From Streptomyces lienomycini (GTDB lineage: Bacteria > Actinomycetota > Actinomycetes > Streptomycetales > Streptomycetaceae), in contig NZ_CP116257.1 in NCBI RefSeq assembly GCF_027947595.1, positions 1,240,001-1,304,000 on the forward strand: 64,000 bases of DNA, written 5' to 3'. The translations under genes and the position numbers were made by a program. Shown one piece after another: positions 1-64,000 of the stretch; the stretch's first letter is position 1; every line of letters starts with the position of its first letter. The notes under the pieces were generated by a model. That model saw only the letters and a program-made list of their open reading frames with translations. It was not told where the DNA came from and did not search any database.

Positions 1-1916
1 ACCCGCTCCAGGCGGGCCGGTTCGACGGGGGCCTGCGGCCTGATGCGCAGCACCGCGTGGCGGATCTGGGTGAGCAGGTCCTCCTCGCGCGCCTCCTCCA
101 GCGCCTCGTCGACGGCCCTCTTCTCGGCCCGCTGCTCGGCCCGCACGGCCTTCTTGTCGAGCTTGTCTGTCTTGTCGGCTTTGTCGGGCCTGTCGGGCTT
201 CCTGTCTGGCTTGCTCAGTGTGCCGGGCTTGTCGGTGGCGGTCTCGTCGGTCTGCTCGGCGGCTGGGCTCGCGTCGTCACTGCCGGCCGCTTCCGCGCGG
301 GCCAGTTTGGCCTGCCGGTACGACTCCAGCACCGCCTCGCGCTCGCGCTGGGACCGTTCGCGCGCCAGCTTGCGCAGCGTCGCGCGCGTGGAGCGGCTGA
401 GCGCGATGGGCTGGAGCATGGGCAGGCAGTCCGCCACGGCGTCGGGGCCGAGTACGCCCACCGCCGACGCGACCGCGCGCTCGGCGCCCACTCGCAGGCC
501 CAGCGTCACCAGGAGCTGGGAGATGTCCATCCGCAGCAGCAGGTCCCCGGCGGCGATCTCGCCGATGCGCAGGTCGGTGAGGATCACCGTGCCGGAACGA
601 TCCACCAGGATCGCGTCGCCCACCAGCCTGCGGTGCGCGATCCGCCGGGACTGCAGGGCCCGTACCTGCTCCCAGGTGTCGCGCAGCAGGTCGTCGGTGA
701 TCTCCTCGTCCGCCAGCGAGTCCAGGGAGCGCCCCCCGGTGTGCTCGTAGACGAGCATCACGGCGTCGGGGCCCAGCTCCGAGGTCGCGATCAGCTTGGG
801 CGCGTTGGCACCGGCCGCGATGGCCGCGTAGGCGAGCAGCGCCTCCTGTTCCAGGGCCTGGCGCAAGGAGGGGAGGCTGCTGCGGGTGGCGAAGCCGCGC
901 AGGGTCAGATTCCGCCACGCGCGGTAGAAGAAGCCCTGCGCCTGCTGTTCCCGGTCCACCACCGTCACGTCGAGCGGCCGACCGTCCTCCAGGGTGACGA
1001 AGTAGCGGCGTCCGCGGTCACCGGTCTCCACGGTGTCCGCCGGCGCTTCCTGCCGGGCGGCGGTCACCGGGCGGAAGCCGACGTGCCGCAGGCCCGCCAT
1101 CAGGGTCCGGCCGGTGGGGCGGACGTTGGGGGAGCCGACCGCGTACAGCGTGCCGTAGGCGACGGTCCAGCCGATGAGGACCGTCAGGATGATCGAGAAC
1201 GGCGTCGTGTAGCCGGTGACGAGCATCGAGAAGGCGTCGAGGAGCAGCACGATCCAGAGCACCGCGCGCCAACGGGGCCTGCGGGACATGCCGACGGCCG
1301 TCATGTACGCGATGACCGGCGCCAGATAGCCGTGCACGGGGTCGGTCAGCGCGTGGACGTCGCCCGGCGACGGCTGGGTGAGCGCCTCCTGGATGGAGCC
1401 GGGGGCGGCCTTGGCGACCCACAGGTCGGTGGCGAGGGTCACCCCGTGCGCGAGGACCGCCGCCAGCACCCCGTCGGCGATCCGCAGCCCGTCCCGTTTG
1501 ATCAGCCGCTCGATCGCGAAGGCGACCGGCACCAGGAGGATCGCGATGCTGGAGGCCAGCCCCGCGATCTTGATGAGCAGGTCGGGTGCCTGTCCGGTGC
1601 CCTTGTTGATGTCCTGTTCGAGGCCCGAGGTGGTGCCGTGGGCGAAGGCCGCGATGGCGAGCAGCACGACGACGGCGAGCACGCCCACCAAGAGGCGCAT
1701 CAGGTCCGACGGACGGTGCACGCGCGCGGGGAGCAGCGGTTCGTCGCCCTCCACCTCGTCGATGTGCGCCACGTCGTCGGGGTCGGCGGCCGTCGCGGAC
1801 GGGCCCTCGGTCGGCTGCGCGTCGCTCTTCCCGTCACCGGTGTCGGCGGTGCCCGGGCGCGTCGAAGCGTCAGAGGTGCCCTCGGCGTCCTCGGGGTGCA
1901 CACCCTGCTGCTTCAT
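1..1916 (-). CDS. Integral membrane protein with kinase-like segment (LPG synthase/TIGR00374-type), 3' part missing
   Basis: The gene reads leftward off the window edge, so only about 638 N-terminal codons are visible. After an acidic hydrophilic N-terminus (about 65 residues) come several hydrophobic segments (LLVGVLAVVVLLAIAAFAHG, then further helices to about residue 240). A soluble stretch follows with features of aminoglycoside- or LPS-kinase-like folds: LVYEHTGGRSL, IAHRRLVGDAILVDRSG and ILTDLRIGE. The last visible part is rich in Lys, Glu and Asp (KPDRKPDRPDKADKTDKLDK). Actinobacterial proteins with this N-terminal architecture usually continue into a lysylphosphatidylglycerol-synthase-type membrane domain, which cannot be seen here. 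The start is uncertain: ATG at 1916 or an in-frame GTG at 1940, neither with an ideal ribosome site. It is divergent from the ATL gene. The function call is family inference. Confidence 0.75.
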   Translation of the reverse strand, partial: MKQQGVHPEDAEGTSDASTRPGTADTGDGKSDAQPTEGPSATAADPDDVAHIDEVEGDEPLLPARVHRPSDLMRLLVGVLAVVVLLAIAAFAHGTTSGLEQDINKGTGQAPDLLIKIAGLASSIAILLVPVAFAIERLIKRDGLRIADGVLAAVLAHGVTLATDLWVAKAAPGSIQEALTQPSPGDVHALTDPVHGYLAPVIAYMTAVGMSRRPRWRAVLWIVLLLDAFSMLVTGYTTPFSIILTVLIGWTVAYGTLYAVGSPNVRPTGRTLMAGLRHVGFRPVTAARQEAPADTVETGDRGRRYFVTLEDGRPLDVTVVDREQQAQGFFYRAWRNLTLRGFATRSSLPSLRQALEQEALLAYAAIAAGANAPKLIATSELGPDAVMLVYEHTGGRSLDSLADEEITDDLLRDTWEQVRALQSRRIAHRRLVGDAILVDRSGTVILTDLRIGEIAAGDLLLRMDISQLLVTLGLRVGAERAVASAVGVLGPDAVADCLPMLQPIALSRSTRATLRKLARERSQREREAVLESYRQAKLARAEAAGSDDASPAAEQTDETATDKPGTLSKPDRKPDRPDKADKTDKLDKKAVRAEQRAEKRAVDEALEEAREEDLLTQIRHAVLRIRPQAPVEPARLER

Positions 1917-2101
1917 CGCCTCTTCTTGCTCTCGTATCACTGGTCACCGCCCGCACGATGGTGGCATGCCGTGTCGGCCTCGGCAGGCATCAGGGTGCCC
2001 GTGCGGGCCGCACAGTCTGCCCGAAGCGCCGGTTTCGGGCGAGGGGAGCGCACCGCCGTGAGCGCCTCGTGTTGTCGGTGGGGTGCGGCAGGATGGGACG
2101 A

Positions 2102-2488
2102 ATGAGCGAGCAGAGCCTTCCGGACGGCGGCCGTCCGGAGAACGCGGGCGCGCTGCCCGAGTACGCCGAGCGGGTCCTCGACGTGACCGAGCTGATCCCG
2201 GCGGGCCGCGTCATGACATACGGGGACGTAGCCGAGTACCTGGAGGAGGGGGGACCCCGTCAGGTCGGCCGGGTGATGTCCCTCTACGGGGGAGGCGTCC
2301 CCTGGTGGCGTGTCGTTCGCGCGGACGGCGCCCTGCTCGCGGGGCACGAACTGGAGGCGCTCGACCGCTACCGGGAGGAGGGCACGCCCCTGAAGGAGGC
2401 GAGCAGAGCCGCCGAGGGGCACCTGCCGCGCCTCGACCTGAAGCGGGCGCGGTGGGACGGCGGCGAACGCGCACAGGGTCACACCTGA
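2102..2488 (+). CDS. Alkyltransferase-like protein (ATL, MGMT family without catalytic Cys)
   Basis: A 128-residue protein with the DNA-binding half of O6-methylguanine-DNA methyltransferase: YAERVLDVTELIPAGRVMTYGDVAEYL, then RQVGRVMSLYGGGVPWWRVVRADG. In true MGMT the motif is PCHRV with an alkyl-accepting cysteine. Here it is PWWRV, with Trp at the Cys position, as in ATL proteins. These bind O6-alkylguanine lesions without repairing them and hand them to nucleotide excision repair. Start: ATG 2102 is preferred over ATG 2093 because AGGA lies about 8 bases upstream of 2102. The next genes downstream are the two AdnAB-like helicases on the same strand, so it sits in a repair neighbourhood. 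The family call is firm; the lesion role is from family knowledge. Confidence 0.85.
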   Translation: MSEQSLPDGGRPENAGALPEYAERVLDVTELIPAGRVMTYGDVAEYLEEGGPRQVGRVMSLYGGGVPWWRVVRADGALLAGHELEALDRYREEGTPLKEASRAAEGHLPRLDLKRARWDGGERAQGHT

Positions 2489-2763
2489 CAGCTTCCGGCA
2501 TGCGGCCGACCGATGTGTGACCCGTGATCCGTACGAGGTAAACCGGATACTTCGGGCACGTCCGTGACATGACGTACGTTCGTGGGGCAGGAGGCGTTCG
2601 TGCCGTGAGTGACCCGAGGGAGGAAGGAGAAGCGCTGCTTCCGCCTCGTCCGTCGGCGTAGCGTCGGCCGCACGCGTCCCCCTCGCACCGCTCATCCCGC
2701 GGCCACCGCCCCACCCGCGACGCGGACGGCCCACCAGCACACCCACCAGGACCGGCGAACCAC

Positions 2764-5700
2764 GTGAGCTCCTCTTCCTCCACCGGACACCCGTCGCACC
2801 CCCAGGTGCGACGGGGGAGCCGTGGCGCTTACCGACTGGTGCGTACCCCGCCGGCACGCGTGGACCCCCCTCGTCTGGACGCCGCACAACGCGCCGTGGT
2901 TGACCACCGGGCCGGACCGCTGCTCGTCCTCGCGGGGCCGGGCACCGGCAAGACCACCACACTGGTCGAGTCCGTGGCGGACCGAATCGCCAGGGGCGGC
3001 GACCCCGAACGCATCCTGGTACTGACCTTCAGCCGCAAGGCGGCCGTCGAGCTGCGCGACCGCATGGCCCTGCGCATGGGCGCCGCGCGCGCCCCCCGGG
3101 CGACGACCTTTCACTCCTTCGGTTACGCGCTGGTCCGCGCCCACCAGGACAGCGAGCTGTTCGTCGAGCCCCTGCGGCTGCTGTCCGGCCCGGAGCAGGA
3201 CGTGACGGTGCGCGAGCTGCTCGCCGGGCAGCTGGACCTGGAACGGCTCGGCCTCGCCCACGTGCGCTGGCCCGACGAACTGCGCGCCTGCCTGACCACC
3301 CGCGGCTTCGCCGACGAGGTCCGCGCGGTGCTCGCCCGCAGCCGCGAACTGGGGCTCGGCCCCGAGGCCCTGGGCGCCTTCGCGCGACGCATCGGCCGCC
3401 CCGACTGGCGGGCCGCCGCGGTCTTCCTCGCCGAGTACCTCGACGTGCTCGACCTCCAGGGCGTGCTCGACTACGCCGAACTGGTTCACCGCGCCGTGCT
3501 CCTCGCCCGCCGTCCCGAGGTCGCCGGGCGCCTGACCGCCCAGTACGACGCCGTGTACGTCGACGAGTACCAGGACACCGACCCCGCCCAGGTGCGGCTG
3601 CTGCACGCGCTGGCGGGCGGCGGGCGGACCCTCGTCGCCTTTGGCGACCCCGACCAGTCGATCTACGCCTTCCGGGGCGCGGACGTGAACGGCATCCTGG
3701 ACTTCCCGGCCGCCTTCCCGCGCGCGGACGGCCGCCCGGCGTCCGTCGAGGTGCTGCGGACCTCACGCCGGTCCGGGGCCGCCCTGCTGGCCGGCACCCG
3801 CCAGCTGACCCGGCGCATGCCGCTGACCCGCCTTCCCGCCGACAAGGTGCGCGCCCACCGCGAGCTGACCCCGGTACGGGACGGCGGACGCGTCGAGGTG
3901 TACACCTACCCGACCTCCGGCACCGAACTGGACAACATCGCCGACATCCTGCGCAGGGCGCACCTGGAGGACGGCGTTCCGTGGGGTGGGATGGCTGTCC
4001 TGGTACGTGCCGGGTCGCGCACCATCCCCACCCTCCGCCGCACCCTCACCGCGGCCGGTGTCCCGCTGGACATCGACGGCGACGACCTGCCGCTGCGCCA
4101 CGAACCGGCGGTCGCCCCCCTGCTGACGGCACTGCGGGCCGTGGCGCAGGCGGAGGTGGGGGAGCGGCCCGGGCCGGGGGACGGGGTGGCGGGCGGCGCG
4201 GTGCCCGGCGCGGGTACGGGCACGGGCGGGGACGTGGGTACGAGTGCGGGTGACGGCGGTGGAACCGCGCGCGAGGGGCATGCCGACGATGCGAGCGGGG
4301 CCGGGGCCGGCCCGGGGGGACGCGCCGACACGGCCGTGAAGGCCGTACCGGGGGCGGTGACGAAGCCCGCACCCACAGCCCACCACAAGCGCCAGCGCGA
4401 GCACGGGTCCGACGCCGGGGCTGAGCTCGGGTCCGAGTCCGAGTCCAGGGCCGAGCCCGAGCCCGAGTCCAGGGCCGAGCCCGAGTCCGGGCCCGAGGGG
4501 GAGTTTGACACTCAGCCCGAAGCCGAGACGAAGACGGAGGCCGATCCGGAACCGGAGTCCGATCCGGAACCGGAGTCCGATCCGGCGACGGAGTCCGATC
4601 CGGAGCCGGAGCCCGAGACGAGCCCCGCGCGTGGCGGACGCGCCGACCTCGCCGACGATCCGTGCTGGCTCTCCACCGAGACCGCCCTCACCCTGCTCGG
4701 CTCGCCCCTCGGCGGTATGGACGCCGCGGATCTGCGCCGCCTCGGCCGCGCCCTGCGCGACGAGCAGCGCGCCGCCGGCAACCCGCTGCCGCCGCCCTCG
4801 GACGAACTGCTCGCCCGGGCGCTGGCCGAGCCGGAGCGGCTCGCCGTGCACGACCCCGCGTACGCGCGCGGCGCCCAGCGACTCGGCGCGCTGCTCCGCA
4901 AGGCCCGCGAGCGCCTGGCGGGAGGCGGCAGCGCCGAGGAGGCACTGTGGGACCTGTGGAACGGCACGCCGTGGCCCAGCCGCCTGGAACGCTCCGCCCG
5001 GCGCGGCGGCGCGGCCGGACGCAACGCCGACCGCGATTTGGACGCCGTGTGCGCGCTGTTCGCGACGGCCGCCCGCGCGGAGGAGCGCACCGGCGGCCGG
5101 GGCGCCCTGAACTTCCTGGAGGAGACGGACGCCGAGGACATCGCGGCCGACACCCTCACGCGGCGTGCCGTACGCCCCGACGCCGTCCGCCTGATGACCG
5201 CGCATCGCTCCAAGGGGCTGGAGTGGCGGCTGGTCGTCGTCGCGGGCGTCCAGGAAGGCCTGTGGCCGGACCTGCGCCGTCGCGGCTCCCTGCTGGAGGC
5301 CGACCGGATCGGCCGCGACGGACTCGCCGAACCCCTCACCCCCGGAGCCCTGCTCGCCGAGGAACGCCGCCTGTTCTACGTGGCCGCCACGCGCGCGAGC
5401 GAACGGCTCGTCGTGACCGCGGTGAAGGCACCGGCCGACGACGGAGACCAGCCCTCCCGGTTCCTGACCGAACTCGGAGTCGAGCCCGTCGACGTCACCG
5501 GCCGCCCGCGCCGCCCCCTCGCCGTAGCGGCGCTCGTCGCCGAACTGCGGGCCACCACCGTCGACGCCCGCGTCTCGGCGCCCCTGAGGGAGGCCGCCGC
5601 GCGCCGCCTGGCCCGGCTCGCCGCCCTGGCCGACGAGGACGGCCGTCCCCTGGTGCCGTCCGCCCACCCCTACCGCTGGTGGGGCATGTGGGACCCGACC

Positions 5701-6546
5701 GAGAGCAAGGTGCCGCTGCGCGACCGGGACCAGCCCGTCACCCTCTCCGGCAGCGCCCTGGACCAGCTGGCCAACACCTGTGCCCTGCAGTGGTTCCTGG
5801 GTCGCGAGGTCAAGGCCGACGCGCCCGCGACCACCGCCCAGGGCTTCGGCAACGTGGTGCACGTACTCGCCGACGAGGTGGCCTCGGGGCGTACCCCGGC
5901 CGACCTCGCCGTCCTGATGGAGCGCCTGGACTCCGTGTGGAACGCGCTCGCCTTCGACGCGCCGTGGAAGTCGGCGCAGGAGAAGGCCAACGCGCGCGTG
6001 GCGCTCGAACGCTTCCTGAAGTGGCACGTCATGGACCGCGCGGGGCGCACATCTGTGGCCAGCGAGCACGACTTCGACGTGACCCTGGAAGCGGGCGACT
6101 ACGAGGTGCGCGTCCGCGGTCAGATGGACCGCGTGGAGGCCGACGGCGAGGGCCGCGCCTACGTCGTCGACTTCAAGACCGGCAAGCAGGCACCCACGTC
6201 CGCGGAGGTCGCCCGCCATCCCCAGCTCGCCGTCTACCAGCTCGCCGTCCGCGAGGGCGCCGTCGACGACGCCTTCGGCGGCGTGCGCCCCCTGCCGGGC
6301 GGCGCCGAACTCGTTCAGCTGCGTCAGGGGGCGCCCCAACGGGACGGCGGCGAGACCCTGCCCAAGGTGCAGGCACAGCAGTCGCAGGAGGGGCCGACGG
6401 GTGAGTGGGTGGGCGACCTCCTGGCCACGGCCGCCGGCAAGGTCCTCGACGAACGGTTCACCCCGACCACGGGCCAGCACTGCACCCACTGCGCCTTCCG
6501 CGCGTCGTGCAGCGCGCGGCCCGAGGGGCGGCACGTCGTGGAGTGA
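2764..6546 (+). CDS. adnA: ATP-dependent helicase/nuclease, AdnA-like subunit
   Basis: A 1260-residue UvrD/RecB-like protein. Walker A GPGTGKT is at residues 58-64, DEYQDTDPAQ and GDPDQSIYAFRG follow, and the C-terminal motif LMTAHRSKGLEW is near residue 815. The C-terminus is a RecB-type nuclease module (GQMDRVE, VVDFKTGK, QLAVYQLA). A Cys in NTCALQWF plus the terminal CTHCAFRASC supply four cysteines in the pattern of AddB/AdnA iron-sulfur nucleases. Family knowledge: AdnAB is the actinobacterial counterpart of RecBCD/AddAB that resects double-strand breaks. The next gene is the partner subunit, as in mycobacterial adnA-adnB. The protein is about 200 residues longer than mycobacterial AdnA as I remember it, mainly because of an acidic low-complexity insert at about residues 463-625 (DPEPES-type repeats). 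Start GTG 2764 has AGGA 11 bases upstream. Subunit assignment rests on gene order and the Fe-S cysteines. Confidence 0.85.
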   Translation: MSSSSSTGHPSHPQVRRGSRGAYRLVRTPPARVDPPRLDAAQRAVVDHRAGPLLVLAGPGTGKTTTLVESVADRIARGGDPERILVLTFSRKAAVELRDRMALRMGAARAPRATTFHSFGYALVRAHQDSELFVEPLRLLSGPEQDVTVRELLAGQLDLERLGLAHVRWPDELRACLTTRGFADEVRAVLARSRELGLGPEALGAFARRIGRPDWRAAAVFLAEYLDVLDLQGVLDYAELVHRAVLLARRPEVAGRLTAQYDAVYVDEYQDTDPAQVRLLHALAGGGRTLVAFGDPDQSIYAFRGADVNGILDFPAAFPRADGRPASVEVLRTSRRSGAALLAGTRQLTRRMPLTRLPADKVRAHRELTPVRDGGRVEVYTYPTSGTELDNIADILRRAHLEDGVPWGGMAVLVRAGSRTIPTLRRTLTAAGVPLDIDGDDLPLRHEPAVAPLLTALRAVAQAEVGERPGPGDGVAGGAVPGAGTGTGGDVGTSAGDGGGTAREGHADDASGAGAGPGGRADTAVKAVPGAVTKPAPTAHHKRQREHGSDAGAELGSESESRAEPEPESRAEPESGPEGEFDTQPEAETKTEADPEPESDPEPESDPATESDPEPEPETSPARGGRADLADDPCWLSTETALTLLGSPLGGMDAADLRRLGRALRDEQRAAGNPLPPPSDELLARALAEPERLAVHDPAYARGAQRLGALLRKARERLAGGGSAEEALWDLWNGTPWPSRLERSARRGGAAGRNADRDLDAVCALFATAARAEERTGGRGALNFLEETDAEDIAADTLTRRAVRPDAVRLMTAHRSKGLEWRLVVVAGVQEGLWPDLRRRGSLLEADRIGRDGLAEPLTPGALLAEERRLFYVAATRASERLVVTAVKAPADDGDQPSRFLTELGVEPVDVTGRPRRPLAVAALVAELRATTVDARVSAPLREAAARRLARLAALADEDGRPLVPSAHPYRWWGMWDPTESKVPLRDRDQPVTLSGSALDQLANTCALQWFLGREVKADAPATTAQGFGNVVHVLADEVASGRTPADLAVLMERLDSVWNALAFDAPWKSAQEKANARVALERFLKWHVMDRAGRTSVASEHDFDVTLEAGDYEVRVRGQMDRVEADGEGRAYVVDFKTGKQAPTSAEVARHPQLAVYQLAVREGAVDDAFGGVRPLPGGAELVQLRQGAPQRDGGETLPKVQAQQSQEGPTGEWVGDLLATAAGKVLDERFTPTTGQHCTHCAFRASCSARPEGRHVVE
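4441..4614 (+). repeat. In-frame 18-bp tandem repeats in the adnA acidic linker
   Basis: Four 18-bp units lie head to tail at 4543-4560, 4561-4578, 4579-4596 and 4597-4614. The first two are identical (gatccggaaccggagtcc) and the next two are degenerate. Upstream, at 4441-4490, an imperfect related unit (gagtccagggccgagccc) occurs twice. The unit length is a multiple of three, so copy number can vary without breaking frame. Encoded peptide units are DPEPES or variants. Confidence 0.9.
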
Positions 6547-6670
6547 ACGCCGGGAGCGGTGGCCGAGCGACGGTGTGACACGTCGCACCACACCTGGTGA
6601 CCTGCGCTTTCCCCGTCCCGCGGTGGACATCCGGCACCCGCTGTCAGTGTCCGCCGCTAGCCTCTTGGAC

Positions 6671-9600
6671 GTGCCCGCCCACATCACCGATCCCGAGCAG
6701 CTCAAGGAGCTCCTCGGCATCCCCTTCACCCCGGAGCAGACGGCCTGCATCGTCGCGCCGCCCGCCCCGCAGGTGATCGTGGCCGGAGCCGGATCGGGCA
6801 AGACGACGGTGATGGCGGCACGCGTGGTGTGGCTGGTCGGTACCGGCCAGGTCGCCCCGGAACAGGTCCTCGGTCTCACCTTCACCAACAAGGCGGCCGG
6901 CGAACTCGCCGAACGCGTCCGCAAGGCGCTGATCAGAGCGGGAGTGACCGACCCGGACGCGATCGACCCGGACCACCCGCCGGGCGAGCCGGCGATCTCG
7001 ACGTACCACGCCTTCGCGGGCCGCCTCCTGACCGACCACGGCCTGCGCCTCGGGCTGGAACCGACGTCCCGCCTGCTCGCCGACGCCACCCGCTTCCAGC
7101 TCGCCGCGAGGATCCTGCGCGAGGCGCCCGGCCCCTACCCGGCGCTCACCCGATCCTTCGCCGACCTGGTCAGCGACCTCCTCGCCCTCGACGCCGAACT
7201 CGCCGAACACCTCGTACGCCCCGAAGACCTGCGCACCTGGGACGCCGGCCTCCTGGACACCCTGGAGGGCGTCCGGCTCAGCAACGCCGATCTGCGCAAG
7301 GTCCCCGAGGCCGCCGCCGCCCGCCGCGAACTGGCCGACCTGGTGATCCGCTACCGGGCCGCCAAGCGCCAGAAGGACCTGCTCGACTTCGGCGACCAGA
7401 TCGCCCTGTCCGCACAGCTCGCGGGGCTCCCCGAGGTGGGCCGCGTCCTGCGCGACGAGTACCGGGTCGTGCTGCTCGACGAGTACCAGGACACCTCGGT
7501 GGCCCAGCGCATCCTCCTGGCGGGCCTGTTCGGCGGCGGCACCGGCCACCCCGTGACCGCCGTGGGCGACCCCTGTCAGGCGATCTACGGCTGGCGCGGC
7601 GCCTCCGTCGCCAACCTCGACGACTTCCCGGAACACTTCGCACACGCGGACGGCCGCCCCGCGGCCCGTCAGGCGCTCAGTGAGAACCGCCGCAGCGGCG
7701 GCCGCCTCCTCGACCTCGCCAACGGCCTCGCCGAGCCCCTGCGCGCCATGCACGCGGGCGTGGAGGCCCTGCGCCCCGCCCCCGGCGCCGAACGGGACGG
7801 CACCGTCCGCTGCGCCCTGCTGCGCACCCACGCCGAGGAGATCGACTGGATCGCCGACTCCGTCGCCCACCTCGTGCGCACCGGCAAGGCGCCCGGTGAG
7901 ATCGCCGTCCTGTGCCGTACGGCGACCGACTTCGCCGAGATCCAGGGCGCGCTCGTGGCCCGCGACGTCCCCGTCGAGGTGGTCGGCCTCTCCGGGCTGC
8001 TGCACCTTCCCGAGGTGGCCGACCTGGTCGCCGTCTGCGAAGTCCTCCAGGACCCGGGCGCCAACGCCTCCCTGGTCCGCCTCCTCTCCGGGCCGCGCTG
8101 GCGCATCGGCCCGCGCGACCTCGCCCTCCTGGGCCGCCGCGCCCGGCTGCTGGTGAGCCACGCGCGCGTGGAGGGCGACGACGACCCGGACCGCAGGCTC
8201 GCCGAAGCCGTCGAGGGAGTCGACCCGTCCGAGGTGACATCGCTCGCGGACGCCCTCGACACCTTCCTGGAGACGCCGCTGGACGGCACCGGGGACGACG
8301 ACGGGCTGCCCTTCTCACCGGACGCGCGCGTACGGTTCGCGCGGCTGGCAACCGAACTGCGCGACCTGCGCCGGGCCCTGTCCGACCCGCTCATGGACGT
8401 CCTGCACCGGGTCCTGGCCGTCACCGGACTCGAGGTCGAGCTGTCGGCGTCCCCGCACGCCCTGGCAGCCCGCCGCCGCGAGACCCTGTCGAACTTCCTC
8501 GACGTCGCCGCGTCCTTCGCCGCGGGCGACGGCGAGGCCACCCTCCTCGCCTTCCTCGGCTTCCTGCGCACCGCCGCCCAGTACGAGAAGGGCCTGGACA
8601 ACGCGCTGCCCGGCGGCGAGAACACCGTCAAGGTGCTCACCGCACACAAGTCCAAGGGCCTCGAGTGGGACGTCGTCGCCGTGCCCGGCCTCGTCACCGG
8701 CACCTTTCCCAGTGGGCAGGGCCGCGAGAAGTGGACCGCTCAGGGCAAGGTGCTGCCGCACGGCCTGCGCGGCGACGCCGACACCCTGCCCGACGTCGAG
8801 TCCTGGGACTCCCGTGGCCTGAAGGGCTTCCACGAGGCCATGAAGGACCACCAGCACACCGAGGAGCTCCGCCTCGGCTACGTCACCTTCACCCGCCCCC
8901 GGTCCCTGCTCCTGGGCTCCGGCCACTGGTGGGGGCCCAGTCAGAAGAAGCCGCGGGGGCCGTCCGCCTTCCTCACGGCGCTGTACGAGCACTGCGCGGC
9001 CGGACACGGCGAGATCGAGGCCTGGGCGGACGAACCCGTCGAGGACGAGGAGAACCCGGCCCTGCACCGGGCGACGGTCGACGAAGTCTGGCCCCTGCCC
9101 CTGGACGACGGGGCACTCGCCCGGCGGAGGGCCGCCGCCGAGACGGTCCTCCGCCACCTGGACGCCCTCGCCGACCAGGAAGAAGGCGCCCTCCACGCCC
9201 TCCACGCCCTCGACACCCACGACGACCCGGACTGGCCACCGCCCCCCGAGGACGACGCGGCACCACCCCCGCAGGAGCCGGAAGACACGGAGGAGCCTGA
9301 AGAAACGGAGGAGCCCGAGGGAGCGGACACCGGCTGGACCGATGATCCCGCCGACTGGGACACCTGGACCTCCGACCGCCCCGCCGCCCCGCCGAGCGGC
9401 CCCACCGTCCCGCGCCAGGCGACGCCCACCGAACCGTCTCCGGGCACCCCTCCCGCCCCCGCCCCGGCCTCGGCCCCGGCGCGTCTCACACCGGAGGAGG
9501 CCCGGACCGTGGCTTCCTGGGACCGCGACCTCGACGCGCTCACCGGTGAGCTCCTGCGTGCCCGCGAGAGCGTCACCGAGGTGCCTCTCCCGGCGTCGCT

Positions 9601-10216
9601 GACCGCCTCGCAGCTGCTGAGCCTGGCGGCCGACCCGGACGGCTTCGCGCAGGAGCTGGCCCGCCCCATGCCCCGCCCGCCCCAGCCCGCCGCCCGCCGC
9701 GGCACCCGCTTCCACGCCTGGGTCGAGGCCCGGTTCGAACCACTGACGCTGCCCCTGCTGGAACCGGAGGAGCTGCCCGGCAGCGACGCGGAGATCGCCG
9801 ACGAAGACGATCTGGAGTTCCTGAAGGACGCCTTCGAACGTACTGAATACGCGCGACGCACCCCCTTCCGCGTCGAGGCGCCGTTCCAGCTCACGCTCGC
9901 CGGCCGGGTCGTGCGCGGCCGGATCGACGCCGTCTACAAGGAGGGCGACGGTGCGACGGCGACGTACGAGATCGTCGACTGGAAGACGAACCGCGCCGCC
10001 ACCGCCGACCCGCTCCAGCTCGCGCTCTACCGCGTCGCCTGGGCCGAGCAGCAGGGGATACCACCGGCATCGGTGACCGCCGCCTTCCTGTACGTACGCA
10101 CCGGCGAGGTCGTCCGGCCCCAGGGGCTGCCGGACCGGGCGGCACTGGAGAAGCTGCTGCGGGCCGAGCCGGTCGGTGACGAACCGCACGATCGGGCTGC
10201 CCGTGCGGGCCGATAG
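6671..10216 (+). CDS. adnB: ATP-dependent helicase/nuclease, AdnB-like subunit
   Basis: An 1181-residue UvrD-like helicase with a C-terminal RecB nuclease. Walker A is AGAGSGKT at residues 38-45, followed by LTFTNKAAGEL, LLDEYQDTS, VGDPCQAIYGWRGAS and VKVLTAHKSKGLEWDVV. Nuclease motifs near the end are RGTRFHAWVE, GRIDAVYKE, IVDWKTNR and QLALYRVAW, so the catalytic Asp/Lys positions look intact. A roughly 100-residue acidic, Pro-rich linker (EEPEETEEPEG and following) separates motor and nuclease. It follows adnA after about 120 bases on the same strand. Start: GTG 6671 is preferred (the product begins VPAHITDPEQL); TAGCCT a few bases upstream could be a -10 for a leaderless transcript. GTG 6647 is an alternative. 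Pairing with the upstream protein as a heterodimer is inferred from the mycobacterial system. Confidence 0.85.
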   Translation: MPAHITDPEQLKELLGIPFTPEQTACIVAPPAPQVIVAGAGSGKTTVMAARVVWLVGTGQVAPEQVLGLTFTNKAAGELAERVRKALIRAGVTDPDAIDPDHPPGEPAISTYHAFAGRLLTDHGLRLGLEPTSRLLADATRFQLAARILREAPGPYPALTRSFADLVSDLLALDAELAEHLVRPEDLRTWDAGLLDTLEGVRLSNADLRKVPEAAAARRELADLVIRYRAAKRQKDLLDFGDQIALSAQLAGLPEVGRVLRDEYRVVLLDEYQDTSVAQRILLAGLFGGGTGHPVTAVGDPCQAIYGWRGASVANLDDFPEHFAHADGRPAARQALSENRRSGGRLLDLANGLAEPLRAMHAGVEALRPAPGAERDGTVRCALLRTHAEEIDWIADSVAHLVRTGKAPGEIAVLCRTATDFAEIQGALVARDVPVEVVGLSGLLHLPEVADLVAVCEVLQDPGANASLVRLLSGPRWRIGPRDLALLGRRARLLVSHARVEGDDDPDRRLAEAVEGVDPSEVTSLADALDTFLETPLDGTGDDDGLPFSPDARVRFARLATELRDLRRALSDPLMDVLHRVLAVTGLEVELSASPHALAARRRETLSNFLDVAASFAAGDGEATLLAFLGFLRTAAQYEKGLDNALPGGENTVKVLTAHKSKGLEWDVVAVPGLVTGTFPSGQGREKWTAQGKVLPHGLRGDADTLPDVESWDSRGLKGFHEAMKDHQHTEELRLGYVTFTRPRSLLLGSGHWWGPSQKKPRGPSAFLTALYEHCAAGHGEIEAWADEPVEDEENPALHRATVDEVWPLPLDDGALARRRAAAETVLRHLDALADQEEGALHALHALDTHDDPDWPPPPEDDAAPPPQEPEDTEEPEETEEPEGADTGWTDDPADWDTWTSDRPAAPPSGPTVPRQATPTEPSPGTPPAPAPASAPARLTPEEARTVASWDRDLDALTGELLRARESVTEVPLPASLTASQLLSLAADPDGFAQELARPMPRPPQPAARRGTRFHAWVEARFEPLTLPLLEPEELPGSDAEIADEDDLEFLKDAFERTEYARRTPFRVEAPFQLTLAGRVVRGRIDAVYKEGDGATATYEIVDWKTNRAATADPLQLALYRVAWAEQQGIPPASVTAAFLYVRTGEVVRPQGLPDRAALEKLLRAEPVGDEPHDRAARAGR

Positions 10217-10226
10217 GCTCGTAAGC

Positions 10227-11639
10227 ATGAGCCACCCCGTTGACAATGCTGTCAGCGCTGTCCGCACGTACATCGAGCGGCACCGCGCCGCCTTCCTCGA
10301 CGACCTCGTCGAATGGCTGCGCATCCCGTCCGTGTCGGCCCAGCCCGACCACGCGGCCGATGTGCGGCGCAGCGCCGACTGGCTCGCCGCCAAGCTGAAG
10401 GAGACCGGCTTCCCGACCGCGGAGGTCTGGCCGACCCAGGGAGCCCCCGCCGTTTTCGCCGAGTGGCCCTCCGGAGACCCGCAGGCGCCGACGGTCCTCG
10501 TCTACGGCCACCACGACGTACAGCCCGCCGCCCGCGAGGACGGCTGGAACAGCGACCCCTTCGAACCCGTCGTCCGCGAAAACCGCCTCTACGCGCGCGG
10601 GGCGGCGGACGACAAGGGACAGGTGTTCTTTCACACACTCGGTGTCCGCGCCCACCTCGCCGCCACCGGCCGTACGGCCCCCGCGGTGAACCTCAAGCTG
10701 CTGATCGAGGGCGAGGAGGAGTCCGGCTCGCCGCACTTCCGCGCCCTCGTCGAGGAGCGCGCCGAGCGGCTCACCGCCGACGCGGTGATCGTTTCGGACA
10801 CCGGTATGTGGTCCGAGGACACCCCCACGGTCTGCACCGGCATGCGGGGACTGGCCGAGTGCGAGATCCGGCTGCACGGGCCCGACCAGGACATCCACTC
10901 CGGCTCCTTCGGCGGCGCGGTCCCCAACCCGGCCACCGCCGTCGCCCGCCTCGTCGCGGCCCTGCACGACGAGCACGCGCGCGTGGCGGTCCCCGGCTTC
11001 TACGACGGCGTGATCGAGCTCACCGACCGGGAACGCGAGCTGCTCGCCGAGCTGCCCTTCGACGAGCGCCAGTGGCTGCGCACGGCCAAGTCGTACGCGG
11101 CCCACGGCGAGGCCGGCCACACCACCCTGGAGCGCATCTGGGCCCGCCCCACCGCCGAGGTCAACGGCATCGGCGGCGGCTACCAGGGCCCGGGCAGCAA
11201 GACGATCATTCCGTCGTCCGCCATGGTGAAGCTCTCCTTCCGCCTGGTCGCGGGCCAGGACCCGGGCCGTGTGGAGAAGGCCGTCCGCGCCTGGGTCGCC
11301 GAACAGGTTCCCCAAGGCATTCGCTGCGAGATCACCTTCAGCCCGGCCACCCGCCCCTGCCTGACGCCGCTGGACCACCCGGCACTGCGGTCCGTGGTCC
11401 GCGCGATGGGCCTGGCCTTCGGGAAACCGGTCCGCTTCACCCGAGAAGGCGGCTCCGGACCGGCCGCCGACCTCCAGGAGGTACTCGACGCCCCGGTGCT
11501 GTTCCTCGGCATCTCCGTCCCCTCCGACGGCTGGCACGCCCCCGACGAAAAGGTGGAACTGAACCTGCTCCTCAAGGGCGTCGAAACCTCCGCCCACCTC
11601 TGGGGCGACCTGGCGGAGTACTGGCGTCACGCGCCCTGA
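10227..11639 (+). CDS. M20 family metallopeptidase (dipeptidase)
   Basis: A 470-residue M20/ArgE/DapE-type zinc peptidase that would release amino acids from peptides in the cytoplasm. Metal and catalytic motifs in order: VYGHHDVQP (zinc His and catalytic Asp), GAADDKGQ (bridging Asp), EGEEESGS (catalytic and metal Glu), IVSDTGMW (metal Asp) and GWHAPDEKV (metal His). A dimerisation-type lid domain lies between. Start ATG 10227 has no obvious ribosome site. TAGGCT at 10214-10219 ends 7 bases before the start and overlaps the adnB stop codon, a layout typical of leaderless Streptomyces transcripts. So, although close to adnB, it may have its own promoter. Substrate cannot be told from sequence. 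Confidence 0.9.
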   Translation: MSHPVDNAVSAVRTYIERHRAAFLDDLVEWLRIPSVSAQPDHAADVRRSADWLAAKLKETGFPTAEVWPTQGAPAVFAEWPSGDPQAPTVLVYGHHDVQPAAREDGWNSDPFEPVVRENRLYARGAADDKGQVFFHTLGVRAHLAATGRTAPAVNLKLLIEGEEESGSPHFRALVEERAERLTADAVIVSDTGMWSEDTPTVCTGMRGLAECEIRLHGPDQDIHSGSFGGAVPNPATAVARLVAALHDEHARVAVPGFYDGVIELTDRERELLAELPFDERQWLRTAKSYAAHGEAGHTTLERIWARPTAEVNGIGGGYQGPGSKTIIPSSAMVKLSFRLVAGQDPGRVEKAVRAWVAEQVPQGIRCEITFSPATRPCLTPLDHPALRSVVRAMGLAFGKPVRFTREGGSGPAADLQEVLDAPVLFLGISVPSDGWHAPDEKVELNLLLKGVETSAHLWGDLAEYWRHAP

Positions 11640-11800
11640 GCGTCCCCCCGTCCGGGACCCGACCGGCATCGCGCGCGGCACACTGGAAAGGCCGCCCCGC
11701 GCCGCCGAGCCCTCCCGGACCCGGTCACCACCCGCCGTACACGAACCGTTGAACCCGCCTTGCCGAACCGAACCGCTCACCGGGGGAGTTGGAAGCACCC

Positions 11801-12745
11801 GTGACCACCTGGACCGACCACACCGCCGACCGTCCCATCTCGCTCACCGCCCCCAGCGGCATCGACCGCGCCGCCCACCACCGCCTCGACGAGGCCTGGC
11901 TCGCGGCGGCGTGGAGTCACCCCTCGACGCGCTGCTTCGTGGTCTCAGGCGGCCAGGTCCTCATCGACGAGACCCCCGACGGGGCCACCGAACTCGTCAT
12001 GACCCCCTCCTTCGAGGCCCCGCTGACCGAGGCACACCGCTACTTCCTGGGCACCGACGAGGACGGGGTCAGCTACTTCGCCCTCCAGAAGGACTCGCTG
12101 CCCGGCCGCATGGACCAGTCCGCGCGCCCGGCGGGCCTGCGCGAGGCCGGCCTGCTCCTGTCGGACCGCGACGCGGGCCTGATGGCCCACGCCGTCGCCC
12201 TGGAGAACTGGCAGCGGCTGCACCGGTTCTGCTCCCGCTGCGGCGAGCGCACCGTCATCGCCGCGGCGGGCCACATCCGCCGCTGCCCCGCCTGCGGCGC
12301 CGAGCACTACCCGCGCACCGACCCCGCGGTGATCATGGCCGTCACGGACGACCAGGACCGCATCCTGCTCGGCCGCCAGGTGCACTGGCCCGAGGGGCGC
12401 TTCTCGACCCTCGCCGGTTTCGTGGAGCCCGGCGAGTCCATCGAGCAGTCGGTACGCCGCGAGGTCCAGGAGGAGGCCGGCGTCACCGTCGGCCCGGTCG
12501 ACTACGTCGCCAGTCAGCCCTGGCCCTTCCCGTCCAGCCTGATGCTGGGCTTCATGGCCCACGCCACCTCGACCGACATCAACGTCGACGGCGACGAGAT
12601 CCACGAGGCCCGCTGGTTCTCCCGCGACGAACTGGGCGCCGCCTTCGAGTCGGGCGAAGTGCTCCCGCCCTACGGCATCTCGATCGCGGCCCGTCTCATC
12701 GAGCTCTGGTACGGCAGGCCACTGCCGACGCGCGGCGCCTTCTGA
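11801..12745 (+). CDS. nudC: NAD(+)/NADH pyrophosphatase, NudC-type NUDIX hydrolase
   Basis: A 314-residue protein with the NudC domain order: an N-terminal beta domain, a zinc ribbon (FCSRCGERTV ... RRCPACGAEHYPR, two CxxC pairs), then a NUDIX domain with box GFVEPGESIEQSVRREVQEEAGV. NudC enzymes hydrolyse NAD(H) to NMN(H) and AMP and can remove NAD caps from RNA 5' ends. The SQPWPFPSSLM motif behind the NUDIX box is the signature that distinguishes NADH pyrophosphatases. Start GTG 11801 has GGAAG 5 bases upstream; an in-frame TTG at 11789 is possible. The gene ends at a strong bidirectional hairpin facing the mycoredoxin gene. Confidence 0.92.
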   Translation: MTTWTDHTADRPISLTAPSGIDRAAHHRLDEAWLAAAWSHPSTRCFVVSGGQVLIDETPDGATELVMTPSFEAPLTEAHRYFLGTDEDGVSYFALQKDSLPGRMDQSARPAGLREAGLLLSDRDAGLMAHAVALENWQRLHRFCSRCGERTVIAAAGHIRRCPACGAEHYPRTDPAVIMAVTDDQDRILLGRQVHWPEGRFSTLAGFVEPGESIEQSVRREVQEEAGVTVGPVDYVASQPWPFPSSLMLGFMAHATSTDINVDGDEIHEARWFSRDELGAAFESGEVLPPYGISIAARLIELWYGRPLPTRGAF

Positions 12746-12753
12746 GCCCGGAC

Positions 12754-12796
12754 GCCGTGGAGGGGCGGCCCCGATGCGGGGCCGCCCCTCCACGGC
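12754..12796. terminator. Bidirectional hairpin terminator between nudC and mycoredoxin gene
   Basis: A perfect 20-bp inverted repeat (12754-12773 with 12777-12796) with a 3-base loop sits between two convergent genes. There is no long T-tract, which is common for Streptomyces terminators. Confidence 0.85.
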
Positions 12797-12818
12797 TGAG
12801 CACGTCCAGGCGTACCGG

Positions 12819-13061
12819 TCAGGCGCCGACCTTCTGCTTCACCTGCGCCAGGGACGGGTTCGTCAGCGTCGAGCCGTCCGGGAAGAGCACGGTCGGAACC
12901 GTCTGGTTTCCGCCATTCGCCTTCTCCACGAAGGCGGCGGACTCCGGGTCCTGCTCGATGTTGATCTCGGTGTACGCGATGCCCTCGCGGTCCATCTGGC
13001 TCTTCAACCGACGGCAGTAGCCGCACCACGTGGTGCTGTACATCGTCACAGTGCCCGGCAT
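12819..13061 (-). CDS. Mycoredoxin / glutaredoxin-like thiol-disulfide oxidoreductase
   Basis: An 80-residue single-domain glutaredoxin fold: MPGTVTMYSTTWCGYCRRLK with the CGYC redox motif at the end of strand 1, a TVPTVLFPDG cis-proline loop, and a C-terminal helix. Actinobacterial mycoredoxins with CxYC motifs reduce mycothiol mixed disulfides and act in the cytosol. Start ATG 13061 begins MPGTVTMY, with GGAG about 12 bases upstream; an in-frame longer reading to 13148 has no support. The promoter region contains a perfect sigma-R consensus (13126-13151), which fits a thiol-stress function. Divergent from uvrD2. Confidence 0.88.
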   Translation of the reverse strand: MPGTVTMYSTTWCGYCRRLKSQMDREGIAYTEINIEQDPESAAFVEKANGGNQTVPTVLFPDGSTLTNPSLAQVKQKVGA

Positions 13062-13125
13062 GTCTCTCGTGCTCCTTCGGCGACTCGGGGAAAGCGGCGG
13101 CTCGGGGATGAGTGCGCATGAGCAG

Positions 13126-13151
13126 AACGCCCGGGACGACGCCACCATTCC
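13126..13151 (-). promoter_or_regulatory. Sigma-R-type promoter of the mycoredoxin gene
   Basis: Read on the minus strand: GGAAT (13151-13147), 18 bases, GTT (13128-13126). This is the GGAAT-N18-GTT consensus of sigma-R promoters, and the same form occurs before sigR at 44985-45010. The expected start point is near 13119, giving a leader of about 58 bases. Confidence 0.8.
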
Positions 13152-13244
13152 CGCCGCGTGACGCGTGTCGCATTGGTACGACTATCGGTGCGTGCCTGTG
13201 GACAACCGACTCACCCGTCCCGCGAGACCTGGCAGCATGGCGGT

Positions 13245-15449
13245 GTGACAGCAGCAACGCACTCCACCCTCTTCCCGCAGGTACCGGACACGGCCGACGC
13301 GGTGCTCGAAGGGCTCGACCCCGAGCAGCGCGAGGTGGCGACCGCCCTGCGCGGCCCGGTGTGCGTGCTGGCGGGAGCCGGCACGGGCAAGACCCGGGCG
13401 ATCACCCACCGCATCGCCTACGGGGTGCGCGCCGGCATCCTCCAGCCCTCCAGCGTGCTCGCCGTCACCTTCACCAACCGTGCGGCGGGGGAGATGCGCG
13501 GCCGTCTGCGCCAGCTGGGCGCGTCCGGTGTCCAGGCCCGTACCTTCCACTCGGCGGCACTGCGGCAGCTCCAGTACTTCTGGCCGAAAGCGATCGGTGG
13601 CTCCCTGCCGAGGCTCGTCGACCGCAAGATCCAGCTCGTCGCCGACGCGGCCGCCGCCTGCCGCATCCGCCTCGACCGGGGCGAGCTGCGCGACGCCACC
13701 GCGGAGATCGAGTGGTCCAAGGTGACCCAGACCGTCCCGGCCGACTACGCCCTCGCGGCGGCCAAGGCGGGCCGTGACACCCCCCGCGACCCCGCGGAGA
13801 TCGCCCAGCTGTACTCCGCCTACGAGGACCTCAAACGCGCGCGCTCCGTCATCGACTTCGAGGACGTGCTGCTGCTGACCGTGGCCGTGCTCCAGGACCG
13901 GCACGACGTCGCCGAACAGGTCCGGGCCCAGTACCAGCACTTCGTGGTCGACGAGTACCAGGACGTCAGCCCGCTCCAGCAGCGTCTGCTGGAGCTGTGG
14001 CTCGGTGACCGCGACGACCTGTGCGTGGTCGGCGACGCCAGCCAGACGATCTATTCGTTCACGGGAGCAACCCCCGACCACCTGCTCGACTTCCGCGGCC
14101 GCCACCCCGGCGCCACCGTCGTCAAACTCGTCCGCGACTACCGCTCCACCCCCCAGGTGGTCCACCTCGCCAACGGCCTGCTCGCCCAGGCCCGAGGGCG
14201 GGCCGCCGACCACCGCCTGGAGCTGGTCTCCCAGCGCCCCGCGGGCCCCGAACCGGTCTACGGCGAGTACCCCGACGAACCGGCCGAGGCCGAGGGCGCG
14301 GCCCGCCGCATCCGTGAGCTCATCGACTCGGGCGTTCCGGCCGCCGGGATCGCGGTCCTGTTCCGTACCAACTCCCAGTCGGAGACCTACGAGCAAGCAC
14401 TCGCCGACGCCGGTGTCCCCTACCAGCTGCGGGGCGCGGAGCGCTTCTTCGACCGCCCCGAGGTGCGCAAGGCCAACAGCGCCCTGCGCGCCGCGGCGCG
14501 CTTCGGCGGCAACGACTCCCTCCTCGACGACGTGGTCGACCTGCCGTCCCAGGTGCGCGCGGTGCTGTCCGGCGAGGGGTGGACGACTGAGCCCCCGGCC
14601 GGGTCGGGGGCCGTCCGGGAACGCTGGGAGTCGCTGGCCGCCCTGGTCCATCTCGCCCAGGACTTCGCCACCGCCAGAACCGGAGCCACGCTGAGCGATC
14701 TCGTCGTGGAACTCGACGAGCGTGCGGGCGCCCAGCACGCCCCGACGGTGCAGGGCGTCACCCTCGCCTCCCTGCACTCGGCCAAGGGCCTGGAGTGGGA
14801 CGTCGTGTTCCTGGTGGGCGTCGCCGAGGGCATGATGCCGATCACCTACGCAAAGACCGACGAACAGATCGAGGAGGAACGCCGCCTCCTCTACGTCGGC
14901 GTCACCCGCGCGCGAGAACACCTCCATCTGTCCTGGGCGCTGGCCCGGACGCCCGGCGGTCGGCCGAGCCGTCGGCCCAGCCGATTCCTGAAGGGGCTGC
15001 GGCCCGGCTCGGGCACGGCCGACGGGCGGGCGGCCGGCGGCGGCTCCGGAGGTGTGGAGCGTGGGTTCGCGGGCGGCGGCGGCGCCGTGGCCGCCGTTCC
15101 GAGACGGACACAGCGGACGCCCGCCCGCTGCCGCGTCTGCGGGCGCACGCTCACCGACGCAGGCGAGATGAAACTGATGCGCTGCGAGGACTGCCCGTCC
15201 GACATGGACGAGGGCGTCTACGAGCGGCTGCGCGAGTGGCGCGCGGTGCAGGCGGGGCGCAGCGGACAGCCCGCGTTCTGCGTCTTCACCGACAAGACAC
15301 TGATGGCGATCGCCGAGTCCGTCCCCGAGGACGAGCGTGAACTGGCCCGGATCCCAGGGGTCGGGGCGCGCAAGCTCAACCGCTACGGAGTCGACGTCCT
15401 GGCCATCTGCGCAGGCCAGGAAGGGGTGGGGCTTGACGAGGACGACTGA
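13245..15449 (+). CDS. uvrD2: UvrD2-type superfamily 1 DNA helicase
   Basis: A 734-residue 3'-5' helicase. Walker A is GAGTGKT at residues 44-50, then VTFTNRAAGEMRGRL, VVDEYQDVSPLQQ, VVGDASQTIYSFTG, LHSAKGLEWDVVF and LLYVGVTRARE. The C-terminus carries a tetracysteine motif (CRVCGRTL ... MRCEDCPSD) and an HRDC domain (FCVFTDKTLMAIAESVP ... IPGVGARKLNRYG). ATPase + tetracysteine + HRDC is the UvrD2 architecture known from mycobacteria, distinct from UvrD1. Role from family: unwinding in DNA repair, essential in some mycobacteria. Start GTG 13245 begins VTAATHSTLF; upstream in-frame codons lack a ribosome site. It is the third UvrD-like motor within 13 kb. Confidence 0.92.
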   Translation: MTAATHSTLFPQVPDTADAVLEGLDPEQREVATALRGPVCVLAGAGTGKTRAITHRIAYGVRAGILQPSSVLAVTFTNRAAGEMRGRLRQLGASGVQARTFHSAALRQLQYFWPKAIGGSLPRLVDRKIQLVADAAAACRIRLDRGELRDATAEIEWSKVTQTVPADYALAAAKAGRDTPRDPAEIAQLYSAYEDLKRARSVIDFEDVLLLTVAVLQDRHDVAEQVRAQYQHFVVDEYQDVSPLQQRLLELWLGDRDDLCVVGDASQTIYSFTGATPDHLLDFRGRHPGATVVKLVRDYRSTPQVVHLANGLLAQARGRAADHRLELVSQRPAGPEPVYGEYPDEPAEAEGAARRIRELIDSGVPAAGIAVLFRTNSQSETYEQALADAGVPYQLRGAERFFDRPEVRKANSALRAAARFGGNDSLLDDVVDLPSQVRAVLSGEGWTTEPPAGSGAVRERWESLAALVHLAQDFATARTGATLSDLVVELDERAGAQHAPTVQGVTLASLHSAKGLEWDVVFLVGVAEGMMPITYAKTDEQIEEERRLLYVGVTRAREHLHLSWALARTPGGRPSRRPSRFLKGLRPGSGTADGRAAGGGSGGVERGFAGGGGAVAAVPRRTQRTPARCRVCGRTLTDAGEMKLMRCEDCPSDMDEGVYERLREWRAVQAGRSGQPAFCVFTDKTLMAIAESVPEDERELARIPGVGARKLNRYGVDVLAICAGQEGVGLDEDD

Positions 15450-15472
15450 TACGAACTCGTCGAAAAAATAGT

Positions 15473-15502
15473 TTGCGCATGCCCCGGGAATCCCCATAGG
15501 TT
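15473..15502 (+). promoter_or_regulatory. wblC promoter with AT-rich element (WblC autoactivation type)
   Basis: -35 TTGCGC (15473-15478), an 18-base spacer and -10 TAGGTT (15497-15502). Directly upstream of the -35 is an A/T run (aaaaaatag, 15463-15471), rare in this GC-rich DNA. Known WhiB7/WblC-dependent promoters have an AT-rich block just upstream of the -35 that is bound by the AT-hook. The start point should be near 15509, giving wblC a leader of about 610 bases. Confidence 0.75.
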
Positions 15503-15613
15503 CTTGGTCACGGGGACAGCGGCCTTCCCGGAGGCCCTGAATCCGTGTTGTACTTGCATATCCGCGGACTGGTTCACCCCAGTCCCCCGAGACGCCGAGA
15601 GGAGGCGAGTCCA

Positions 15614-15946
15614 GTGATCAGCATCAACATCAGCTCAAACGTCAGCTCCACCGCCAAACTGACCGATCGCTCGGCCGTCTCCCTGTGCACGCTCGGCGCC
15701 TCCAACTCGGGCACCGGTCTGTCCGGCATTCGTGTCGTGCGTCCGGCCGCCGCCTCCGCCGCTCCCGCGGGTCTTCCCGTTCGTGAGCGCGATGAGCGAC
15801 CGACCAAGGCACTGGAAGCAGCAGTAGCGGCACAGGCGCAGGCCTATGCCTTTACCGCGACCGGTGCCGGATTCCGGAAGCAGACGACGCAGCATCACCT
15901 GATGTGGGCCTTCCGTGGGCCAGAACCCTGGAGTGATCCAGCCTGA
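15614..15946 (+). CDS. Leader ORF upstream of wblC (110 aa), candidate attenuation uORF
   Basis: GTG 15614 has GGAGG 9 bases upstream and opens a 110-codon frame beginning MISINISSNVSS. An earlier in-frame GTG at 15545 also has GGAGG. The middle is Ala-rich with no domain I recognise. It ends MWAFRGPEPWSDPA, and an internal ATG at 15902 would give just this 14-residue peptide, but that ATG has no visible ribosome site. The stop codon (15944-15946) lies in a perfect 8-bp hairpin (15941-15959), 24 bases before the attenuator stem. The position, inside the wblC transcript leader, suggests its translation sets the fate of the terminator, as described for whiB7/wblC leaders. Whether the peptide has any function of its own is unknown. 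Confidence 0.7.
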   Translation: MISINISSNVSSTAKLTDRSAVSLCTLGASNSGTGLSGIRVVRPAAASAAPAGLPVRERDERPTKALEAAVAAQAQAYAFTATGAGFRKQTTQHHLMWAFRGPEPWSDPA

Positions 15947-15970
15947 TCGTCGATCAGGCCGGCGCCTTCA

Positions 15971-16012
15971 GGGCCGCGGAACCCCACCCGGGATCCGCGG
16001 CCCTTCTGTTTG
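15971..16012 (+). terminator. Intrinsic terminator in the wblC leader (attenuator)
   Basis: A perfect 10-bp stem (gggccgcgga at 15971-15980 with 15994-16003) and 13-base loop are followed by ttctgtttg (16004-16012), a U-rich tail unusual in this genome. It lies between the leader ORF stop (15946) and the wblC start (16122), so it would end transcription before wblC unless antitermination occurs. Confidence 0.8.
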
Positions 16013-16121
16013 TCCCCGAACGGGGGCGACAGCACGAAGGAGCCTCGGGACAAGAAAAGAACCCGGTACCAAGCCGACACCCGGTCAACCGGCCGGAACG
16101 ACCAGACGAGGAAGACCACCC

Positions 16122-16490
16122 GTGCAACTCGAAGCGCACGCCCCGTCCGTACCGCCTTCCGACACGATCCCCAAGCCCTGTTCCACGGAGGACTCCACCT
16201 TGACCCCGCTCACCGCGCTCACCGCGCTCGACGACGCCATCGAGAACCTCGGCGTACCCGTCCCCTGCCGCTCCTACGACCCGGAGGTCTTCTTCGCGGA
16301 GTCGCCGGCGGACGTGGAGTACGCCAAGTCCCTGTGCCGCACCTGCCCGCTGATCGAGGCCTGCCTCGCCGGTGCCAAGGAGCGGCGTGAGCCCTGGGGC
16401 GTCTGGGGTGGAGAGCTGTTCGTCCAGGGTGTCGTCGTCGCCCGGAAGCGGCCCCGTGGTCGCCCGCGCAAGAACCCGGTTTCGGCATGA
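16122..16490 (+). CDS. wblC: WhiB7/WblC family iron-sulfur transcriptional regulator
   Basis: A 122-residue Wbl protein. Four Fe-S cysteines are visible (PCRSYDPEVFF; SLCRTCPLIEACLAG), then the GVWGG turn (EPWGVWGGELF) that contacts the sigma factor. The C-terminal AT-hook PRGRPRKN is the mark of WhiB7/WblC among Wbl paralogues. It activates intrinsic antibiotic-resistance genes together with the principal sigma factor when ribosome-targeting drugs are present. Start GTG 16122 has GAGGAAG 7 bases upstream; earlier in-frame codons run through the attenuator. Control is likely autoactivation at 15473-15502 plus leader attenuation. The next gene overlaps by 4 bases (ATGA). Confidence 0.95.
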   Translation: MQLEAHAPSVPPSDTIPKPCSTEDSTLTPLTALTALDDAIENLGVPVPCRSYDPEVFFAESPADVEYAKSLCRTCPLIEACLAGAKERREPWGVWGGELFVQGVVVARKRPRGRPRKNPVSA

Positions 16491-16810
16491 ACACCGCAGG
16501 AACGATCGACCGTCCCCTCACGTACGACCCCCAGAAGCAGGCCCCGATGAAGCCGTCCACCCACGACATCGCAGGCACCGCGCCTGAAGACTTCACCACC
16601 AGTGGCGCGAAGGACTCGCGTCAGAACAGGACCCGTGAGATGCAACTCATCCCAGAAGCCCTGGCTCGTGCGCATATGCACGACCGCCTGCATGAGGCCG
16701 AGCAGGAACGCCGGGCGCTGCGCGTGGCGACCGCTCGCCGGATGCAGCGGCGGGCGGAGCGCGCCTCGATGCGCGCCCGGCGTGCGCTCGCCATGGCGGT
16801 CATGCAGTAA
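16487..16810 (+). CDS. Small basic hypothetical protein cotranscribed with wblC
   Basis: A 107-residue protein starting at ATG 16487, which overlaps the wblC stop (ATGA), so translational coupling is likely. The N-terminal half is polar and probably disordered (TIDRPLTYDPQKQAP). The C-terminal half is a strongly basic helix (RLHEAEQERRALRVATARRMQRRAERASMRARRALAMAVMQ in register), suggesting nucleic-acid or membrane-surface binding. No domain is recognised. Its place behind wblC suggests induction by the same antibiotic stress. The gene ends before a strong bidirectional hairpin. Confidence 0.75.
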   Translation: MNTAGTIDRPLTYDPQKQAPMKPSTHDIAGTAPEDFTTSGAKDSRQNRTREMQLIPEALARAHMHDRLHEAEQERRALRVATARRMQRRAERASMRARRALAMAVMQ

Positions 16811-16861
16811 CCGACACACCTGAAGCGGTGGTCTCCCGGCCCGGGAGACGAAGCTCTGCCC

Positions 16862-16897
16862 GTGGGGGCCGGTCCGTCCGAACGGACCGGCCCCCAC
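16862..16897. terminator. Bidirectional hairpin terminator after the wblC operon
   Basis: A perfect 16-bp stem (16862-16877 with 16882-16897) and 4-base loop lie between convergent transcription units. Confidence 0.85.
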
Positions 16898-16918
16898 CGT
16901 GGGTTCGGGGCCGGTGGA

Positions 16919-18328
16919 TCACGCCTCCGCGGCCGTCTCCTCCACCTCGTACCCGTCCTCGCCCTCTTCGGTGGCCTCTTCGTCCACCGCCTCCTCCTCG
17001 GGGAGGAACCCCACCAGCCACTCCTCCAGCTCGTCACGCAGCCGCACCGTCGCCCCCAGCTGGCACAACACACCGATGGTGCTCAGGGTCACCCGGTGAA
17101 TCAGCAGGTAGGCAGGGGGCAGATTGAGCTGCTTGGCCAGCTGGTAGGCGGGGGAGCGGGGATCACCGATGCGGGCGGCCTGGCTCCGCATCCAGCCACG
17201 GGTGAAGGTGAACGCGTCGACCCTGGCGGGCTCGATGATCGGCAGGAGGTAGTCGAGGACGGCATCAGGGTCCAGCTCTATCGACTCCTTGACGAAGCCC
17301 TCCGCGCAGAGCATCTCGTAGACGGCGTCCGCCTCGCCGTCCAGCGTCATGCGCAGAGCCTCGCCGATGGGCTCGGGCAGACCGCCGGGGAGGCGGTCGA
17401 CCGTGCCGAAGTCAAGGACACCCAAACGCCAGTCGTCCTCGCCCGCCGGGCCGCCGGGCAGCAGGCGGAAGTTGCCGGGGTGGGGGTCCGCGTGCAGAAG
17501 CCCCGTGCGGGCCGGACCGGAGAAGAGGAAGTGGGCCAGCAGCTGACCGGCCCGGTCGCGCTGCTCCGTCGTGCCGTTCGTGATGATCTCCGACATCGGG
17601 ATGCCGTCGATCCACTCGGTGACCAGCACCTGCTCGCACTGGTGGACGACATCAGGCACCACGATGTCCGGGTCGTCCGCGAACACCTCGGCGTGAATCC
17701 GCTGGGCCTCGGCCTCCAGGTCGTAGTCCAGCTCCTCCGAGACCCGGTCCTTCAGCTCCGTGATCAACGGCTTGATGTCCATGCCCGGGACCAGTGGGCC
17801 GAGCAGCCGGGCGAAGCGGCTGAGCTGGTTCAGGTCGGACAGCAGTGCCTCGCCGGCCCCCGGATACTGCACCTTGACCGCCACCTCGCGGCCGTCGTGC
17901 CACACCGCCCGGTGCACCTGACCGATCGAGGCCGCTGCGGCGGGCCTGTCCTCGAACTCCAGGAACAGATCCTGCCAGTCCTCACCGAGGCGCTCCGCGA
18001 GCACGGAGTGCACCGTGCGCGTCGGCATCGGCGGTGCCGCCTCCTGCAGCTTGGTCAGCGCCGCCCGATAGGGGCCGGCTACCTCCTCGGGCAGCGCCGA
18101 CTCGAAGACGGACAGAGCCTGCCCGAACTTCATCGCCCCGCCCTTGAGCTCGCCCAGCACCTTGAACAGCTGGTCCGCGGTGCGCTGCTGCAACTGCTGA
18201 CCGACGATCTCCGCGGACTCGCCCACGATCCGTTTGCCGAGCCCCCAGGTGGCCCGCCCGGCGAAGCCGAGCGGGAGCGCGGCGAGCTTGGCGGTCCGGG
18301 TGACCGCCTTGCGCGGAAGATCAGACAT
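16919..18328 (-). CDS. ABC1/AarF/UbiB-family atypical kinase
   Basis: A 469-residue protein with all the ABC1 signatures: KxGQ motif in MKFGQALSVFES, an Ala-rich loop AAASIGQVHRA, the Lys in EVAVKVQYPG, HADPHPGNF as catalytic loop and LDFGTVDRL as metal loop. The family has a kinase-like fold with ATPase activity linked to isoprenoid lipid and quinone metabolism at the membrane. The C-terminus is acidic (EEEAVDEEATEEGED). Start ATG 18328 has GGAGG upstream and overlaps the end of the ThiF-like gene by 8 bases, so the two are translationally coupled. The substrate is not known from sequence. Streptomyces use menaquinone, so a quinone link is possible but unproven. Confidence 0.9.
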   Translation of the reverse strand: MSDLPRKAVTRTAKLAALPLGFAGRATWGLGKRIVGESAEIVGQQLQQRTADQLFKVLGELKGGAMKFGQALSVFESALPEEVAGPYRAALTKLQEAAPPMPTRTVHSVLAERLGEDWQDLFLEFEDRPAAAASIGQVHRAVWHDGREVAVKVQYPGAGEALLSDLNQLSRFARLLGPLVPGMDIKPLITELKDRVSEELDYDLEAEAQRIHAEVFADDPDIVVPDVVHQCEQVLVTEWIDGIPMSEIITNGTTEQRDRAGQLLAHFLFSGPARTGLLHADPHPGNFRLLPGGPAGEDDWRLGVLDFGTVDRLPGGLPEPIGEALRMTLDGEADAVYEMLCAEGFVKESIELDPDAVLDYLLPIIEPARVDAFTFTRGWMRSQAARIGDPRSPAYQLAKQLNLPPAYLLIHRVTLSTIGVLCQLGATVRLRDELEEWLVGFLPEEEAVDEEATEEGEDGYEVEETAAEA

Positions 18329-19535
18329 GCGCCCTCCAAGTCCCAGCCGGCCGTGCCGGTTCCGCCTCGTGGCGTACTTCGGCTGACGGCCCTTGCCCAG
18401 CCATTGTCGCGCGCCGTTCCCCCTCCTCGGGGATGTGTTCCTGCTTACCTTTTCCGGCCGCTTCGCACGGGCAGGCGGGATGCGCCCGGACGGGCCGCGC
18501 GTGCCAGCGCAGACCTGGCAGCGAGACCTCCCAGCGCGCACCGGCGCTCGAAGGCGCCCCACCGTCCAGGAAGGCCAGCGCGTGAGCCGCCGCGAACCCG
18601 GCGACGGCCGTCGCGAGGGCGAGGTCGCAGGCCGGCACCCGGTGCTGCCGGCCGGAGCGCCACTGCGCCACCAGACGCGGCCAGGCCGGGTCCCGGTCGG
18701 TGCGGTCCGCGTGCAGACAGCCGGCGCACCCCGTCTCGCCGGGCAGGACGAGGGGGCCGACGACACCGGTCCCCTCCACGACACCGGCATAGAGATGGGG
18801 CGTACCGGAGGCCATGAGGGATTCCGCGGACGCGGGGTCGGGCGCGTGCACCGCCACGTCGTCACGCGGGGCCACGATCACCAGGGAGAAGCCCGGGGCG
18901 TCCCCCTCGGCCCGCGCCGTCGAGCCCCGGCGCCGCGGCCGGTCAGGGGCGGCCCGGCGGACGACACGGCGGGCCGTCTCGTCGCGGCGGTCACCGACGG
19001 ACTCGGCCGGGAGACCACCCGGGGCGACGTCCCACGGCTCGACGCGTCCGCCGTCGCGCACGTCGATCTCGCCGACGCCCGCACCCGACAACAGGCCGGC
19101 CAGCACCGCGCCCACCCGTCCCGCGCCCCGCACTCCCACCCGCAGGGCGCGTCGGGCGGCCAGACGTCTCATCGGCTCGCCCGGCTCCGAGGTGGTCAGG
19201 GACAACGAGGCGAGGTCGGGCCGGAGCCGGTCGAGGACCTCCTTCTTGTCCCGCAGCGCGTCCGCGGCCGTCCCCCCGCCACGGGAGTCGTCGAGGAGAC
19301 CGGCCCGAGCCAGCCGCTCCACCACCCGGTCGACATGCCCGTCCGGCAGATCCATGCCGTGCCCCGCCTCGCGCAGGAGAGCCGGACCACGGGTGCCGTT
19401 GAGCAGCTCGAGGAAACTGCCCGTCGCCGTGTCCACCGGGGCGAGGGTCAGGGCGTGCGCGGGTGTCATCCCGAACTGCACGGTGTTCAGATCGCGCCAG
19501 CCGCGCCTGAGCGCCGGTTTCACCATCGGATGCAT
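18321..19535 (-). CDS. ThiF/E1-like family protein, orphan TOMM-type cyclodehydratase partner
   Basis: A 404-residue protein. Residues 10-100 (WRDLNTVQFGMTPAHALTL ... LELLNGTRGPALLREAG ... RVVERLARAGLLDD) resemble the peptide-binding winged-helix segment that precedes E1-like domains in azole-forming RiPP proteins. Next comes a Rossmann-like GVRGAGRVGAVLAGLLSGAGV followed by an acidic strand, as in ThiF/MoeB. CAGC and the later CPC would supply a zinc site. A central stretch (about residues 180-215) is Arg-rich. No YcaO gene or obvious precursor peptide is nearby, so the substrate is unknown. Start ATG 19535 has GGGGGA 9 bases upstream. It overlaps the ABC1 kinase gene. The fold call is by recognisable motifs; the RiPP link is inference. 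Confidence 0.75.
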   Translation of the reverse strand: MHPMVKPALRRGWRDLNTVQFGMTPAHALTLAPVDTATGSFLELLNGTRGPALLREAGHGMDLPDGHVDRVVERLARAGLLDDSRGGGTAADALRDKKEVLDRLRPDLASLSLTTSEPGEPMRRLAARRALRVGVRGAGRVGAVLAGLLSGAGVGEIDVRDGGRVEPWDVAPGGLPAESVGDRRDETARRVVRRAAPDRPRRRGSTARAEGDAPGFSLVIVAPRDDVAVHAPDPASAESLMASGTPHLYAGVVEGTGVVGPLVLPGETGCAGCLHADRTDRDPAWPRLVAQWRSGRQHRVPACDLALATAVAGFAAAHALAFLDGGAPSSAGARWEVSLPGLRWHARPVRAHPACPCEAAGKGKQEHIPEEGERRATMAGQGPSAEVRHEAEPARPAGTWRAHV

Positions 19536-19784
19536 GCCAGGTCCCCCGTATGCCTAGTCTCTCGGAAAGGTCGTGCACATCCCCGTGCGTCCGGCGGCGG
19601 TCGGTCGCGGATCCGCCGGCGAGTGCCAGGATGCCCGGCCGGGCGCAGGGGCGTCGAAAGTTGTCCACAGGCGGTGGGTATCCGTCGTACGAATCAGTCG
19701 TGCGTCGCCGCGGAGACACGGCGGATCGGCACCGAAGGGTCCCGGAGCCGGGACTTCCCCGTGTGCAGCGGGTAACGTCGTGGC

Positions 19785-20381
19785 GTGTCCGCCGACCCAC
19801 TGCACCGCGCCGGGGCGCCCCAGCGCACACCGACGAATCCGCCGCCGAGCGGCTCGGGCACGAGCGCGATCGAGGTGCGCAGGAGCACCCGGCGACGCCG
19901 CACGGTGTCCGCGTACCGCGAGGGCGACCGCACCGTCGTGCTGATCCCCGCCCGGATGTCCGAGGCGGAGGAGCAACGCTGGGTGAGCGTCATGCTGGAC
20001 AAGCTGGCCGCCCAGGAGAGCAAACGCGTCCTCGGCGACGCCGAGCTGGCCGAGCGCGCGCAGCGCCTGTCGGGGCAGTACTTCGACGGCCGGGCCCGGC
20101 CCGCCTCGGTCCGCTGGGTCACCAACCAGAACACCCGCTGGGGCTCGTGCACCCCGTCCGAGGGAAGCATCCGGCTGTCGCACCGCCTCCAGGGCATGCC
20201 CGAGTACGTCGTCGACTACGTCCTCCTCCACGAACTGGCGCACCTGCTCGTCCCCGGACACGGGCCCCGGTTCTGGCGGCTGCTGGAGGCGTATCCGCGG
20301 ACCGAGCGCGCCCGGGGCTACCTGGAGGGCGTGGTCGCCGCCGACCGGCTGCCGCACGTACCGGGCGCGCGGAGCGAGTAG
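19785..20381 (+). CDS. YgjP/WLM-type zinc metallopeptidase
   Basis: A 198-residue zincin. The active site is VLLHELAHLLVPGHGPRFW (HExxH plus a third His), preceded by TRWGSCTPSEGSIRLSHRL, the WGSC signature of the YgjP (DUF45/M48-like) family. The first 35 residues are Pro/Ser/Thr rich and probably disordered. No signal peptide is seen, so it is cytoplasmic. Start GTG 19785 has no ribosome site; TAACGT about 8 bases upstream may be a -10 for a leaderless mRNA. Divergent from the ThiF-like gene. The physiological substrate is unknown. Confidence 0.88.
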   Translation: MSADPLHRAGAPQRTPTNPPPSGSGTSAIEVRRSTRRRRTVSAYREGDRTVVLIPARMSEAEEQRWVSVMLDKLAAQESKRVLGDAELAERAQRLSGQYFDGRARPASVRWVTNQNTRWGSCTPSEGSIRLSHRLQGMPEYVVDYVLLHELAHLLVPGHGPRFWRLLEAYPRTERARGYLEGVVAADRLPHVPGARSE

Positions 20382-20515
20382 CGCGCACCCGGCCCGGGTC
20401 CGGCACGGCCCCGCACGGGTTTCGTACCGGGTCTGTACCGACTTCCTCCGGTGTCGGCGTCAGCCGTTAGCCTGTCGCGACGCACTCGCATTCGGATGGG
20501 GGACGGTCGTAACGC

Positions 20516-22292
20516 ATGGCCAGGGAATTTCAACGCGGCCACAAGGCCAGGATCAGTGATCTCACCGCGGGCACGGATCTGTACGTAGGCGTGCAGATCT
20601 CCGGCCCCGGGCTGAGCTTCGACATCAGCTGCTTCGGTCTCGACGCCGAGGAGCGACTGTCGGACGACCGGTACTTCGTGTTCTTCAACCAACCGAAGAC
20701 CCCGGAGGAGTCCATTCAGCTCCTGGGCGCGCAGGCGGGTGACACGGAGTCCTTCCGGGTCACCCTCGACAGCATCCCGCAGCAGATCCAGAAGCTGTCC
20801 TTCACCGCGACGATCGACGGCGCGGGACAGATGTCGCAGGTCGGCCCCGGGTACATCCGGATCGTCGCGGGCGGCGAGGAGGTGGCCCGGTACCCGTTCA
20901 GCGGTTCGGAGTTCTCCACGGAGCGCGCCGTGATGCTGGGCGACTTCTACCTGAAGGACGTGTGGCGGTTCGCCGCCGTCGGACAGGGCTTCGACGGCGG
21001 TCTCGACGCACTGCTGAGGAACTTCGGCGGCGAGGTGGCCGAGGACGAGGCGCCCGCCCCGCAGCCGGCGCAGCAGCCGCAGGCCGGTGCCGCCCCGGGC
21101 TTCGCCCCGCCCGCCCAGGCCTCGGCGCCGCCGGCCTCCGGCACGCCCGCCGCCCCCGCACCGGTGCCGGCTCCCGCACCGCAGCCCGCCCAGCAGGGCT
21201 TCGCCCCTCCGCCCGCGGCCACGCCGCCGCCGGCGCCCGTGCCGGACGTGCACGCCGCGCAGACCATCGTCGCGCCCATGAACACGCCGCCCGGCGGCGC
21301 ACCGGTGCCGCCCCCGCCCCGGCGCCCGCGCCGTACGGCCAGCCGGGTCAGCAGCCGCCGTACGGCCAGATTCCCGGCCAGACCGCGCCCCCGCCGCCCG
21401 GCTACGGCCAGCCCCAGGCCCCGCAGGCACCGCCCCCGCCGCCCGGCTACGGCCAGCCCCAGGCCCCGCAGGCACCGCCCCCGCCGCCCGGCTACGGCCA
21501 GCCGCCCGCGCCCCCGGCTATGGGCAGCCCGCGCCGCCCCCGGGCTACGGCCAGCCGACGCCCCCGCCCGGCTACGGCCAGCAGGCTCCCCAGGGCGCAC
21601 CGCAGGGCATGCCCCAGGGCGCACCGCAGGGCGCCGGTGTGACCGCGGCGCTCCAGCAGTTCCGGGAGACCGCGACCGGGCAGCGCTGGACGCAGCAGAA
21701 CAAGAAGCTCGTCCGCGTCGACCTCGGCGCCGAGGGCCAGCCCGTGCTCGCCCGGCAGGGCAGCATGGTGCTGTACCAGGGCAAGGTCGACTTCAGCTAC
21801 AAGGGCGCCGGATTCGCCGGCCGCGTCGTGGGCAACGCGACCGGCCAGGAGATGCAGCTGATGCGCTGCACCGGCAAGGGACAGGTGTTCCTCGCGGAGA
21901 ACTCCGCGATGCTGCACCCCATCGAGCTCCAGGGGGACGCCGTCTGCGTCTCCGCGGAGAACGTCCTCGCCTTCGACGAGAGCCTCCAGTACGAGGTCCG
22001 CCGCATCGAGGGGCACGGCATCCCGGGCGGCGCGCTGTTCACGATGCAGTTCCAGGGCACCGGCACGATCGTCGTCAAGACGCGCGGCGTACCCGTGGTG
22101 CTGCCGGTCACGCCCACGACGTTCGCCGACTGCAACGCCGTCGTCGCCTGGTCCGCCGCCGCCCAGGTGGTCGTCTCCAGCCAGGTGCGGATGCGCCGCA
22201 ACTCCTACGCGGGCGACACGGGAGAGAGCGTCAACCTGCAGTTCCGGGCCGCGCCCGGCAGCTTCGTCGTCGTCCAGCCGTACGAGATCTGA
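20516..22292 (+). CDS. TerD-AIM24 fusion protein (two apparent -1 frameshifts in the linker)
   Basis: One protein in three reading frames. Residues 1-170 (start ATG 20516) are a TerD domain (FDISCFGLDAEERLSDDRYFVFFNQP with Ca-binding acidic residues, DVWRFAAVGQGFDGGL). Then comes a long Pro/Ala/Gln/Gly linker with PPPPPGYGQPQAPQA repeats, and a C-terminal AIM24 beta domain (GVTAALQQFRE ... VVVQPYEI). The linker changes frame near 21311-21320 and again at 21511-21515. Adding one C to each run gives a continuous reading of about 592 residues. As sequenced, the first frame stays open to 22309 with nonsense content. TerD domains occur in tellurite and chemical-stress clusters; AIM24 domains are of uncertain function. 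It leads a three-gene operon. Confidence 0.8.
21391..21503 (+). repeat. 45-bp tandem repeat in the TerD-AIM24 linker
   Basis: Two full copies (21391-21435, 21436-21480) and a partial third (21481 to about 21503) of a 45-bp unit encode PPPGYGQPQAPQAPP. The unit keeps frame. Further diverged PGYGQP units follow. Such repeats are hard to assemble and are the site of the apparent frame changes. Confidence 0.9.
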
Positions 22293-22305
22293 GGGAGCGC
22301 CCGAG

Positions 22306-22986
22306 ATGAACCAGCCGCTCGCGGGCTACGCCCCCGCACCCGTCGCCGCCCGCATGGAGAACCACGGCAACCACATGCTGAAGGTCGCCATGCAGACCGG
22401 GAACGACCTCTTCGCGCGCGTGGGCTCCATGGCCGCCTACGAGGGCTTCGTCCAGTACGAGCCCAACCCGCCGGCCGTCCGCCAGATCGCCAAGGACTGG
22501 ATGACCGGCGAGGGCGCCCCCCTGATGAAGTGCTCCGGCGACGGACTGCTCTACCTCGCCGACTACGGCGCGAACGTCGTCGTCATCAACCTCAACGGGG
22601 ACGGGATCTCCGTCAACGCCACCAACCTGCTCGCCTTCGACTCCCACCTGACGTGGGGCGTCGAGCGGGTGAAGGGCCTGGCGAAGTTCGCCGGGCAGGG
22701 CCTGTGGAACACCAGGATCTCCGGGCAGGGCTGGGTCGCGCTCACCTCCCGGGGCAAGCCGATCGTGGTCGACTGCGGCGGTGGCGAGGACGAGACCTAC
22801 GTCGACCCGGACGCACTCGTCGCCTGGTCACCGAACCTGAAGGTGAAGGGCAAGCGCAGCTTCAAGGCGCAGTCGCTGATCGGCCGCGGCAGCGGCGAGG
22901 CCTTCCAGATGGCCTTCTCCGGTCAGGGCATCGTCGTCGTCCAGCCCAGCGAGGACAGCACTGACCGCCTCCGGGTCCGAGGCTGA
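22306..22986 (+). CDS. AIM24 family protein (second of three)
   Basis: A 226-residue beta-rich AIM24-domain protein (NHMLKVAMQTGNDLFARVGSMAAYEGFVQYE ... KCSGDGLLYLADYGANVVVINLNGDGISVNATNLLAFD ... GQGIVVVQPSED). Same fold as the C-terminal part of the upstream fusion but without TerD. Start ATG 22306 has GGGAG 9 bases upstream, 13 bases after the fusion stop. It continues the operon into a third AIM24 gene. No signal peptide or transmembrane helix. Function is unknown; the repeated paralogy suggests a hetero-oligomer. Confidence 0.9.
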   Translation: MNQPLAGYAPAPVAARMENHGNHMLKVAMQTGNDLFARVGSMAAYEGFVQYEPNPPAVRQIAKDWMTGEGAPLMKCSGDGLLYLADYGANVVVINLNGDGISVNATNLLAFDSHLTWGVERVKGLAKFAGQGLWNTRISGQGWVALTSRGKPIVVDCGGGEDETYVDPDALVAWSPNLKVKGKRSFKAQSLIGRGSGEAFQMAFSGQGIVVVQPSEDSTDRLRVRG

Positions 22987-23003
22987 GGGGGAGCCAGAAC
23001 ATC

Positions 23004-23759
23004 ATGCAGAGCCCACTTTTCGCCTACAACGACCAGCAGACCCAGGAAGCCTGGAGCCTGCAGAACAAGCACATGCTCCGCGTCGCGCTGGGCGGCCACG
23101 ACGACGTGCTCGCCCGCAAGGGCACGATGGTCGCCTACCAGGGGCTCGTCGAGTTCGACGCCGAGTACCAGAGCAACAGCCAGTCCCGCTCGCGCGCGTA
23201 CACCGGTGAGGGCCTGGACCTGATGCGCTGCCACGGGCAGGGCACGGTCTTCTTCGCGAACCTCGCCCAGTGCGTCCACGTGGTCGACGTCGACCAGGAC
23301 GGCCTCACCGTCGACAGCAGCTACGTACTGGCGATGGACTCCTCCCTGCACCACGAGGTCATCGCGGTGGACAGCCTGTACGGCATCTCCGGCTCGGGGA
23401 AGTACCAGCTCAACATCACCGGCCGCGGCAAGGTCGCCCTCATGACCTCGGGCTCCCCGCTGTTCATGCAGGTCACACCCGACAAGTACGTCAACTGCGA
23501 CGCCGACGCGATCGTCGCCTGGTCCACCGGCCTGCGCGTGCAGATGCAGGCCCAGACGCACTCCTCGGGGGTGTGGCGGCGCCGCGGGAACACCGGCGAG
23601 GGCTGGGAGCTGAGCTTCATGGGCACCGGCTTCGCGCTCGTCCAGCCCAGCGAACTGCTGCCGCCGCAGAACGCCCAGGTCGGGCAGGGCCTCGCCGCCC
23701 AGTACGGCATGGGACAGCACGGGGCACGCGGTCAGAACCAGGGCAACGTCTGGAGCTGA
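23004..23759 (+). CDS. AIM24 family protein (third of three)
   Basis: A 251-residue AIM24 protein starting at ATG 23004 with GGGGGAG upstream, 17 bases after the previous stop. Core: KHMLRVALGGHDDVLARKGTMVAYQGLVEFD ... LMRCHGQGTVFFANLAQCVHVVDVDQDGLTVDSSYVLAMD ... GTGFALVQPSELLPP. A short Gln/Gly-rich tail (GQGLAAQYGMGQHGARGQNQG) follows the domain. It closes the operon, with a 12-bp-stem terminator right after. Role unknown; operon membership links it to the TerD fusion. Confidence 0.9.
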   Translation: MQSPLFAYNDQQTQEAWSLQNKHMLRVALGGHDDVLARKGTMVAYQGLVEFDAEYQSNSQSRSRAYTGEGLDLMRCHGQGTVFFANLAQCVHVVDVDQDGLTVDSSYVLAMDSSLHHEVIAVDSLYGISGSGKYQLNITGRGKVALMTSGSPLFMQVTPDKYVNCDADAIVAWSTGLRVQMQAQTHSSGVWRRRGNTGEGWELSFMGTGFALVQPSELLPPQNAQVGQGLAAQYGMGQHGARGQNQGNVWS

Positions 23760-23782
23760 GCGTCGCCGGGCGCGGCGCACCG

Positions 23783-23824
23783 TCCGGTAAGGGGCGATCG
23801 TCAAGGCGGTCACCCCTTACCGGA
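23783..23824. terminator. Bidirectional terminator between AIM24 operon and NUDIX gene
   Basis: A perfect 12-bp inverted repeat (tccggtaagggg at 23783-23794 with 23813-23824) and 18-base loop. It separates convergent genes and ends one base before the NUDIX stop. Confidence 0.8.
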
Positions 23825-24340
23825 TCAGAGCCGGGCGAGGGTCGCCTCCAGCAGGCGGACGACCGAGTCGTCGGCCACGTCCGCGACCTCGGCGTACGGG
23901 AACCAGCGCAGGTCGAGGGACTCGTCGCTGATCGCCTCCACGGCCCCGGCCGGGGCCACCGCCGCGTACTGGACGTCCAGGTGCCAGGCGCAGGGCGTGT
24001 GGTGGCGGTCCAGCCGGACGGGGCCGCCGGACAGCAGGGTCAGCCCGGCGATGCCGGACTCCTCCGTGCCCTCCCGCAGTGCCGCCCGGGCGAGCGTCTC
24101 GTCGACCGGCTCGCAGTGGCCGCCCATCTGCAGCCACATGCGCATCTTCTTGTGCAGGGTGAGCAGGACCCGCTCGCGCGACGGGTCGATCACCATGGCG
24201 CTCGCGGTGACGTGCCCGTCCGCGCAGGCCTTCCACATCCCGTCGGGGTGCCTCGCGAGATGGTCCAGGTAGACCTGGCGAAGCTCGTCCTGGCCCTCGT
24301 GCCCCTTCAGGACCAGGACCGCGTCGTCGTGGAGGCTCAC
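23825..24340 (-). CDS. NUDIX hydrolase
   Basis: A 171-residue NUDIX protein with box GGHCEPVDETLARAALREGTEESG, the divergent GGHxEP(x)D variant seen in several actinobacterial members. Family proteins cleave nucleoside diphosphates linked to another moiety; the substrate is not predictable. Start GTG 24340 overlaps the stop of the upstream gene by 4 bases (GTGA), so it is coupled to the DUF2342 protein. Longer readings upstream are antisense artefacts of that gene. Followed by a bidirectional terminator. Confidence 0.88.
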   Translation of the reverse strand: MSLHDDAVLVLKGHEGQDELRQVYLDHLARHPDGMWKACADGHVTASAMVIDPSRERVLLTLHKKMRMWLQMGGHCEPVDETLARAALREGTEESGIAGLTLLSGGPVRLDRHHTPCAWHLDVQYAAVAPAGAVEAISDESLDLRWFPYAEVADVADDSVVRLLEATLARL

Positions 24341-25815
24341 TCGCGGTCGTCGCCCCCGGTCTCGTCCCGGTTCCCGCCCTGGTCGCCCTCGTCCTTCTTG
24401 GCATCGGGCTTCTTGGCATCGGGCTTCGTCAGGTCCGGCTTGCCCGCCGCCTCGCCGAGCATCTTGTCCAGCTCGGAGAAGTCGAGCTGCTCGCGGTGCA
24501 CGAAGCCGTCCGGGTCGTCCAGGTCGGTCGCGGTCGGCAGCATGTCCGGGTGGGCCCACAGGGCGTCCCGGCCGTCGGCACCGTGCGCGTCCGTCAGGGA
24601 CGCCCACAGGCGGGAGGCGTCGCGCAGCCGGCGCGGGCGCAGCTCCAGGCCGATCAGCGTGGCGAACGTCTGCTCCGCCGGGCCGCCCGAGGCGCGACGG
24701 CGGCGCAGCGTCTCACGCAGCGCGTCTGCGGAGGACAGGCGGGGCTTGGCGGCGGTGTGCACCACCGCGTCCACCCAGCCCTCGACGAGCGCCAGAGCCG
24801 TCTCCAGACGGGCCAGCGCCGCCTTCTGCTCCGGGGTGTCCTCCGGCTGGAACATGCCCTGCTGGAGAGCCTCCTGCAGCTGTTCGGGGTTCTGCGGGTC
24901 GAACTGGCCGACCACGTCCTCCAGCTTGGCCGTGTCCACCTTGATCCCGCGCGCGTAGCCCTCGACGGCACCGAACAGGTGCGAGCGCAGCCACGGCACG
25001 TGCGCGAAGAGACGCTGGTGGGCGGCCTCGCGCAGGGCGAGGTACAGCCGCACCTCCTCCTGCGACACGCCCAGGTCCCTGCCGAACGACTCGATGTTCG
25101 CCGGGAGCAGCGCCGCCTTGCCGGCCGGGCCGAGCGGCAGGCCCACGTCGGTCGAGCCGACGACCTCGCCGGCGAGCACGCCGACGGCCTGCCCGATCTG
25201 GGTGCCGAACATGGCGCCGCCCATGGACCGCATCATGCCGATCAGCGGGCCCGCCATGGCCTGCATCTCCTCGGGCAGCACGTCACCCATGGCGTTGCCG
25301 ACGCGCTCGGCGACCGGGTCGACCAGCTCGCGCCACGCGGGCAGGGTCGCCTCGACCCACTCCGCGCGGCTCCAGGCCACGGCGGTGCCCGCGCCCGACG
25401 GCAGGGCGGTCGCGTCGTCCAGCCACAGGTCGGCCAGGCGCACGGCCTCCTGGACGGCGGTGCGCTCGGCGGGACCGACGCTGGCGTCCTTGCGGCCGTC
25501 CGGCGTGCCCTGGGAGACCGTCTGGCGGGCGATCTGCTTGGCCATGTCCCAGTTCACCGGGCCGCCCTCGTAGGAGAGCATCTGGCCCAGCTGCTGGAAC
25601 GCGGCGCCCAGGTCGTTGGGGTTCATGGAACCGAACATCGCAGCGAACGGGTTGTCCGCGCCGGGGCCGCCAAGGCCCCCGGCTCCGGACATGCCGAAAC
25701 CGAACGGGTTGGCCGGTCCCTGACCACCGCCGCTCTGCTGGTCCTTCTTCTTGCCCTCGTCGCCGTCGTCCGGCTCCTCCGGCGGAAGGCCGAATCCGAA
25801 TGGGGTGTCACTCAC
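24337..25815 (-). CDS. DUF2342 / zincin-like family protein (hydrolase-type)
   Basis: A 492-residue protein. The N-terminus is disordered and Gly/Pro/Asp rich (FGFGLPPEEPDDGDEGKKKDQQSGGG ... ANPFGFGMSGAGGLGGPG, read in order). The conserved core includes WSRAEWVEATLPAWRELVDPVAERV, MRSMGGAMFGTQIGQAVGVLAGEV, LREAAHQRLFAHVPWLRSHL and LALVEGWVDAVVHTAA, with His residues at the positions of a degenerate zincin site but no HExxH. The C-terminus is Lys/Asp rich. This actinobacteria-specific family is sometimes called F420-biosynthesis-associated, without firm function. Start GTG 25815 has GAGGAA 6 bases upstream. It is the first gene of a pair with the NUDIX hydrolase. Confidence 0.85.
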   Translation of the reverse strand: MSDTPFGFGLPPEEPDDGDEGKKKDQQSGGGQGPANPFGFGMSGAGGLGGPGADNPFAAMFGSMNPNDLGAAFQQLGQMLSYEGGPVNWDMAKQIARQTVSQGTPDGRKDASVGPAERTAVQEAVRLADLWLDDATALPSGAGTAVAWSRAEWVEATLPAWRELVDPVAERVGNAMGDVLPEEMQAMAGPLIGMMRSMGGAMFGTQIGQAVGVLAGEVVGSTDVGLPLGPAGKAALLPANIESFGRDLGVSQEEVRLYLALREAAHQRLFAHVPWLRSHLFGAVEGYARGIKVDTAKLEDVVGQFDPQNPEQLQEALQQGMFQPEDTPEQKAALARLETALALVEGWVDAVVHTAAKPRLSSADALRETLRRRRASGGPAEQTFATLIGLELRPRRLRDASRLWASLTDAHGADGRDALWAHPDMLPTATDLDDPDGFVHREQLDFSELDKMLGEAAGKPDLTKPDAKKPDAKKDEGDQGGNRDETGGDDRE

Positions 25816-26007
25816 GGGGTTCCTCGGCTGGTAGGGCCGCCGGTTCTTTCCGGCGGCACGGCTGCCCGACTTCACCACCCAGCGTAGACACCCGAAGCCG
25901 ATCCGGCCTCGGTGCTTCGCCGACTGTCGGCCTGCGGCAGGATGGATGCCACCTGGTACGTACGCGTCGCTCGCGCCCGTACTGAAGACAACCGCTGGAG
26001 ACGCCCG

Positions 26008-27129
26008 GTGAGTTCCCCAGATCCGCAGGTTCGCGCAGCGCGAAACCAGTCAACCAGTTCCGCCCGCTCCGGCGCGCGCGGACCCGTCGTGGCGGTCACC
26101 GGTGCCGCGTCCGGCGTGGGAGCGCTGCTCACCGAGCGGCTCGCCGCGTCCGACGAGGTCAGACAGGTCGTGGCCATCGACGAACGGCGCGGTGGGTGCG
26201 AGACGGCGCAGTGGCAGATCCTGGACGTACGGGACCCGGCCATCGCCGAGAAACTCCGAGGTGCGGACGTTGTGGTGCACCTCGCGCTCGACCTCGACCT
26301 GGAGACCGACGCCGCCGCCCGGACGGCTTACAACGTCCGGGGGACCCAGACGGTTCTGACCGCCGCCGCGGCGGCCGGCGTGCACCGCGTCGTGCTGTGC
26401 ACCTCGGCGATGGTCTACGGCGCCCTCCCGGACAACGAGCTGCCGCTGTCCGAGGACGCCGAGCTGCGCGCCACGGCCGAGGCCACGGGCGTCGGCGACC
26501 TGCTGGAGATCGAACGGCTCGCCCGGCGCGCGCCGCGGGCGCATCCCGGCCTGAACGTGACCGTGGTGCGGCCCGCCGTGCTGGTCGGCGGCATGGACAC
26601 CGCGCTGACCAGGTACTTCGAGTCACCCCGGCTGCTCGTCGTGGCCGGATCACGGCCGGCCTGGCAGTTCTGCCACGTCGACGACCTGTGCAGTGCCCTG
26701 GAGTACGCCGTCCTGGAGAAGGCCGACGGCGAACTGGCCGTCGGGTGCGACGGCTGGCTGGAGCAGGAGGAGGTCGAGGAGCTGAGCGGCATCCGGCGCA
26801 TGGAGCTGCCCTCCGCGGTCGCGCTCGGCGCCGCGGCCCGGCTGCACCGGATCGGACTGACGCCGTCCCCGGCGGGGGACCTGGCGTACACGATGTACCC
26901 CTGGGTCGTCAGCGGCAGCCGGCTGCACGACGCGGGGTGGCGCCCGAAGCACACGAACGAGGAGGTGCTCTCGGAGCTGCTCGAGGAGGTCTCGGGACGG
27001 CACACGGTCGCCGGTCGGCGCCTGGGCCGCAAGGACGCGACGGCGGCGGGAGCCGCGGGCGCGACGGTGGCGCTGCTGGGCGCGGCCGCCGTGGTGCGTC
27101 GCGCGCGGAAGGCCCGGCGCCGCATCTGA
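26008..27129 (+). CDS. NAD-dependent epimerase/dehydratase (SDR-type) family protein
   Basis: A 373-residue protein with an extended-SDR fold: VAVTGAASGVGALLTERLAAS (GxxGxxG cofactor loop), VVAIDERR, VVHLALDLDLE, RVVLCTSAMVYG (Ser/Tyr region) and VTVVRPAVLVGG. The Tyr-xxx-Lys catalytic pair is not obvious (MVYGALPD), so it may bind cofactor without acting as a dehydrogenase. The last 40 residues end in AAGATVALLGAAAVVRRARKARRR, a possible C-terminal transmembrane anchor. Start GTG 26008 has GGAG 7-8 bases upstream. Divergent from the DUF2342 gene. Substrate unknown. Confidence 0.82.
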   Translation: MSSPDPQVRAARNQSTSSARSGARGPVVAVTGAASGVGALLTERLAASDEVRQVVAIDERRGGCETAQWQILDVRDPAIAEKLRGADVVVHLALDLDLETDAAARTAYNVRGTQTVLTAAAAAGVHRVVLCTSAMVYGALPDNELPLSEDAELRATAEATGVGDLLEIERLARRAPRAHPGLNVTVVRPAVLVGGMDTALTRYFESPRLLVVAGSRPAWQFCHVDDLCSALEYAVLEKADGELAVGCDGWLEQEEVEELSGIRRMELPSAVALGAAARLHRIGLTPSPAGDLAYTMYPWVVSGSRLHDAGWRPKHTNEEVLSELLEEVSGRHTVAGRRLGRKDATAAGAAGATVALLGAAAVVRRARKARRRI

Positions 27130-27283
27130 GGAGGGCTCCGGCTCGCCCCGCCCGCTCAGGCCCCCAGCACGAGGTCGGCCGCTCCGGCGGGCCGGGCCCT
27201 GTAGGAGAATCCAACGCCGCACGCGCGCGTGCCGGTCGATCACGCTATTCCGCGCCGTCCCCGGCGTGGGGCACGATGGGCCC

Positions 27284-27745
27284 ATGGCAACCACGAACGA
27301 CCACCCCGGAGAGCTGGCCGCCGCGGACCCCGTGAAGCTGATCGGCATCCGGGAGACGCCCCTGTCCGTGGACGAGGTCTTCCGCGCGGTCGGGGACGAC
27401 GCGTCCGGTGGTACCGCGCTGTTCGTGGGGACCGTGCGCAACCACGACGGGGGCACCGACGTCGACCGGCTCGGATACTCGTGCCACCCGAGCGCCGAGG
27501 CCGAGATGCGGCGCATCGCCGAGAAGGTCGTCGCGGAGTACCCCGTACGGGCGCTCGCCGCGCTGCACCGTGTGGGGGACCTGGAGGTCGGCGATCTGGC
27601 CGTGGTCGTCGCCGTGTCCTGTCCGCACCGGGGCGAGGCGTTCGACGCCTGCCGGAGGCTCATCGACGACCTGAAGCACGAGGTGCCCATCTGGAAGCAC
27701 CAGACGTTCTCCGACGGCACCGAGGAATGGGTGGGGGCCTGCTGA
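27284..27745 (+). CDS. moaE: Molybdopterin synthase catalytic subunit MoaE
   Basis: A 153-residue MoaE: LFVGTVRNHDGGTDVDRLGYSCHPSAEAEMRRIAEKV, ALHRVGDLEVGDLAVVVAVSCPHRGEAFDACRRLIDDLKHEVPIWKHQTF (quoted in order of occurrence). The Lys residues of the DDLKHEVPIWKHQ motif are the catalytic ones. MoaE with MoaD transfers sulfur to precursor Z in molybdenum cofactor synthesis in the cytosol. No MoaD is seen next door, so its partner is elsewhere. Start ATG 27284 is chosen because upstream in-frame GTG 27266 adds only weakly conserved residues. Confidence 0.93.
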   Translation: MATTNDHPGELAAADPVKLIGIRETPLSVDEVFRAVGDDASGGTALFVGTVRNHDGGTDVDRLGYSCHPSAEAEMRRIAEKVVAEYPVRALAALHRVGDLEVGDLAVVVAVSCPHRGEAFDACRRLIDDLKHEVPIWKHQTFSDGTEEWVGAC

Positions 27746-27867
27746 CACACGGGGTGCGCCCGGTGTCTCCGGTTGCGTAACCCGCCCCCCGGCGTGAGCG
27801 TTGTCACTGCGAATGGTTAATCTTCTGATCAGTCAGTCGCGGACGCTCATGGGGTTGGGAGGTCGGC

Positions 27868-28032
27868 ATGGCAGCGCTTGCCTGGTTGCTGATTCCGCTG
27901 GTGGCCGCTGTCGGCGCGGGCCTGTGGGGCAGTTGGGCCAACCGGACCCGCAAGGCACGGAGCGACGGTCCGGAACTGGACGGCTACGCCCGCTTCCGTG
28001 AAGCGATGGAGAAGCCGCGCACCGGTGCGTGA
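27868..28032 (+). CDS. Small single-pass membrane protein, 54 aa
   Basis: A short gene starting at ATG 27868 with GGGAGG 5 bases upstream. Residues 2-24 form one transmembrane helix (AALAWLLIPLVAAVGAGLWG), followed by a positively charged cytoplasmic tail (NRTRKARSDG) and ELDGYARFREAMEKPR. The positive-inside pattern suggests N-out, C-in. It ends 65 bases before the PDZ-Lon protease gene on the same strand and may be cotranscribed with it. Function unknown. Confidence 0.75.
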   Translation: MAALAWLLIPLVAAVGAGLWGSWANRTRKARSDGPELDGYARFREAMEKPRTGA

Positions 28033-28097
28033 AGGGCCGCCGCGAGGGTCCCCCGCCCTGACGGTGTTCTGACAGCCGCGTCCCGTACTGTCGTGCC

Positions 28098-29192
28098 ATG
28101 CCACGCCGCACCGCGACGATGCTCGCCTCCACCCTGATGCTGATCGCGCTCCTGTGCGCGGGTGTTTTCATCCCCGTTCCGTACTCGGAGATGTCACCCG
28201 GGCCGACGGTGAACACCCTCGGGGACCACGACGGCGAGCCGGTGCTGCAGATCGCCGGTCACAAGACGTACGACGCGAGTGGTCATCTGAACATGACGAC
28301 CGTCCGGGTCACCAGCGCCGACTACAGGATGAACCTCGTGGAGGCCGTCTACGGCTGGCTGGCGCACGACAACAGCGTGGTGCCGCACCAGACCCTCTAC
28401 CCGGACGGCAAGACCGAGGAAGAGGCCACCCAGGAGAACGCCGAGGAGTTCAGCCAGTCCCAGGAGAGCGCGAAGGTCGCGGCGCTGAAGGCGCTCGACA
28501 TCCCCGTCAAGTCCTGGGTGGTCGTCTCCGCCGTCATCAAGGACTCCCCGTCGCAGGGCAGGCTGCACGCGGGCGACGTGATCAAGGCCGTGGACGGTAC
28601 GACCGTCAAGAAGCCCGCGGACGTCGCCGAGCTGGTGACCAAGCACAAGCCCGGCGAGGACGCCGTCTTCACGATCGTGCCCGCCAAGGAGCAGGCCGCC
28701 GCCGAGAAGGAGGGCCGGACTCCGACGAAGACGCAGCAGGTCACGATCACCACCGAAGCCTCCGACGACGCCGGCGAGAAGCGCGCCATCGTCGGGATCT
28801 CCGCCGGGACCGATCACACCTTCCCGTTCTCCATCGACATCAAGCTGGCCGACGTCGGCGGCCCGAGCGCCGGTCTGATGTTCGCCCTCGGCATCTACGA
28901 CAAGCTCACCCCCGGCGACCTCACCGGTGGCAAGTTCGTCGCCGGCACCGGGACCATCGACGACAACGGCAAGGTCGGTCCGATCGGCGGCATCGGCATG
29001 AAGACGATCGGCGCGCACGACAAGGGCGCCCAGTACTTCCTGACGCCCGCCGACAACTGCGCGACCGCGGCCGAGGACACCCCCGACGGGCTCACCCTCG
29101 TGAAGGTGGACACCATCGACGACGCCCTCGGCGCGCTGAAGGACATCAGCTCCGGGAAGACCGCAGACCTGCCGAAGTGCACCAAGGGCTAG
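28098..29192 (+). CDS. Membrane-anchored PDZ-Lon family serine protease
   Basis: A 364-residue protein. An N-terminal transmembrane anchor (MLASTLMLIALLCAGVFIPV) is followed by an extracytoplasmic part containing a PDZ domain (VVSAVIKDSPSQGRLHAGD, about residues 140-215) and a Lon-type proteolytic domain. The catalytic dyad is Ser in GGPSAGLMFALG and Lys in GIGMKTIGAHDKGAQ. This is the YlbL/LonB-like architecture, with no ATPase domain. Likely role: quality control or regulated processing at the outer face of the membrane. Start ATG 28098. The 54-residue membrane protein just upstream is a possible partner. Converges with the PPA1309-type gene. Confidence 0.9.
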   Translation: MPRRTATMLASTLMLIALLCAGVFIPVPYSEMSPGPTVNTLGDHDGEPVLQIAGHKTYDASGHLNMTTVRVTSADYRMNLVEAVYGWLAHDNSVVPHQTLYPDGKTEEEATQENAEEFSQSQESAKVAALKALDIPVKSWVVVSAVIKDSPSQGRLHAGDVIKAVDGTTVKKPADVAELVTKHKPGEDAVFTIVPAKEQAAAEKEGRTPTKTQQVTITTEASDDAGEKRAIVGISAGTDHTFPFSIDIKLADVGGPSAGLMFALGIYDKLTPGDLTGGKFVAGTGTIDDNGKVGPIGGIGMKTIGAHDKGAQYFLTPADNCATAAEDTPDGLTLVKVDTIDDALGALKDISSGKTADLPKCTKG

Positions 29193-29229
29193 GACCGGTT
29201 CCGCGCGACCGACCGAGCCCCTGGCGGGC

Positions 29230-29772
29230 CTACTCCGCGAAGGTCGCCGTCAGCGCCTCGGCCAGGCCGGGCACCAGGTCGGAGCCCGTGAGGACCTCCG
29301 TTGCCGCGTCCTTCTCGCGCAGCCGCAGGGCCGAGTCGCGGGTGCCGTCGCGCAGGACCGCGACCGTCATGCGGACCTCCTGGCGGTCCGGGTGCTCCGC
29401 CACCCACCGCGCCAGCTTCGTCTCGCTCAGGCCCGAGGGGACCTGGGCCTCAGCGGAGGGCGGCAGCATCAGGCGCTCCACGACGAGCGCGCAGCCGACC
29501 ACCGCGTCGGGCCAGGCGATGGTGCCCAGGAACTCGTCGAGCGCCTGGTCCGTTGGAATTTCGTCCTGCTCGATCGGGGTCAGGCCGGAGCTCTCCTGCT
29601 CCTCCTGCAGACCGAGCCGGTCCGCCAGCGAGGGTTGATCGGCCCTCAGCCGGGCGGTGTCGACAAGTGCGAAGAGGCGTGCGGGCTGGTCCCAGCCGAG
29701 GCCGGAGACGTACTCGTCGATCTCGAGTACGGCCCGGGTGAGGGGGCTCGCTGCCATGGGGGTGTTGGACAT
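29230..29772 (-). CDS. PPA1309 family protein
   Basis: A 180-residue cytoplasmic protein, MSNTPMAASPLTRAVLEIDEYVSGLGWDQPARLFALVDTA at the start (first 20 then following residues), with LVVERLMLPPS and MTVAVLRDGTRDSALRLR downstream. It matches an actinobacterial conserved family of unknown function named after PPA1309. Start ATG 29772 has CAGGA about 9 bases upstream. It is divergent from the UPF0182 membrane protein, with which it is commonly adjacent in Streptomyces. No catalytic motif recognised. Confidence 0.85.
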   Translation of the reverse strand: MSNTPMAASPLTRAVLEIDEYVSGLGWDQPARLFALVDTARLRADQPSLADRLGLQEEQESSGLTPIEQDEIPTDQALDEFLGTIAWPDAVVGCALVVERLMLPPSAEAQVPSGLSETKLARWVAEHPDRQEVRMTVAVLRDGTRDSALRLREKDAATEVLTGSDLVPGLAEALTATFAE

Positions 29773-29936
29773 GGTCACAATCCTGCCTCGTTCATGGCCC
29801 GAATCGGGAACCGAGTAAACGATGAGTAAGTTGCATAAGTGTGGGCCCACGATCACGGGGGCGCACGGGGGGCCCGCGAACCCGAGGGCCTGACGGATCA
29901 ACAGCGAACTTCGAGGTGCGCACCTTGGCTTTCCAG

Positions 29937-32927
29937 ATGCCGGACCGCGGCGGAGGCCCCCCGACGGGGCCGCGGATCAGAGTGGGCCGCCCGTCCCGGC
30001 GTGTCCGAACCCTGCTGCTGACACTTGGTGTCCTAGCCGTGCTCCTCATGGCGTTCACCATGTTCGCGGGATTCTGGACGGACTGGCTCTGGTACCGGTC
30101 GGTCCACTACTCGTCGGTGTTCACGACGACCTTGTGGACCAAGATCGGACTCTTCTTCGTCTTCGGCCTGCTGATGGCGGTCGCCGTGGGGTTCAACATC
30201 TGGTTGGCCCACCGCCTGCGCCCGCCGCTGAGCGCCATGTCGATGGAGCAGCAGAACCTCGACCGGTACCGGATGGGCATCGCCCCGTACAAGAAGTGGC
30301 TGCTGCTCGGCATCACCGCCCTGGTCGGCCTGATCGCCGGCGCCTCGGCGTCCGGCCAGTGGCGGACCTGGCTGATGTGGGTCAACGGCGTGCCCTTCGG
30401 GCAGAAGGACCCCCAGTTCAAGCTGGACGTCTCCTTCTACGCCTTCGACCTGCCCTGGTACCGGTTCCTGCTCGGCTTCGGCTTCGCAGCAGTGGTCATC
30501 TCGGTGATCGCCGCCGCGCTCACCCACTACCTGTACGGCGGGCTCCGCGTCACCAGCCCGGGCGCGCGCGCCACGGCCGCCGCCACCGGGCACCTGTCGG
30601 TGCTCATCGGCGTCTTCGTCGCCCTCAAGGCCGTCGCCTACTGGCTCGACCGGTACGGGCTGGCGGTGAAGTCCAGCGACTTCAAGGCGACCGACAACTG
30701 GACGGGCCTCAGGTACGTCGACGCCAACGCCTACCTGCCGGCCAAGACGATCCTGTTCTGCATCGCCGTCATCTGCGCGCTGCTGTTCTTCGCCACCCTG
30801 TGGCGGCGCACCTGGCAGCTGCCCGTGATCGGCTTCGGCCTGATGGTGCTGTCCGCGATCCTCATCGGCGGCCTGTACCCGGCGCTGGTCCAGAAGTTCC
30901 AGGTCCAGCCGAACGAGCAGGCCAAGGAAGCGCCGTACGTCGAGAAGAACCTCGCGGCCACGCGCGACGCGTACGACATCGAGGGCACCCAGGTCACCGA
31001 GTACGCGGGCAAGAGCGAGACCAAGGACAAGACCAAGCTCCGCGACGACGCGAACGATGCCGCGTCCATCCGGATCATGGACCCGAACATCATCTCGCCC
31101 ACCTTCCAGCAGCTCCAGCAGATGCGTAACTACTACGCGTTCCCGACCAACCTGGACGTCGACCGCTATGCCAAGGACGGCAAGGACCAGGACACGGTCA
31201 TCGGTCTGCGCGAGCTGAACCTCGCTGGCATCCCGAAGAAGAACTGGATCAACAACCACTTCCGCTACACCCACGGCTACGGCGTGGTCGCGGCCAAGGG
31301 CACCCAGGTCGACTCCGAGGGGCGCCCGGTCTTCACCGAGTCCAACCTGCCGTCCGAGGGCGACCTCGGGAAGTACGAGCAGCGGGTCTACTACGGCGAG
31401 AAGACCACCACCTACTCGATCGTCGGCGGTCCCCAGAAGGAGATCGACTACTCCGACGACACCGGGGAGAAGACCTTCAGTTACAAGGGCGACGGCGGCG
31501 TCGACCTGTCCAACCCGATCAACCGGGCGGCGTACGCGGCAGCGTTCAGCGAGCCGCAGATCCTCTACTCCGGTGCGATCGGCGAGGGTTCCCGCATCCT
31601 GTACAACCGCACCCCCAAGGAGCGCGTCGAGGCGGTCGCCCCGTGGCTGACCATCGACGGCGACGCGTACCCGGCGGTGGTGGACGGCCGTATCCAGTGG
31701 ATCGTCGACGCCTACACGACGACGAACGGCTACCCGTACGCGTCCCGTACGACGCTCGGCGACACGACGGCCGACTCGCTGACCGCCAACAACAACTCGC
31801 GCGCGGTGGTGGCCCAGCAGAACCAGGTCAACTACATCCGCAACTCCGTGAAGGCGACCGTCGACGCGTACAGCGGTGACGTGAAGCTCTACGAGTGGGA
31901 CACCCAGGATCCGATCCTGAAGACCTGGATGAAGGCCTTCCCGGACACGGTGAAGGACAAGGGCGAGATCTCCAAGGAGCTGATGGCGCATCTGCGCTAT
32001 CCGCAGGATCTGTTCAAGGTCCAGCGCGAGCTGCTCACGCGCTACCACGTGAAGGACGCCAACACCTTTCTCAGCGGCAGCGAGGTGTGGCAGGTGCCGG
32101 ACGACCCGACCAACAAGTCGGGCGACGCGGTGCCGCCGTACTACCTGAGCATGAAGATGCCCGACCAGAAGGCACAGGCGTTCTCGCTGACGACGACGTT
32201 CACACCCAACGGGCGTGACAACCTCAGCGCGTTCATGGCCGTCGACGCCGAGGCGGGCACCAGCGACTACGGCAAGATCAGAATCCTGAAACTGCCGACC
32301 AGTACGACCGTCGACGGACCCAAACAGGTACAGAGCCAGTTCAACTCCGAACAGGACATCGCCGAGTCCATCAGGCTGCTGAGAGGCGGCGACTCGGAGG
32401 TGGAGTACGGCAACCTGCTGACGGTGCCGCTCGACGACGGACTGTTGTACGTCGAACCGGTCTACGTCCGCGGTGGCGACCTCAAGTACCCCTTGCTGCG
32501 CAAGGTGTTGGTGAGTTACGGGGGCAACACCGCCTTCGAGAACACGCTCGACGCGGCCCTCAACAAGGTCTTCGGAGCCCAGGCCGCGGAGAACGAACAG
32601 CCACCGGACGAGGGCGACGACACGACCGAGCCGCCGCCGCCGACGTCCACCAACCCCACGGTCCGGGAAGCGCTGGGCGATGCGCAGAAGGCCTTCGACG
32701 CCGGGCAGAAGGCCCTGGAGAAGAAGGACCTGGCCGCGTACGCCGAGGCGCAGAAGGACCTTGAGGAGGCGCTCCAGCGGGCCGAGGACGCACAGGCCAA
32801 GGCCGACCAGAGCGCCGGCGGCAAGAACGGCGACGACAAGAGCGGCGGGGACAAGGCCGGAGACGGCAAGACCGGTCCTGCCGCGACCCCGACCGGTGAT
32901 GCCGGTGGAGGACCGGACACCGGCTGA
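29937..32927 (+). CDS. UPF0182 family large membrane protein
   Basis: A 996-residue protein. Seven or so transmembrane helices occupy about residues 20-330 ([20 protein letters not shown] first). A large extracytoplasmic domain of about 550 residues follows, containing the family's [12 protein letters not shown] and [13 protein letters not shown] signatures. The C-terminal 100 residues are coiled and charged ([20 protein letters not shown]) and end in a Gly/Asp/Lys tail. The family (COG1615) is widespread in actinobacteria without an assigned function. Start ATG 29937 begins [12 protein letters not shown] 29916 in the same frame is an alternative, and neither has a strong ribosome site. A tRNA gene follows 86 bases downstream. 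Confidence 0.9.
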
Positions 32928-33013
32928 CCGCCGGCCCCGCGCCGGGCGTTCGCGCCCGCGTTCGAGCTGGTCAAGGCCCATCCCGCGCCGTGCTAGGGTT
33001 GTGAACACAACGG

Positions 33014-33087
33014 CGCGGGGTGGAGCAGCTCGGTAGCTCGCTGGGCTCATAACCCAGAGGTCGCAGGTTCAAATCCTGTCCCCGCTA
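33014..33087 (+). tRNA. Initiator tRNA-fMet (CAT), copy 1
   Basis: A 74-base cloverleaf. Acceptor 5' CGCGGGG pairs with 3' CCCCGC except for an unpaired C1/U72, and the anticodon stem ends in three G-C pairs (CTGGG-CTCATAA-CCCAG). Both features define initiator tRNA. The anticodon is CAT. The CCA end is not encoded. TAGGGT at 32994-32999 is a likely -10. Confidence 0.95.
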
Positions 33088-33115
33088 CTGAAGTCGTGAG
33101 CTACGTGCGAACGAC

Positions 33116-33155
33116 CACGAAGGCCCGGATTCCCCAAGGGATCCGGGCCTTCGTG
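33116..33155 (+). terminator. Terminator of tRNA-fMet copy 1
   Basis: A perfect 15-bp stem (33116-33130 with 33141-33155) around a 10-base loop, 29 bases after the tRNA. Confidence 0.85.
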
Positions 33156-33317
33156 ATGTGCGAACGCATGTCCCGACAGGCGCTACGGCCGCGCCGCCAA
33201 GGGGAGTTGGGCACTTCTGTGTTTGACTTGTCTCCCTGTGGGCATGTCGACAAAACGCTGAAGTGACCTCACTGGCTGCGGTATACCGGATGTACCCAGG
33301 TTGCAGGTGGTGCGACG

Positions 33318-35140
33318 ATGGACGTTATGGGGGACATGGCAAATCTGTTCGGGACAGGGCGTTTTGCGCAGCCGTCCGGTCAGGAGGAGGCCACGGACGA
33401 GGCCCAGGAAGCCGCCGACGAGGCGGCCGAGGAAGTACGGCTGCGGCTCGCCGTCGACGGCGGTGACGTCGAGGCGATGAGCGTGCTCGGCGCGATGCTG
33501 CTGCGCCGTGGCGACTTCGACGGAGCCGAGTCCCATCTGCGCGCCGCCACCGCGGCCGGTGACCGGGCCGCCGCCAACAATCTGGGTGTGCTGCTGCACC
33601 AGCGCGGATACGCCGACGACGCCGCCGGCTGGTGGCGGATCGCAGCGGTCGCCGGGTCCGCCGCCGCCGCACACGCGCTGGGCCGGCACTTCCGTGAGCG
33701 CGGGGACGAGCCCGCCGCCGAGTACTGGCTGTGCCAGTCCGCCGAGCAGGGCCATGTACTGGGCGCCTACGCGCTCGCCGACCTGCTGGAGCACCGCGGC
33801 GACGACACCGGCGCCGAGCGGTGGATGCGGGCCGCGGCCGAGCGCGGGCACCGGGAGGCCGCGTACCGGCTGGCGCGGACCCTGGACCGGCGTACCGGGC
33901 AGCACCGCGGCGACGACCGGGCGGCGGCGCTCGCGGCCGACGAGGCCGAGCAGTGGTACCGGCAGGCCGCCGCGCGCGGTCACCGGCGGGGCGCGCTGCA
34001 CCTCGGGACGATCCTGGAGAAGCGGGGCGAGCTGAAGGAGGCCGGCCGCTGGTACCTCACGTCCGCCAAGGACGGCGAGGCCCGTGCCGCCTGCGCGTTG
34101 GGCTTCCTGCTGCGGGACGCCGGGGACACGGAGAGCGCCGCCGTGTGGTGGCTGCGTGCCGCCCAGGACGGCGACGGCAACGCCGCCAACGCGCTCGGCG
34201 CGCTGCACGCCGAGCGCGGCGAGACCCAGACCGCGGAACGCTGGTACCGGGCCGCGATGGACGCCGGTGACGACAACGGCGCGTACAACCTCGGTCTGCT
34301 CTGCGCCGATCAGGGGCGCACCGCGCAGGCCGAGCAGTGGTACCGGCGGGCCGCGTACGCCGGGCACCGGGAGGCATCGAACGCGTTGGCCATCCTGCTG
34401 CTGCGCGCCGGGGACGAGACCGGTGCGGAGCCGTGGTTCTCCAAGGCCGCCGAGGCGGGCAGCGTCGACGCGGCGTTCAACCTGGGCATCCTGCACGCCG
34501 GGCGGAGCGAGGAGCGGGCATCGCTGCGCTGGTACGAGCGGGCCGCCGCGGCCGGGCACACCGAGGCCGCGCTGCAGGTCGGGATGGCGCGGCTGCGCGC
34601 CGGGGACGAGCGCGAGGCGGAGCGGTTCCTGCGGTGCGCGGCGGGGGCGGCAGCGCGGAGGCCGCGTACCGGCTGGCGACGGTGCTGGACGCGCGCCGCC
34701 CGCCCGCGCCCGCGCACGAACTGGGCGAGTCGGCGCAGGAGAAGTCCGAGTGCGAGGAGTGGTACGAGCGGGCGGCCTCCCAGGGGCACCGGCGGGCCCA
34801 GGTGCGGGTCGGGATGCTGGCCGCGGCGCGGGGCGACGTGGTGGAGGCGGCACGGTGGTACCGGGAGGCGGCGGAGGCCGGGTCCCGCAACGGCGCCTTC
34901 AACCTGGGACTGCTGCTGGCCCGCGAGGGGAGCGAGCCGGAGGCCGTGGTGTGGTGGCGCCGGGCGGCCGACGCCGGGCACGGGCGTGCGGCGCTGCGGC
35001 TGGCGCTGGTGTGCGCGCGACGCGGAGAGCTGGCGGAGGGGCAGCGGTGGGCGGACCTGGCGGTGTCGCTGGGGCCGACGGAGGTGGGGCAGCGGGCGGC
35101 TCGGTTGCGGGACGCGCTGCGCCAGGAGCTGTCGGCGTGA
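33318..35140 (+). CDS. Sel1/TPR-repeat protein (one apparent -1 frameshift)
   Basis: An array of about 13 Sel1-like repeats, each about 36 residues with the pattern AxxxLGxLxxxRGDxxxAExWYRxAAxAGH (for example WYRRAAYAGHREASNALAILL, 21 residues, quoted as two halves). The first 40 residues are acidic. Start ATG 33318 has AGGTGG 7 bases upstream. At 34643-34647 the frame shifts: the repeats continue in another frame to a stop at 35140 only if one G is added to that five-G run, giving about 607 residues. As written, the first frame runs on to 35165 without repeats. Sel1 proteins are scaffolds for protein complexes; the partner is unknown. The gene lies between two inverted tRNA-fMet genes. Confidence 0.8.
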
Positions 35141-35295
35141 CGCGGGAAGCATGACGCTGCGCTGAGCTCGGGTGCCTTCTGAAGGCGCCCGACTCCGAAG
35201 CGGGCCGGCGGGAGCTGCCCCCACCGCCCACCCGTGCCACCCCACCCGTGCCCCCCGGGGGGAGGCACGACTGCCGCAGCGACGGCTCGGAATGC

Positions 35296-35333
35296 ACCGA
35301 GGGCCGGAACCCTTTCGGATTCCGGCCCTCGGT
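35296..35333 (-). terminator. Terminator of tRNA-fMet copy 2
   Basis: A perfect 14-bp stem (35296-35309 with 35320-35333) around a 10-base loop, just beyond the 3' end of the minus-strand tRNA. It may also stop the Sel1 gene transcript. Confidence 0.85.
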
Positions 35334-35339
35334 CTTCAG

Positions 35340-35413
35340 TAGCGGGGACAGGATTTGAACCTGCGACCTCTGGGTTATGAGCCCAGCGAGCTACCGAGCT
35401 GCTCCACCCCGCG
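35340..35413 (-). tRNA. Initiator tRNA-fMet (CAT), copy 2
   Basis: Identical in all 74 bases to the copy at 33014-33087 but on the opposite strand. It has the C1/U72 mismatch and three G-C pairs in the anticodon stem. Flanks differ except for about 9 bases after the 3' end. Confidence 0.95.
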
Positions 35414-35425
35414 TCGATGAATGGA

Positions 35426-35455
35426 ACACTACGTCAACCTGGAGACGAGAAGCAA
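35426..35455 (-). promoter_or_regulatory. Promoter of tRNA-fMet copy 2
   Basis: On the minus strand: TTGCTT (35455-35450), an 18-base spacer and TAGTGT (35431-35426), which ends 12 bases before the tRNA. It lies just beyond the stop codon of the Fur-family gene. Confidence 0.6.
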
Positions 35456-35463
35456 ATCCGTGC

Positions 35464-35880
35464 TCACGCCGCCGCGCAGTTCGGGCAGGTGCCGCGGTAC
35501 GTCACCTCGACGTCCGACACGGTGAAGCCGAAGCGCTCCGAGTCGGGGAGGTCGGCCAGCGGGTTGCCCGTCGGGTGGACGTCGCGGATCGCGCCGCACC
35601 GCGCGCAGACCAGGTGATGGTGCGGACGGTGTGCGTTCGGGTCGTAGCGCTTGGCGCGCTTGTCCGTGGCGACCTCGATCACCTCGCCGAGCGAGACCAG
35701 CTCGCCCAGGGTGTTGTAGACCGTCGCCCGGGAGATCTCGGGGAGCTTGCCCACGGCCCGGGAGTGCACCTCGTCGGCCGTCAGGTGGACGTGTTCGCCG
35801 TCGAGGACCTCGGCCACCACGCGCCGCTGAGCGGTCATGCGCCAACCGCGACCGCGCAGCCGTTCCAGAAGGTCACTCAT
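35464..35880 (-). CDS. catR: Fur-family peroxide regulator, CatR/PerR type
   Basis: A 138-residue Fur-family repressor. Winged helix: RGRGWRMTAQRRVVAEVL ... ISRATVYNTLGELVSLGEV. The metal-binding HHHLVC segment follows, with two CxxC pairs (CARCG and CPNC) for structural zinc. The CatR assignment rests on its position divergent from a catalase and on a Fur-type palindrome in the shared promoter region. PerR-type proteins release DNA when peroxide oxidises metal-ligand histidines. Start ATG 35880 sits 7 bases after TAGGCT (minus strand 35893-35888), so the message is probably leaderless. Confidence 0.85.
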   Translation of the reverse strand: MSDLLERLRGRGWRMTAQRRVVAEVLDGEHVHLTADEVHSRAVGKLPEISRATVYNTLGELVSLGEVIEVATDKRAKRYDPNAHRPHHHLVCARCGAIRDVHPTGNPLADLPDSERFGFTVSDVEVTYRGTCPNCAAA

Positions 35881-35941
35881 ACAGGCCAGCCTAACAGTAA
35901 GGGGGATCAGATCCCGAACAGGTGTGACTTTGGAGCCTTGC

Positions 35942-35969
35942 TTGACTTAGACATTGTCTATTGTAGGAT
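35942..35969 (+). promoter_or_regulatory. Catalase promoter with Fur/CatR-type operator in the spacer
   Basis: -35 TTGACT (35942-35947), a 16-base spacer and -10 TAGGAT (35964-35969). Inside the spacer at 35948-35960 is TAGACA-T-TGTCTA, a perfect 6-1-6 palindrome of the size and shape of Fur/PerR boxes. A bound repressor would block RNA polymerase. Confidence 0.8.
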
Positions 35970-36025
35970 CGAGAACGGCTTTAGCCAAGGGACAGGTTTG
36001 CAGGATTGGGTGCAGGAGGCAGCAC

Positions 36026-37477
36026 GTGACGCAGGGACCGCTCACTACGGAGACAGGTGCTCCCGTAGCCGACAACCAGAACAGTGAGACCGCGGGCGTC
36101 GGCGGCCCCGTGCTCGTCCAGGACCAGCTCCTCCTGGAGAAGCTGGCGCACTTCAACCGGGAGCGCATCCCGGAGCGCGTCGTGCACGCCCGCGGCGCCG
36201 GCGCCTACGGCACCTTCACGGTCACCGCCGACGTCACCGGGTACACCCGGGCGGCGTTCCTCTCCGAGGTCGGCAAGGAGACGGAGACCTTCATCCGCTT
36301 CTCGACCGTGGCCGGCAACCTGGGCGCGGCGGACGCCGTCCGCGACCCGCGCGGCTTCTCGCTGAAGTTCTACACCGAAGAGGGCAACTACGACCTCGTC
36401 GGCAACAACACCCCGGTGTTCTTCATCAAGGACGCCGTCAAGTTCCCCGACTTCATCCACACCCAGAAGCGCGACCCCTACACGGGCTCGACCGAGATGG
36501 ACAACGTCTGGGACTTCTGGAGCCTGTCGCCGGAGTCGACGCACCAGGTGACCTGGTTGTTCGGCGACCGCGGCATCCCGGCGTCGTACCGCCACATGGA
36601 CGGCTTCGGCTCGCACACCTACCAGTGGAACAACGAGGCGGGCGACGCCTTCTGGGTCAAGTACCACTTCAAGACCGACCAGGGCGTCAAGAGCCTCACC
36701 CAGGCCGAGGCCGACCGGCTCGCCGGTGCGGACCCCGACTCCCATCAGCGCGACCTGCGTCGGGCCATCGAGCGCGGCGACTTCCCGTCCTGGACGGTCG
36801 GCGTGCAGATCATGCCCGTCGCGGAGGCGGCGACGTACCGCTTCAACCCGTTCGACCTGACCAAGGTCTGGCCGCACGCGGACTACCCGATCGTCTGGTT
36901 CGGCAAGCTGGAGCTCAACCGCAACCCGGAGAACGTCTTCGCCGAGGTCGAGCAGTCGATCTTCTCCCCGGCGCACTTCGTGCCCGGTATCGGCCCGTCC
37001 CCGGACAAGATGCTCCAGGGCCGCCTCTTCGCCTACGGCGACGCCCACCGCTACCGCGTCGGCATCAACGCCGACCAGCTCCCGGTGAACCGCCCGCACG
37101 CCACCGTGGCGCGCACCCACTCCCGTGACGGCCACCTGTACGACGGCCGCCACAAGGGCGCGAAGAACTACGAGCCGAACAGCTTCGGCGGACCGTTCCA
37201 GACGGACCGGGCCCTGTGGCAGCCGGTCGCGGTCTCCGGAGTCACCGGCGAGACCGAGGCGCCCTCGCACGCCGAGGACGACGACTTCGTCCAGGCGGGC
37301 AACCTGTACCGGCTGATGACGGACGAGGAGAGGGAGCGGCTGATCGGCAACCTGGCCGGCGCCCTCTCCGGCGTCTCGCGCGACGACATCGTCGAGCGCG
37401 CGATCGGCAACTTCCGTCAGGCCGACGGTGACTTCGGCAAGCGGCTGGAGGCCGCGGTCCAGGCCCTGCGCGGCTGA
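36026..37477 (+). CDS. Monofunctional heme catalase (clade 3, small subunit)
   Basis: A 483-residue catalase: distal His in [12 protein letters not shown], Asn in [13 protein letters not shown], and proximal Tyr heme ligand in [12 protein letters not shown]. It converts hydrogen peroxide to water and oxygen in the cytoplasm. Start GTG 36026 has AGGAGG 7 bases upstream. An upstream reading from 35954 lies in the promoter itself. Transcribed away from catR with the operator at 35948-35960, so peroxide-inducible expression is likely. Followed by a hairpin terminator. Confidence 0.95.
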
Positions 37478-37507
37478 CATCCAGCACTGGACCGCTTGCC
37501 GTGGCGG

Positions 37508-37541
37508 CGGGCCGGATCCCCGGGAACGGGGGTCCGGCCCG
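37508..37541 (+). terminator. Catalase terminator hairpin
   Basis: A 14-bp stem with one G-T pair (37508-37521 with 37528-37541) and a 6-base loop, 30 bases after the catalase stop and before the convergent CBS gene. Confidence 0.75.
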
Positions 37542-37579
37542 TTGGTCGTGGCGCCCGTACGCCTCCTCGCTCCGGGCGC

Positions 37580-37987
37580 TCAGGCGGTCACCACCGGGGC
37601 GTTGTGCGCGGAGCGCGCCGGTGCCCAGCGGCGGATGATGTCGCGCACCGAGACGATGCCGGCGGGTTCACCGCCGTCCAGGACGATGAGGTGGCGGAAG
37701 CCGCCGTGCGCCATCGCGGCCGCCGCCTCCTCCACGGTCCAGGTCGGGGCCGCGAAGACGACGTCGGTGGTGGTGTGGCCGTGGGCGCGCTCGGTGTCCG
37801 GGTCCTGACCCCGGCCCACGGAGACGAGGACGTCGCGTTCGGTGAGGATGCCGATGCCGCCGGCGTCGGGGTCGTACACCACGGCGGCGCCGACGCGGCG
37901 GGCGGACATCAGGGCGGCGGCCTGACGGAGCGTGTGGGCGGGCCCGATGGTGAGGACGACCGTGCTCATGACTTCTCGGACGAGCAT
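37580..37987 (-). CDS. CBS-domain pair protein
   Basis: A 135-residue protein made of two CBS motifs: MLVREVMSTVVLTIGPAHTL with GIGILTERDVL, and TTDVVFAAPTWTVEEAAAAM with PAGIVSVRDII. Tandem CBS domains bind adenosine nucleotides as energy or redox sensors. Start ATG 37987 is favoured by GGAGGTGG about 11 bases upstream; in-frame ATGs at 38017 and 38029 would add only MNELMDHRQEVAPP. It lies on the same strand downstream of hisN. The target protein is unknown. Confidence 0.85.
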   Translation of the reverse strand: MLVREVMSTVVLTIGPAHTLRQAAALMSARRVGAAVVYDPDAGGIGILTERDVLVSVGRGQDPDTERAHGHTTTDVVFAAPTWTVEEAAAAMAHGGFRHLIVLDGGEPAGIVSVRDIIRRWAPARSAHNAPVVTA

Positions 37988-38119
37988 GGGTGGAGCCACC
38001 TCCTGCCGGTGATCCATGAGTTCGTTCATGGATTCACAAGTTCACAAGTGGGGGAGCTCTCAGAGTGGCAGGCAAAGCGCGGGTCAACAAGGGGGCGCGG
38101 AGAGTGATTCGGTGGGCGC

Positions 38120-38920
38120 TCAGTAGCGCTGGTTGAGATACCCGAGCAACTCGTCGTGGAGCCGGCCGTTCGACGCGGCCGCGTTGCCGCTGTGCGGGCC
38201 GGGGCGGCCGTCCAGGCCGGTGAAGGTGCCGCCGGCCTCCGTGACGATGATCGCGTTCGCGGCCATGTCCCACAGGGAGAGCTCCGGTTCGGCGCAGATG
38301 TCCACCGAGCCCTCGGCGACCATCATGTACGGCCAGAAGTCGCCGTACGCGCGCGTGCGCCACACCTCGCGGGTCAGGTCGAGGAAGCCGTCGAGGCGGC
38401 CCTGCTCCTCCCAGCCGCCGAGCGAGGAGTACGCGAACGAGGCGTCGGAGAGCGTGGAGACCTGGGAGACGTGGAGCCGCGAGGCGGAGGTCAGGCTGCG
38501 GCCGGTGAACGCGCCGTGGTCCTGCACCGCCCACCAGCGGCGGCCGAGCGCGGGGGCCGAGACGAGGCCGACGACCGGCTGGTAGCCGCCCTCCTGCGCC
38601 TCCATGAGGGAGATGAGGGTGGCCCAGACCGGGACGCCGCGCACGTAGTTCTTGGTGCCGTCGATCGGGTCGACGACCCAGCGGCGGGGGCCGTTGCCGG
38701 TCACGCCGAACTCCTCGCCGTGGACCGAGTCGCGGGGACGGGCCCGGGCGAGGTGGCCGCGGATGAGCTCCTCGGCGGCCTTGTCCGCCTCGCTCACCGG
38801 GGTCATGTCCGGCTTCGTCTCGACCTTCAGGTCGAGCGCCTTGAAGCGGTCCATCGTCGCGGCGTCGGCTGCGTCGGCGAGAACGTGGGCGAGGCGGAGG
38901 TCGTCGAGGTAATCGGGCAT
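38120..38920 (-). CDS. hisN: Histidinol-phosphatase, IMPase family (HisN)
   Basis: A 266-residue inositol-monophosphatase-fold enzyme with metal motifs GEEFG, WVVDPIDGTKNYVRG and SLWDMAANAIIVTEAGG. In actinobacteria this subfamily (with RxxGDFWPYMMVAEGSVD-type recognition) dephosphorylates histidinol phosphate in histidine synthesis; general inositol phosphatase is the alternative. Start ATG 38920. It is divergent from the TetR gene, with the CBS gene downstream. Confidence 0.85.
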   Translation of the reverse strand: MPDYLDDLRLAHVLADAADAATMDRFKALDLKVETKPDMTPVSEADKAAEELIRGHLARARPRDSVHGEEFGVTGNGPRRWVVDPIDGTKNYVRGVPVWATLISLMEAQEGGYQPVVGLVSAPALGRRWWAVQDHGAFTGRSLTSASRLHVSQVSTLSDASFAYSSLGGWEEQGRLDGFLDLTREVWRTRAYGDFWPYMMVAEGSVDICAEPELSLWDMAANAIIVTEAGGTFTGLDGRPGPHSGNAAASNGRLHDELLGYLNQRY

Positions 38921-39026
38921 GCCGTCACGCTATCTGCCACGGGTGCGACGGGGCTACCAGGGGTTTGACGGGCGTGGCGGACGCGGCGGGGTGGCCCGGG
39001 GCCCCGCACGGTGGGCGCGAGGACCC

Positions 39027-39055
39027 TTGACAGTGCCCCCGCGCCCGTCAAATCT
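39027..39055 (+). promoter_or_regulatory. TetR gene promoter with inverted repeat
   Basis: -35 TTGACA (39027-39032) and a weak -10 AAATCT (39050-39055) with a 17-base spacer. TTGAC (39027-39031) and GTCAA (39047-39051) form an inverted repeat with a 15-base centre that spans the promoter, a plausible autorepression site. Confidence 0.45.
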
Positions 39056-39089
39056 GGGCAGCACGTCGCTCTGCCCGAGGGAGGCGAGG

Positions 39090-39701
39090 GTGCCTGCAGC
39101 CCGGGAGTCCCTGCTCGACGCCGCCCGTACGGCGTTGGCACGCCGACCGTGGTCCGCCGTGCGGATGGTGGACGTGGCGGCGTCCGCCGGGGTGTCCCGG
39201 CAGACGCTGTACAACGAGTTCGGCAGCAAGGAGGGCCTCGCCAGGGCGCTCGTCCGGCGCGAGGCCGACGGCTACCTCGCCGGAGTGGAGCGCGCGCTCT
39301 CCGGGCCCAGCGACCCGCGCGACCGGCTCACCGCGACCGCCGAGTGGATGATGTCGGCGGCCCACGACAACGTGCTGGTCCGGGCCCTGCTCACCGGCTG
39401 CTGGAGCGAGCGGCTGCCCTCACCGGCCCTGGCGTCGGTGCCGTCCTCCTCCGCCGTGCCCGCCCAGCGACGGGCCGACGGTCCGCTGCCCTCGCCCGGT
39501 GACTTCGTGGGCCTCGTCCGCGACCGCGCCGTGGCCGTCCTGAACGGCGCGGGCCCGCTCCCGCCGCCGGACGCCGCCGAGTTGGCCCGCTCTTGCGAAC
39601 TGGCCGTGCGGCTCGCCCTGTCCTGTGTCGCGGCGCCGCCCGACGAGGGCGGGGTGGCGGACCTCCTGCGCACCGTCCTGCCGCGGCGGTCGACGGCGTA
39701 G
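39090..39701 (+). CDS. TetR family transcriptional regulator
   Basis: A 203-residue regulator. The helix-turn-helix MVDVAASAGVSRQTLYNEFGSKEGLARALV is near residues 25-55 (read in two blocks). The ligand-binding domain is Pro/Ala rich and unclassified. Start GTG 39090 has GGGAGG 6 bases upstream. It converges with the SMR exporter gene, stop to stop 13 bases apart, and may control it, but the ligand and targets are unknown. Confidence 0.88.
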   Translation: MPAARESLLDAARTALARRPWSAVRMVDVAASAGVSRQTLYNEFGSKEGLARALVRREADGYLAGVERALSGPSDPRDRLTATAEWMMSAAHDNVLVRALLTGCWSERLPSPALASVPSSSAVPAQRRADGPLPSPGDFVGLVRDRAVAVLNGAGPLPPPDAAELARSCELAVRLALSCVAAPPDEGGVADLLRTVLPRRSTA

Positions 39702-39714
39702 CGGCGCGCACGGC

Positions 39715-40038
39715 TCAGTGGGCCGAGCCCGACAGCTGCAGTCCGATCACGCCGATGATGACGAAGGAGATCGAGACGATCTTCAGGGTCGAGACCAGGT
39801 CGCCGAGGAAGATCATGCCGTAGATGGCGGTGCCCGCCGCGCCGATGCCGGTCCACACCGCGTACGCCGGACCGACGTCGAGTTTCTTCAGAGACATCGT
39901 CAGCAGGCCGAAGCTGCCCAGCGCGAAGGCGCAGAAGGCGACGGTGGGCCAGAGCCGGGTGAAGCCGTGTGACAGCTTCAGACAGACGGCGAAGCCGGTT
40001 TCGAGCACCCCGGCCACTATGACCAGCAGCCACGCCAT
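39715..40038 (-). CDS. SMR transporter, Gdx/SugE-type (guanidinium exporter subfamily)
   Basis: A 107-residue, four-helix small multidrug resistance protein. The conserved membrane Glu is in VAGVLETGFAVCLKLSHGFT, and YAVWTGIGAAGTAIYGMIFLGD is the second signature. KxSxGFTRL-PT and AYAVWTGIG are typical of the Gdx (guanidinium/proton antiporter) subgroup rather than QacE/EmrE. It acts as a dual-topology dimer. Start ATG 40038 has GGGAGGAC upstream. The upstream region holds 11-bp direct repeats. No clear guanidine riboswitch is visible. Confidence 0.88.
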   Translation of the reverse strand: MAWLLVIVAGVLETGFAVCLKLSHGFTRLWPTVAFCAFALGSFGLLTMSLKKLDVGPAYAVWTGIGAAGTAIYGMIFLGDLVSTLKIVSISFVIIGVIGLQLSGSAH

Positions 40039-40077
40039 GTCTCGTCCTCCCGTAGTCCCGTATCGCGACCGCTGCGT

Positions 40078-40110
40078 CGACCAGACGCCGACCAGACGTC
40101 GATCAGGCGT
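40078..40110. repeat. Three 11-bp direct repeats upstream of the SMR gene
   Basis: cgaccagacgc (40078-40088), cgaccagacgt (40089-40099) and cgatcaggcgt (40100-40110) lie end to end, one per helical turn, 40-72 bases upstream of the SMR start codon. Confidence 0.8.
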
Positions 40111-40255
40111 CGTCCGGTGCGTCGGCCTGTGCGTCGACCGGTGCCGGTCAGCGGCTTCGTCCGGCGGCGACCTCGTCCGGCTTTGCGCAGGCTTGGTTCC
40201 GGCTTGGTGCGATTATGCACTTACCGGCGGCACGCCACGGCAAACAACGCGGAGG

Positions 40256-41269
40256 TCAGTCGCCTTCCTTCCGCTCCCGCGTCGAGAGCAGCCGGCGCAG
40301 CGAGTACAGCCGTGCCGGGTCGGCGTGGCCCTCGGCGACCCAGGCGTCCAGCGCGCAGTCGGGCTCGTCGTGGCTGCACGCGCGCGGACAGCCCTCCGTG
40401 CCGGGCACCAGGTCGGGGAACGCGTTGATCACCCGCGACGGATCGATGTGCGCCAGCCCGAACGACCGTACGCCGGGGGTGTCGACGACCCAGCCCCCCT
40501 CCTCCGAGGAGAGCGGCAGGGCGAGGGCCGAGGTCGTGGTGTGCCGGCCGCGCCCCGTCACCGCGTTGACATGCCCCGTCACCCGGCGGCGGTCCTCCGG
40601 CACCAGGGTGTTGACCAGGGTCGTCTTGCCGACGCCGGAATGGCCGACGAAGGCCGTGATCCTCCCGTCCAGGTGCTCGCGCACGAGGTCGGCCGCGGCG
40701 CCGTTCTCCAGCTCCTCCCGGCTGGTGACCACGTACGGGATGTCCAACGAGCCGTACAGCTCCAGGAGTTCGTCCGGCGGTGCGAGGTCGGACTTGGTCA
40801 TGACGAGCAGCGGGGTGAGGCCGCCGTCGAACGCCGCGACCAGGCAGCGGTCGATGAGGCGGGGGCGCGGCTCCGGGTCGGCCAGGGCGGTGACGACGGC
40901 GAGCTGGTCGGCGTTGGCGACGACCACGCGCTCGTAGGGGTCGTCGTCGTCCGCCGTGCGGCGCAGGACGGAGGTGCGCTCCTCGATGCGGACGATGCGC
41001 GCGAGGGTGTCCTTCCTGCCGGTCAGGTCGCCGACCAGGGCCACCCGGTCGCCGACGACCGCGGCCTTGCGGCCCAGTTCACGGGCCTTCATCGCCATGA
41101 CGATCCGGTCCTCGACCAGGCAGGTCAGCCGGCCCCGGTCCACCGTGAGGACCAGGCCCTCCGCGGCGTCCTCGTGTTTGGGCCGGATGTGGGTGCGCGG
41201 CCGGTTGCCCTTGCGGTTCGGGCGGGTGCGGATGTCGTCCTCGTCGGTGTGCTTGCCGTAGCGCCGCAT
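40256..41269 (-). CDS. rsgA: Ribosome small-subunit biogenesis GTPase RsgA
   Basis: A 337-residue circularly permuted GTPase. An OB-fold domain is at about residues 38-105. The G4 motif TKSD (158-161) precedes G1 GHSGVGKTT (209-217), and G3 is DTPG. A C-terminal zinc knuckle (CPRACSHDEPDC) completes the RsgA architecture. It works in late 30S maturation and GTP hydrolysis is stimulated by the small subunit. The basic N-terminal extension (RTRPNRKGNRPRTHIRPKHE) fits rRNA binding. Start ATG 41269 is 12 bases after the aroA stop, so it is in an operon with aroA. Confidence 0.95.
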   Translation of the reverse strand: MRRYGKHTDEDDIRTRPNRKGNRPRTHIRPKHEDAAEGLVLTVDRGRLTCLVEDRIVMAMKARELGRKAAVVGDRVALVGDLTGRKDTLARIVRIEERTSVLRRTADDDDPYERVVVANADQLAVVTALADPEPRPRLIDRCLVAAFDGGLTPLLVMTKSDLAPPDELLELYGSLDIPYVVTSREELENGAAADLVREHLDGRITAFVGHSGVGKTTLVNTLVPEDRRRVTGHVNAVTGRGRHTTTSALALPLSSEEGGWVVDTPGVRSFGLAHIDPSRVINAFPDLVPGTEGCPRACSHDEPDCALDAWVAEGHADPARLYSLRRLLSTRERKEGD

Positions 41270-41281
41270 GGCGAACCGTCC

Positions 41282-42598
41282 CTAAACCCCGAGCATCCCG
41301 GTCCAGAGGTCGGGGAAGTCGGGCAGGGTCTTCGCCGTCGTCGCCACGTTCTCGATCTCCACTCCCTCCACCCCGAGGCCGATGACGGCGCCGGCGGTGG
41401 CCATGCGGTGGTCCTCGTAGGTGTGGAAGACACCGCCGTGCAGACGGCTCGGGCGGATGTGCAGGCCGTCGGCGGTCTCGGTGACGTCGCCGCCGAGTTC
41501 GTTGATCTCCTTGGTGAGCGCCGCCAGCCGGTCCGTCTCGTGCAGCCGCAGGTGGGCCACGCCGCGCAGGGTCGAGGGGGAGTCCGCCAGGGCGGCGACG
41601 GCCGCGATGCCCGGGGCCAGCTCGCCGACCTCGCCGAGGTCGACGTCGATGCCGTGGACCGCGCCCGAACCGGTGAGGACGAGCCCGTACTCCGTCAGTT
41701 CGCAGGAGCCGCCCATCTCGGTGAAGATCTCGCGCAGCCGGTCACCGGGCTGGGTGGTGCGGGACGGCCAGTCGGGAATCACGACCTTGCCGCCGGTGAC
41801 CAGGGCCGCCGCCAGGAACGGCTGGGCGTTGGACAGGTCCGGCTCGATCGTCAGGTCCCGGCCGAGCAGCGCACCCGGTGTCACCCGCCAGACGTTCGGT
41901 TCGCCGCCGGACTCGGGGGTGTCGACCTGGGCGCCGACCGAGCGCAGCATGTCGACGGTCATGCGGATGTGCGGCACGGAAGGCAGCGCGGAACCGGTGT
42001 GGCGGACCTCGACCCCCTGGTTGAACCGCGGCCCGGACAGCAGCAGCGCGCTGACGAACTGGGAGGACGACGACGCGTCGATCTCGACCGCCCCGCCCTC
42101 CAGGGCACCGCCGCCGTGCACGGTCAGCGGCAGCGCGCCGCGCCCGTCGTCGTCGACGCGGGCGCCCAGGGTGCGCAGCGCGTCGATCACGCCGTGCAGC
42201 GGACGCTCGTACGAACGCGGGTCGCCGTCGAAGCGGACGGCGCCGTCGGCGAGCGTGGCGACCGGCGGCAGGAAGCGCATGACCGTGCCCGCGTTGCCGA
42301 CGTCGACCGTGGCGGGGCCGCGCAGCCCCGCCGGGATGACCCGCCAGAACTCGCCGGTGCCCTCCGGACCGACGCCCTCCTCGATCTCGACGCCCATCGC
42401 GCGCAGCGCCTGAGCCATCAGCAGCGTGTCGCGGGAGCGCAGCGGGCGGCGCAGCCAGCCGGGCTCGGAGGCGAGGGCGGCCAGCACCAGGGCCCGGTTC
42501 GTGACCGACTTGGATCCGGGCACGTGGACGGTCGCGTCGACGGCGCCGCTCGCGTGCGGTGCGGGCCAGAGGGCGGTGTGCGCGGGGTTCACGGTCAT
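41282..42598 (-). CDS. aroA: 3-phosphoshikimate 1-carboxyvinyltransferase (EPSP synthase)
   Basis: A 438-residue EPSP synthase: [18 protein letters not shown] at the N-terminus, [11 protein letters not shown] (the NAGTxxR motif), [23 protein letters not shown] and the [10 protein letters not shown] motif. It joins shikimate 3-phosphate and PEP on the path to chorismate. Start ATG 42598 has GTGGG upstream; further in-frame codons to 42670 look non-conserved. Followed by rsgA. Length and motifs are normal. Confidence 0.96.
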
Positions 42599-42730
42599 GG
42601 AGCCCACTTTAATGGCTGAGGACGATCGGAGATCTTGATCAAAAGCGGCGAAACCTGACCGAAAACGCAACAGTGCACTTGCCGTGCATATATGCGGAGC
42701 CTTGGGAGGCGAGTGGGCGCCCGCCGGGCC

Positions 42731-43453
42731 TCACAGCTCCAGCAGCCAGCGCCCTCCGCCGATCAGCGAGCACAGCGACACCGCGTGGAACAGGAAGAAC
42801 CACACCCCCGCCGGCGCGTGCGTCAGCCGTGCCAGCTGGTCGGCGTCCGAGTCGCCGGCGCCGCCCCGCGACCGCTTGGCCTGCAGCTCGAACGCCGGGC
42901 GCACCCCGCCGAGCAGCAGGAACCACACCACCGCGTACGCGAACGCCGCCTGCACCTGGGGCCCGGCCAGCCACGACACCAGGACGAACGTGGCGCCGGT
43001 GACCACCACCGTCAGCACCCCGTACGCGTTGCGGACCATCACCAGCAGCGCCACCAGCAGCGCCGTCGCCAGCCACAGCAGCAGGGTGATGCGCCCCGCG
43101 GCCAGCAGCGCGGCGCCGCCGAGGCCGAGCAGCGGCGGAGCGGTGTAACCGGCCACCGCCGTGAGGATCATGCCGAGACCGTGCGGCTTGCCCCGGCTCA
43201 CCGTCAGGCCGCTGGTGTCCGAGTGCAGGGTGATCCCGGTCAGGGTGCGGCCGGTCAGCAGGGCCACCAAACCGTGCCCGCCCTCGTGGGCGATGGTGAT
43301 CGCGTTGCGCGCTATCCGCCACGACCCGCGCGTCGCGACGACGGCGAGCGCGGCCACCAGGGTCGCGACCACCACCCACAGGTCGGGATCGGGCTGGGTG
43401 CCGGAGACCTCGTCCCACAGGGAGGTGAGCGAGGCCGATGCGAGGTGGTCCAT
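42731..43453 (-). CDS. M50-family membrane metallopeptidase-like protein
   Basis: A 240-residue protein with about six hydrophobic helices. The zinc motif HEGGHGLVALLTG lies in the first third, and a possible third ligand is near the later NAYG region. HExxH within a membrane helix and a following GLTVSRG strand match the peptidase M50-like family of actinobacteria. Start ATG 43453 is chosen because the extra residues to 43501 overlap the opposite promoter. Divergent from the SRAP gene. The substrate (regulated intramembrane cleavage?) is unknown. Confidence 0.82.
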   Translation of the reverse strand: MDHLASASLTSLWDEVSGTQPDPDLWVVVATLVAALAVVATRGSWRIARNAITIAHEGGHGLVALLTGRTLTGITLHSDTSGLTVSRGKPHGLGMILTAVAGYTAPPLLGLGGAALLAAGRITLLLWLATALLVALLVMVRNAYGVLTVVVTGATFVLVSWLAGPQVQAAFAYAVVWFLLLGGVRPAFELQAKRSRGGAGDSDADQLARLTHAPAGVWFFLFHAVSLCSLIGGGRWLLEL

Positions 43454-43503
43454 GTTCGGGGAGGGCTCCTCGTTGACGCGTGGGGTCTGGCAGTGTGGCA
43501 CGT

Positions 43504-44319
43504 ATGTGCGGACGGTATGCGGCGAGTCGTGGACCCGAGGATCTCGCGGGAATCTTCGAGATCGAGAAGTGGGAGCCCGAGGAGAGCTTGGACCCCGACT
43601 ACAACGTGGCCCCCACGAAGGAGGTCTACGCCGTCCTGGACCGCCCCCTGAAGGACGTCGAGGACCCGAAGCCGGTTCGCCAGCTGCGGAAACTGAAGTG
43701 GGGTCTCGTCCCCTCCTGGTCCAGGACGCCCGAGGGCGGGGCCCGGATGATCAACGCCCGCGCGGAGACCGTCCACGAGAAGCCCTCCTACCGCCGCGCC
43801 TTCGCCACCCGGCGCTGCATCCTGCCCGCCGACGGCTACTACGAGTGGGTCACCGGCACGCAGGAGCGGGACCTGGAGGTCGAGGGACGCAGGAAGCGGC
43901 CCCGCAAGCAGCCGTACTTCGTGACCCCCGCCGACGGCTCCGTGTTCGCCATGGCCGGGCTCTACGAGTTCTGGCGGGACAAGACGCTGCCGGACGACCA
44001 CCCGCAGGCCTGGTGGGTGACGTGCTCCGTGATCACCACCGAGGCCGAGACCGCGCCGCTCGCCGTCGCCCCGGCCGACGGCCCGCACGCGCTGGCCGAC
44101 ATCCACCCCCGGATGCCCCTGATGCTGACGCCGGACCGCTGGGACGACTGGCTCGACCCGGCGCGCACCGACCCCGACGAGCTGACCTCCCTGCTGGCGC
44201 CCCCGCCCGCCGGGCTGATGCGGGCCTTCCCCGTCCCCACGGCCGTGAGCAACGTCCGCAACAACGGGCCGGAGCTGCTCAAGGAGCTGGAGGCACCCGA
44301 AGAGGGCACACTCTTCTGA
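43504..44319 (+). CDS. SRAP domain protein (HMCES/YedK type)
   Basis: A 271-residue SOS-response-associated peptidase. Cys2 in MCGRYA becomes the N-terminal catalytic residue after Met removal. INARAET supplies Asn and Glu, and ADIHPRMP the His. The family forms a thiazolidine crosslink with abasic sites in single-stranded DNA, protecting forks. Start ATG 43504 is fixed by the need for Cys2. The alpha/beta hydrolase gene begins 1 base after the stop. Confidence 0.95.
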   Translation: MCGRYAASRGPEDLAGIFEIEKWEPEESLDPDYNVAPTKEVYAVLDRPLKDVEDPKPVRQLRKLKWGLVPSWSRTPEGGARMINARAETVHEKPSYRRAFATRRCILPADGYYEWVTGTQERDLEVEGRRKRPRKQPYFVTPADGSVFAMAGLYEFWRDKTLPDDHPQAWWVTCSVITTEAETAPLAVAPADGPHALADIHPRMPLMLTPDRWDDWLDPARTDPDELTSLLAPPPAGLMRAFPVPTAVSNVRNNGPELLKELEAPEEGTLF

Positions 44320-44320
44320 C

Positions 44321-44977
44321 GTGACGGATGCGACAGAGGTTGTGACAGAGCCGGTCGAGACGGATGCGGGCCCCGCCCGGATCACCTGGCACGCGGCGGT
44401 GCGGCCCCGCCTCGTCCTCGCCGTGAGCCACGGCGCCGGCGGCGGCGTCGAGGCACGCGACCTGAAGGCGCTGGCGGCCGCCCTGCCGGCCCACGGGGTG
44501 AGCGTCGCCCTCGTCGAGCAGCCCTGGCGGGTGGCCGGCAAGAAGCTGGCGCCCGCGCCGAAGACCCTGGACACCGGCTGGCGGGGCGTCTGGCCCGCGC
44601 TCACCGCCCCCGGCCTGCCGGTGGTCTCCGGCGGCCGCAGCGCCGGCGCCCGCGTCGCCTGCCGCACCGCACGCGAACTGGGCGCCCGTGCCGTCCTCGC
44701 CCTGAGCTTCCCGCTGCACCCGCCGGGCAAGCCGGAGAAGTCCCGCGCCGACGAGCTGCTCGGGGCCGGCGTGCCCACCCTCGTCGTCCAGGGCGGAAAC
44801 GACCCGTTCGGCAGGCCCGAGGAGTTCCCCGAGGCTCCCCGCGGCACGTACGAGCTGATCGAGGTGCCGTACGCCGACCACGGCTTCGCCGTGCCCAAAC
44901 GGGCGGACACCACCCAGGAGAGGGCACTGGAGACGATCACCGGCGGTGTCGCCCGGTGGGCCGGCTCACTCGACTGA
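44321..44977 (+). CDS. Alpha/beta hydrolase family protein
   Basis: A 218-residue single-domain alpha/beta hydrolase: VLAVSHGAGGGVEARDL (oxyanion region), VVSGGRSAGARVACR (nucleophile Ser), LVVQGGNDPFG (Asp) and PYADHGFAVPKR (His). It resembles the dienelactone hydrolase/KANL3-Tex30-like group. Start GTG 44321 follows the SRAP stop by 1 base, so it is coupled to it. The substrate cannot be named. The gene ends just before the sigma-R promoter of sigR. Confidence 0.87.
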   Translation: MTDATEVVTEPVETDAGPARITWHAAVRPRLVLAVSHGAGGGVEARDLKALAAALPAHGVSVALVEQPWRVAGKKLAPAPKTLDTGWRGVWPALTAPGLPVVSGGRSAGARVACRTARELGARAVLALSFPLHPPGKPEKSRADELLGAGVPTLVVQGGNDPFGRPEEFPEAPRGTYELIEVPYADHGFAVPKRADTTQERALETITGGVARWAGSLD

Positions 44978-44984
44978 ACGGCCG

Positions 44985-45010
44985 GGAATGACCGGCGGGC
45001 GGTCACTGTT
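44985..45010 (+). promoter_or_regulatory. Sigma-R-dependent promoter of sigR (sigRp2 type)
   Basis: GGAAT (44985-44989), 18 bases, GTT (45008-45010): the exact sigma-R consensus. The start point should be near 45017. It begins 8 bases after the hydrolase stop and matches the autoregulated second promoter described for S. coelicolor sigR. Confidence 0.88.
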
Positions 45011-45069
45011 GTGCCGGACATACGTTGCTGAGAATCAGCACCGACGCCGTAGGAGAGGAAGTCCGCCGC

Positions 45070-45231
45070 ATGGGTTCAGCCTTCTGCCCCAGTCGTGGCC
45101 GTGCCGACCTGGACTGGACGGTGCTGCACGCGGCGAAGACCGCCCCTATTCGGGCGGCGGGCGGACCGGATCGTCGTCTATCCTCCGATTCGAGCGGGAC
45201 CGGTCTCGGTCTCGCGACGTCACTGGAGGAG
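45070..45231 (+). other. N-terminal extension coding for the longer sigma-R form
   Basis: ATG 45070 with GGAGAGG upstream opens 54 codons in frame with sigR ([16 protein letters not shown] start). In S. coelicolor an unstable induced isoform carrying about 55 extra residues is made from the upstream promoter, and the length here agrees. TATCCT at 45179-45184 could be the -10 of the internal housekeeping promoter, but no good -35 is seen. Confidence 0.75.
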
Positions 45232-45911
<680 letters not shown>

Positions 45912-45915
<4 letters not shown>

Positions 45916-46223
45916 GCTGCGGAGAGCCGCACGAGACGGATTGCAGCGAAATCCTCGATCATCTCTACGAGTTCCTCGACAAGGAGATGCCGGACTCGGA
46001 CTGCGTGAAGTTCGAGCACCACTTCGAGGAGTGCTCGCCCTGCCTGGAGAAGTACGGGCTGGAGCAGGCCGTGAAGAAGCTGGTCAAGCGCTGCTGCGGA
46101 CAGGACGACGTGCCCGGTGACCTGCGGGCCAAGGTCATGGGCCGTCTGGACCTGATCCGCTCCGGGCAGTCCGTGCCCGAGCACGACGTGACGGCCGCGC
46201 CGTCGGCTTCCCAGGAGTCCTGA
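45912..46223 (+). CDS. rsrA: Redox-sensing zinc anti-sigma factor RsrA
   Basis: A 103-residue ZAS-family anti-sigma factor. Zinc and redox residues C11, H37, C41 and C44 stand at the same positions as in S. coelicolor RsrA ([13 protein letters not shown]). Extra cysteines C3, C31 and the pair in KRCCGQ are also present. Disulfide formation expels zinc and frees sigma-R. Start ATG 45912 overlaps the sigR stop by 4 bases, giving coupled synthesis. Confidence 0.97.
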
Positions 46224-46352
46224 GCAAGTCCTGAGCGGTTCCCACGCCGTTCCGAGTCACTCGTACGTGCTAATCCGCGGGTTATCTGCCCGCGGCCTCC
46301 CCGCCGCCGCCTAGGCTCCTGAGCCTGACAGGCATGGCCGGGGGAGGGGCTC

Positions 46353-47678
46353 ATGGACGCGGTACCGGCGCGGGCGCGTGCGTACGTCGCCTGTGTCGCC
46401 CTCGTCGCCCTGCTCAGCCTGCGCCCCCTGCCGTCGGTCCACGCGCCCTGGTGGGCGGTCCTGCTGCTCGCCGGGCTGTACGCGGGCTCCGAGCTGGTCG
46501 CGCGGTCCCGGTTCGTCGGCACCTGCTATCCCGTCCTGCTCGCCGGTGCCTTCCTGCTGCCGCCGCCCGCCGCGGCGCTCGTGGCCCTGCCCGGGGCCCT
46601 GCTCTCCCCGGTGCCGCGGCGACCGTTCGGCCTGCGGCGCGTCTGGCGGGCCGCGCAGCTGACCCTCGCCGTGTGGGCCGCCGCCTGCGTCCACTGGCGG
46701 CTCGACGGGCGGGACGCGGTCGTCGAGCCGGACTTCCCGTACGCGCTCCTGCCGGCCGGGGCCGCGGTGCTCGCGTTCTGCCTGGTGCTCACCCTGCTGG
46801 ACGGCGGGATCCTCGCCCTCGCCGACCGCGTGCCGGCCCGGCGGGCCTGGCGGGGGCTGTTCTCCCGGTCCCTCGCGCCGATCGCCGTGCACGGGCTCGC
46901 CGGACTGATGATGGCGGTCCTGTGGCGCAGCCCGTACGGTCCGGTGGCCGCGCTGCTCGTCCTGCTGCCCATGTGCGTGGCCTGGTGGGCGTTCGCCCAG
47001 TACCACCGCGAGCAGGCGGCGCACCAGGCGACCATCCGCGCGCTGGTGCAGGCCGTCGACATCAAGGACGGCTACACGCGCGGCCACAGTGAACGCGTCG
47101 GCCGGGCCTCGATGATGATCGCCCACGAACTGGGCATGGACGGCGAACGCGTCGAGACCCTCCGCTTCGCCGGGATCCTGCACGACGTCGGCAAGCTCGG
47201 CGTGCCCACCCGGCTGCTGCGCAAGGACGGGCCGCTGACGCCCGAGGAGCGGCGGGTGATCGAACTGCACCCCGAGTACGGGCACGAGATGGTCCGCGGA
47301 ATCCGCTTCCTGGGAGAGGCCCGCGCCGCCGTCCTCCACCACCACGAACGGCTGGACGGCAGCGGCTACCCCTACGGACTGGCCGGCGACCGGATCCCCG
47401 AGTCGGCGCGGGTGGTGGCCGTGGCCGACGCCTTCGACGCGATGACGTCCACCCGCTCCTACAGCAGGGCCCGCCCCGTCGCCGCGGCGCTGGAGGAGCT
47501 CCAGCGGTGCGCCGGACGGCAGTTCGACCCCCGGATGGTGCGGGCACTGGTCCGTGCCCTCGCCCGCCACGGCTGGCGCCCGTCCGTGACGGCGGACGGC
47601 ATGTCGGCCCTCCCCGCCGCCCCGTCACCCGGCCTCGACGAGGGCGCGCGGGACAGCGTCGGCAAGGGGGCGCCGTGA
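46353..47678 (+). CDS. Membrane HD-GYP domain protein
   Basis: A 441-residue protein. About six to seven transmembrane helices occupy residues 8-220. The HD-GYP domain follows: HSERVGRASMMIAHELG, ILHDVGKLGVP (HD), HPEYGHEMV, VLHHHERLDGSGYPYGL (GYP) and ADAFDAMTS. HD-GYP domains hydrolyse cyclic di-GMP or related dinucleotides; all metal residues look intact. Start ATG 46353 has GGGGAGGGG upstream. The neighbouring gene is a paralogue with a degenerate HD domain. The input sensed by the membrane part is unknown. Confidence 0.9.
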   Translation: MDAVPARARAYVACVALVALLSLRPLPSVHAPWWAVLLLAGLYAGSELVARSRFVGTCYPVLLAGAFLLPPPAAALVALPGALLSPVPRRPFGLRRVWRAAQLTLAVWAAACVHWRLDGRDAVVEPDFPYALLPAGAAVLAFCLVLTLLDGGILALADRVPARRAWRGLFSRSLAPIAVHGLAGLMMAVLWRSPYGPVAALLVLLPMCVAWWAFAQYHREQAAHQATIRALVQAVDIKDGYTRGHSERVGRASMMIAHELGMDGERVETLRFAGILHDVGKLGVPTRLLRKDGPLTPEERRVIELHPEYGHEMVRGIRFLGEARAAVLHHHERLDGSGYPYGLAGDRIPESARVVAVADAFDAMTSTRSYSRARPVAAALEELQRCAGRQFDPRMVRALVRALARHGWRPSVTADGMSALPAAPSPGLDEGARDSVGKGAP

Positions 47679-47783
47679 CGGAGGCGGGAGTCCCCCGCGC
47701 GCGAACGGGGAGCGCGGGCCGGCGGCTCCCGGCGGAGCGACGCGGCGGCGCGGAGCGTGCCGGCCGTGCGGGCCGGGGGCGCC

Positions 47784-49121
47784 ATGACGCCGCCCTTCCG
47801 GTCGCGGATCCCGCTGTCCTTCCCGGCCCCGCCCCGGCGGGAGCGCCAGGCCACGGGGACGAGGACCGGCGCCCCACCCCGGTCCCCGGTCCCGCCGGCG
47901 CTGCTCCTCGTCCCCGGCTGCGCCGGGCTCCTCGCGCTCGGGTGCCTCGCCTCCGTGCTGTGGTCGGGACCCGAGCAGCGGCCCGTCGCGCTCGCCTTCG
48001 GGGCCCTCGTCGCCCTCGGCGAGTTGACCCGGCGGACCGGCGCCGAGGCCCGGGAGGCGGCTCCGCTCGGAGCCGCCGGAGCACTGGCGTACGCGCTGCT
48101 CGGAGACGTCGCCGGGCAGCCGGCGCACCACGGCGCCGCCCAGACCGTCACCGTCGTGCTCGCCGCCTCACTGCTCGGCAGCGTGCCCCACGTGGCCCGC
48201 GGTGACGGACCCGTCCTCGAACACCTGGCGCGACGCGTACTCACCGTCGCCTTCGCCGCCGTGTGCTTCCAGCCGCTGTCCAACCAGGGGGTCTTCCGCG
48301 ACTGGGGCGGCCCCGCCTACGCGCTGCTGCTGATCGCGCTGCTCGCCCTGACCACGCTGTGCGACGCCGTACTCGCCGCGGCACCCGCGCACGTGCGCAC
48401 CGGTTGGCCCTTCGGACCGCTGCTGCGGGACGAGCTGCGCGGCATGGTCGGGATCACCTCCGCGGTGTGCGCCACCGGCGCCGTGATGGCGCTCGCGGTG
48501 AGCGTCGCGGGCCTGTGGGCGCTGCCCGTCTTCTCGGTGCCCCTGCTGCTCGCCCAGCTGTCCTACCGCCGCTACGCCGCCGTCCGCGCCACCTACCGGC
48601 AGACCATCGCCTCCCTGGCCCGCGCCACCGAGATCGCCGGCTACACCCCGGCCGGGCACGCCCACCGCGTCGCCGAACTCGGCGTGGCCGTCGGACGGGA
48701 CCTGGGGCTGACCGGGACCGAACTGACCGTGCTCGAATACGCGGCCCTCATGCACGACATCGGCCAGCTGAGCCTCGTCGACCCGGTCCCGGCGGGAGCC
48801 ACCGCCGGCCTGCCCCTCGCCGAACAGCGGCGGATCGCGCTGCTCGGCGGCGCCGTCGTCCGCCAGACCGGCGTCGAGGCGGCCGTCGCGGTGGTGGTGG
48901 AGCGGCAGGCCGACCCCTGCCGGGAACAGCCGGTCGCGGCCCGGATCGTGCGCGTCGTGAACGCCTACGAGGAGAAGGCGCGCGACGCCGGTCCGGGCGG
49001 TGTCCTGACGGCGCTGGAGGAGCTGCGCCTGGCCACCGCCGGCGACTACGCTCCCGAGGTGGTGGAGGCACTGGCCCGGGTCCTTTCCCGCGGCAGCCTT
49101 ACCATGCGCACGGCTGGGTAA
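47784..49121 (+). CDS. Membrane HD-domain protein, GYP motif degenerate
   Basis: A 445-residue protein starting at ATG 47784, with an alternative in-frame GTG 47757. It has several transmembrane helices and a C-terminal HD domain (GHAHRVAELGVAVGRDLG; LMHDIGQLSLVDP). The GYP segment of its neighbour is replaced by VVVERQADPCREQP, so the second half of the metal site is lost. It may bind rather than cleave dinucleotide, or act on another phosphoester. Gene order and membrane topology suggest it pairs with the upstream HD-GYP protein. Confidence 0.82.
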   Translation: MTPPFRSRIPLSFPAPPRRERQATGTRTGAPPRSPVPPALLLVPGCAGLLALGCLASVLWSGPEQRPVALAFGALVALGELTRRTGAEAREAAPLGAAGALAYALLGDVAGQPAHHGAAQTVTVVLAASLLGSVPHVARGDGPVLEHLARRVLTVAFAAVCFQPLSNQGVFRDWGGPAYALLLIALLALTTLCDAVLAAAPAHVRTGWPFGPLLRDELRGMVGITSAVCATGAVMALAVSVAGLWALPVFSVPLLLAQLSYRRYAAVRATYRQTIASLARATEIAGYTPAGHAHRVAELGVAVGRDLGLTGTELTVLEYAALMHDIGQLSLVDPVPAGATAGLPLAEQRRIALLGGAVVRQTGVEAAVAVVVERQADPCREQPVAARIVRVVNAYEEKARDAGPGGVLTALEELRLATAGDYAPEVVEALARVLSRGSLTMRTAG

Positions 49122-49235
49122 CCCATGGGTAATGAGCGCCCCTACAGCCGTACGTGGTTTGATGCCCGGGAGAGGGTGTCCGGGGGCGCGAAAGGCACAG
49201 CCAGCCCACTGAAACGGAACTGGCAGGCGGGAATC

Positions 49236-50216
49236 GTGAGGATCTTCGGCAAGGCACGGCACCGGCCCTCCGCCTCCTGGCGGCAGGCCACCGACCGCGC
49301 GTTCACGCTGATCGGCGACGGTCGCTACGACGACGCGGGGGCGCTGCTGACGCGGGCGGCGGACCTGGAGCCCTGGCTGTCGGAGTCCTGGTTCAACCTG
49401 GCCCTGCTGCACAAGTTCCGCCACGACTGGGAGCAGGCGAGGGCGGCCGGTCTGCGGGCCGTGGCGCTGCTCGGCCGGGACACCGGAGCGCCCGACTGGT
49501 GGAACGTCGGCATCGCCGCGACCGCCCTGCAGGACTGGCCCCTGGCCCGCCGGGCCTGGCAGGCCTACGGGCTGCGCGCCCCCGGAGACGCCACGGACGC
49601 CGGTGAGCCGCTCGGCATGGACCTCGGCAGCGCGGCCGTACGACTGTCCCCGGAAGGCGAGGCGGAGGTCGTGTGGGGGCGGCGGCTGGACCCCGCCCGC
49701 GTCGAAGTGCTGTCCATCCCGCTGCCGTCCTCCGGGCGGCGCTGGGGCGAGGTCGTCCTGCACGACGGGGTGCCGCACGGCGAGCGGACGACGTCGGCCG
49801 GGCACTCCTACCCCGTCTTCGACGAGATCGAGCTGTGGGCGCCCTCGCCCGTGCCCACCTGGGTGGTCCTCCTGGAGGCCGCCACCGAGTCCGACCGGGA
49901 CGCCCTGGAGCAGCTGGCCGCCGACGCCGGGTTCGCCGCCGAGGACTGGTCGTCCTCCGTCCGGCTGCTGTGCCGGATGTGCTCGGAGTCCCGGATGCCG
50001 TCCGACGAGGGCGAGGGCGAGCACCTCGACCCGCACGACCACAGCGAACCCGGCCACCCCGGGCCGCTGGGGCACCGCACCGACGGGCAGCTGTGGGTGC
50101 CGGAGCGGGAGTGCGGGGTGGCGGCGCCGGCCGGGCTGGTGAAGGGGTTGCTGGACGGCTGGGTGGCCGACAGCCCGGACTCGCGCGACTGGCGGGACCT
50201 GGAAGAGGTCTGCTGA
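49236..50216 (+). CDS. Tetratricopeptide-repeat protein
   Basis: A 326-residue protein with TPR helices in the first 130 residues (ASWRQATDRAFTLIGDGRYD; WFNLALLHKFRHDWEQARAA). A conserved C-terminal domain follows (GHSYPVFDEIELWAPSPVPT; LLCRMCSESRMPSD), with Cys/His residues that may bind metal. The family is conserved across Streptomyces next to peptide deformylase. Start GTG 49236 begins VRIFGKARHRPS, where conservation I recall begins; ATG 49125 in frame would add 37 poorly conserved residues. Function unknown. Confidence 0.82.
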   Translation: MRIFGKARHRPSASWRQATDRAFTLIGDGRYDDAGALLTRAADLEPWLSESWFNLALLHKFRHDWEQARAAGLRAVALLGRDTGAPDWWNVGIAATALQDWPLARRAWQAYGLRAPGDATDAGEPLGMDLGSAAVRLSPEGEAEVVWGRRLDPARVEVLSIPLPSSGRRWGEVVLHDGVPHGERTTSAGHSYPVFDEIELWAPSPVPTWVVLLEAATESDRDALEQLAADAGFAAEDWSSSVRLLCRMCSESRMPSDEGEGEHLDPHDHSEPGHPGPLGHRTDGQLWVPERECGVAAPAGLVKGLLDGWVADSPDSRDWRDLEEVC

Positions 50217-50369
50217 GGTTTTCCTACGAGTGCGGCCACGTCGTGGCTGGTCGCGCCCACGCTGCGGAGCCGCATGGCGACACTGGCCCGCGCCCCTTTC
50301 GGGGGCGTGCCCCCCGTACCCTGTATCAAGCATCAACCTCGGTTTCACCCAGGAAGGCATACGTCGGTC

Positions 50370-51020
50370 ATGGCCCAGCAGGACACCGATCAGCAGCACC
50401 CGGGCGTGCTCCCCGTGGACGACGAGGGGTTCGTCGTCGACACCGAGGACTGCGAGGAGCGTGAGGCCGACTGGCGCGGGCGCGGCACCTCGCGTCCGAT
50501 CACGGTGGTCGGCAATCCGGTGCTGCACAAGGAGTGCGAGGACGTCACCGACTTCGGCGAGGAGTTCCAGCAGCTGGTGGCCGACATGTTCGCCAGCCAG
50601 CGCACCGCCGAGGGCGTGGGCCTGGCCGCCAACCAGATCGGCGTCTCCCGGAAGGTCTTCGTCTACGACTGCCCCGACGACGAGGGCGTCCGCCACGTCG
50701 GCGTGGTCTGCAACCCCAAGCTGGTCGAACTGCCCGCCGACAGCCGCCGCCTGGACGACAGCAACGAGGGCTGCCTGTCCGTGCCGACCGCCTACGCGCC
50801 GCTCGCCCGCCCCGACTACGCCGAGGTGACCGGGCAGGACGAGCAGGGCAACCCGGTCAAGGTGCGCGGCACCGGGTACTTCGCACGGTGTTTGCAGCAC
50901 GAGACGGACCACCTGTACGGGTACCTGTACATCGACCGGCTCTCCAAGCGCGAACGCAAGGACGCACTGCGGCAGATGGCCGAGAACGAGCCCCGCTACC
51001 CCGTGGTCGCGAACGACTGA
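50370..51020 (+). CDS. def: Peptide deformylase
   Basis: A 216-residue deformylase with all three motifs: [15 protein letters not shown] and HETDHLYG (H, C, H zinc ligands and catalytic Glu). It removes formyl groups from nascent proteins. The N-terminal 45 residues are acidic and longer than in E. coli Def. Start ATG 50370 has AGGAAGG about 12 bases upstream. Followed by a terminator hairpin. Confidence 0.96.
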
Positions 51021-51053
51021 CACCGCCTCACCCGCCTCACGTCTCCCATGCGC

Positions 51054-51090
51054 ACGGCGCCTGTCCGGGTCTTCCCCGGGCAGGCGCCGT
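51054..51090 (+). terminator. Terminator after def
   Basis: A 16-bp stem with one G-T pair (51054-51069 with 51075-51090) and a 5-base loop, followed by ttcgtctgtg. Confidence 0.75.
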
Positions 51091-51279
51091 TCGTCTGTGC
51101 GCGCCAGTGGAAAGCCGCCACACAACAGGAGAATTCCGGCACCGAGGGGTAGTGAATGAAGCAAATCCGTTCCCAGAACGGTCAGTTGTGGTGCTGAATG
51201 GGAAGTGCGGGGATACGCAACGGCGCACGCCCCGCTCAGCGAGAGGGGTGCGCCACCGGCGGCTGAGAGGGGTTTGTTC

Positions 51280-52365
51280 GTGCATGCTTTCTCACACGGC
51301 ACCACAGCGACACCGACCGCGATCGCAGTACCGCCATCGCTCCGTCTTCCGGTGATCGAGGCGGCATTTCCCCGGAAACTGCATCCGTATTGGCCCAAGC
51401 TCCAGGAGACGACCCGCGCCTGGCTGCTCGAAAAGCGGCTCATGCCGGCGGACAAGGTCGCGGAATATGCCGATGGCCTGTGCTACACGGACCTCATGGC
51501 GGGGTACTACCTGGGCGCCCCCGACGAGGTCATGCAGGCGATAGCGGACTACAGCGCGTGGTTCTTCGTCTGGGACGACCGGCACGACCGCGACATCGTC
51601 CACGGCCGTTCCGCCGCCTGGGGGCGGCTGCGCGGCCGCCTGCACACTGCGCTGGACTCACCCGGGGACCATCTGCACCACGAGGACGCGCTGGTGGCCG
51701 GGTTCGCCGACAGCGTGCGGCGGCTCTACGCCTTCCTGCCCCGGACGTGGAACGACCGGTTCGCCCGGCACTTCCACGCGGTGATCGAGGCGTACGACCG
51801 TGAATTCCACAACCGCACCCGCACCATCGTGCCCGGCGTCGAGGAGTACCTCGAACTGCGCCGGCTCACGTTCGCGCACTGGATCTGGACGGATCTGCTG
51901 GAACCCAGCTCGGGCCGCGAACTCCCGGACCCGGTAAGGAAACACCCGGCATATCGCCGGGCGGCGCTGCTGAGTCAGGAATTCGCCGCCTGGTACAACG
52001 ACCTCTGCTCACTTCCGAAGGAGATCGCGGGAGACGAGGTCCATAATCTCGGCATCAGCCTCATCACGCATCATTCACTCACGCTGGAAGAAGCCATCGC
52101 AGAAGTCCGGCGACGCGTCGAGGAATGCATCACCGAATTCCTCGAAGTGGAACAGGACGCCTTACGGTTCGCCGACGAACTCGCCGACGGAACCGTGCAC
52201 GGAAAGGAACTGAGCGGCGCCGTGCGGGCCAACGTCGGCAATATGCGGAACTGGTTCAGTTCCGTCTACTGGTTCCACCACGAGTCCGGCCGGTACATGG
52301 TCGACAGCTGGGACGACCGGTCCACGCCCCCGTACGTCAACAACGAAGCGGCAGGTGAGAAATGA
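51280..52365 (+). CDS. Epi-isozizaene synthase (class I sesquiterpene cyclase)
   Basis: A 361-residue terpene synthase, the length known for S. coelicolor EIZS. Mg-binding motifs are DDRHD in [11 protein letters not shown] and the NSE triad in NDLCSLPKE; the C-terminal RY pair ([10 protein letters not shown]) is present. It cyclises farnesyl diphosphate to (+)-epi-isozizaene. Start GTG 51280 has GAGAGG upstream. An in-frame TTA leucine codon at 52162-52164 is the only one I noticed in this window, so translation may depend on bldA tRNA. Its stop overlaps the P450 start (ATGA). Confidence 0.96.
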
Positions 52366-53738
52366 CCGTCGAGTCCGTCAACCCCGAGACCCGCTCACAG
52401 GCGGCACCGGAACTGCGCGAGCCACCCGTCGCGGGCGGCGGTGTGCCGCTGCTCGGCCACGGCTGGAGGCTGGCCCGCGACCCGCTGGCCTTCATGTCCC
52501 AACTGCGCGACCACGGCGACATCGTGCGCATCAAGCTCGGCCCGAAGACCGTCTACGCGGTCACGAACCCGGAGCTCACCGGCGCCCTCGCGCTGAGCCC
52601 CGACTACCACATAGCCGGCCCGCTCTGGGAGTCGCTGGAGGGACTGCTCGGCAAGGAGGGCGTGGCGACCGCCAACGGCCCGCTCCACCGCCGCCAGCGG
52701 CGCACCATCCAGCCGGCGTTCCGGCTCGACGCCATCCCCGCCTACGGCCCGATCATGGAGGAGGAGGCCCACGCGCTCGTCGAGCGCTGGCAGTCGGGGC
52801 GGACCGTCGACGCCACCTCCGAGTCCTTCCGGGTCGCGGTGCGCGTCGCCGCCCGCTGCCTGTTGCGCGGACAGTACATGGACGAGCGGGCCGAGCGGCT
52901 GTGCGTGGCGCTCGCCACCGTCTTCCGGGGCATGTACCGGCGGATGGTCGTCCCGCTCGGACCGCTGTACCGGCTGCCGCTTCCGGCCAACCGCCGATTC
53001 AACGACGCGTTGGCCGATCTGCACCTGCTGGTCGACGAGATCATCGCCGAGCGTCGCGCATCCGGTCAAAAGCCGGACGATTTGCTCACGGCATTGCTGG
53101 AGGCGAAGGACGACAATGGTGACCCGATCGGGGAACAGGAGATCCACGACCAGGTCGTCGCGATACTCACCCCCGGAAGTGAAACCATTGCCTCCACGAT
53201 CATGTGGTTGCTCCAGGCACTTGCCGCGCATCCGGAACATGCCGACCGCATACGCGACGAAGTCGAAGCGGTCACCGGCGGACGCCCCGTGGCATTCGAA
53301 GACGTCCGCGCGCTCACGCACACCGGCAATGTCATCGTCGAGGCCATGCGTTTGCGGCCGGCCGTATGGGTATTGACGCGGCGTGCGATGGCCGAGAGTG
53401 AACTCGGTGGCTATCGCATTCCGGCCGGGGCGGACATCATCTACAGTCCGTATGCAATCCAACGCGATCCGAAGTCGTACGACGACAACCTGGAGTTCGA
53501 CCCCGACCGGTGGCTCCCGGAACGCGCGAAGAATGTTCCGAAATACGCCATGAAGCCGTTCAGTGCCGGCAAACGGAAGTGCCCGAGTGACCACTTCTCG
53601 ATGGCGCAGCTGACTCTGATCACGGCCGCGCTCGCCACCAGGTACCGCTTCGAGCAGGTGGCGGGCTCGAACGACGCCGTCCGGGTCGGCATCACCCTGC
53701 GGCCGCACGACCTGCTGGTCAGGCCGGTGGAGAGGTGA
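52362..53738 (+). CDS. cyp170A1: Cytochrome P450 CYP170A-type (albaflavenone synthase)
   Basis: A 458-residue P450. I-helix [12 protein letters not shown], ExxR in VEAMRLRP and heme loop [11 protein letters not shown] with the Cys ligand. Downstream of EIZS, CYP170A1 oxidises epi-isozizaene in two steps to albaflavenone. The known moonlighting farnesene-synthase motif DDNGD is visible in [11 protein letters not shown]. Start ATG 52362 overlaps EIZS. The segment 53050-53560 uses more A/T-ending codons than neighbours. It converges with the AraC-type gene with only 3 bases between stops and no visible terminator. Confidence 0.93.
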
Positions 53739-53741
53739 CGC

Positions 53742-54710
53742 TCAGGCGGCGGCCTCCGGGCCTCGGAAGGCACGCCGGTAGGCGTGCGGGGTGGTGCCCA
53801 GGGCCCGGGTGAACTGGTGCCTCAGGGCCGCCGCCGTACCGAAACCGGTGCGCCAGGCGATCGTGTCCATCGTCTCGTCCGTCGCCTCCAGCAGTTGCTG
53901 GGCCAGCAGCACCCGCTGGCGCAGGATCCACCGGTAGGGGGTCGTCCCCGTCTCCTGCTGGAAGCGGCGGGCGAAGGTGCGCGGCGACATGTGCGCCCGG
54001 ACGGCGAGCTGTTCGACGGTGACCTCCTCGTCGAGGTGCTGCTCCATCCAGGCCAGCACCTCGCCGACGGTGTCGCAGGAGGAGCGCGGCAGCGGCCGTT
54101 CGATGTACTGCGCCTGCCCGCCGTCCCGGTGCGGCGGCACCACCATGCGCCGGGCGATCCGGTTGGCGACCTCCGGCCCCTGCTCCTTGCGCACGATGTG
54201 GAGACAGGCGTCGATGCCCGCGGCGGTCCCGGCCGAGGTGATCACCGGGTCCTCGTCGACGTAGAGCACGTCCGGCGAGACCCGGGCCCCCGGATACTGC
54301 CGGGCCAGCTCGGCCGCGTGGTGCCAGTGCACCGCGCACCGCCGCCCGTCCAGGAGTCCGGCGGCGGCCAGCACGAAGACCCCGGAGCACACGCTCAGGA
54401 CGCGTGCGCCCCGGTCCACGGCCTGCCGCAGGGCGTTAAGCAGTGCGGGCGGGTAGTCCCGGCGGACGAAGTCGCTGCCCGCCGGCACGGCGATCAGGTC
54501 GGCCTCCGCCAGCCGGTCGAGACCGTACGGCGTGCGGACGGAGAGCCCGCCGACATGGGTGCTCAGCGTCGGGCCCTCCGCCGACACCACCGCGAAGTCG
54601 TACTTCGGCAGGCCCTCGTCGGTCCGGTCGATGCCGAAGACCTCACAGACGACGCCCAGTTCGAAAGGGTGCACCCCGTCCAGCAGGACCGCGGCCACGT
54701 TCTGCAACAT
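53742..54710 (-). CDS. AraC-family regulator with GATase-1-like domain (NrdS-type position)
   Basis: A 322-residue GlxA-type regulator. An N-terminal DJ-1/PfpI-like domain carries the nucleophile-elbow-like VLSVCSGVFVLAAAGLLDG. Two AraC helix-turn-helix motifs follow (VTVEQLAVRAHMSPRTFARRF; DTIAWRTGFGTAAALRHQF, each about 20 residues). It lies downstream of nrdB on the same strand. The S. coelicolor nrdABS operon ends with an AraC-like gene nrdS, which this matches in position. A gap of 253 bases separates it from nrdB, so cotranscription is probable but not shown. Start ATG 54710. Confidence 0.82.
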   Translation of the reverse strand: MLQNVAAVLLDGVHPFELGVVCEVFGIDRTDEGLPKYDFAVVSAEGPTLSTHVGGLSVRTPYGLDRLAEADLIAVPAGSDFVRRDYPPALLNALRQAVDRGARVLSVCSGVFVLAAAGLLDGRRCAVHWHHAAELARQYPGARVSPDVLYVDEDPVITSAGTAAGIDACLHIVRKEQGPEVANRIARRMVVPPHRDGGQAQYIERPLPRSSCDTVGEVLAWMEQHLDEEVTVEQLAVRAHMSPRTFARRFQQETGTTPYRWILRQRVLLAQQLLEATDETMDTIAWRTGFGTAAALRHQFTRALGTTPHAYRRAFRGPEAAA

Positions 54711-54802
54711 GCCGCCAGTGTGCCCCGGAAGTGGCAGGAAATCGAGGCCCTACGGCAGTCCTGCCACTCCCGGTAAGGAGTATCCGACGCGACAGTGGTG
54801 TC

Positions 54803-55051
54803 ATGAACGGAAACCAGATCGAAGCCCTCGTCGGAATGCTCGCGACCTTCGGACTCCTCGTCCTCATGGTCCTCCCGTCGGTGATCGGCATCGTGCGCGA
54901 CAAGCGCGTCGACCGCCGCATCAGGCAGGCCCAGGAGGACAGGGGCGAGAGGAACCGGCCGAGTCAGAAGTCCTCGTCCAGGTCGACGGTGCCCTCCACC
55001 GCCACCTGGTACGCCGAAGGACGCCGCTCGAAGAAGTTGGTCAGCTCCTGA
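54803..55051 (+). CDS. Small membrane protein, 82 aa, overlapping nrdB 3' end
   Basis: ATG 54803 opens a frame with one transmembrane helix (LVGMLATFGLLVLMVLPSVIG) and a basic, charged tail (RDKRVDRRIRQAQEDRGERNR). The stop at 55051 lies 88 bases inside the opposite-strand nrdB gene. The helix and charge pattern look like a real small protein, but the C-terminal 30 residues are antisense to nrdB. No ribosome site is seen (leaderless?). Function unknown. Confidence 0.5.
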   Translation: MNGNQIEALVGMLATFGLLVLMVLPSVIGIVRDKRVDRRIRQAQEDRGERNRPSQKSSSRSTVPSTATWYAEGRRSKKLVSS

Positions 55052-55977
55052 ACCCCCTGCAACTCCATGAAGGAGAAGGGGTTCTCGGAGCCGTACACCG
55101 GGGCGAAGCCGAGCCGCGTCAGACGCTGGTCGGCCACGCACTCGAGGTACTGCCGCATCGAGTCGGTGTTCATCCCCGGGAGGCCGTCGCCGCACAGGTC
55201 GCGCGCGAACTGCAGTTCGGCCTCGACGGCCTCCCTCAGCATGTCGGTGACCTCCCGCCGGAGCGCGTCGTCGAACAGCTCCGGCTCCTCCTTGCGCACG
55301 GTGTCGACGACGTCGAACGCGAAGGACATGTGCATGGTCTCGTCCCGGAACACCCAGTTGGTGCCGGTGGCCAGGCCGTGCAGCAGACCCCGGCTGCGGA
55401 ACCAGTAGACGTAGGCGAAGGCGCCGTAGAAGAACAGGCCCTCGATGCACGCGGCGAAGCAGACCAGGTTGAGCAGGAAACGGCGCCGGTCGGCCTTGGT
55501 CTCCAGGCGGTCGATCGACTCCACCGAGTCCATCCACCTGAAGCAGAACTCGGCCTTCTCGCGGATCGAGGGGATGTTCTCCACGGCCGCGAAGGCGGCG
55601 GCACGGTCCTCCGGGTCGGGCAGGTAGGTGTCCAGCAGCGTCAGGTAGAACTGGACGTGGACGGCCTCCTCGAAGAGCTGGCGGGACAGGTACAGCCGCG
55701 CCTCGGGCGAGTTGATGTGCTTGTAGAGGGTCAGCACCAGGTTGTTCGCGACGATCGAGTCACCGGTGGCGAAGAAGGCCACCAGCCGCCCGATCAGGTG
55801 CTGCTCCTCGGGGCTGAGCTTCGCCAGGTCGGCGACGTCCGAGTGGAGGTCGACCTCCTCCACGTGCCACGTGTTCTTGATGGCGTCCCGGTAGCGCTCG
55901 TAGAAGTCCGGGTAGCGCATGGGACGCAGGGTCAGCTCGAAGCCCGGGTCGAGCAGGTTCTTGGTGTTCTCGGTCAT
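54964..55977 (-). CDS. nrdB: Class Ia ribonucleotide reductase small subunit NrdB
   Basis: A 337-residue ferritin-fold R2 protein. Iron ligands and radical Tyr fall in EEAVHVQFY (E-x2-H-x3-Y as in E. coli E115/H118/Y122) and RDETMHMSF (E and H). The C-terminal acidic tail (EGTVDLDEDF) binds the large subunit. It houses the diferric-tyrosyl radical for dNTP synthesis. Start ATG 55977 overlaps the nrdA stop by 1 base. Confidence 0.96.
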   Translation of the reverse strand: MTENTKNLLDPGFELTLRPMRYPDFYERYRDAIKNTWHVEEVDLHSDVADLAKLSPEEQHLIGRLVAFFATGDSIVANNLVLTLYKHINSPEARLYLSRQLFEEAVHVQFYLTLLDTYLPDPEDRAAAFAAVENIPSIREKAEFCFRWMDSVESIDRLETKADRRRFLLNLVCFAACIEGLFFYGAFAYVYWFRSRGLLHGLATGTNWVFRDETMHMSFAFDVVDTVRKEEPELFDDALRREVTDMLREAVEAELQFARDLCGDGLPGMNTDSMRQYLECVADQRLTRLGFAPVYGSENPFSFMELQGVQELTNFFERRPSAYQVAVEGTVDLDEDF

Positions 55978-58373
55978 TACTGGCAGGCCTCGCAGGACTC
56001 GGGGTTCTCCAGGGAGCAGGCGACCGCTTCGGGATCCGGGGCGGCCTGCTCGGGAACGGCGGCTCGGCCCGCGGCGCGGGCGATGCGGGTCGCGGGGCGC
56101 GAGCGCAGGTAGTACGTGGTCTTCAGGCCCCGCTTCCAGGCGTACGCGTACATCGAGGAGAGCTTCCCGATGGTCGGCGTCTCCAGGAACAGGTTCAGCG
56201 ACTGGGCCTGGTCGAGGTACGGGGTGCGGGCGGCGGCCATGTCGATCAGGCCGCGCTGCGGGATCTCCCAGGCGGTGCGGTACAGCGCGCGGACGTCCTC
56301 GGGGATCCAGGAGAAGCCCTGCACCGAGCCGTTGGCCTCGCGCAGCGCCTCACGGGTGCGCGCGTCCCACACGCCGAGCCGCTTGAGGTCGTCCACCAGG
56401 TACGAGTTGACCTGGAGGAACTCGCCCGACAGCGTCTCGCGCTTGAACAGGTTGGACACCTGCGGCTCGACGCACTCGTACACCCCGGCGATGGAGGCGA
56501 TGGTCGCGGTCGGGGCGATCGCCAGGAGCAGGGAGTTGCGCAGCCCGGTCGTGGCCATGCGTGCCCGCAGCGCGGTCCAGCGCTCCGGCCAGACGGGCTC
56601 GACGCCGTAGTGGTCCGGGTGCAGCACACCCCGGGCCGTACGGGTCTTCTCCCAGGCCGGGGCGGGGCCGCTCCGCTCGGCCAGGTCGGCGGACGTCTCG
56701 TACGCGGCCAGCATGATCCGCTCGGCGATGCGGGTCGACAGGGCCTTCGCCTCGGGCGAGTCGAAGGGCAGGCGCAGCCGGAAGAAGACGTCCTGGAGGC
56801 CCATCGCGCCGAGGCCGACCGGACGCCAGCGGGCGTTGGAGCGGCCCGCCTGCTCGGTCGGGTAGAAGTTGATGTCGACGACCCGGTCCAGGAACGTCAC
56901 GGCGGTGCGGACGGTGGCGTCCAGCCGGTCCCAGTCCATGTCGCCGCTCGCGGGGTCGACGAACGCGCCGAGGTTGACCGAGCCCAGGTTGCAGACCGCC
57001 GTCTCCCCGTCGTCGGTGACCTCCAGGATCTCCGTGCAGAGGTTCGAGGAGTGGACGACGTGCCCGGGGGCCGCCGTCTGGTTCGCGGTCCGGTTGGCGG
57101 TGTCCTTGAAGGTCATCCAGCCGTTGCCGGTCTGCGCGAGGGTGCGCATCATCCGGCCGTACAGCTCCCGGGCGGGCAGCGACCTGCGGGCGAGCCCCGC
57201 CTCCTCCGCCCCGCGGTAGGCGGCGTCGAACTCCTCGCCCCACAGGTCGACCAGTTCCGGCACGTCGGAGGGGGAGAACAGCGACCAGGTCCCGTCGGCG
57301 TCCACCCGGCGCATGAACTCGTCCGGGATCCAGTGCGCGAGGTTCAGGTTGTGCGTACGGCGGGCGTCCTCGCCGGTGTTGTCCCGCAGTTCCAGGAACT
57401 CCTCGACGTCCGCGTGCCAGGTCTCCAGGTAGACCGCCGCCGCGCCCTTGCGCCGGCCGCCCTGGTTCACCGCGGCGACCGAGGCGTCCAGCGTCTTCAG
57501 GAACGGGACGATGCCGTTGGAGTGCCCGTTGGTGCCGCGGATCAGCGAACCCCGGGCGCGGACGCGGGAGTAGGCGATGCCGATGCCGCCGGCGTGCTTG
57601 GACAGGCGGGCGACCTGGTGGAGGCGGTCGTAGAGGGAGTCCAGCTCGTCCTTGGGCGAGTCCAGGAGGTAGCAGGACGACATCTGGGCGTGCCGGGTGC
57701 CGGAGTTGAAGAGGGTGGGGGAGGAGGGGAGGTAGTCCAGGCGGCTCATCAGGCCGTAGAGCGCGGCGACCTCGTCGACCGAGCGGGGGGAGTCGTCCTC
57801 GGCGAGTCCGGCGGCGACCCGCAGCAGGAAGTGCTGGGGCGTCTCGACGGCCTTGCGGGTGATCGGGTGGCGCAGCAGGTAGCGGCTGTACAGGGTGCGC
57901 AGTCCGAAGTAGCCGAAGCGGTCGTCGGCGGCCGGGTCGACCAGCGCGTCGAGCCGGTCCGCGTGCAGCCGTACGAAGGCCGCGGTGCGGTCGGCGATCA
58001 GGCCCTCGCGGTGGCCGGTGGCGACGGAGTCGGTGAAGGTCACGACGCCCTGGGAGGCGGCCTCGGCGCGGATGCCGACGGTCAGCAGCCGGGCGGCCAG
58101 CCGGGAGTAGACCGGGTCCTCGGAGATCAGCCCGGCGGCCGCCTCCGTGGCCAGCTCGCGCAGCTCCGCCTCGTCCGCGCGGGCGGACCGGCCGCGCAGC
58201 GCGGCGGCGGCCACCCGGCCGGGGTCGGCACCGGGAAGGTCGGCGGTCAGCCCGGTCAGGGTCCGCAGCAGGGCGGCACCGGGGCCGTCGGACTCCTCGG
58301 CCGCGGGCGCGGCTGTCACCGGGACGGCGGTCACCGGCGTCGCTGAAGCCGGGTCGGCTGGCGCGATGGTCAC
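55977..58373 (-). CDS. nrdA: Class Ia ribonucleotide reductase large subunit NrdA
   Basis: A 798-residue R1 protein. Active-site cysteines: MSSCYLLDSP, SSNLCTEILEV (thiyl radical Cys) and TAVCNLGSVNLG. The C-terminal ESCEACQ gives the shuttle cysteine pair for thioredoxin. The N-terminal ATP-cone is abbreviated: no VxKRDG-type opening, only the later LATEAAAGLISEDPVYSRLAARLL half aligns. Start GTG 58373 has GGGAG 8 bases upstream. Expression is expected under the cobalamin riboswitch (58505-58640) and tandem NrdR boxes. Confidence 0.95.
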   Translation of the reverse strand: MTIAPADPASATPVTAVPVTAAPAAEESDGPGAALLRTLTGLTADLPGADPGRVAAAALRGRSARADEAELRELATEAAAGLISEDPVYSRLAARLLTVGIRAEAASQGVVTFTDSVATGHREGLIADRTAAFVRLHADRLDALVDPAADDRFGYFGLRTLYSRYLLRHPITRKAVETPQHFLLRVAAGLAEDDSPRSVDEVAALYGLMSRLDYLPSSPTLFNSGTRHAQMSSCYLLDSPKDELDSLYDRLHQVARLSKHAGGIGIAYSRVRARGSLIRGTNGHSNGIVPFLKTLDASVAAVNQGGRRKGAAAVYLETWHADVEEFLELRDNTGEDARRTHNLNLAHWIPDEFMRRVDADGTWSLFSPSDVPELVDLWGEEFDAAYRGAEEAGLARRSLPARELYGRMMRTLAQTGNGWMTFKDTANRTANQTAAPGHVVHSSNLCTEILEVTDDGETAVCNLGSVNLGAFVDPASGDMDWDRLDATVRTAVTFLDRVVDINFYPTEQAGRSNARWRPVGLGAMGLQDVFFRLRLPFDSPEAKALSTRIAERIMLAAYETSADLAERSGPAPAWEKTRTARGVLHPDHYGVEPVWPERWTALRARMATTGLRNSLLLAIAPTATIASIAGVYECVEPQVSNLFKRETLSGEFLQVNSYLVDDLKRLGVWDARTREALREANGSVQGFSWIPEDVRALYRTAWEIPQRGLIDMAAARTPYLDQAQSLNLFLETPTIGKLSSMYAYAWKRGLKTTYYLRSRPATRIARAAGRAAVPEQAAPDPEAVACSLENPESCEACQ

Positions 58374-58504
58374 GTGGGGCACTCCCTCGCTCGGCACGGG
58401 GCCTGGCGGAGGGAGGGCAGGGGGCAGCTCACGAGCGCACGCGGCGTCGCGTCCACCGGCCCACTCCACGAGGCCCGGACGTCATGGCACCCGGACCGGG
58501 ACGG

Positions 58505-58640
58505 CCGGGCACACTGTCGACAGGTCCTCGGACTGGACAGGCGTGCGCGCACGTGTGAAGACGTACGGATGCACGCAAGTACACCGTTGCGGGACAGTTC
58601 CGGATTCGCACCGGATTCCCCTGCGGCGACAGCGAGCACG
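58505..58640 (-). ncRNA. Adenosylcobalamin riboswitch upstream of nrdA
   Basis: Minus strand. The conserved core reads GGGAATCCGGTGCGAATCC then GGAACTGTCCCGCAACGGTG (58620-58582), and the 3' B12 box AGTCCGAGGACCTGTCGACA is at 58534-58515. Both are class-I cobalamin signatures. A long variable stem lies between (58535-58580). Family knowledge: in Streptomyces, B12 represses the class Ia nrd operon through such an element because the B12-dependent class II enzyme then suffices. The end points are approximate. Confidence 0.92.
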
Positions 58641-58687
58641 AGCATACATCTTGTGCCGGGGGACGCGAGCACCCCCAGATGTTGTGT
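58641..58687. promoter_or_regulatory. Tandem NrdR boxes at the nrdAB promoter
   Basis: Two 16-bp sites, AGCATACATCTTGTGC (58641-58656) and CCCCCAGATGTTGTGT (58672-58687), share A-x-AT-x-TTGTG and start 31 bp apart, three helical turns, as NrdR box pairs do. The proposed -10 (TATGCT on the minus strand, 58646-58641) overlaps the first box; no good -35 is seen. Together with the riboswitch this occupies the 338-base gap 58374-58711. Confidence 0.75.
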
Positions 58688-58711
58688 CCAGGCAGGGTGC
58701 CGCGCCCCGTG

Positions 58712-59218
58712 TCAGAGCGTCAGTTCGTAGGTGAGCAGCATGATGTCGTCCAGCTCCGGCAGGGGATTCCAGTCGCGGTCGGGCGTGCGGGCGAAGCCCA
58801 GGCGCTCGTAGAGGCGGTGGGCGGTGCGCATGGTGCGCTGGGTCGACAGCACGACGCTCCGGCAGCCATCGACGGCCCGCGCGCGGTCGACGCAGGCCCG
58901 CACGAGGGCCTCGCCCGCCCCGCGACCGCGTGCCTCGCGGTCGACGGCGAGCATGCGTATCTCGGCCTCGCCGGGGCGCGCGATGTCCGCCATGGGGCCG
59001 CCGCACGGCACGAAGGTCGCGCCGCCGAGCACCCGGCCGTCGGCCACGGCGACCAGCACCTCGGCGGCCGCGGCGCGCTTGGCCACGTCGCGCAGCTCGT
59101 CCAGGTAGGAGTCGCTCTCCCCGAAGTCGAGGAGGCCGTCGCGCAGGTAGGCCTGCGCGGTGATCTCGCCGAGGGTGTCGTACTCCTCGGCCGTTGCCCG
59201 CCGGATGACGAAGTCCAT
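58712..59218 (-). CDS. GNAT family N-acetyltransferase
   Basis: A 168-residue GNAT protein: MDFVIRRATAEEYDTLGEI at the start, IRMLAVDREARGRGAGEALVRA (acetyl-CoA loop RxxGxG/A) and HRLYERLGFARTP near the end. It transfers an acetyl group to an unidentified amine. Start ATG 59218 has a weak ribosome site; in-frame codons to 59248 precede it. It lies upstream of the nrd regulatory region on the same strand. Confidence 0.88.
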   Translation of the reverse strand: MDFVIRRATAEEYDTLGEITAQAYLRDGLLDFGESDSYLDELRDVAKRAAAAEVLVAVADGRVLGGATFVPCGGPMADIARPGEAEIRMLAVDREARGRGAGEALVRACVDRARAVDGCRSVVLSTQRTMRTAHRLYERLGFARTPDRDWNPLPELDDIMLLTYELTL

Positions 59219-59296
59219 GACGCCGAGTGTGCCCGACGGGTACGACAACGGGCCGCCGGATTTCTCCGACGGCCCGTCTCGTTCGCGCGGCGGGGA

Positions 59297-60907
59297 TCAG
59301 TGCGAGCTGCCCGCCGTGGCCGGCGGCAGCTCCACCTGGACACCGGCGTCGCCCGCGTCCGCCGTGTAGTCGCCCGGCTTGGTCTCGTCGACGCCGTCGG
59401 GCGCCTTGACCGCCCTCAGGACGAAGGTGAGGACCACCGTGACCAGGACGTTCAGCACGAACGCGGTGAGACCGATGTAGCCGATCTCGCCGATGCCGGG
59501 GATCTCGTCGGAGGAGCCGCCGAAGTGCGCCTGCGTCGGCGAGGCGACCCCGTAGGCGGCGACCGTGCCGTAGACCATGCCGACCGCCCAGCCGCCGAGC
59601 AGCGCCCAGCGGTGGAACCAGCGGGTGAACAGCCCGCCGACCAGGGCCGGGAAGGTCTGCAGGATCCAGATGCCGCCGAGCAACTGGAAGTTGATCGCGA
59701 CGGTCTTGTCCATGCCCAGGACGAAGATCAGCGCGCCCACCTTCACCAGCAGCGACACCAGCTTGGAGACCTTGGTCTCCTGGGCCGGTGTGGCGTCCGG
59801 CTTGATGAAGTCCTTGTAGATGTTGCGGGTGAAGAGGTTCGCGGCCGCGATCGACATGATCGCCGCCGGGACCAGGGCGCCGATGCCGATCGCCGCGAAG
59901 GCCACGCCCGCGAACCAGTCCGGGAACATGTTCTCGAACAGCTGCGGGATCGCCAGCTGGCCGTTGTCCACCTTCACCCCGGCCGCGATCGCCATGAAGC
60001 CCAGCAGCGCGAGCAGACCCAGCATCAGCGAGTACAGCGGCAGGATCGTCGTGTTGCGGCGGATCACCTCACGGCTGCGCGAGGACAGCGTGGCGGTGAT
60101 CGAGTGCGGGTACATGAAGAGCGCCAGGGCCGAGCCGAGCGCGAGGGTCGCGTACGTCCACTGGCCCCCCGCGTCCGGCACCACCCCGCCCTTGCCCGAC
60201 TCGGTGAACTTGTCGCTCGCCGCCGCGAAGATGTCGTCGAAGCCGCCCAGCTTGATCGGGATGTAGATGATCGCCACCGCGATGACGATGTAGATCAGCG
60301 TGTCCTTCACGAACGCGATCAGCGCGGGCGCGCGCAGCCCCGACGAGTAGGTGTACGCCGCCAGCACGCCGAAGGCGATCAGCAGCGGCAGGTCCTTGAC
60401 GAACCAGTTGGTGTCCTCGCCGCCGCCGACGCCCATCACGTCGAGGACGGCCTGGATGCCGACCAGCTGGAGCGCGATGTACGGCATGGTCGCCAGGATG
60501 CCGGTGACGGCGACCGCCAGCGACAGGCCCTTGGAGCCGAACCGGCCGCGCACGAAGTCCGAGGTCGTGACGTACCCGTGCTTGTGCGACACCGACCACA
60601 GGCGGGGCAGGAAGGTGAAGATCAGCGGGTAGACCAGGATCGTGTACGGGACCGCGAAGAAGCCGGAGGCGCCCGCCGCGTAGATCGCCGCCGGGACGGC
60701 CACGAACGTGTAAGCCGTGTACAGGTCGCCGCCCAGCAGGAACCAGGTGACCCAGGTGCCGAACGAGCGGCCGCCGAGGCCCCACTCGTCGAGGCTGTGC
60801 TCGTTCTCGGCCCGGCGCCAGCGGGCGGCCAGGAAGCCCATGGCGGTCACGAGGACGAAGAAGAGGATGAAGACGGCGAGTGCGACGCCGTTCACGCCGT
60901 CGTTCAT
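59297..60907 (-). CDS. Solute:sodium symporter (monocarboxylate/MctP-type)
   Basis: A 536-residue SSS-family permease with about 13 membrane helices. Signatures: GGRSFGTWVTWFLLGGDLYTAYTF, SGFFAVPYTILVYP, YSSGLRAPALIAFVKDTLIY and the family GLVPAAIMSIAAANLFTRN-type segment (IGALVPAAIMSIAAANLF). Such carriers import monocarboxylates, acetate or related anions with sodium. Start ATG 60907 overlaps the DUF3311 gene by 4 bases, an arrangement typical of this transporter type in actinobacteria. The tail (TAGSSH) is short and cytoplasmic. Confidence 0.88.
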   Translation of the reverse strand: MNDGVNGVALAVFILFFVLVTAMGFLAARWRRAENEHSLDEWGLGGRSFGTWVTWFLLGGDLYTAYTFVAVPAAIYAAGASGFFAVPYTILVYPLIFTFLPRLWSVSHKHGYVTTSDFVRGRFGSKGLSLAVAVTGILATMPYIALQLVGIQAVLDVMGVGGGEDTNWFVKDLPLLIAFGVLAAYTYSSGLRAPALIAFVKDTLIYIVIAVAIIYIPIKLGGFDDIFAAASDKFTESGKGGVVPDAGGQWTYATLALGSALALFMYPHSITATLSSRSREVIRRNTTILPLYSLMLGLLALLGFMAIAAGVKVDNGQLAIPQLFENMFPDWFAGVAFAAIGIGALVPAAIMSIAAANLFTRNIYKDFIKPDATPAQETKVSKLVSLLVKVGALIFVLGMDKTVAINFQLLGGIWILQTFPALVGGLFTRWFHRWALLGGWAVGMVYGTVAAYGVASPTQAHFGGSSDEIPGIGEIGYIGLTAFVLNVLVTVVLTFVLRAVKAPDGVDETKPGDYTADAGDAGVQVELPPATAGSSH

Positions 60908-61203
60908 CGCGACTCACCGCCCTTCGGAGCGGAGGGCGCGGAGGAGGCGGCGGCGGAGTGGGCGGCACGCCCGCGCTGGTCGCGCTGCCACAGCTTGTAC
61001 GCGGTCACGGTCAGCAGGGTGGAGATCAGCACCCAGGCCATCTGGTACCAGTAGAAGAACGGGATGCCGATGAAGGCCGGGTCCGTCTTCGCGTAAGAGC
61101 CGACCCACAGCATGGCGACGAACGGTGCGACGAGACAGAGCCCGATGACGACGCGCACCGGCGTCACCACCGGCTCCGTGCTCACTTCTGTGTCTTCTGA
61201 CAT
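60904..61203 (-). CDS. DUF3311 small membrane protein, symporter partner
   Basis: A 99-residue protein with two transmembrane helices (VVIGLCLVAPFVAMLWVGSY; FFYWYQMAWVLISTLLTVTA) and a basic C-terminal tail. DUF3311 proteins are encoded directly before SSS permeases. Here the ATGA overlap couples the two. Probably a subunit or assembly partner of the symporter. Start ATG 61203. Confidence 0.9.
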   Translation of the reverse strand: MSEDTEVSTEPVVTPVRVVIGLCLVAPFVAMLWVGSYAKTDPAFIGIPFFYWYQMAWVLISTLLTVTAYKLWQRDQRGRAAHSAAASSAPSAPKGGESR

Positions 61204-61349
61204 GCGGCGGCTCCGTCCCCTCGCTGATCACCTCGTGCAGTGCGCACGAAATGTAGGTGACGGTGTCGAGACAGCGGAAGACCTCGTCCGTATATCGGTC
61301 CTCAACTGCAACTTCGCGCCTGCGCGCGGGATGGTATGGCAGATATGTT

Positions 61350-62150
<801 letters not shown>

Positions 62151-62246
62151 CTAACCCTGTCGGCCACGGCTCACATCGTGGCACGGCTTCGCGCCGGGGT
62201 GACCCCGCACGCTCCGTGATCCCTTCTGTATACCTGCGAGACCCCC

Positions 62247-62262
62247 CTTGGTCTAGTCCACA
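62247..62262. promoter_or_regulatory. DasR-responsive element (dre) on the dasR side
   Basis: CTTGGTCTAGTCCACA, close to the ACTGGTCTAGACCAGT consensus, with the TGGTCTAG-x-CCA core intact. It lies in the 452-base dasR-dasA intergenic region and suggests autoregulation of dasR. Confidence 0.7.
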
Positions 62263-62427
62263 GGCGGGTTCGACGCCGCTGGTACGCGCGTTCGGAACCG
62301 TACCGGCACGTCATTCGGTGGGGGGTGGTACACCCGGTCCCGGTCCGCCCGATCTGCCGCTTGCGCAATGAAAGGTCCCTGCATATCTCGGTCCCATCAC
62401 GGACGGCCGGACTGGGTTTGAACACCC

Positions 62428-62478
62428 TTGACAGTCCTATTGGTCTGGGCCAAGCTCCCCGTACTGGTCTACACCATT
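62428..62478 (+). promoter_or_regulatory. dasA promoter with two dre sites
   Basis: -35 TTGACA (62428-62433), a 17-base spacer and a weak -10 CAAGCT (62451-62456). dre1 ATTGGTCTGGGCCAAG (62439-62454) covers the spacer and the -10. dre2 ACTGGTCTACACCATT (62463-62478) covers the start point. DasR bound here would exclude polymerase. The two sites begin 24 bp apart. Confidence 0.85.
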
Positions 62479-62567
62479 GGTCCAGGTCCCGGCCCCATGG
62501 GCGGTCCGCGTCGACGAGCAACCGCGGGGAGGCAGGGGGGTTTTGTGGCATCCCTGAGGAGGGTGGC

Positions 62568-63845
62568 GTGAAGCGCAAGCTGATAGCCGCGATCGGTATC
62601 GCGGGCATGATGGTCTCGATCGCGGCATGCGGCGGCGACAGCGACGACGACGGCAAGAAGGCCGGAGCCGACGGCTACGCCGGCGAGACGCTCACCGTGT
62701 GGGTGATGGACGGGTCCTCGCCGGACGACTGGCAGGCGGACCTCGCCAAGGAGTTCGAGGCGAAGACCAAGGCCAAGGTCAAGTTCGAGATCCAGAAGTG
62801 GAACGGTATCCAGCAGAAGCTGACCACCGCTCTCTCCGAGGAGAACCCGCCCGACGTCTTCGAGATCGGCAACACTCAGACCCCGGCCTACGCCAAGACC
62901 GGCGGCCTCGCGGACCTGAGCGACCTGAAGGGCGAGATCGGCACCGACTGGTCCGAGTCCCTCAACAAGTCCGCCGTCTTCGACGGCAAGCAGTACGCGG
63001 CGCCGTGGTTCGTGGTCAACCGCGTGGTCGTCTACAACAAGAAGATCTGGGCGGACGCGGGCATCAAGGAGACGCCCAAGACCCGCGACGAGTTCTACAA
63101 CGACCTCAAGACGATCGGCGAGAAGACCGACGCCGAGCCGATCTACCTGCCCGGCCAGAACTGGTACCACTTCGTGGGCCTGGTCATCGGCGAGGGCGCC
63201 GAGCTGGTCAAGAAGGACGGCGACAAGTACGTCTCCAACCTGGACGACCCGAAGGTCGCCGCGGCCACCGAGACCTACAAGAAGTTCCAGGCCCTGTCCA
63301 AGGCCCCCAAGGACAAGGACGAGGCCACCCCGCAGCAGGGTGAGATCTTCGCCAAGGGCAAGACGGGCTCCTTCATCGGCATGGGCTGGGAGGGCGCCAC
63401 GGCGATCACCACCAACCCGGCGATCGAGAAGGACCTCGGCTACTTCACCATCCCGGGTGCCACGGCGGACAAGCCTGAGGGCGTCTTCCTCGGCGGCTCC
63501 AACCTGGCCGTCGCCGCGGGCAGCAAGAAGCAGGAGCTGGCCAAGGAGTTCCTGAAGCTCGCGCTCTCCGACAAGTTCGAAGGTGCCCTCGCCAAGGCCA
63601 ACGGCGTCATCCCGAACAAGGACGCCCTGCAGAGCAATCTGAAGGGCAACGCCGCCGCCGAGGCCGCCGCGCCGGCCTCCGCGACCGGTGACACCACACC
63701 GCTGATCCCGGAGTGGGCCGCGGTCGAGAACGACCCGAACCCGATCAAGACGTACCTGACGGCCGTCCTGAAGGGGAAGTCCCCGGCCGAGGCCGCCAAG
63801 CAGGTCGAGGGCGAGTTCAACAAGCGCCTGGCGCAGCAGCAGTAG
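62568..63845 (+). CDS. dasA: Sugar ABC transporter substrate-binding lipoprotein DasA
   Basis: A 425-residue family-1 solute-binding lipoprotein. The signal peptide VKRKLIAAIGIAGMMVSIAAC ends in the lipobox IAAC (given with its Cys). The mature protein has the sugar-binding core (TLTVWVMDGSSPDDWQADLA; PPDVFEIGNTQTPAYAKTGG, each 20 residues). DasA binds chitobiose/N,N'-diacetylchitobiose outside the cell for import by DasBC. Start GTG 62568 has GAGGAGG upstream. Repressed by DasR through the two dre sites. dasB follows after 87 bases. Confidence 0.95.
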   Translation: MKRKLIAAIGIAGMMVSIAACGGDSDDDGKKAGADGYAGETLTVWVMDGSSPDDWQADLAKEFEAKTKAKVKFEIQKWNGIQQKLTTALSEENPPDVFEIGNTQTPAYAKTGGLADLSDLKGEIGTDWSESLNKSAVFDGKQYAAPWFVVNRVVVYNKKIWADAGIKETPKTRDEFYNDLKTIGEKTDAEPIYLPGQNWYHFVGLVIGEGAELVKKDGDKYVSNLDDPKVAAATETYKKFQALSKAPKDKDEATPQQGEIFAKGKTGSFIGMGWEGATAITTNPAIEKDLGYFTIPGATADKPEGVFLGGSNLAVAAGSKKQELAKEFLKLALSDKFEGALAKANGVIPNKDALQSNLKGNAAAEAAAPASATGDTTPLIPEWAAVENDPNPIKTYLTAVLKGKSPAEAAKQVEGEFNKRLAQQQ

Positions 63846-63932
63846 CACCGGGCGAGCCGGGGCGGGGGCCCGCACACGCGGCCCCCGTCCCGGCGTCGAG
63901 GCGAACAGGTCGAGAAGAGAGAGACCGCGAGC

Positions 63933-64000
63933 ATGACCGTGCAGACCGAACGGCCGCCCTCAGGCCCGTCGGACGTCCGCAAGGCGGACGGTGGGGGAAC
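63933..64000 (+). CDS. dasB: DasB permease, first 22 codons (truncated by window end)
   Basis: ATG 63933 opens MTVQTERPPSGPSDVRKADG, the hydrophilic N-terminus of an ABC permease, which is cut by the window edge. AAGAGAGAG upstream can serve as ribosome site. The identity is inferred from the dasA neighbour; no membrane helix is yet visible. Confidence 0.65.
   Translation, partial: MTVQTERPPSGPSDVRKADGGG

Follow-up and report, generated by a model that had tools for sequence, protein, structure and literature searches.

The leader between a helicase gene and wblC in this 7.86-Mb single-contig Streptomyces genome is very probably a transcription attenuator of the whiB7/wblC type, in which an upstream open reading frame (uORF) would govern the choice between a terminator and an antiterminator. 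A preliminary description of this DNA had claimed a translation-dependent attenuator before wblC, and that claim is supported by the anatomy of the leader, by comparative pairing and by the published whiB7/wblC mechanism. The core of the mechanism is already known. uORF-mediated attenuation of whiB7/wblC was reported by Lee, Lee and Roe (2022, Mol Microbiol 117:179), which we cite through later papers, and the behavior of the attenuator is described in PMC11550727, PMC10727445, PMC13393426 and PMC12421871; in the portions of these papers available to us, the published system agrees with the present leader in the gene, the uORF, the Rho-independent terminator, the antiterminator formed by uORF and terminator, and induction by translation stress, with no difference in the core. 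According to the same kind of excerpts, relatives are induced by ribosome drugs and amino acid starvation (PMC11550727, PMC12421871, PMC12121999, PMC13393426), a uORF and terminator occur in mycobacteria (Dinan 2014, PMC4128351), and drug-induced stalling within the whiB7 uORF was stated in 2025 to have been previously untested (PMC12121999).

Coordinates refer to the window, the whole stretch of 64,000 nucleotides that was analysed, and the leader features and wblC lie on its plus strand. The leader follows a UvrD/PcrA-like helicase gene (13158-15449), which matched helicase families with scores below the curated cut-offs, and, as in the published attenuator, it precedes a whiB7/wblC orthologue. 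This regulated gene, wblC (16122..16490), begins with GTG and encodes 122 aa. The Wbl domain PF02467 was found at its genome position above the cut-off (E 5.1e-14), and the C-terminus contains RGRPRK, which we take to be a mark of WhiB7; the protein had no NCBIfam match, and it was present in 197/197 genomes of the order (best E <= 1.1e-36). Four-fold diversity is low (0.15) over wblC codons 1-30 (16122-16211). A 107-codon ORF (16487-16810), without an NCBIfam match, starts at ATG 16487 and overlaps the wblC stop by 4 bases (ATGA), which suggests coupled translation.

For comparison, leaders were collected from named Streptomyces loci (the best 80 of 568 confirmed) and from genomes of the order and class. 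wblC could be placed at 227 loci, 133 from the same genus (the window's own included) and 94 from outside it. The same-genus subsets comprised 131 leaders matching the terminator stem pattern given below, 125 of them distinct, 126 distinct leaders for promoter and leader columns, and 100 non-redundant leaders for pairing. Alignment A1 held 59 leaders: 18 chosen from the genus plus every second other leader passing the filter (41 rows). Our uORF script returned a candidate with some Shine-Dalgarno (SD) sequence in 218/220 leaders; it missed L174 and L175 and picked out an incorrect short ORF in L173, yet in all three a long ORF that ends as expected can be seen. Outside the genus, a uORF with a strong SD was found in 84/89 stem-matching leaders.

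The promoter (15463..15502) consists of an A-rich block (15463-15469), a -35 element TTGCGC (15473-15478) and a -10 element TAGGTT (15497-15502) separated by a spacer of 18 nt, and the transcript probably starts near 15509. All elements of the promoter described earlier, including the AT-rich block against the -35, were found in their places. Positions 15464-15469 agree at 5/6 bases with the WblC box GAAAWY, a consensus taken from a figure legend in PMC7157823, and lie exactly 3 nt before the -35. Both the -35 and the CATAG columns are conserved across the 126 distinct same-genus leaders. Simple consensus scans listed neither the promoter nor the terminator of the wblC leader. The 5' end of the transcript forms a hairpin of 15 pairs (P1, 15509..15547). 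Across 100 leaders, 87-94% of its pairings are standard, and sliding the arms lowers this to 21-61%; double changes occur at 10 of its pairs, a figure that can also be attained after sliding. The adjoining UGUACUU (15549-15555) is strongly conserved in the 126 distinct leaders, and no predicted helix accounts for it.

The uORF (15614..15946) runs from a GTG start through 110 codons to a TGA stop at 15944-15946, and is preceded by the SD AGGAGG (15600..15605). An SD-preceded uORF of 90-129 codons was present in 131/131 same-genus leaders, starting with GTG in 123 and ATG in 8, and the sequence AGAGGAGGCGA was found at its SD in at least 122/131. The tail reads MWAFRGPEPWSDPA, just as the preliminary description had it, and its form WxxRGxxxWxxxx recurs in 131/131. 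An alternative start at GTG 15545 was rejected: the frame is open for 23 codons upstream in 113/131 leaders and closed in 18.

The uORF ends shortly before an intrinsic terminator (15970..16011), a 14-bp stem (15970-16004) followed by a U-rich tail, as in the published attenuator, and a hairpin over the uORF stop codon (15938..15962), which had been noted before and is indeed present, forms the antiterminator core. The U-tailed terminator before wblC was thus read correctly from the sequence; its stem is one of 11+3 bp, not the 10 bp first given. An early custom terminator finder returned nothing in the window's own leader nor in many relatives, and the stem pattern GCC[GA]CGG..CCG[CT]GGC was used instead. 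It matched 220/227 loci, 131/133 in the genus and 89/94 outside. The misses were L085 and L156 in the genus, where uORF tails were seen although the pattern fails, and L181, L206, L209, L219 and L224, among which the early custom finder recovered a variant stem in L181 and L219. All 131 stem-matching same-genus leaders also carry the ORF tail, and the comparison of leaders that the preliminary description had proposed thus finds tail and terminator conserved together in 131/133; judged from these sequences, the co-occurrence appears to be more than chance.

Comparative pairing supports a Rho-independent terminator between the uORF and wblC. The terminator and the stop hairpin have 99.0% standard pairs in 100 same-genus leaders, against 23-50% when slid. 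Across the class (A1, 59 leaders), the terminator keeps 94.9% standard pairs and shows double changes at 6/14 pairs; none of 500 shuffles scored as high on four of five measures, the doubly changed pairs included, and 3/500 did so on the fifth. The stem sequence itself, GGCCGCGGA..UCCGCGGCC (15970-16004), is nearly invariant class-wide, beyond what pairing needs, and seven leaders (L196, L208, L213, L225, L226, L228 and L235) carry GGCCACGG..CCGUGGCC, with both arms changed. Spacing is conserved as well: in 98% of 83 outside-genus leaders, a set pre-filtered to stop-stem gaps of 5-45 nt (85/87 pass a similar filter), 17-32 nt separate the uORF stop from the stem, a distance seen for 36% of 260 any-frame stop triplets within 200 nt.

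The competing structure, an antiterminator, would pair a 5' strand in the conserved uORF tail (15904..15935, codons 97-108) with a 3' strand (15965..15987) that overlaps the terminator 5' arm (15970-15984). When the terminator 3' arm is absent, RNA 15902-15990 folds with the uORF tail paired to the terminator 5' arm, so that the predicted antiterminator overlaps both uORF and terminator, the arrangement of the published whiB7/wblC attenuator at the level of structure. Its 32 pairs are 97.1% standard in the 100 non-redundant same-genus leaders, compared with 33-53% when slid. A common version, derived from the 41 outside-genus rows and evaluated on A1, has 74.4% standard pairs against 25-55% slid and a covariation of 0.207 against 0.158 in shuffles (0/500 as high); its number of doubly changed pairs is unexceptional, being reached by 119/500 shuffles.

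Given the spacing, the conserved parts and the competition between two structures, we infer that the leader switches in this strain. RNA polymerase would start near 15509 and ribosomes would load on the uORF. A ribosome following closely and standing at the uORF end would cover the tail as the terminator 5' arm emerges; no antiterminator could form, the terminator would fold and transcription would end near 16010. With ribosomes slow, absent or stalled anywhere upstream, by a drug or a missing aminoacyl-tRNA, the free tail RNA would anneal to the terminator 5' arm while the 3' arm is still to be transcribed, and polymerase would read into wblC, whose product would then activate its own promoter. 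We folded the growing RNA from 15640 or 15600 onward, that is, part of the leader, with assumed ribosome footprints. In this model, RNA 3' ends at 15984-15996 gave the full antiterminator if the uORF carried no ribosome or one stalled near codon 13; masking by a ribosome over the stop (15926-15957) or in mid-tail (15899-15930) kept it from forming. Once the stem was complete, the terminator won equilibrium folding in every case, so the switch must be kinetic. Two other types of control were considered and rejected. For a riboswitch or T-box, an Rfam search of 14500-17000 (riboswitches, T-boxes and others) gave no match up to E = 1. For translation attenuation of the erm type, the wblC start is not sequestered: it was unpaired at 0.449 (50 leaders), where 27 window genes gave 0.340 and the uORF 0.174. 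Of all sets compared, the start region of wblC is the most open, the opposite of the uORF.

Beyond this core, we tentatively raise the possibility that the uORF is a universal translation check, in which selection would maintain one codon or more for nearly every amino acid and the start would close after the first ribosome. Starvation for any amino acid, or any ribosome drug, would then stall the reading ribosome before the decision point; a single polymerase-coupled ribosome would judge each transcript, and later ribosomes could not rescue the read-out. A simpler account, which in our judgment comes close to an even chance, competes with this reading and not with the attenuator itself: the leader would be the published attenuator only, its uORF body serving as length, and the full amino-acid set and closed start would be by-products of composition, relatedness and high GC.

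The window uORF encodes all 20 amino acids, Cys (codon 25) and Tyr (codon 78) once each, as do 95/100 non-redundant same-genus leaders against 22% in simulation, although one genus is close to one observation. The 83 leaders outside the genus come from 23 families, one of them the window's own, and 54% encode all 20 against 11% simulated. A stricter test on 18 residues left out Met (start), Trp (dictated by pairing) and the last 12 codons. The outside-genus uORFs lacked 1.12/18 residues, compared with 2.51 in random gene windows (222 genes from 20 stretches and 11 families) and 2.62 in N-terminal windows (111 genes), and none was missing in 45% of them, compared with 12% and 11%. By family, 19/23 and 21/23 fell below the random and N-terminal expectations (Wilcoxon p 9e-5 and 2e-5), p values that serve as guides since families are not independent draws. 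With uORF composition fixed from other families, 2.15 residues were expected missing and 16% of uORFs were expected to miss none; 16/23 families were below expectation (p = 0.010, likewise a guide), which speaks against composition as the whole explanation. Observed against expected absences were 22/37.5 for Cys, 13/29.4 for Tyr, 7/23.0 for His, 10/15.7 for Asn, 3/17.0 for Lys, 5/13.8 for Phe, 4/11.3 for Ile, 8/8.4 for Gln, 4/6.4 for Asp, 12/9.1 for Glu and 3/1.4 for Leu; for Cys, Tyr, His, Lys, Phe and Ile, absences were 0.18-0.59 of the pooled-composition prediction, again a difficulty for the by-product account. Mean frequencies of rare residues are hardly raised (Cys 1.03% vs 0.83%, Tyr 1.37% vs 1.95%), so the signal is one of each and not enrichment. 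The first Cys outside the genus falls anywhere from residue 2 to 113 with no fixed place, as a sampler predicts; in the genus, codon 25 is Cys in 119/125 leaders and both its neighbours vary. On the side of the simpler account, 40 small ORFs of roughly similar, unmatched length, some of which may be non-genes, missed 1.27/18 residues, and 35% missed none. The uORF thus tends to encode all 20 amino acids, as if it were to sample every aminoacyl-tRNA.

The second element of the universal check is RNA structure within the uORF. In the same 131 leaders, four-fold diversity was 0.452 over 210 columns of the helicase gene, 0.245 over 86 columns of wblC and 0.194 over 81 columns of the uORF, whose codons 41-60 are its least constrained (0.33-0.37). 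A consensus fold of 15509-15962 contained three elements: the hairpin at the 5' end, a stem that closes the start of the uORF, and a hairpin in the middle of the ORF. In the closing stem (P2, 15588..15703), the SD and uORF start pair with the uORF's own codons 17-30 through an outer helix (15588-15599 x 15692-15703), an SD helix (15601-15607 x 15676-15682) and a start helix (15611-15621 x 15663-15674). Standard pairs make up 88, 99 and 90% of these helices (34-47, 45-83 and 15-32% when slid), and double changes occur at 4, 0 and 5 pairs; the outer helix has no more of them than slid versions, a point in favor of the by-product account. The stretch CGCCGAGAGGAGGCG (15592-15606) could alternatively fold on itself into a short hairpin whose loop and 3' arm take in part of the SD. 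The mid-uORF hairpin (P3, 15808..15868, 22 pairs) has two parts with 96 and 92% standard pairs (16-51 and 36-53% slid) and double changes at 4 and 6 pairs (0-3 and 4-8 slid), the inner part again no more than slid; synonymous recodings of it are less stable, the mean z being -1.39 and 43% of the 100 leaders reaching the 5% level. Codons 61-66 (E-R-P-T-K-A), GAGCGACCGACCAAGGCA (15794-15811), hardly vary in their bases within the genus, and eight leaders from a single other family carry GEVRP[QK]A 28-30 codons ahead of the stop.

APC-corrected mutual information gave top pairs that mostly join far-apart columns with non-pairing bases, which we read as reflecting two clades. Ten of the top 500 pairs fell in proposed helices, against 1.3 expected by proportion. 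No pair of the P2 outer or SD helix was in the top 2000, and the start helix ranked 1418 and 1917, which again favors the by-product account. Synonymous recoding of codons 2-36 (25 recodings each, kinship among leaders uncorrected) points the other way, as it opens the start in the genus and not in control genes. In 50 of the 100 same-genus leaders, the SD and start were unpaired at 0.174 natively and 0.345 after recoding (0.351 with genomic codon usage), and 72% lay at the 5% level or lower. The values for 82 outside-genus leaders were 0.271 and 0.335, with 24% at that level. The 27 window genes gave 0.340 against 0.332 (7% at the 5% level), and the 50 wblC starts rose from 0.449 to 0.521 (22%), being open yet showing some effect. 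In these folding models, the uORF start is thus predicted to be closed by its own codons 17-30 beyond what synonymous recoding gives. Such a start would be open during RNA synthesis and would close behind the first ribosome.

How the conserved tail acts bears on a further alternative. W98, A99, R101, G102, P105 and W106 are invariant in the 125 distinct same-genus leaders, as would be expected if the nascent MWAFRGPEPW were a Trp/Pro-rich arrest peptide that stalls ribosomes near the uORF end and sets the switch. The residues differ between families (MWAFRGPEPWSDPA, ..RAWSPPV, ..RTWGPPV; outside the genus often ..R-A/S/T-W-S/G-P-P-V) and much of the pairing is kept, so the conservation of the tail is, as far as sequence comparison can tell, first of all that of RNA in antiterminator pairing. 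Moreover, a ribosome on the tail masks the antiterminator in the folding model, which would give termination, not induction. We therefore consider an arrest peptide unlikely, and the earlier suggestion that a Trp/Pro-rich end tunes stalling has lost ground to antiterminator pairing. In the genus, 97% of 131 native tails paired better than 95% of their codon-shuffled versions, as did 47% of 85 tails from outside it. Synonym choice in the tail against the terminator arm showed no same-genus excess (5% of 131 at the 5% level) and a weak effect outside (15% of 85 leaders). Together, these tests indicate that what fixes tail pairing is which residues the tail has and in what order, and not the choice among synonyms.

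It is somewhat less probable still that the uORF protein works in trans with the attenuator as a secondary feature. The uORF is annotated as a hypothetical protein in many genomes, and its mean residue conservation in the genus is 0.77. Among the 120 listed of its 1307 homologues, however, names were hypothetical or uncharacterized protein or absent, and none had a Pfam domain; the product had no NCBIfam match. The 83 leaders outside the genus vary in sequence and in length (43-202 codons, median 85), and four-fold sites are constrained relative to the preceding gene (0.194 vs 0.452), a constraint that a protein alone leaves unexplained. Finally, a 14-codon sensor from ATG 15902, one of the two ORFs offered in the preliminary description, is highly improbable: its Met is kept in 120/125 distinct leaders, but it has no SD, the Met is Thr or Lys in 5/125, and the upstream frame is open from an SD-preceded start over its full 90-129 codons in 131/131. 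The other, the 110-codon ORF from GTG 15614, is on this sequence evidence very probably the sensor, because of its SD-preceded start in all 131 same-genus leaders and the missing SD and replaced Met of the shorter one.

In trp/his-type attenuators, the position of the ribosome on a leader ORF selects terminator or antiterminator, and the leader peptides are short. The wblC leader is alike in that ribosome position would decide between the two structures. It differs in that the 110-residue uORF sequence has no run of one rare amino acid and contains all 20, in that failure anywhere before the tail would induce, and in its much greater length. The uORF attenuators of ARE ABCF genes (lmrC, vmlR, tiaA, are5sc) are also alike, a drug-stalled ribosome on the uORF giving antitermination; as excerpted from PMC12421871, the are5sc and tiaA uORFs, with the products MLV and MVGDDDISG, are very short, and stalling takes place at their start codon, unlike the 110 codons here. 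The E. coli toiL uORF resembles the present one in that one uORF senses several drug classes, a likeness drawn from its description in part of PMC12121999; gene and organism are different. In the literature on whiB7/wblC, represented by titles, abstract openings and excerpts, we found no mention of the all-amino-acid content, the closed uORF start or the invariant stem.

A covariance model of tail and terminator gave one strong match (>= 54.6 bits) per genome in 41/41 relatives; other matches there scored 29-35 bits and were taken as chance. In a phylum sample, 13/119 genomes matched at E 1e-3 with strict filters, and matches outside the class were weak (27-31 bits). One family of the class scored just 28-37 bits at its whiB7 loci, and nothing matched in two members of the class, so that the model performs poorly on distant relatives.

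In actinomycetes, broad intrinsic resistance to antibiotics is under the control of whiB7/wblC. We claim no priority for the all-amino-acid content and closed start, which are the part worth testing. If the reading is true, changing the single Cys codon should abolish the response to cysteine, and a leader that reads every amino acid and admits one ribosome could sense many drugs and starvation without a drug-specific arrest site.
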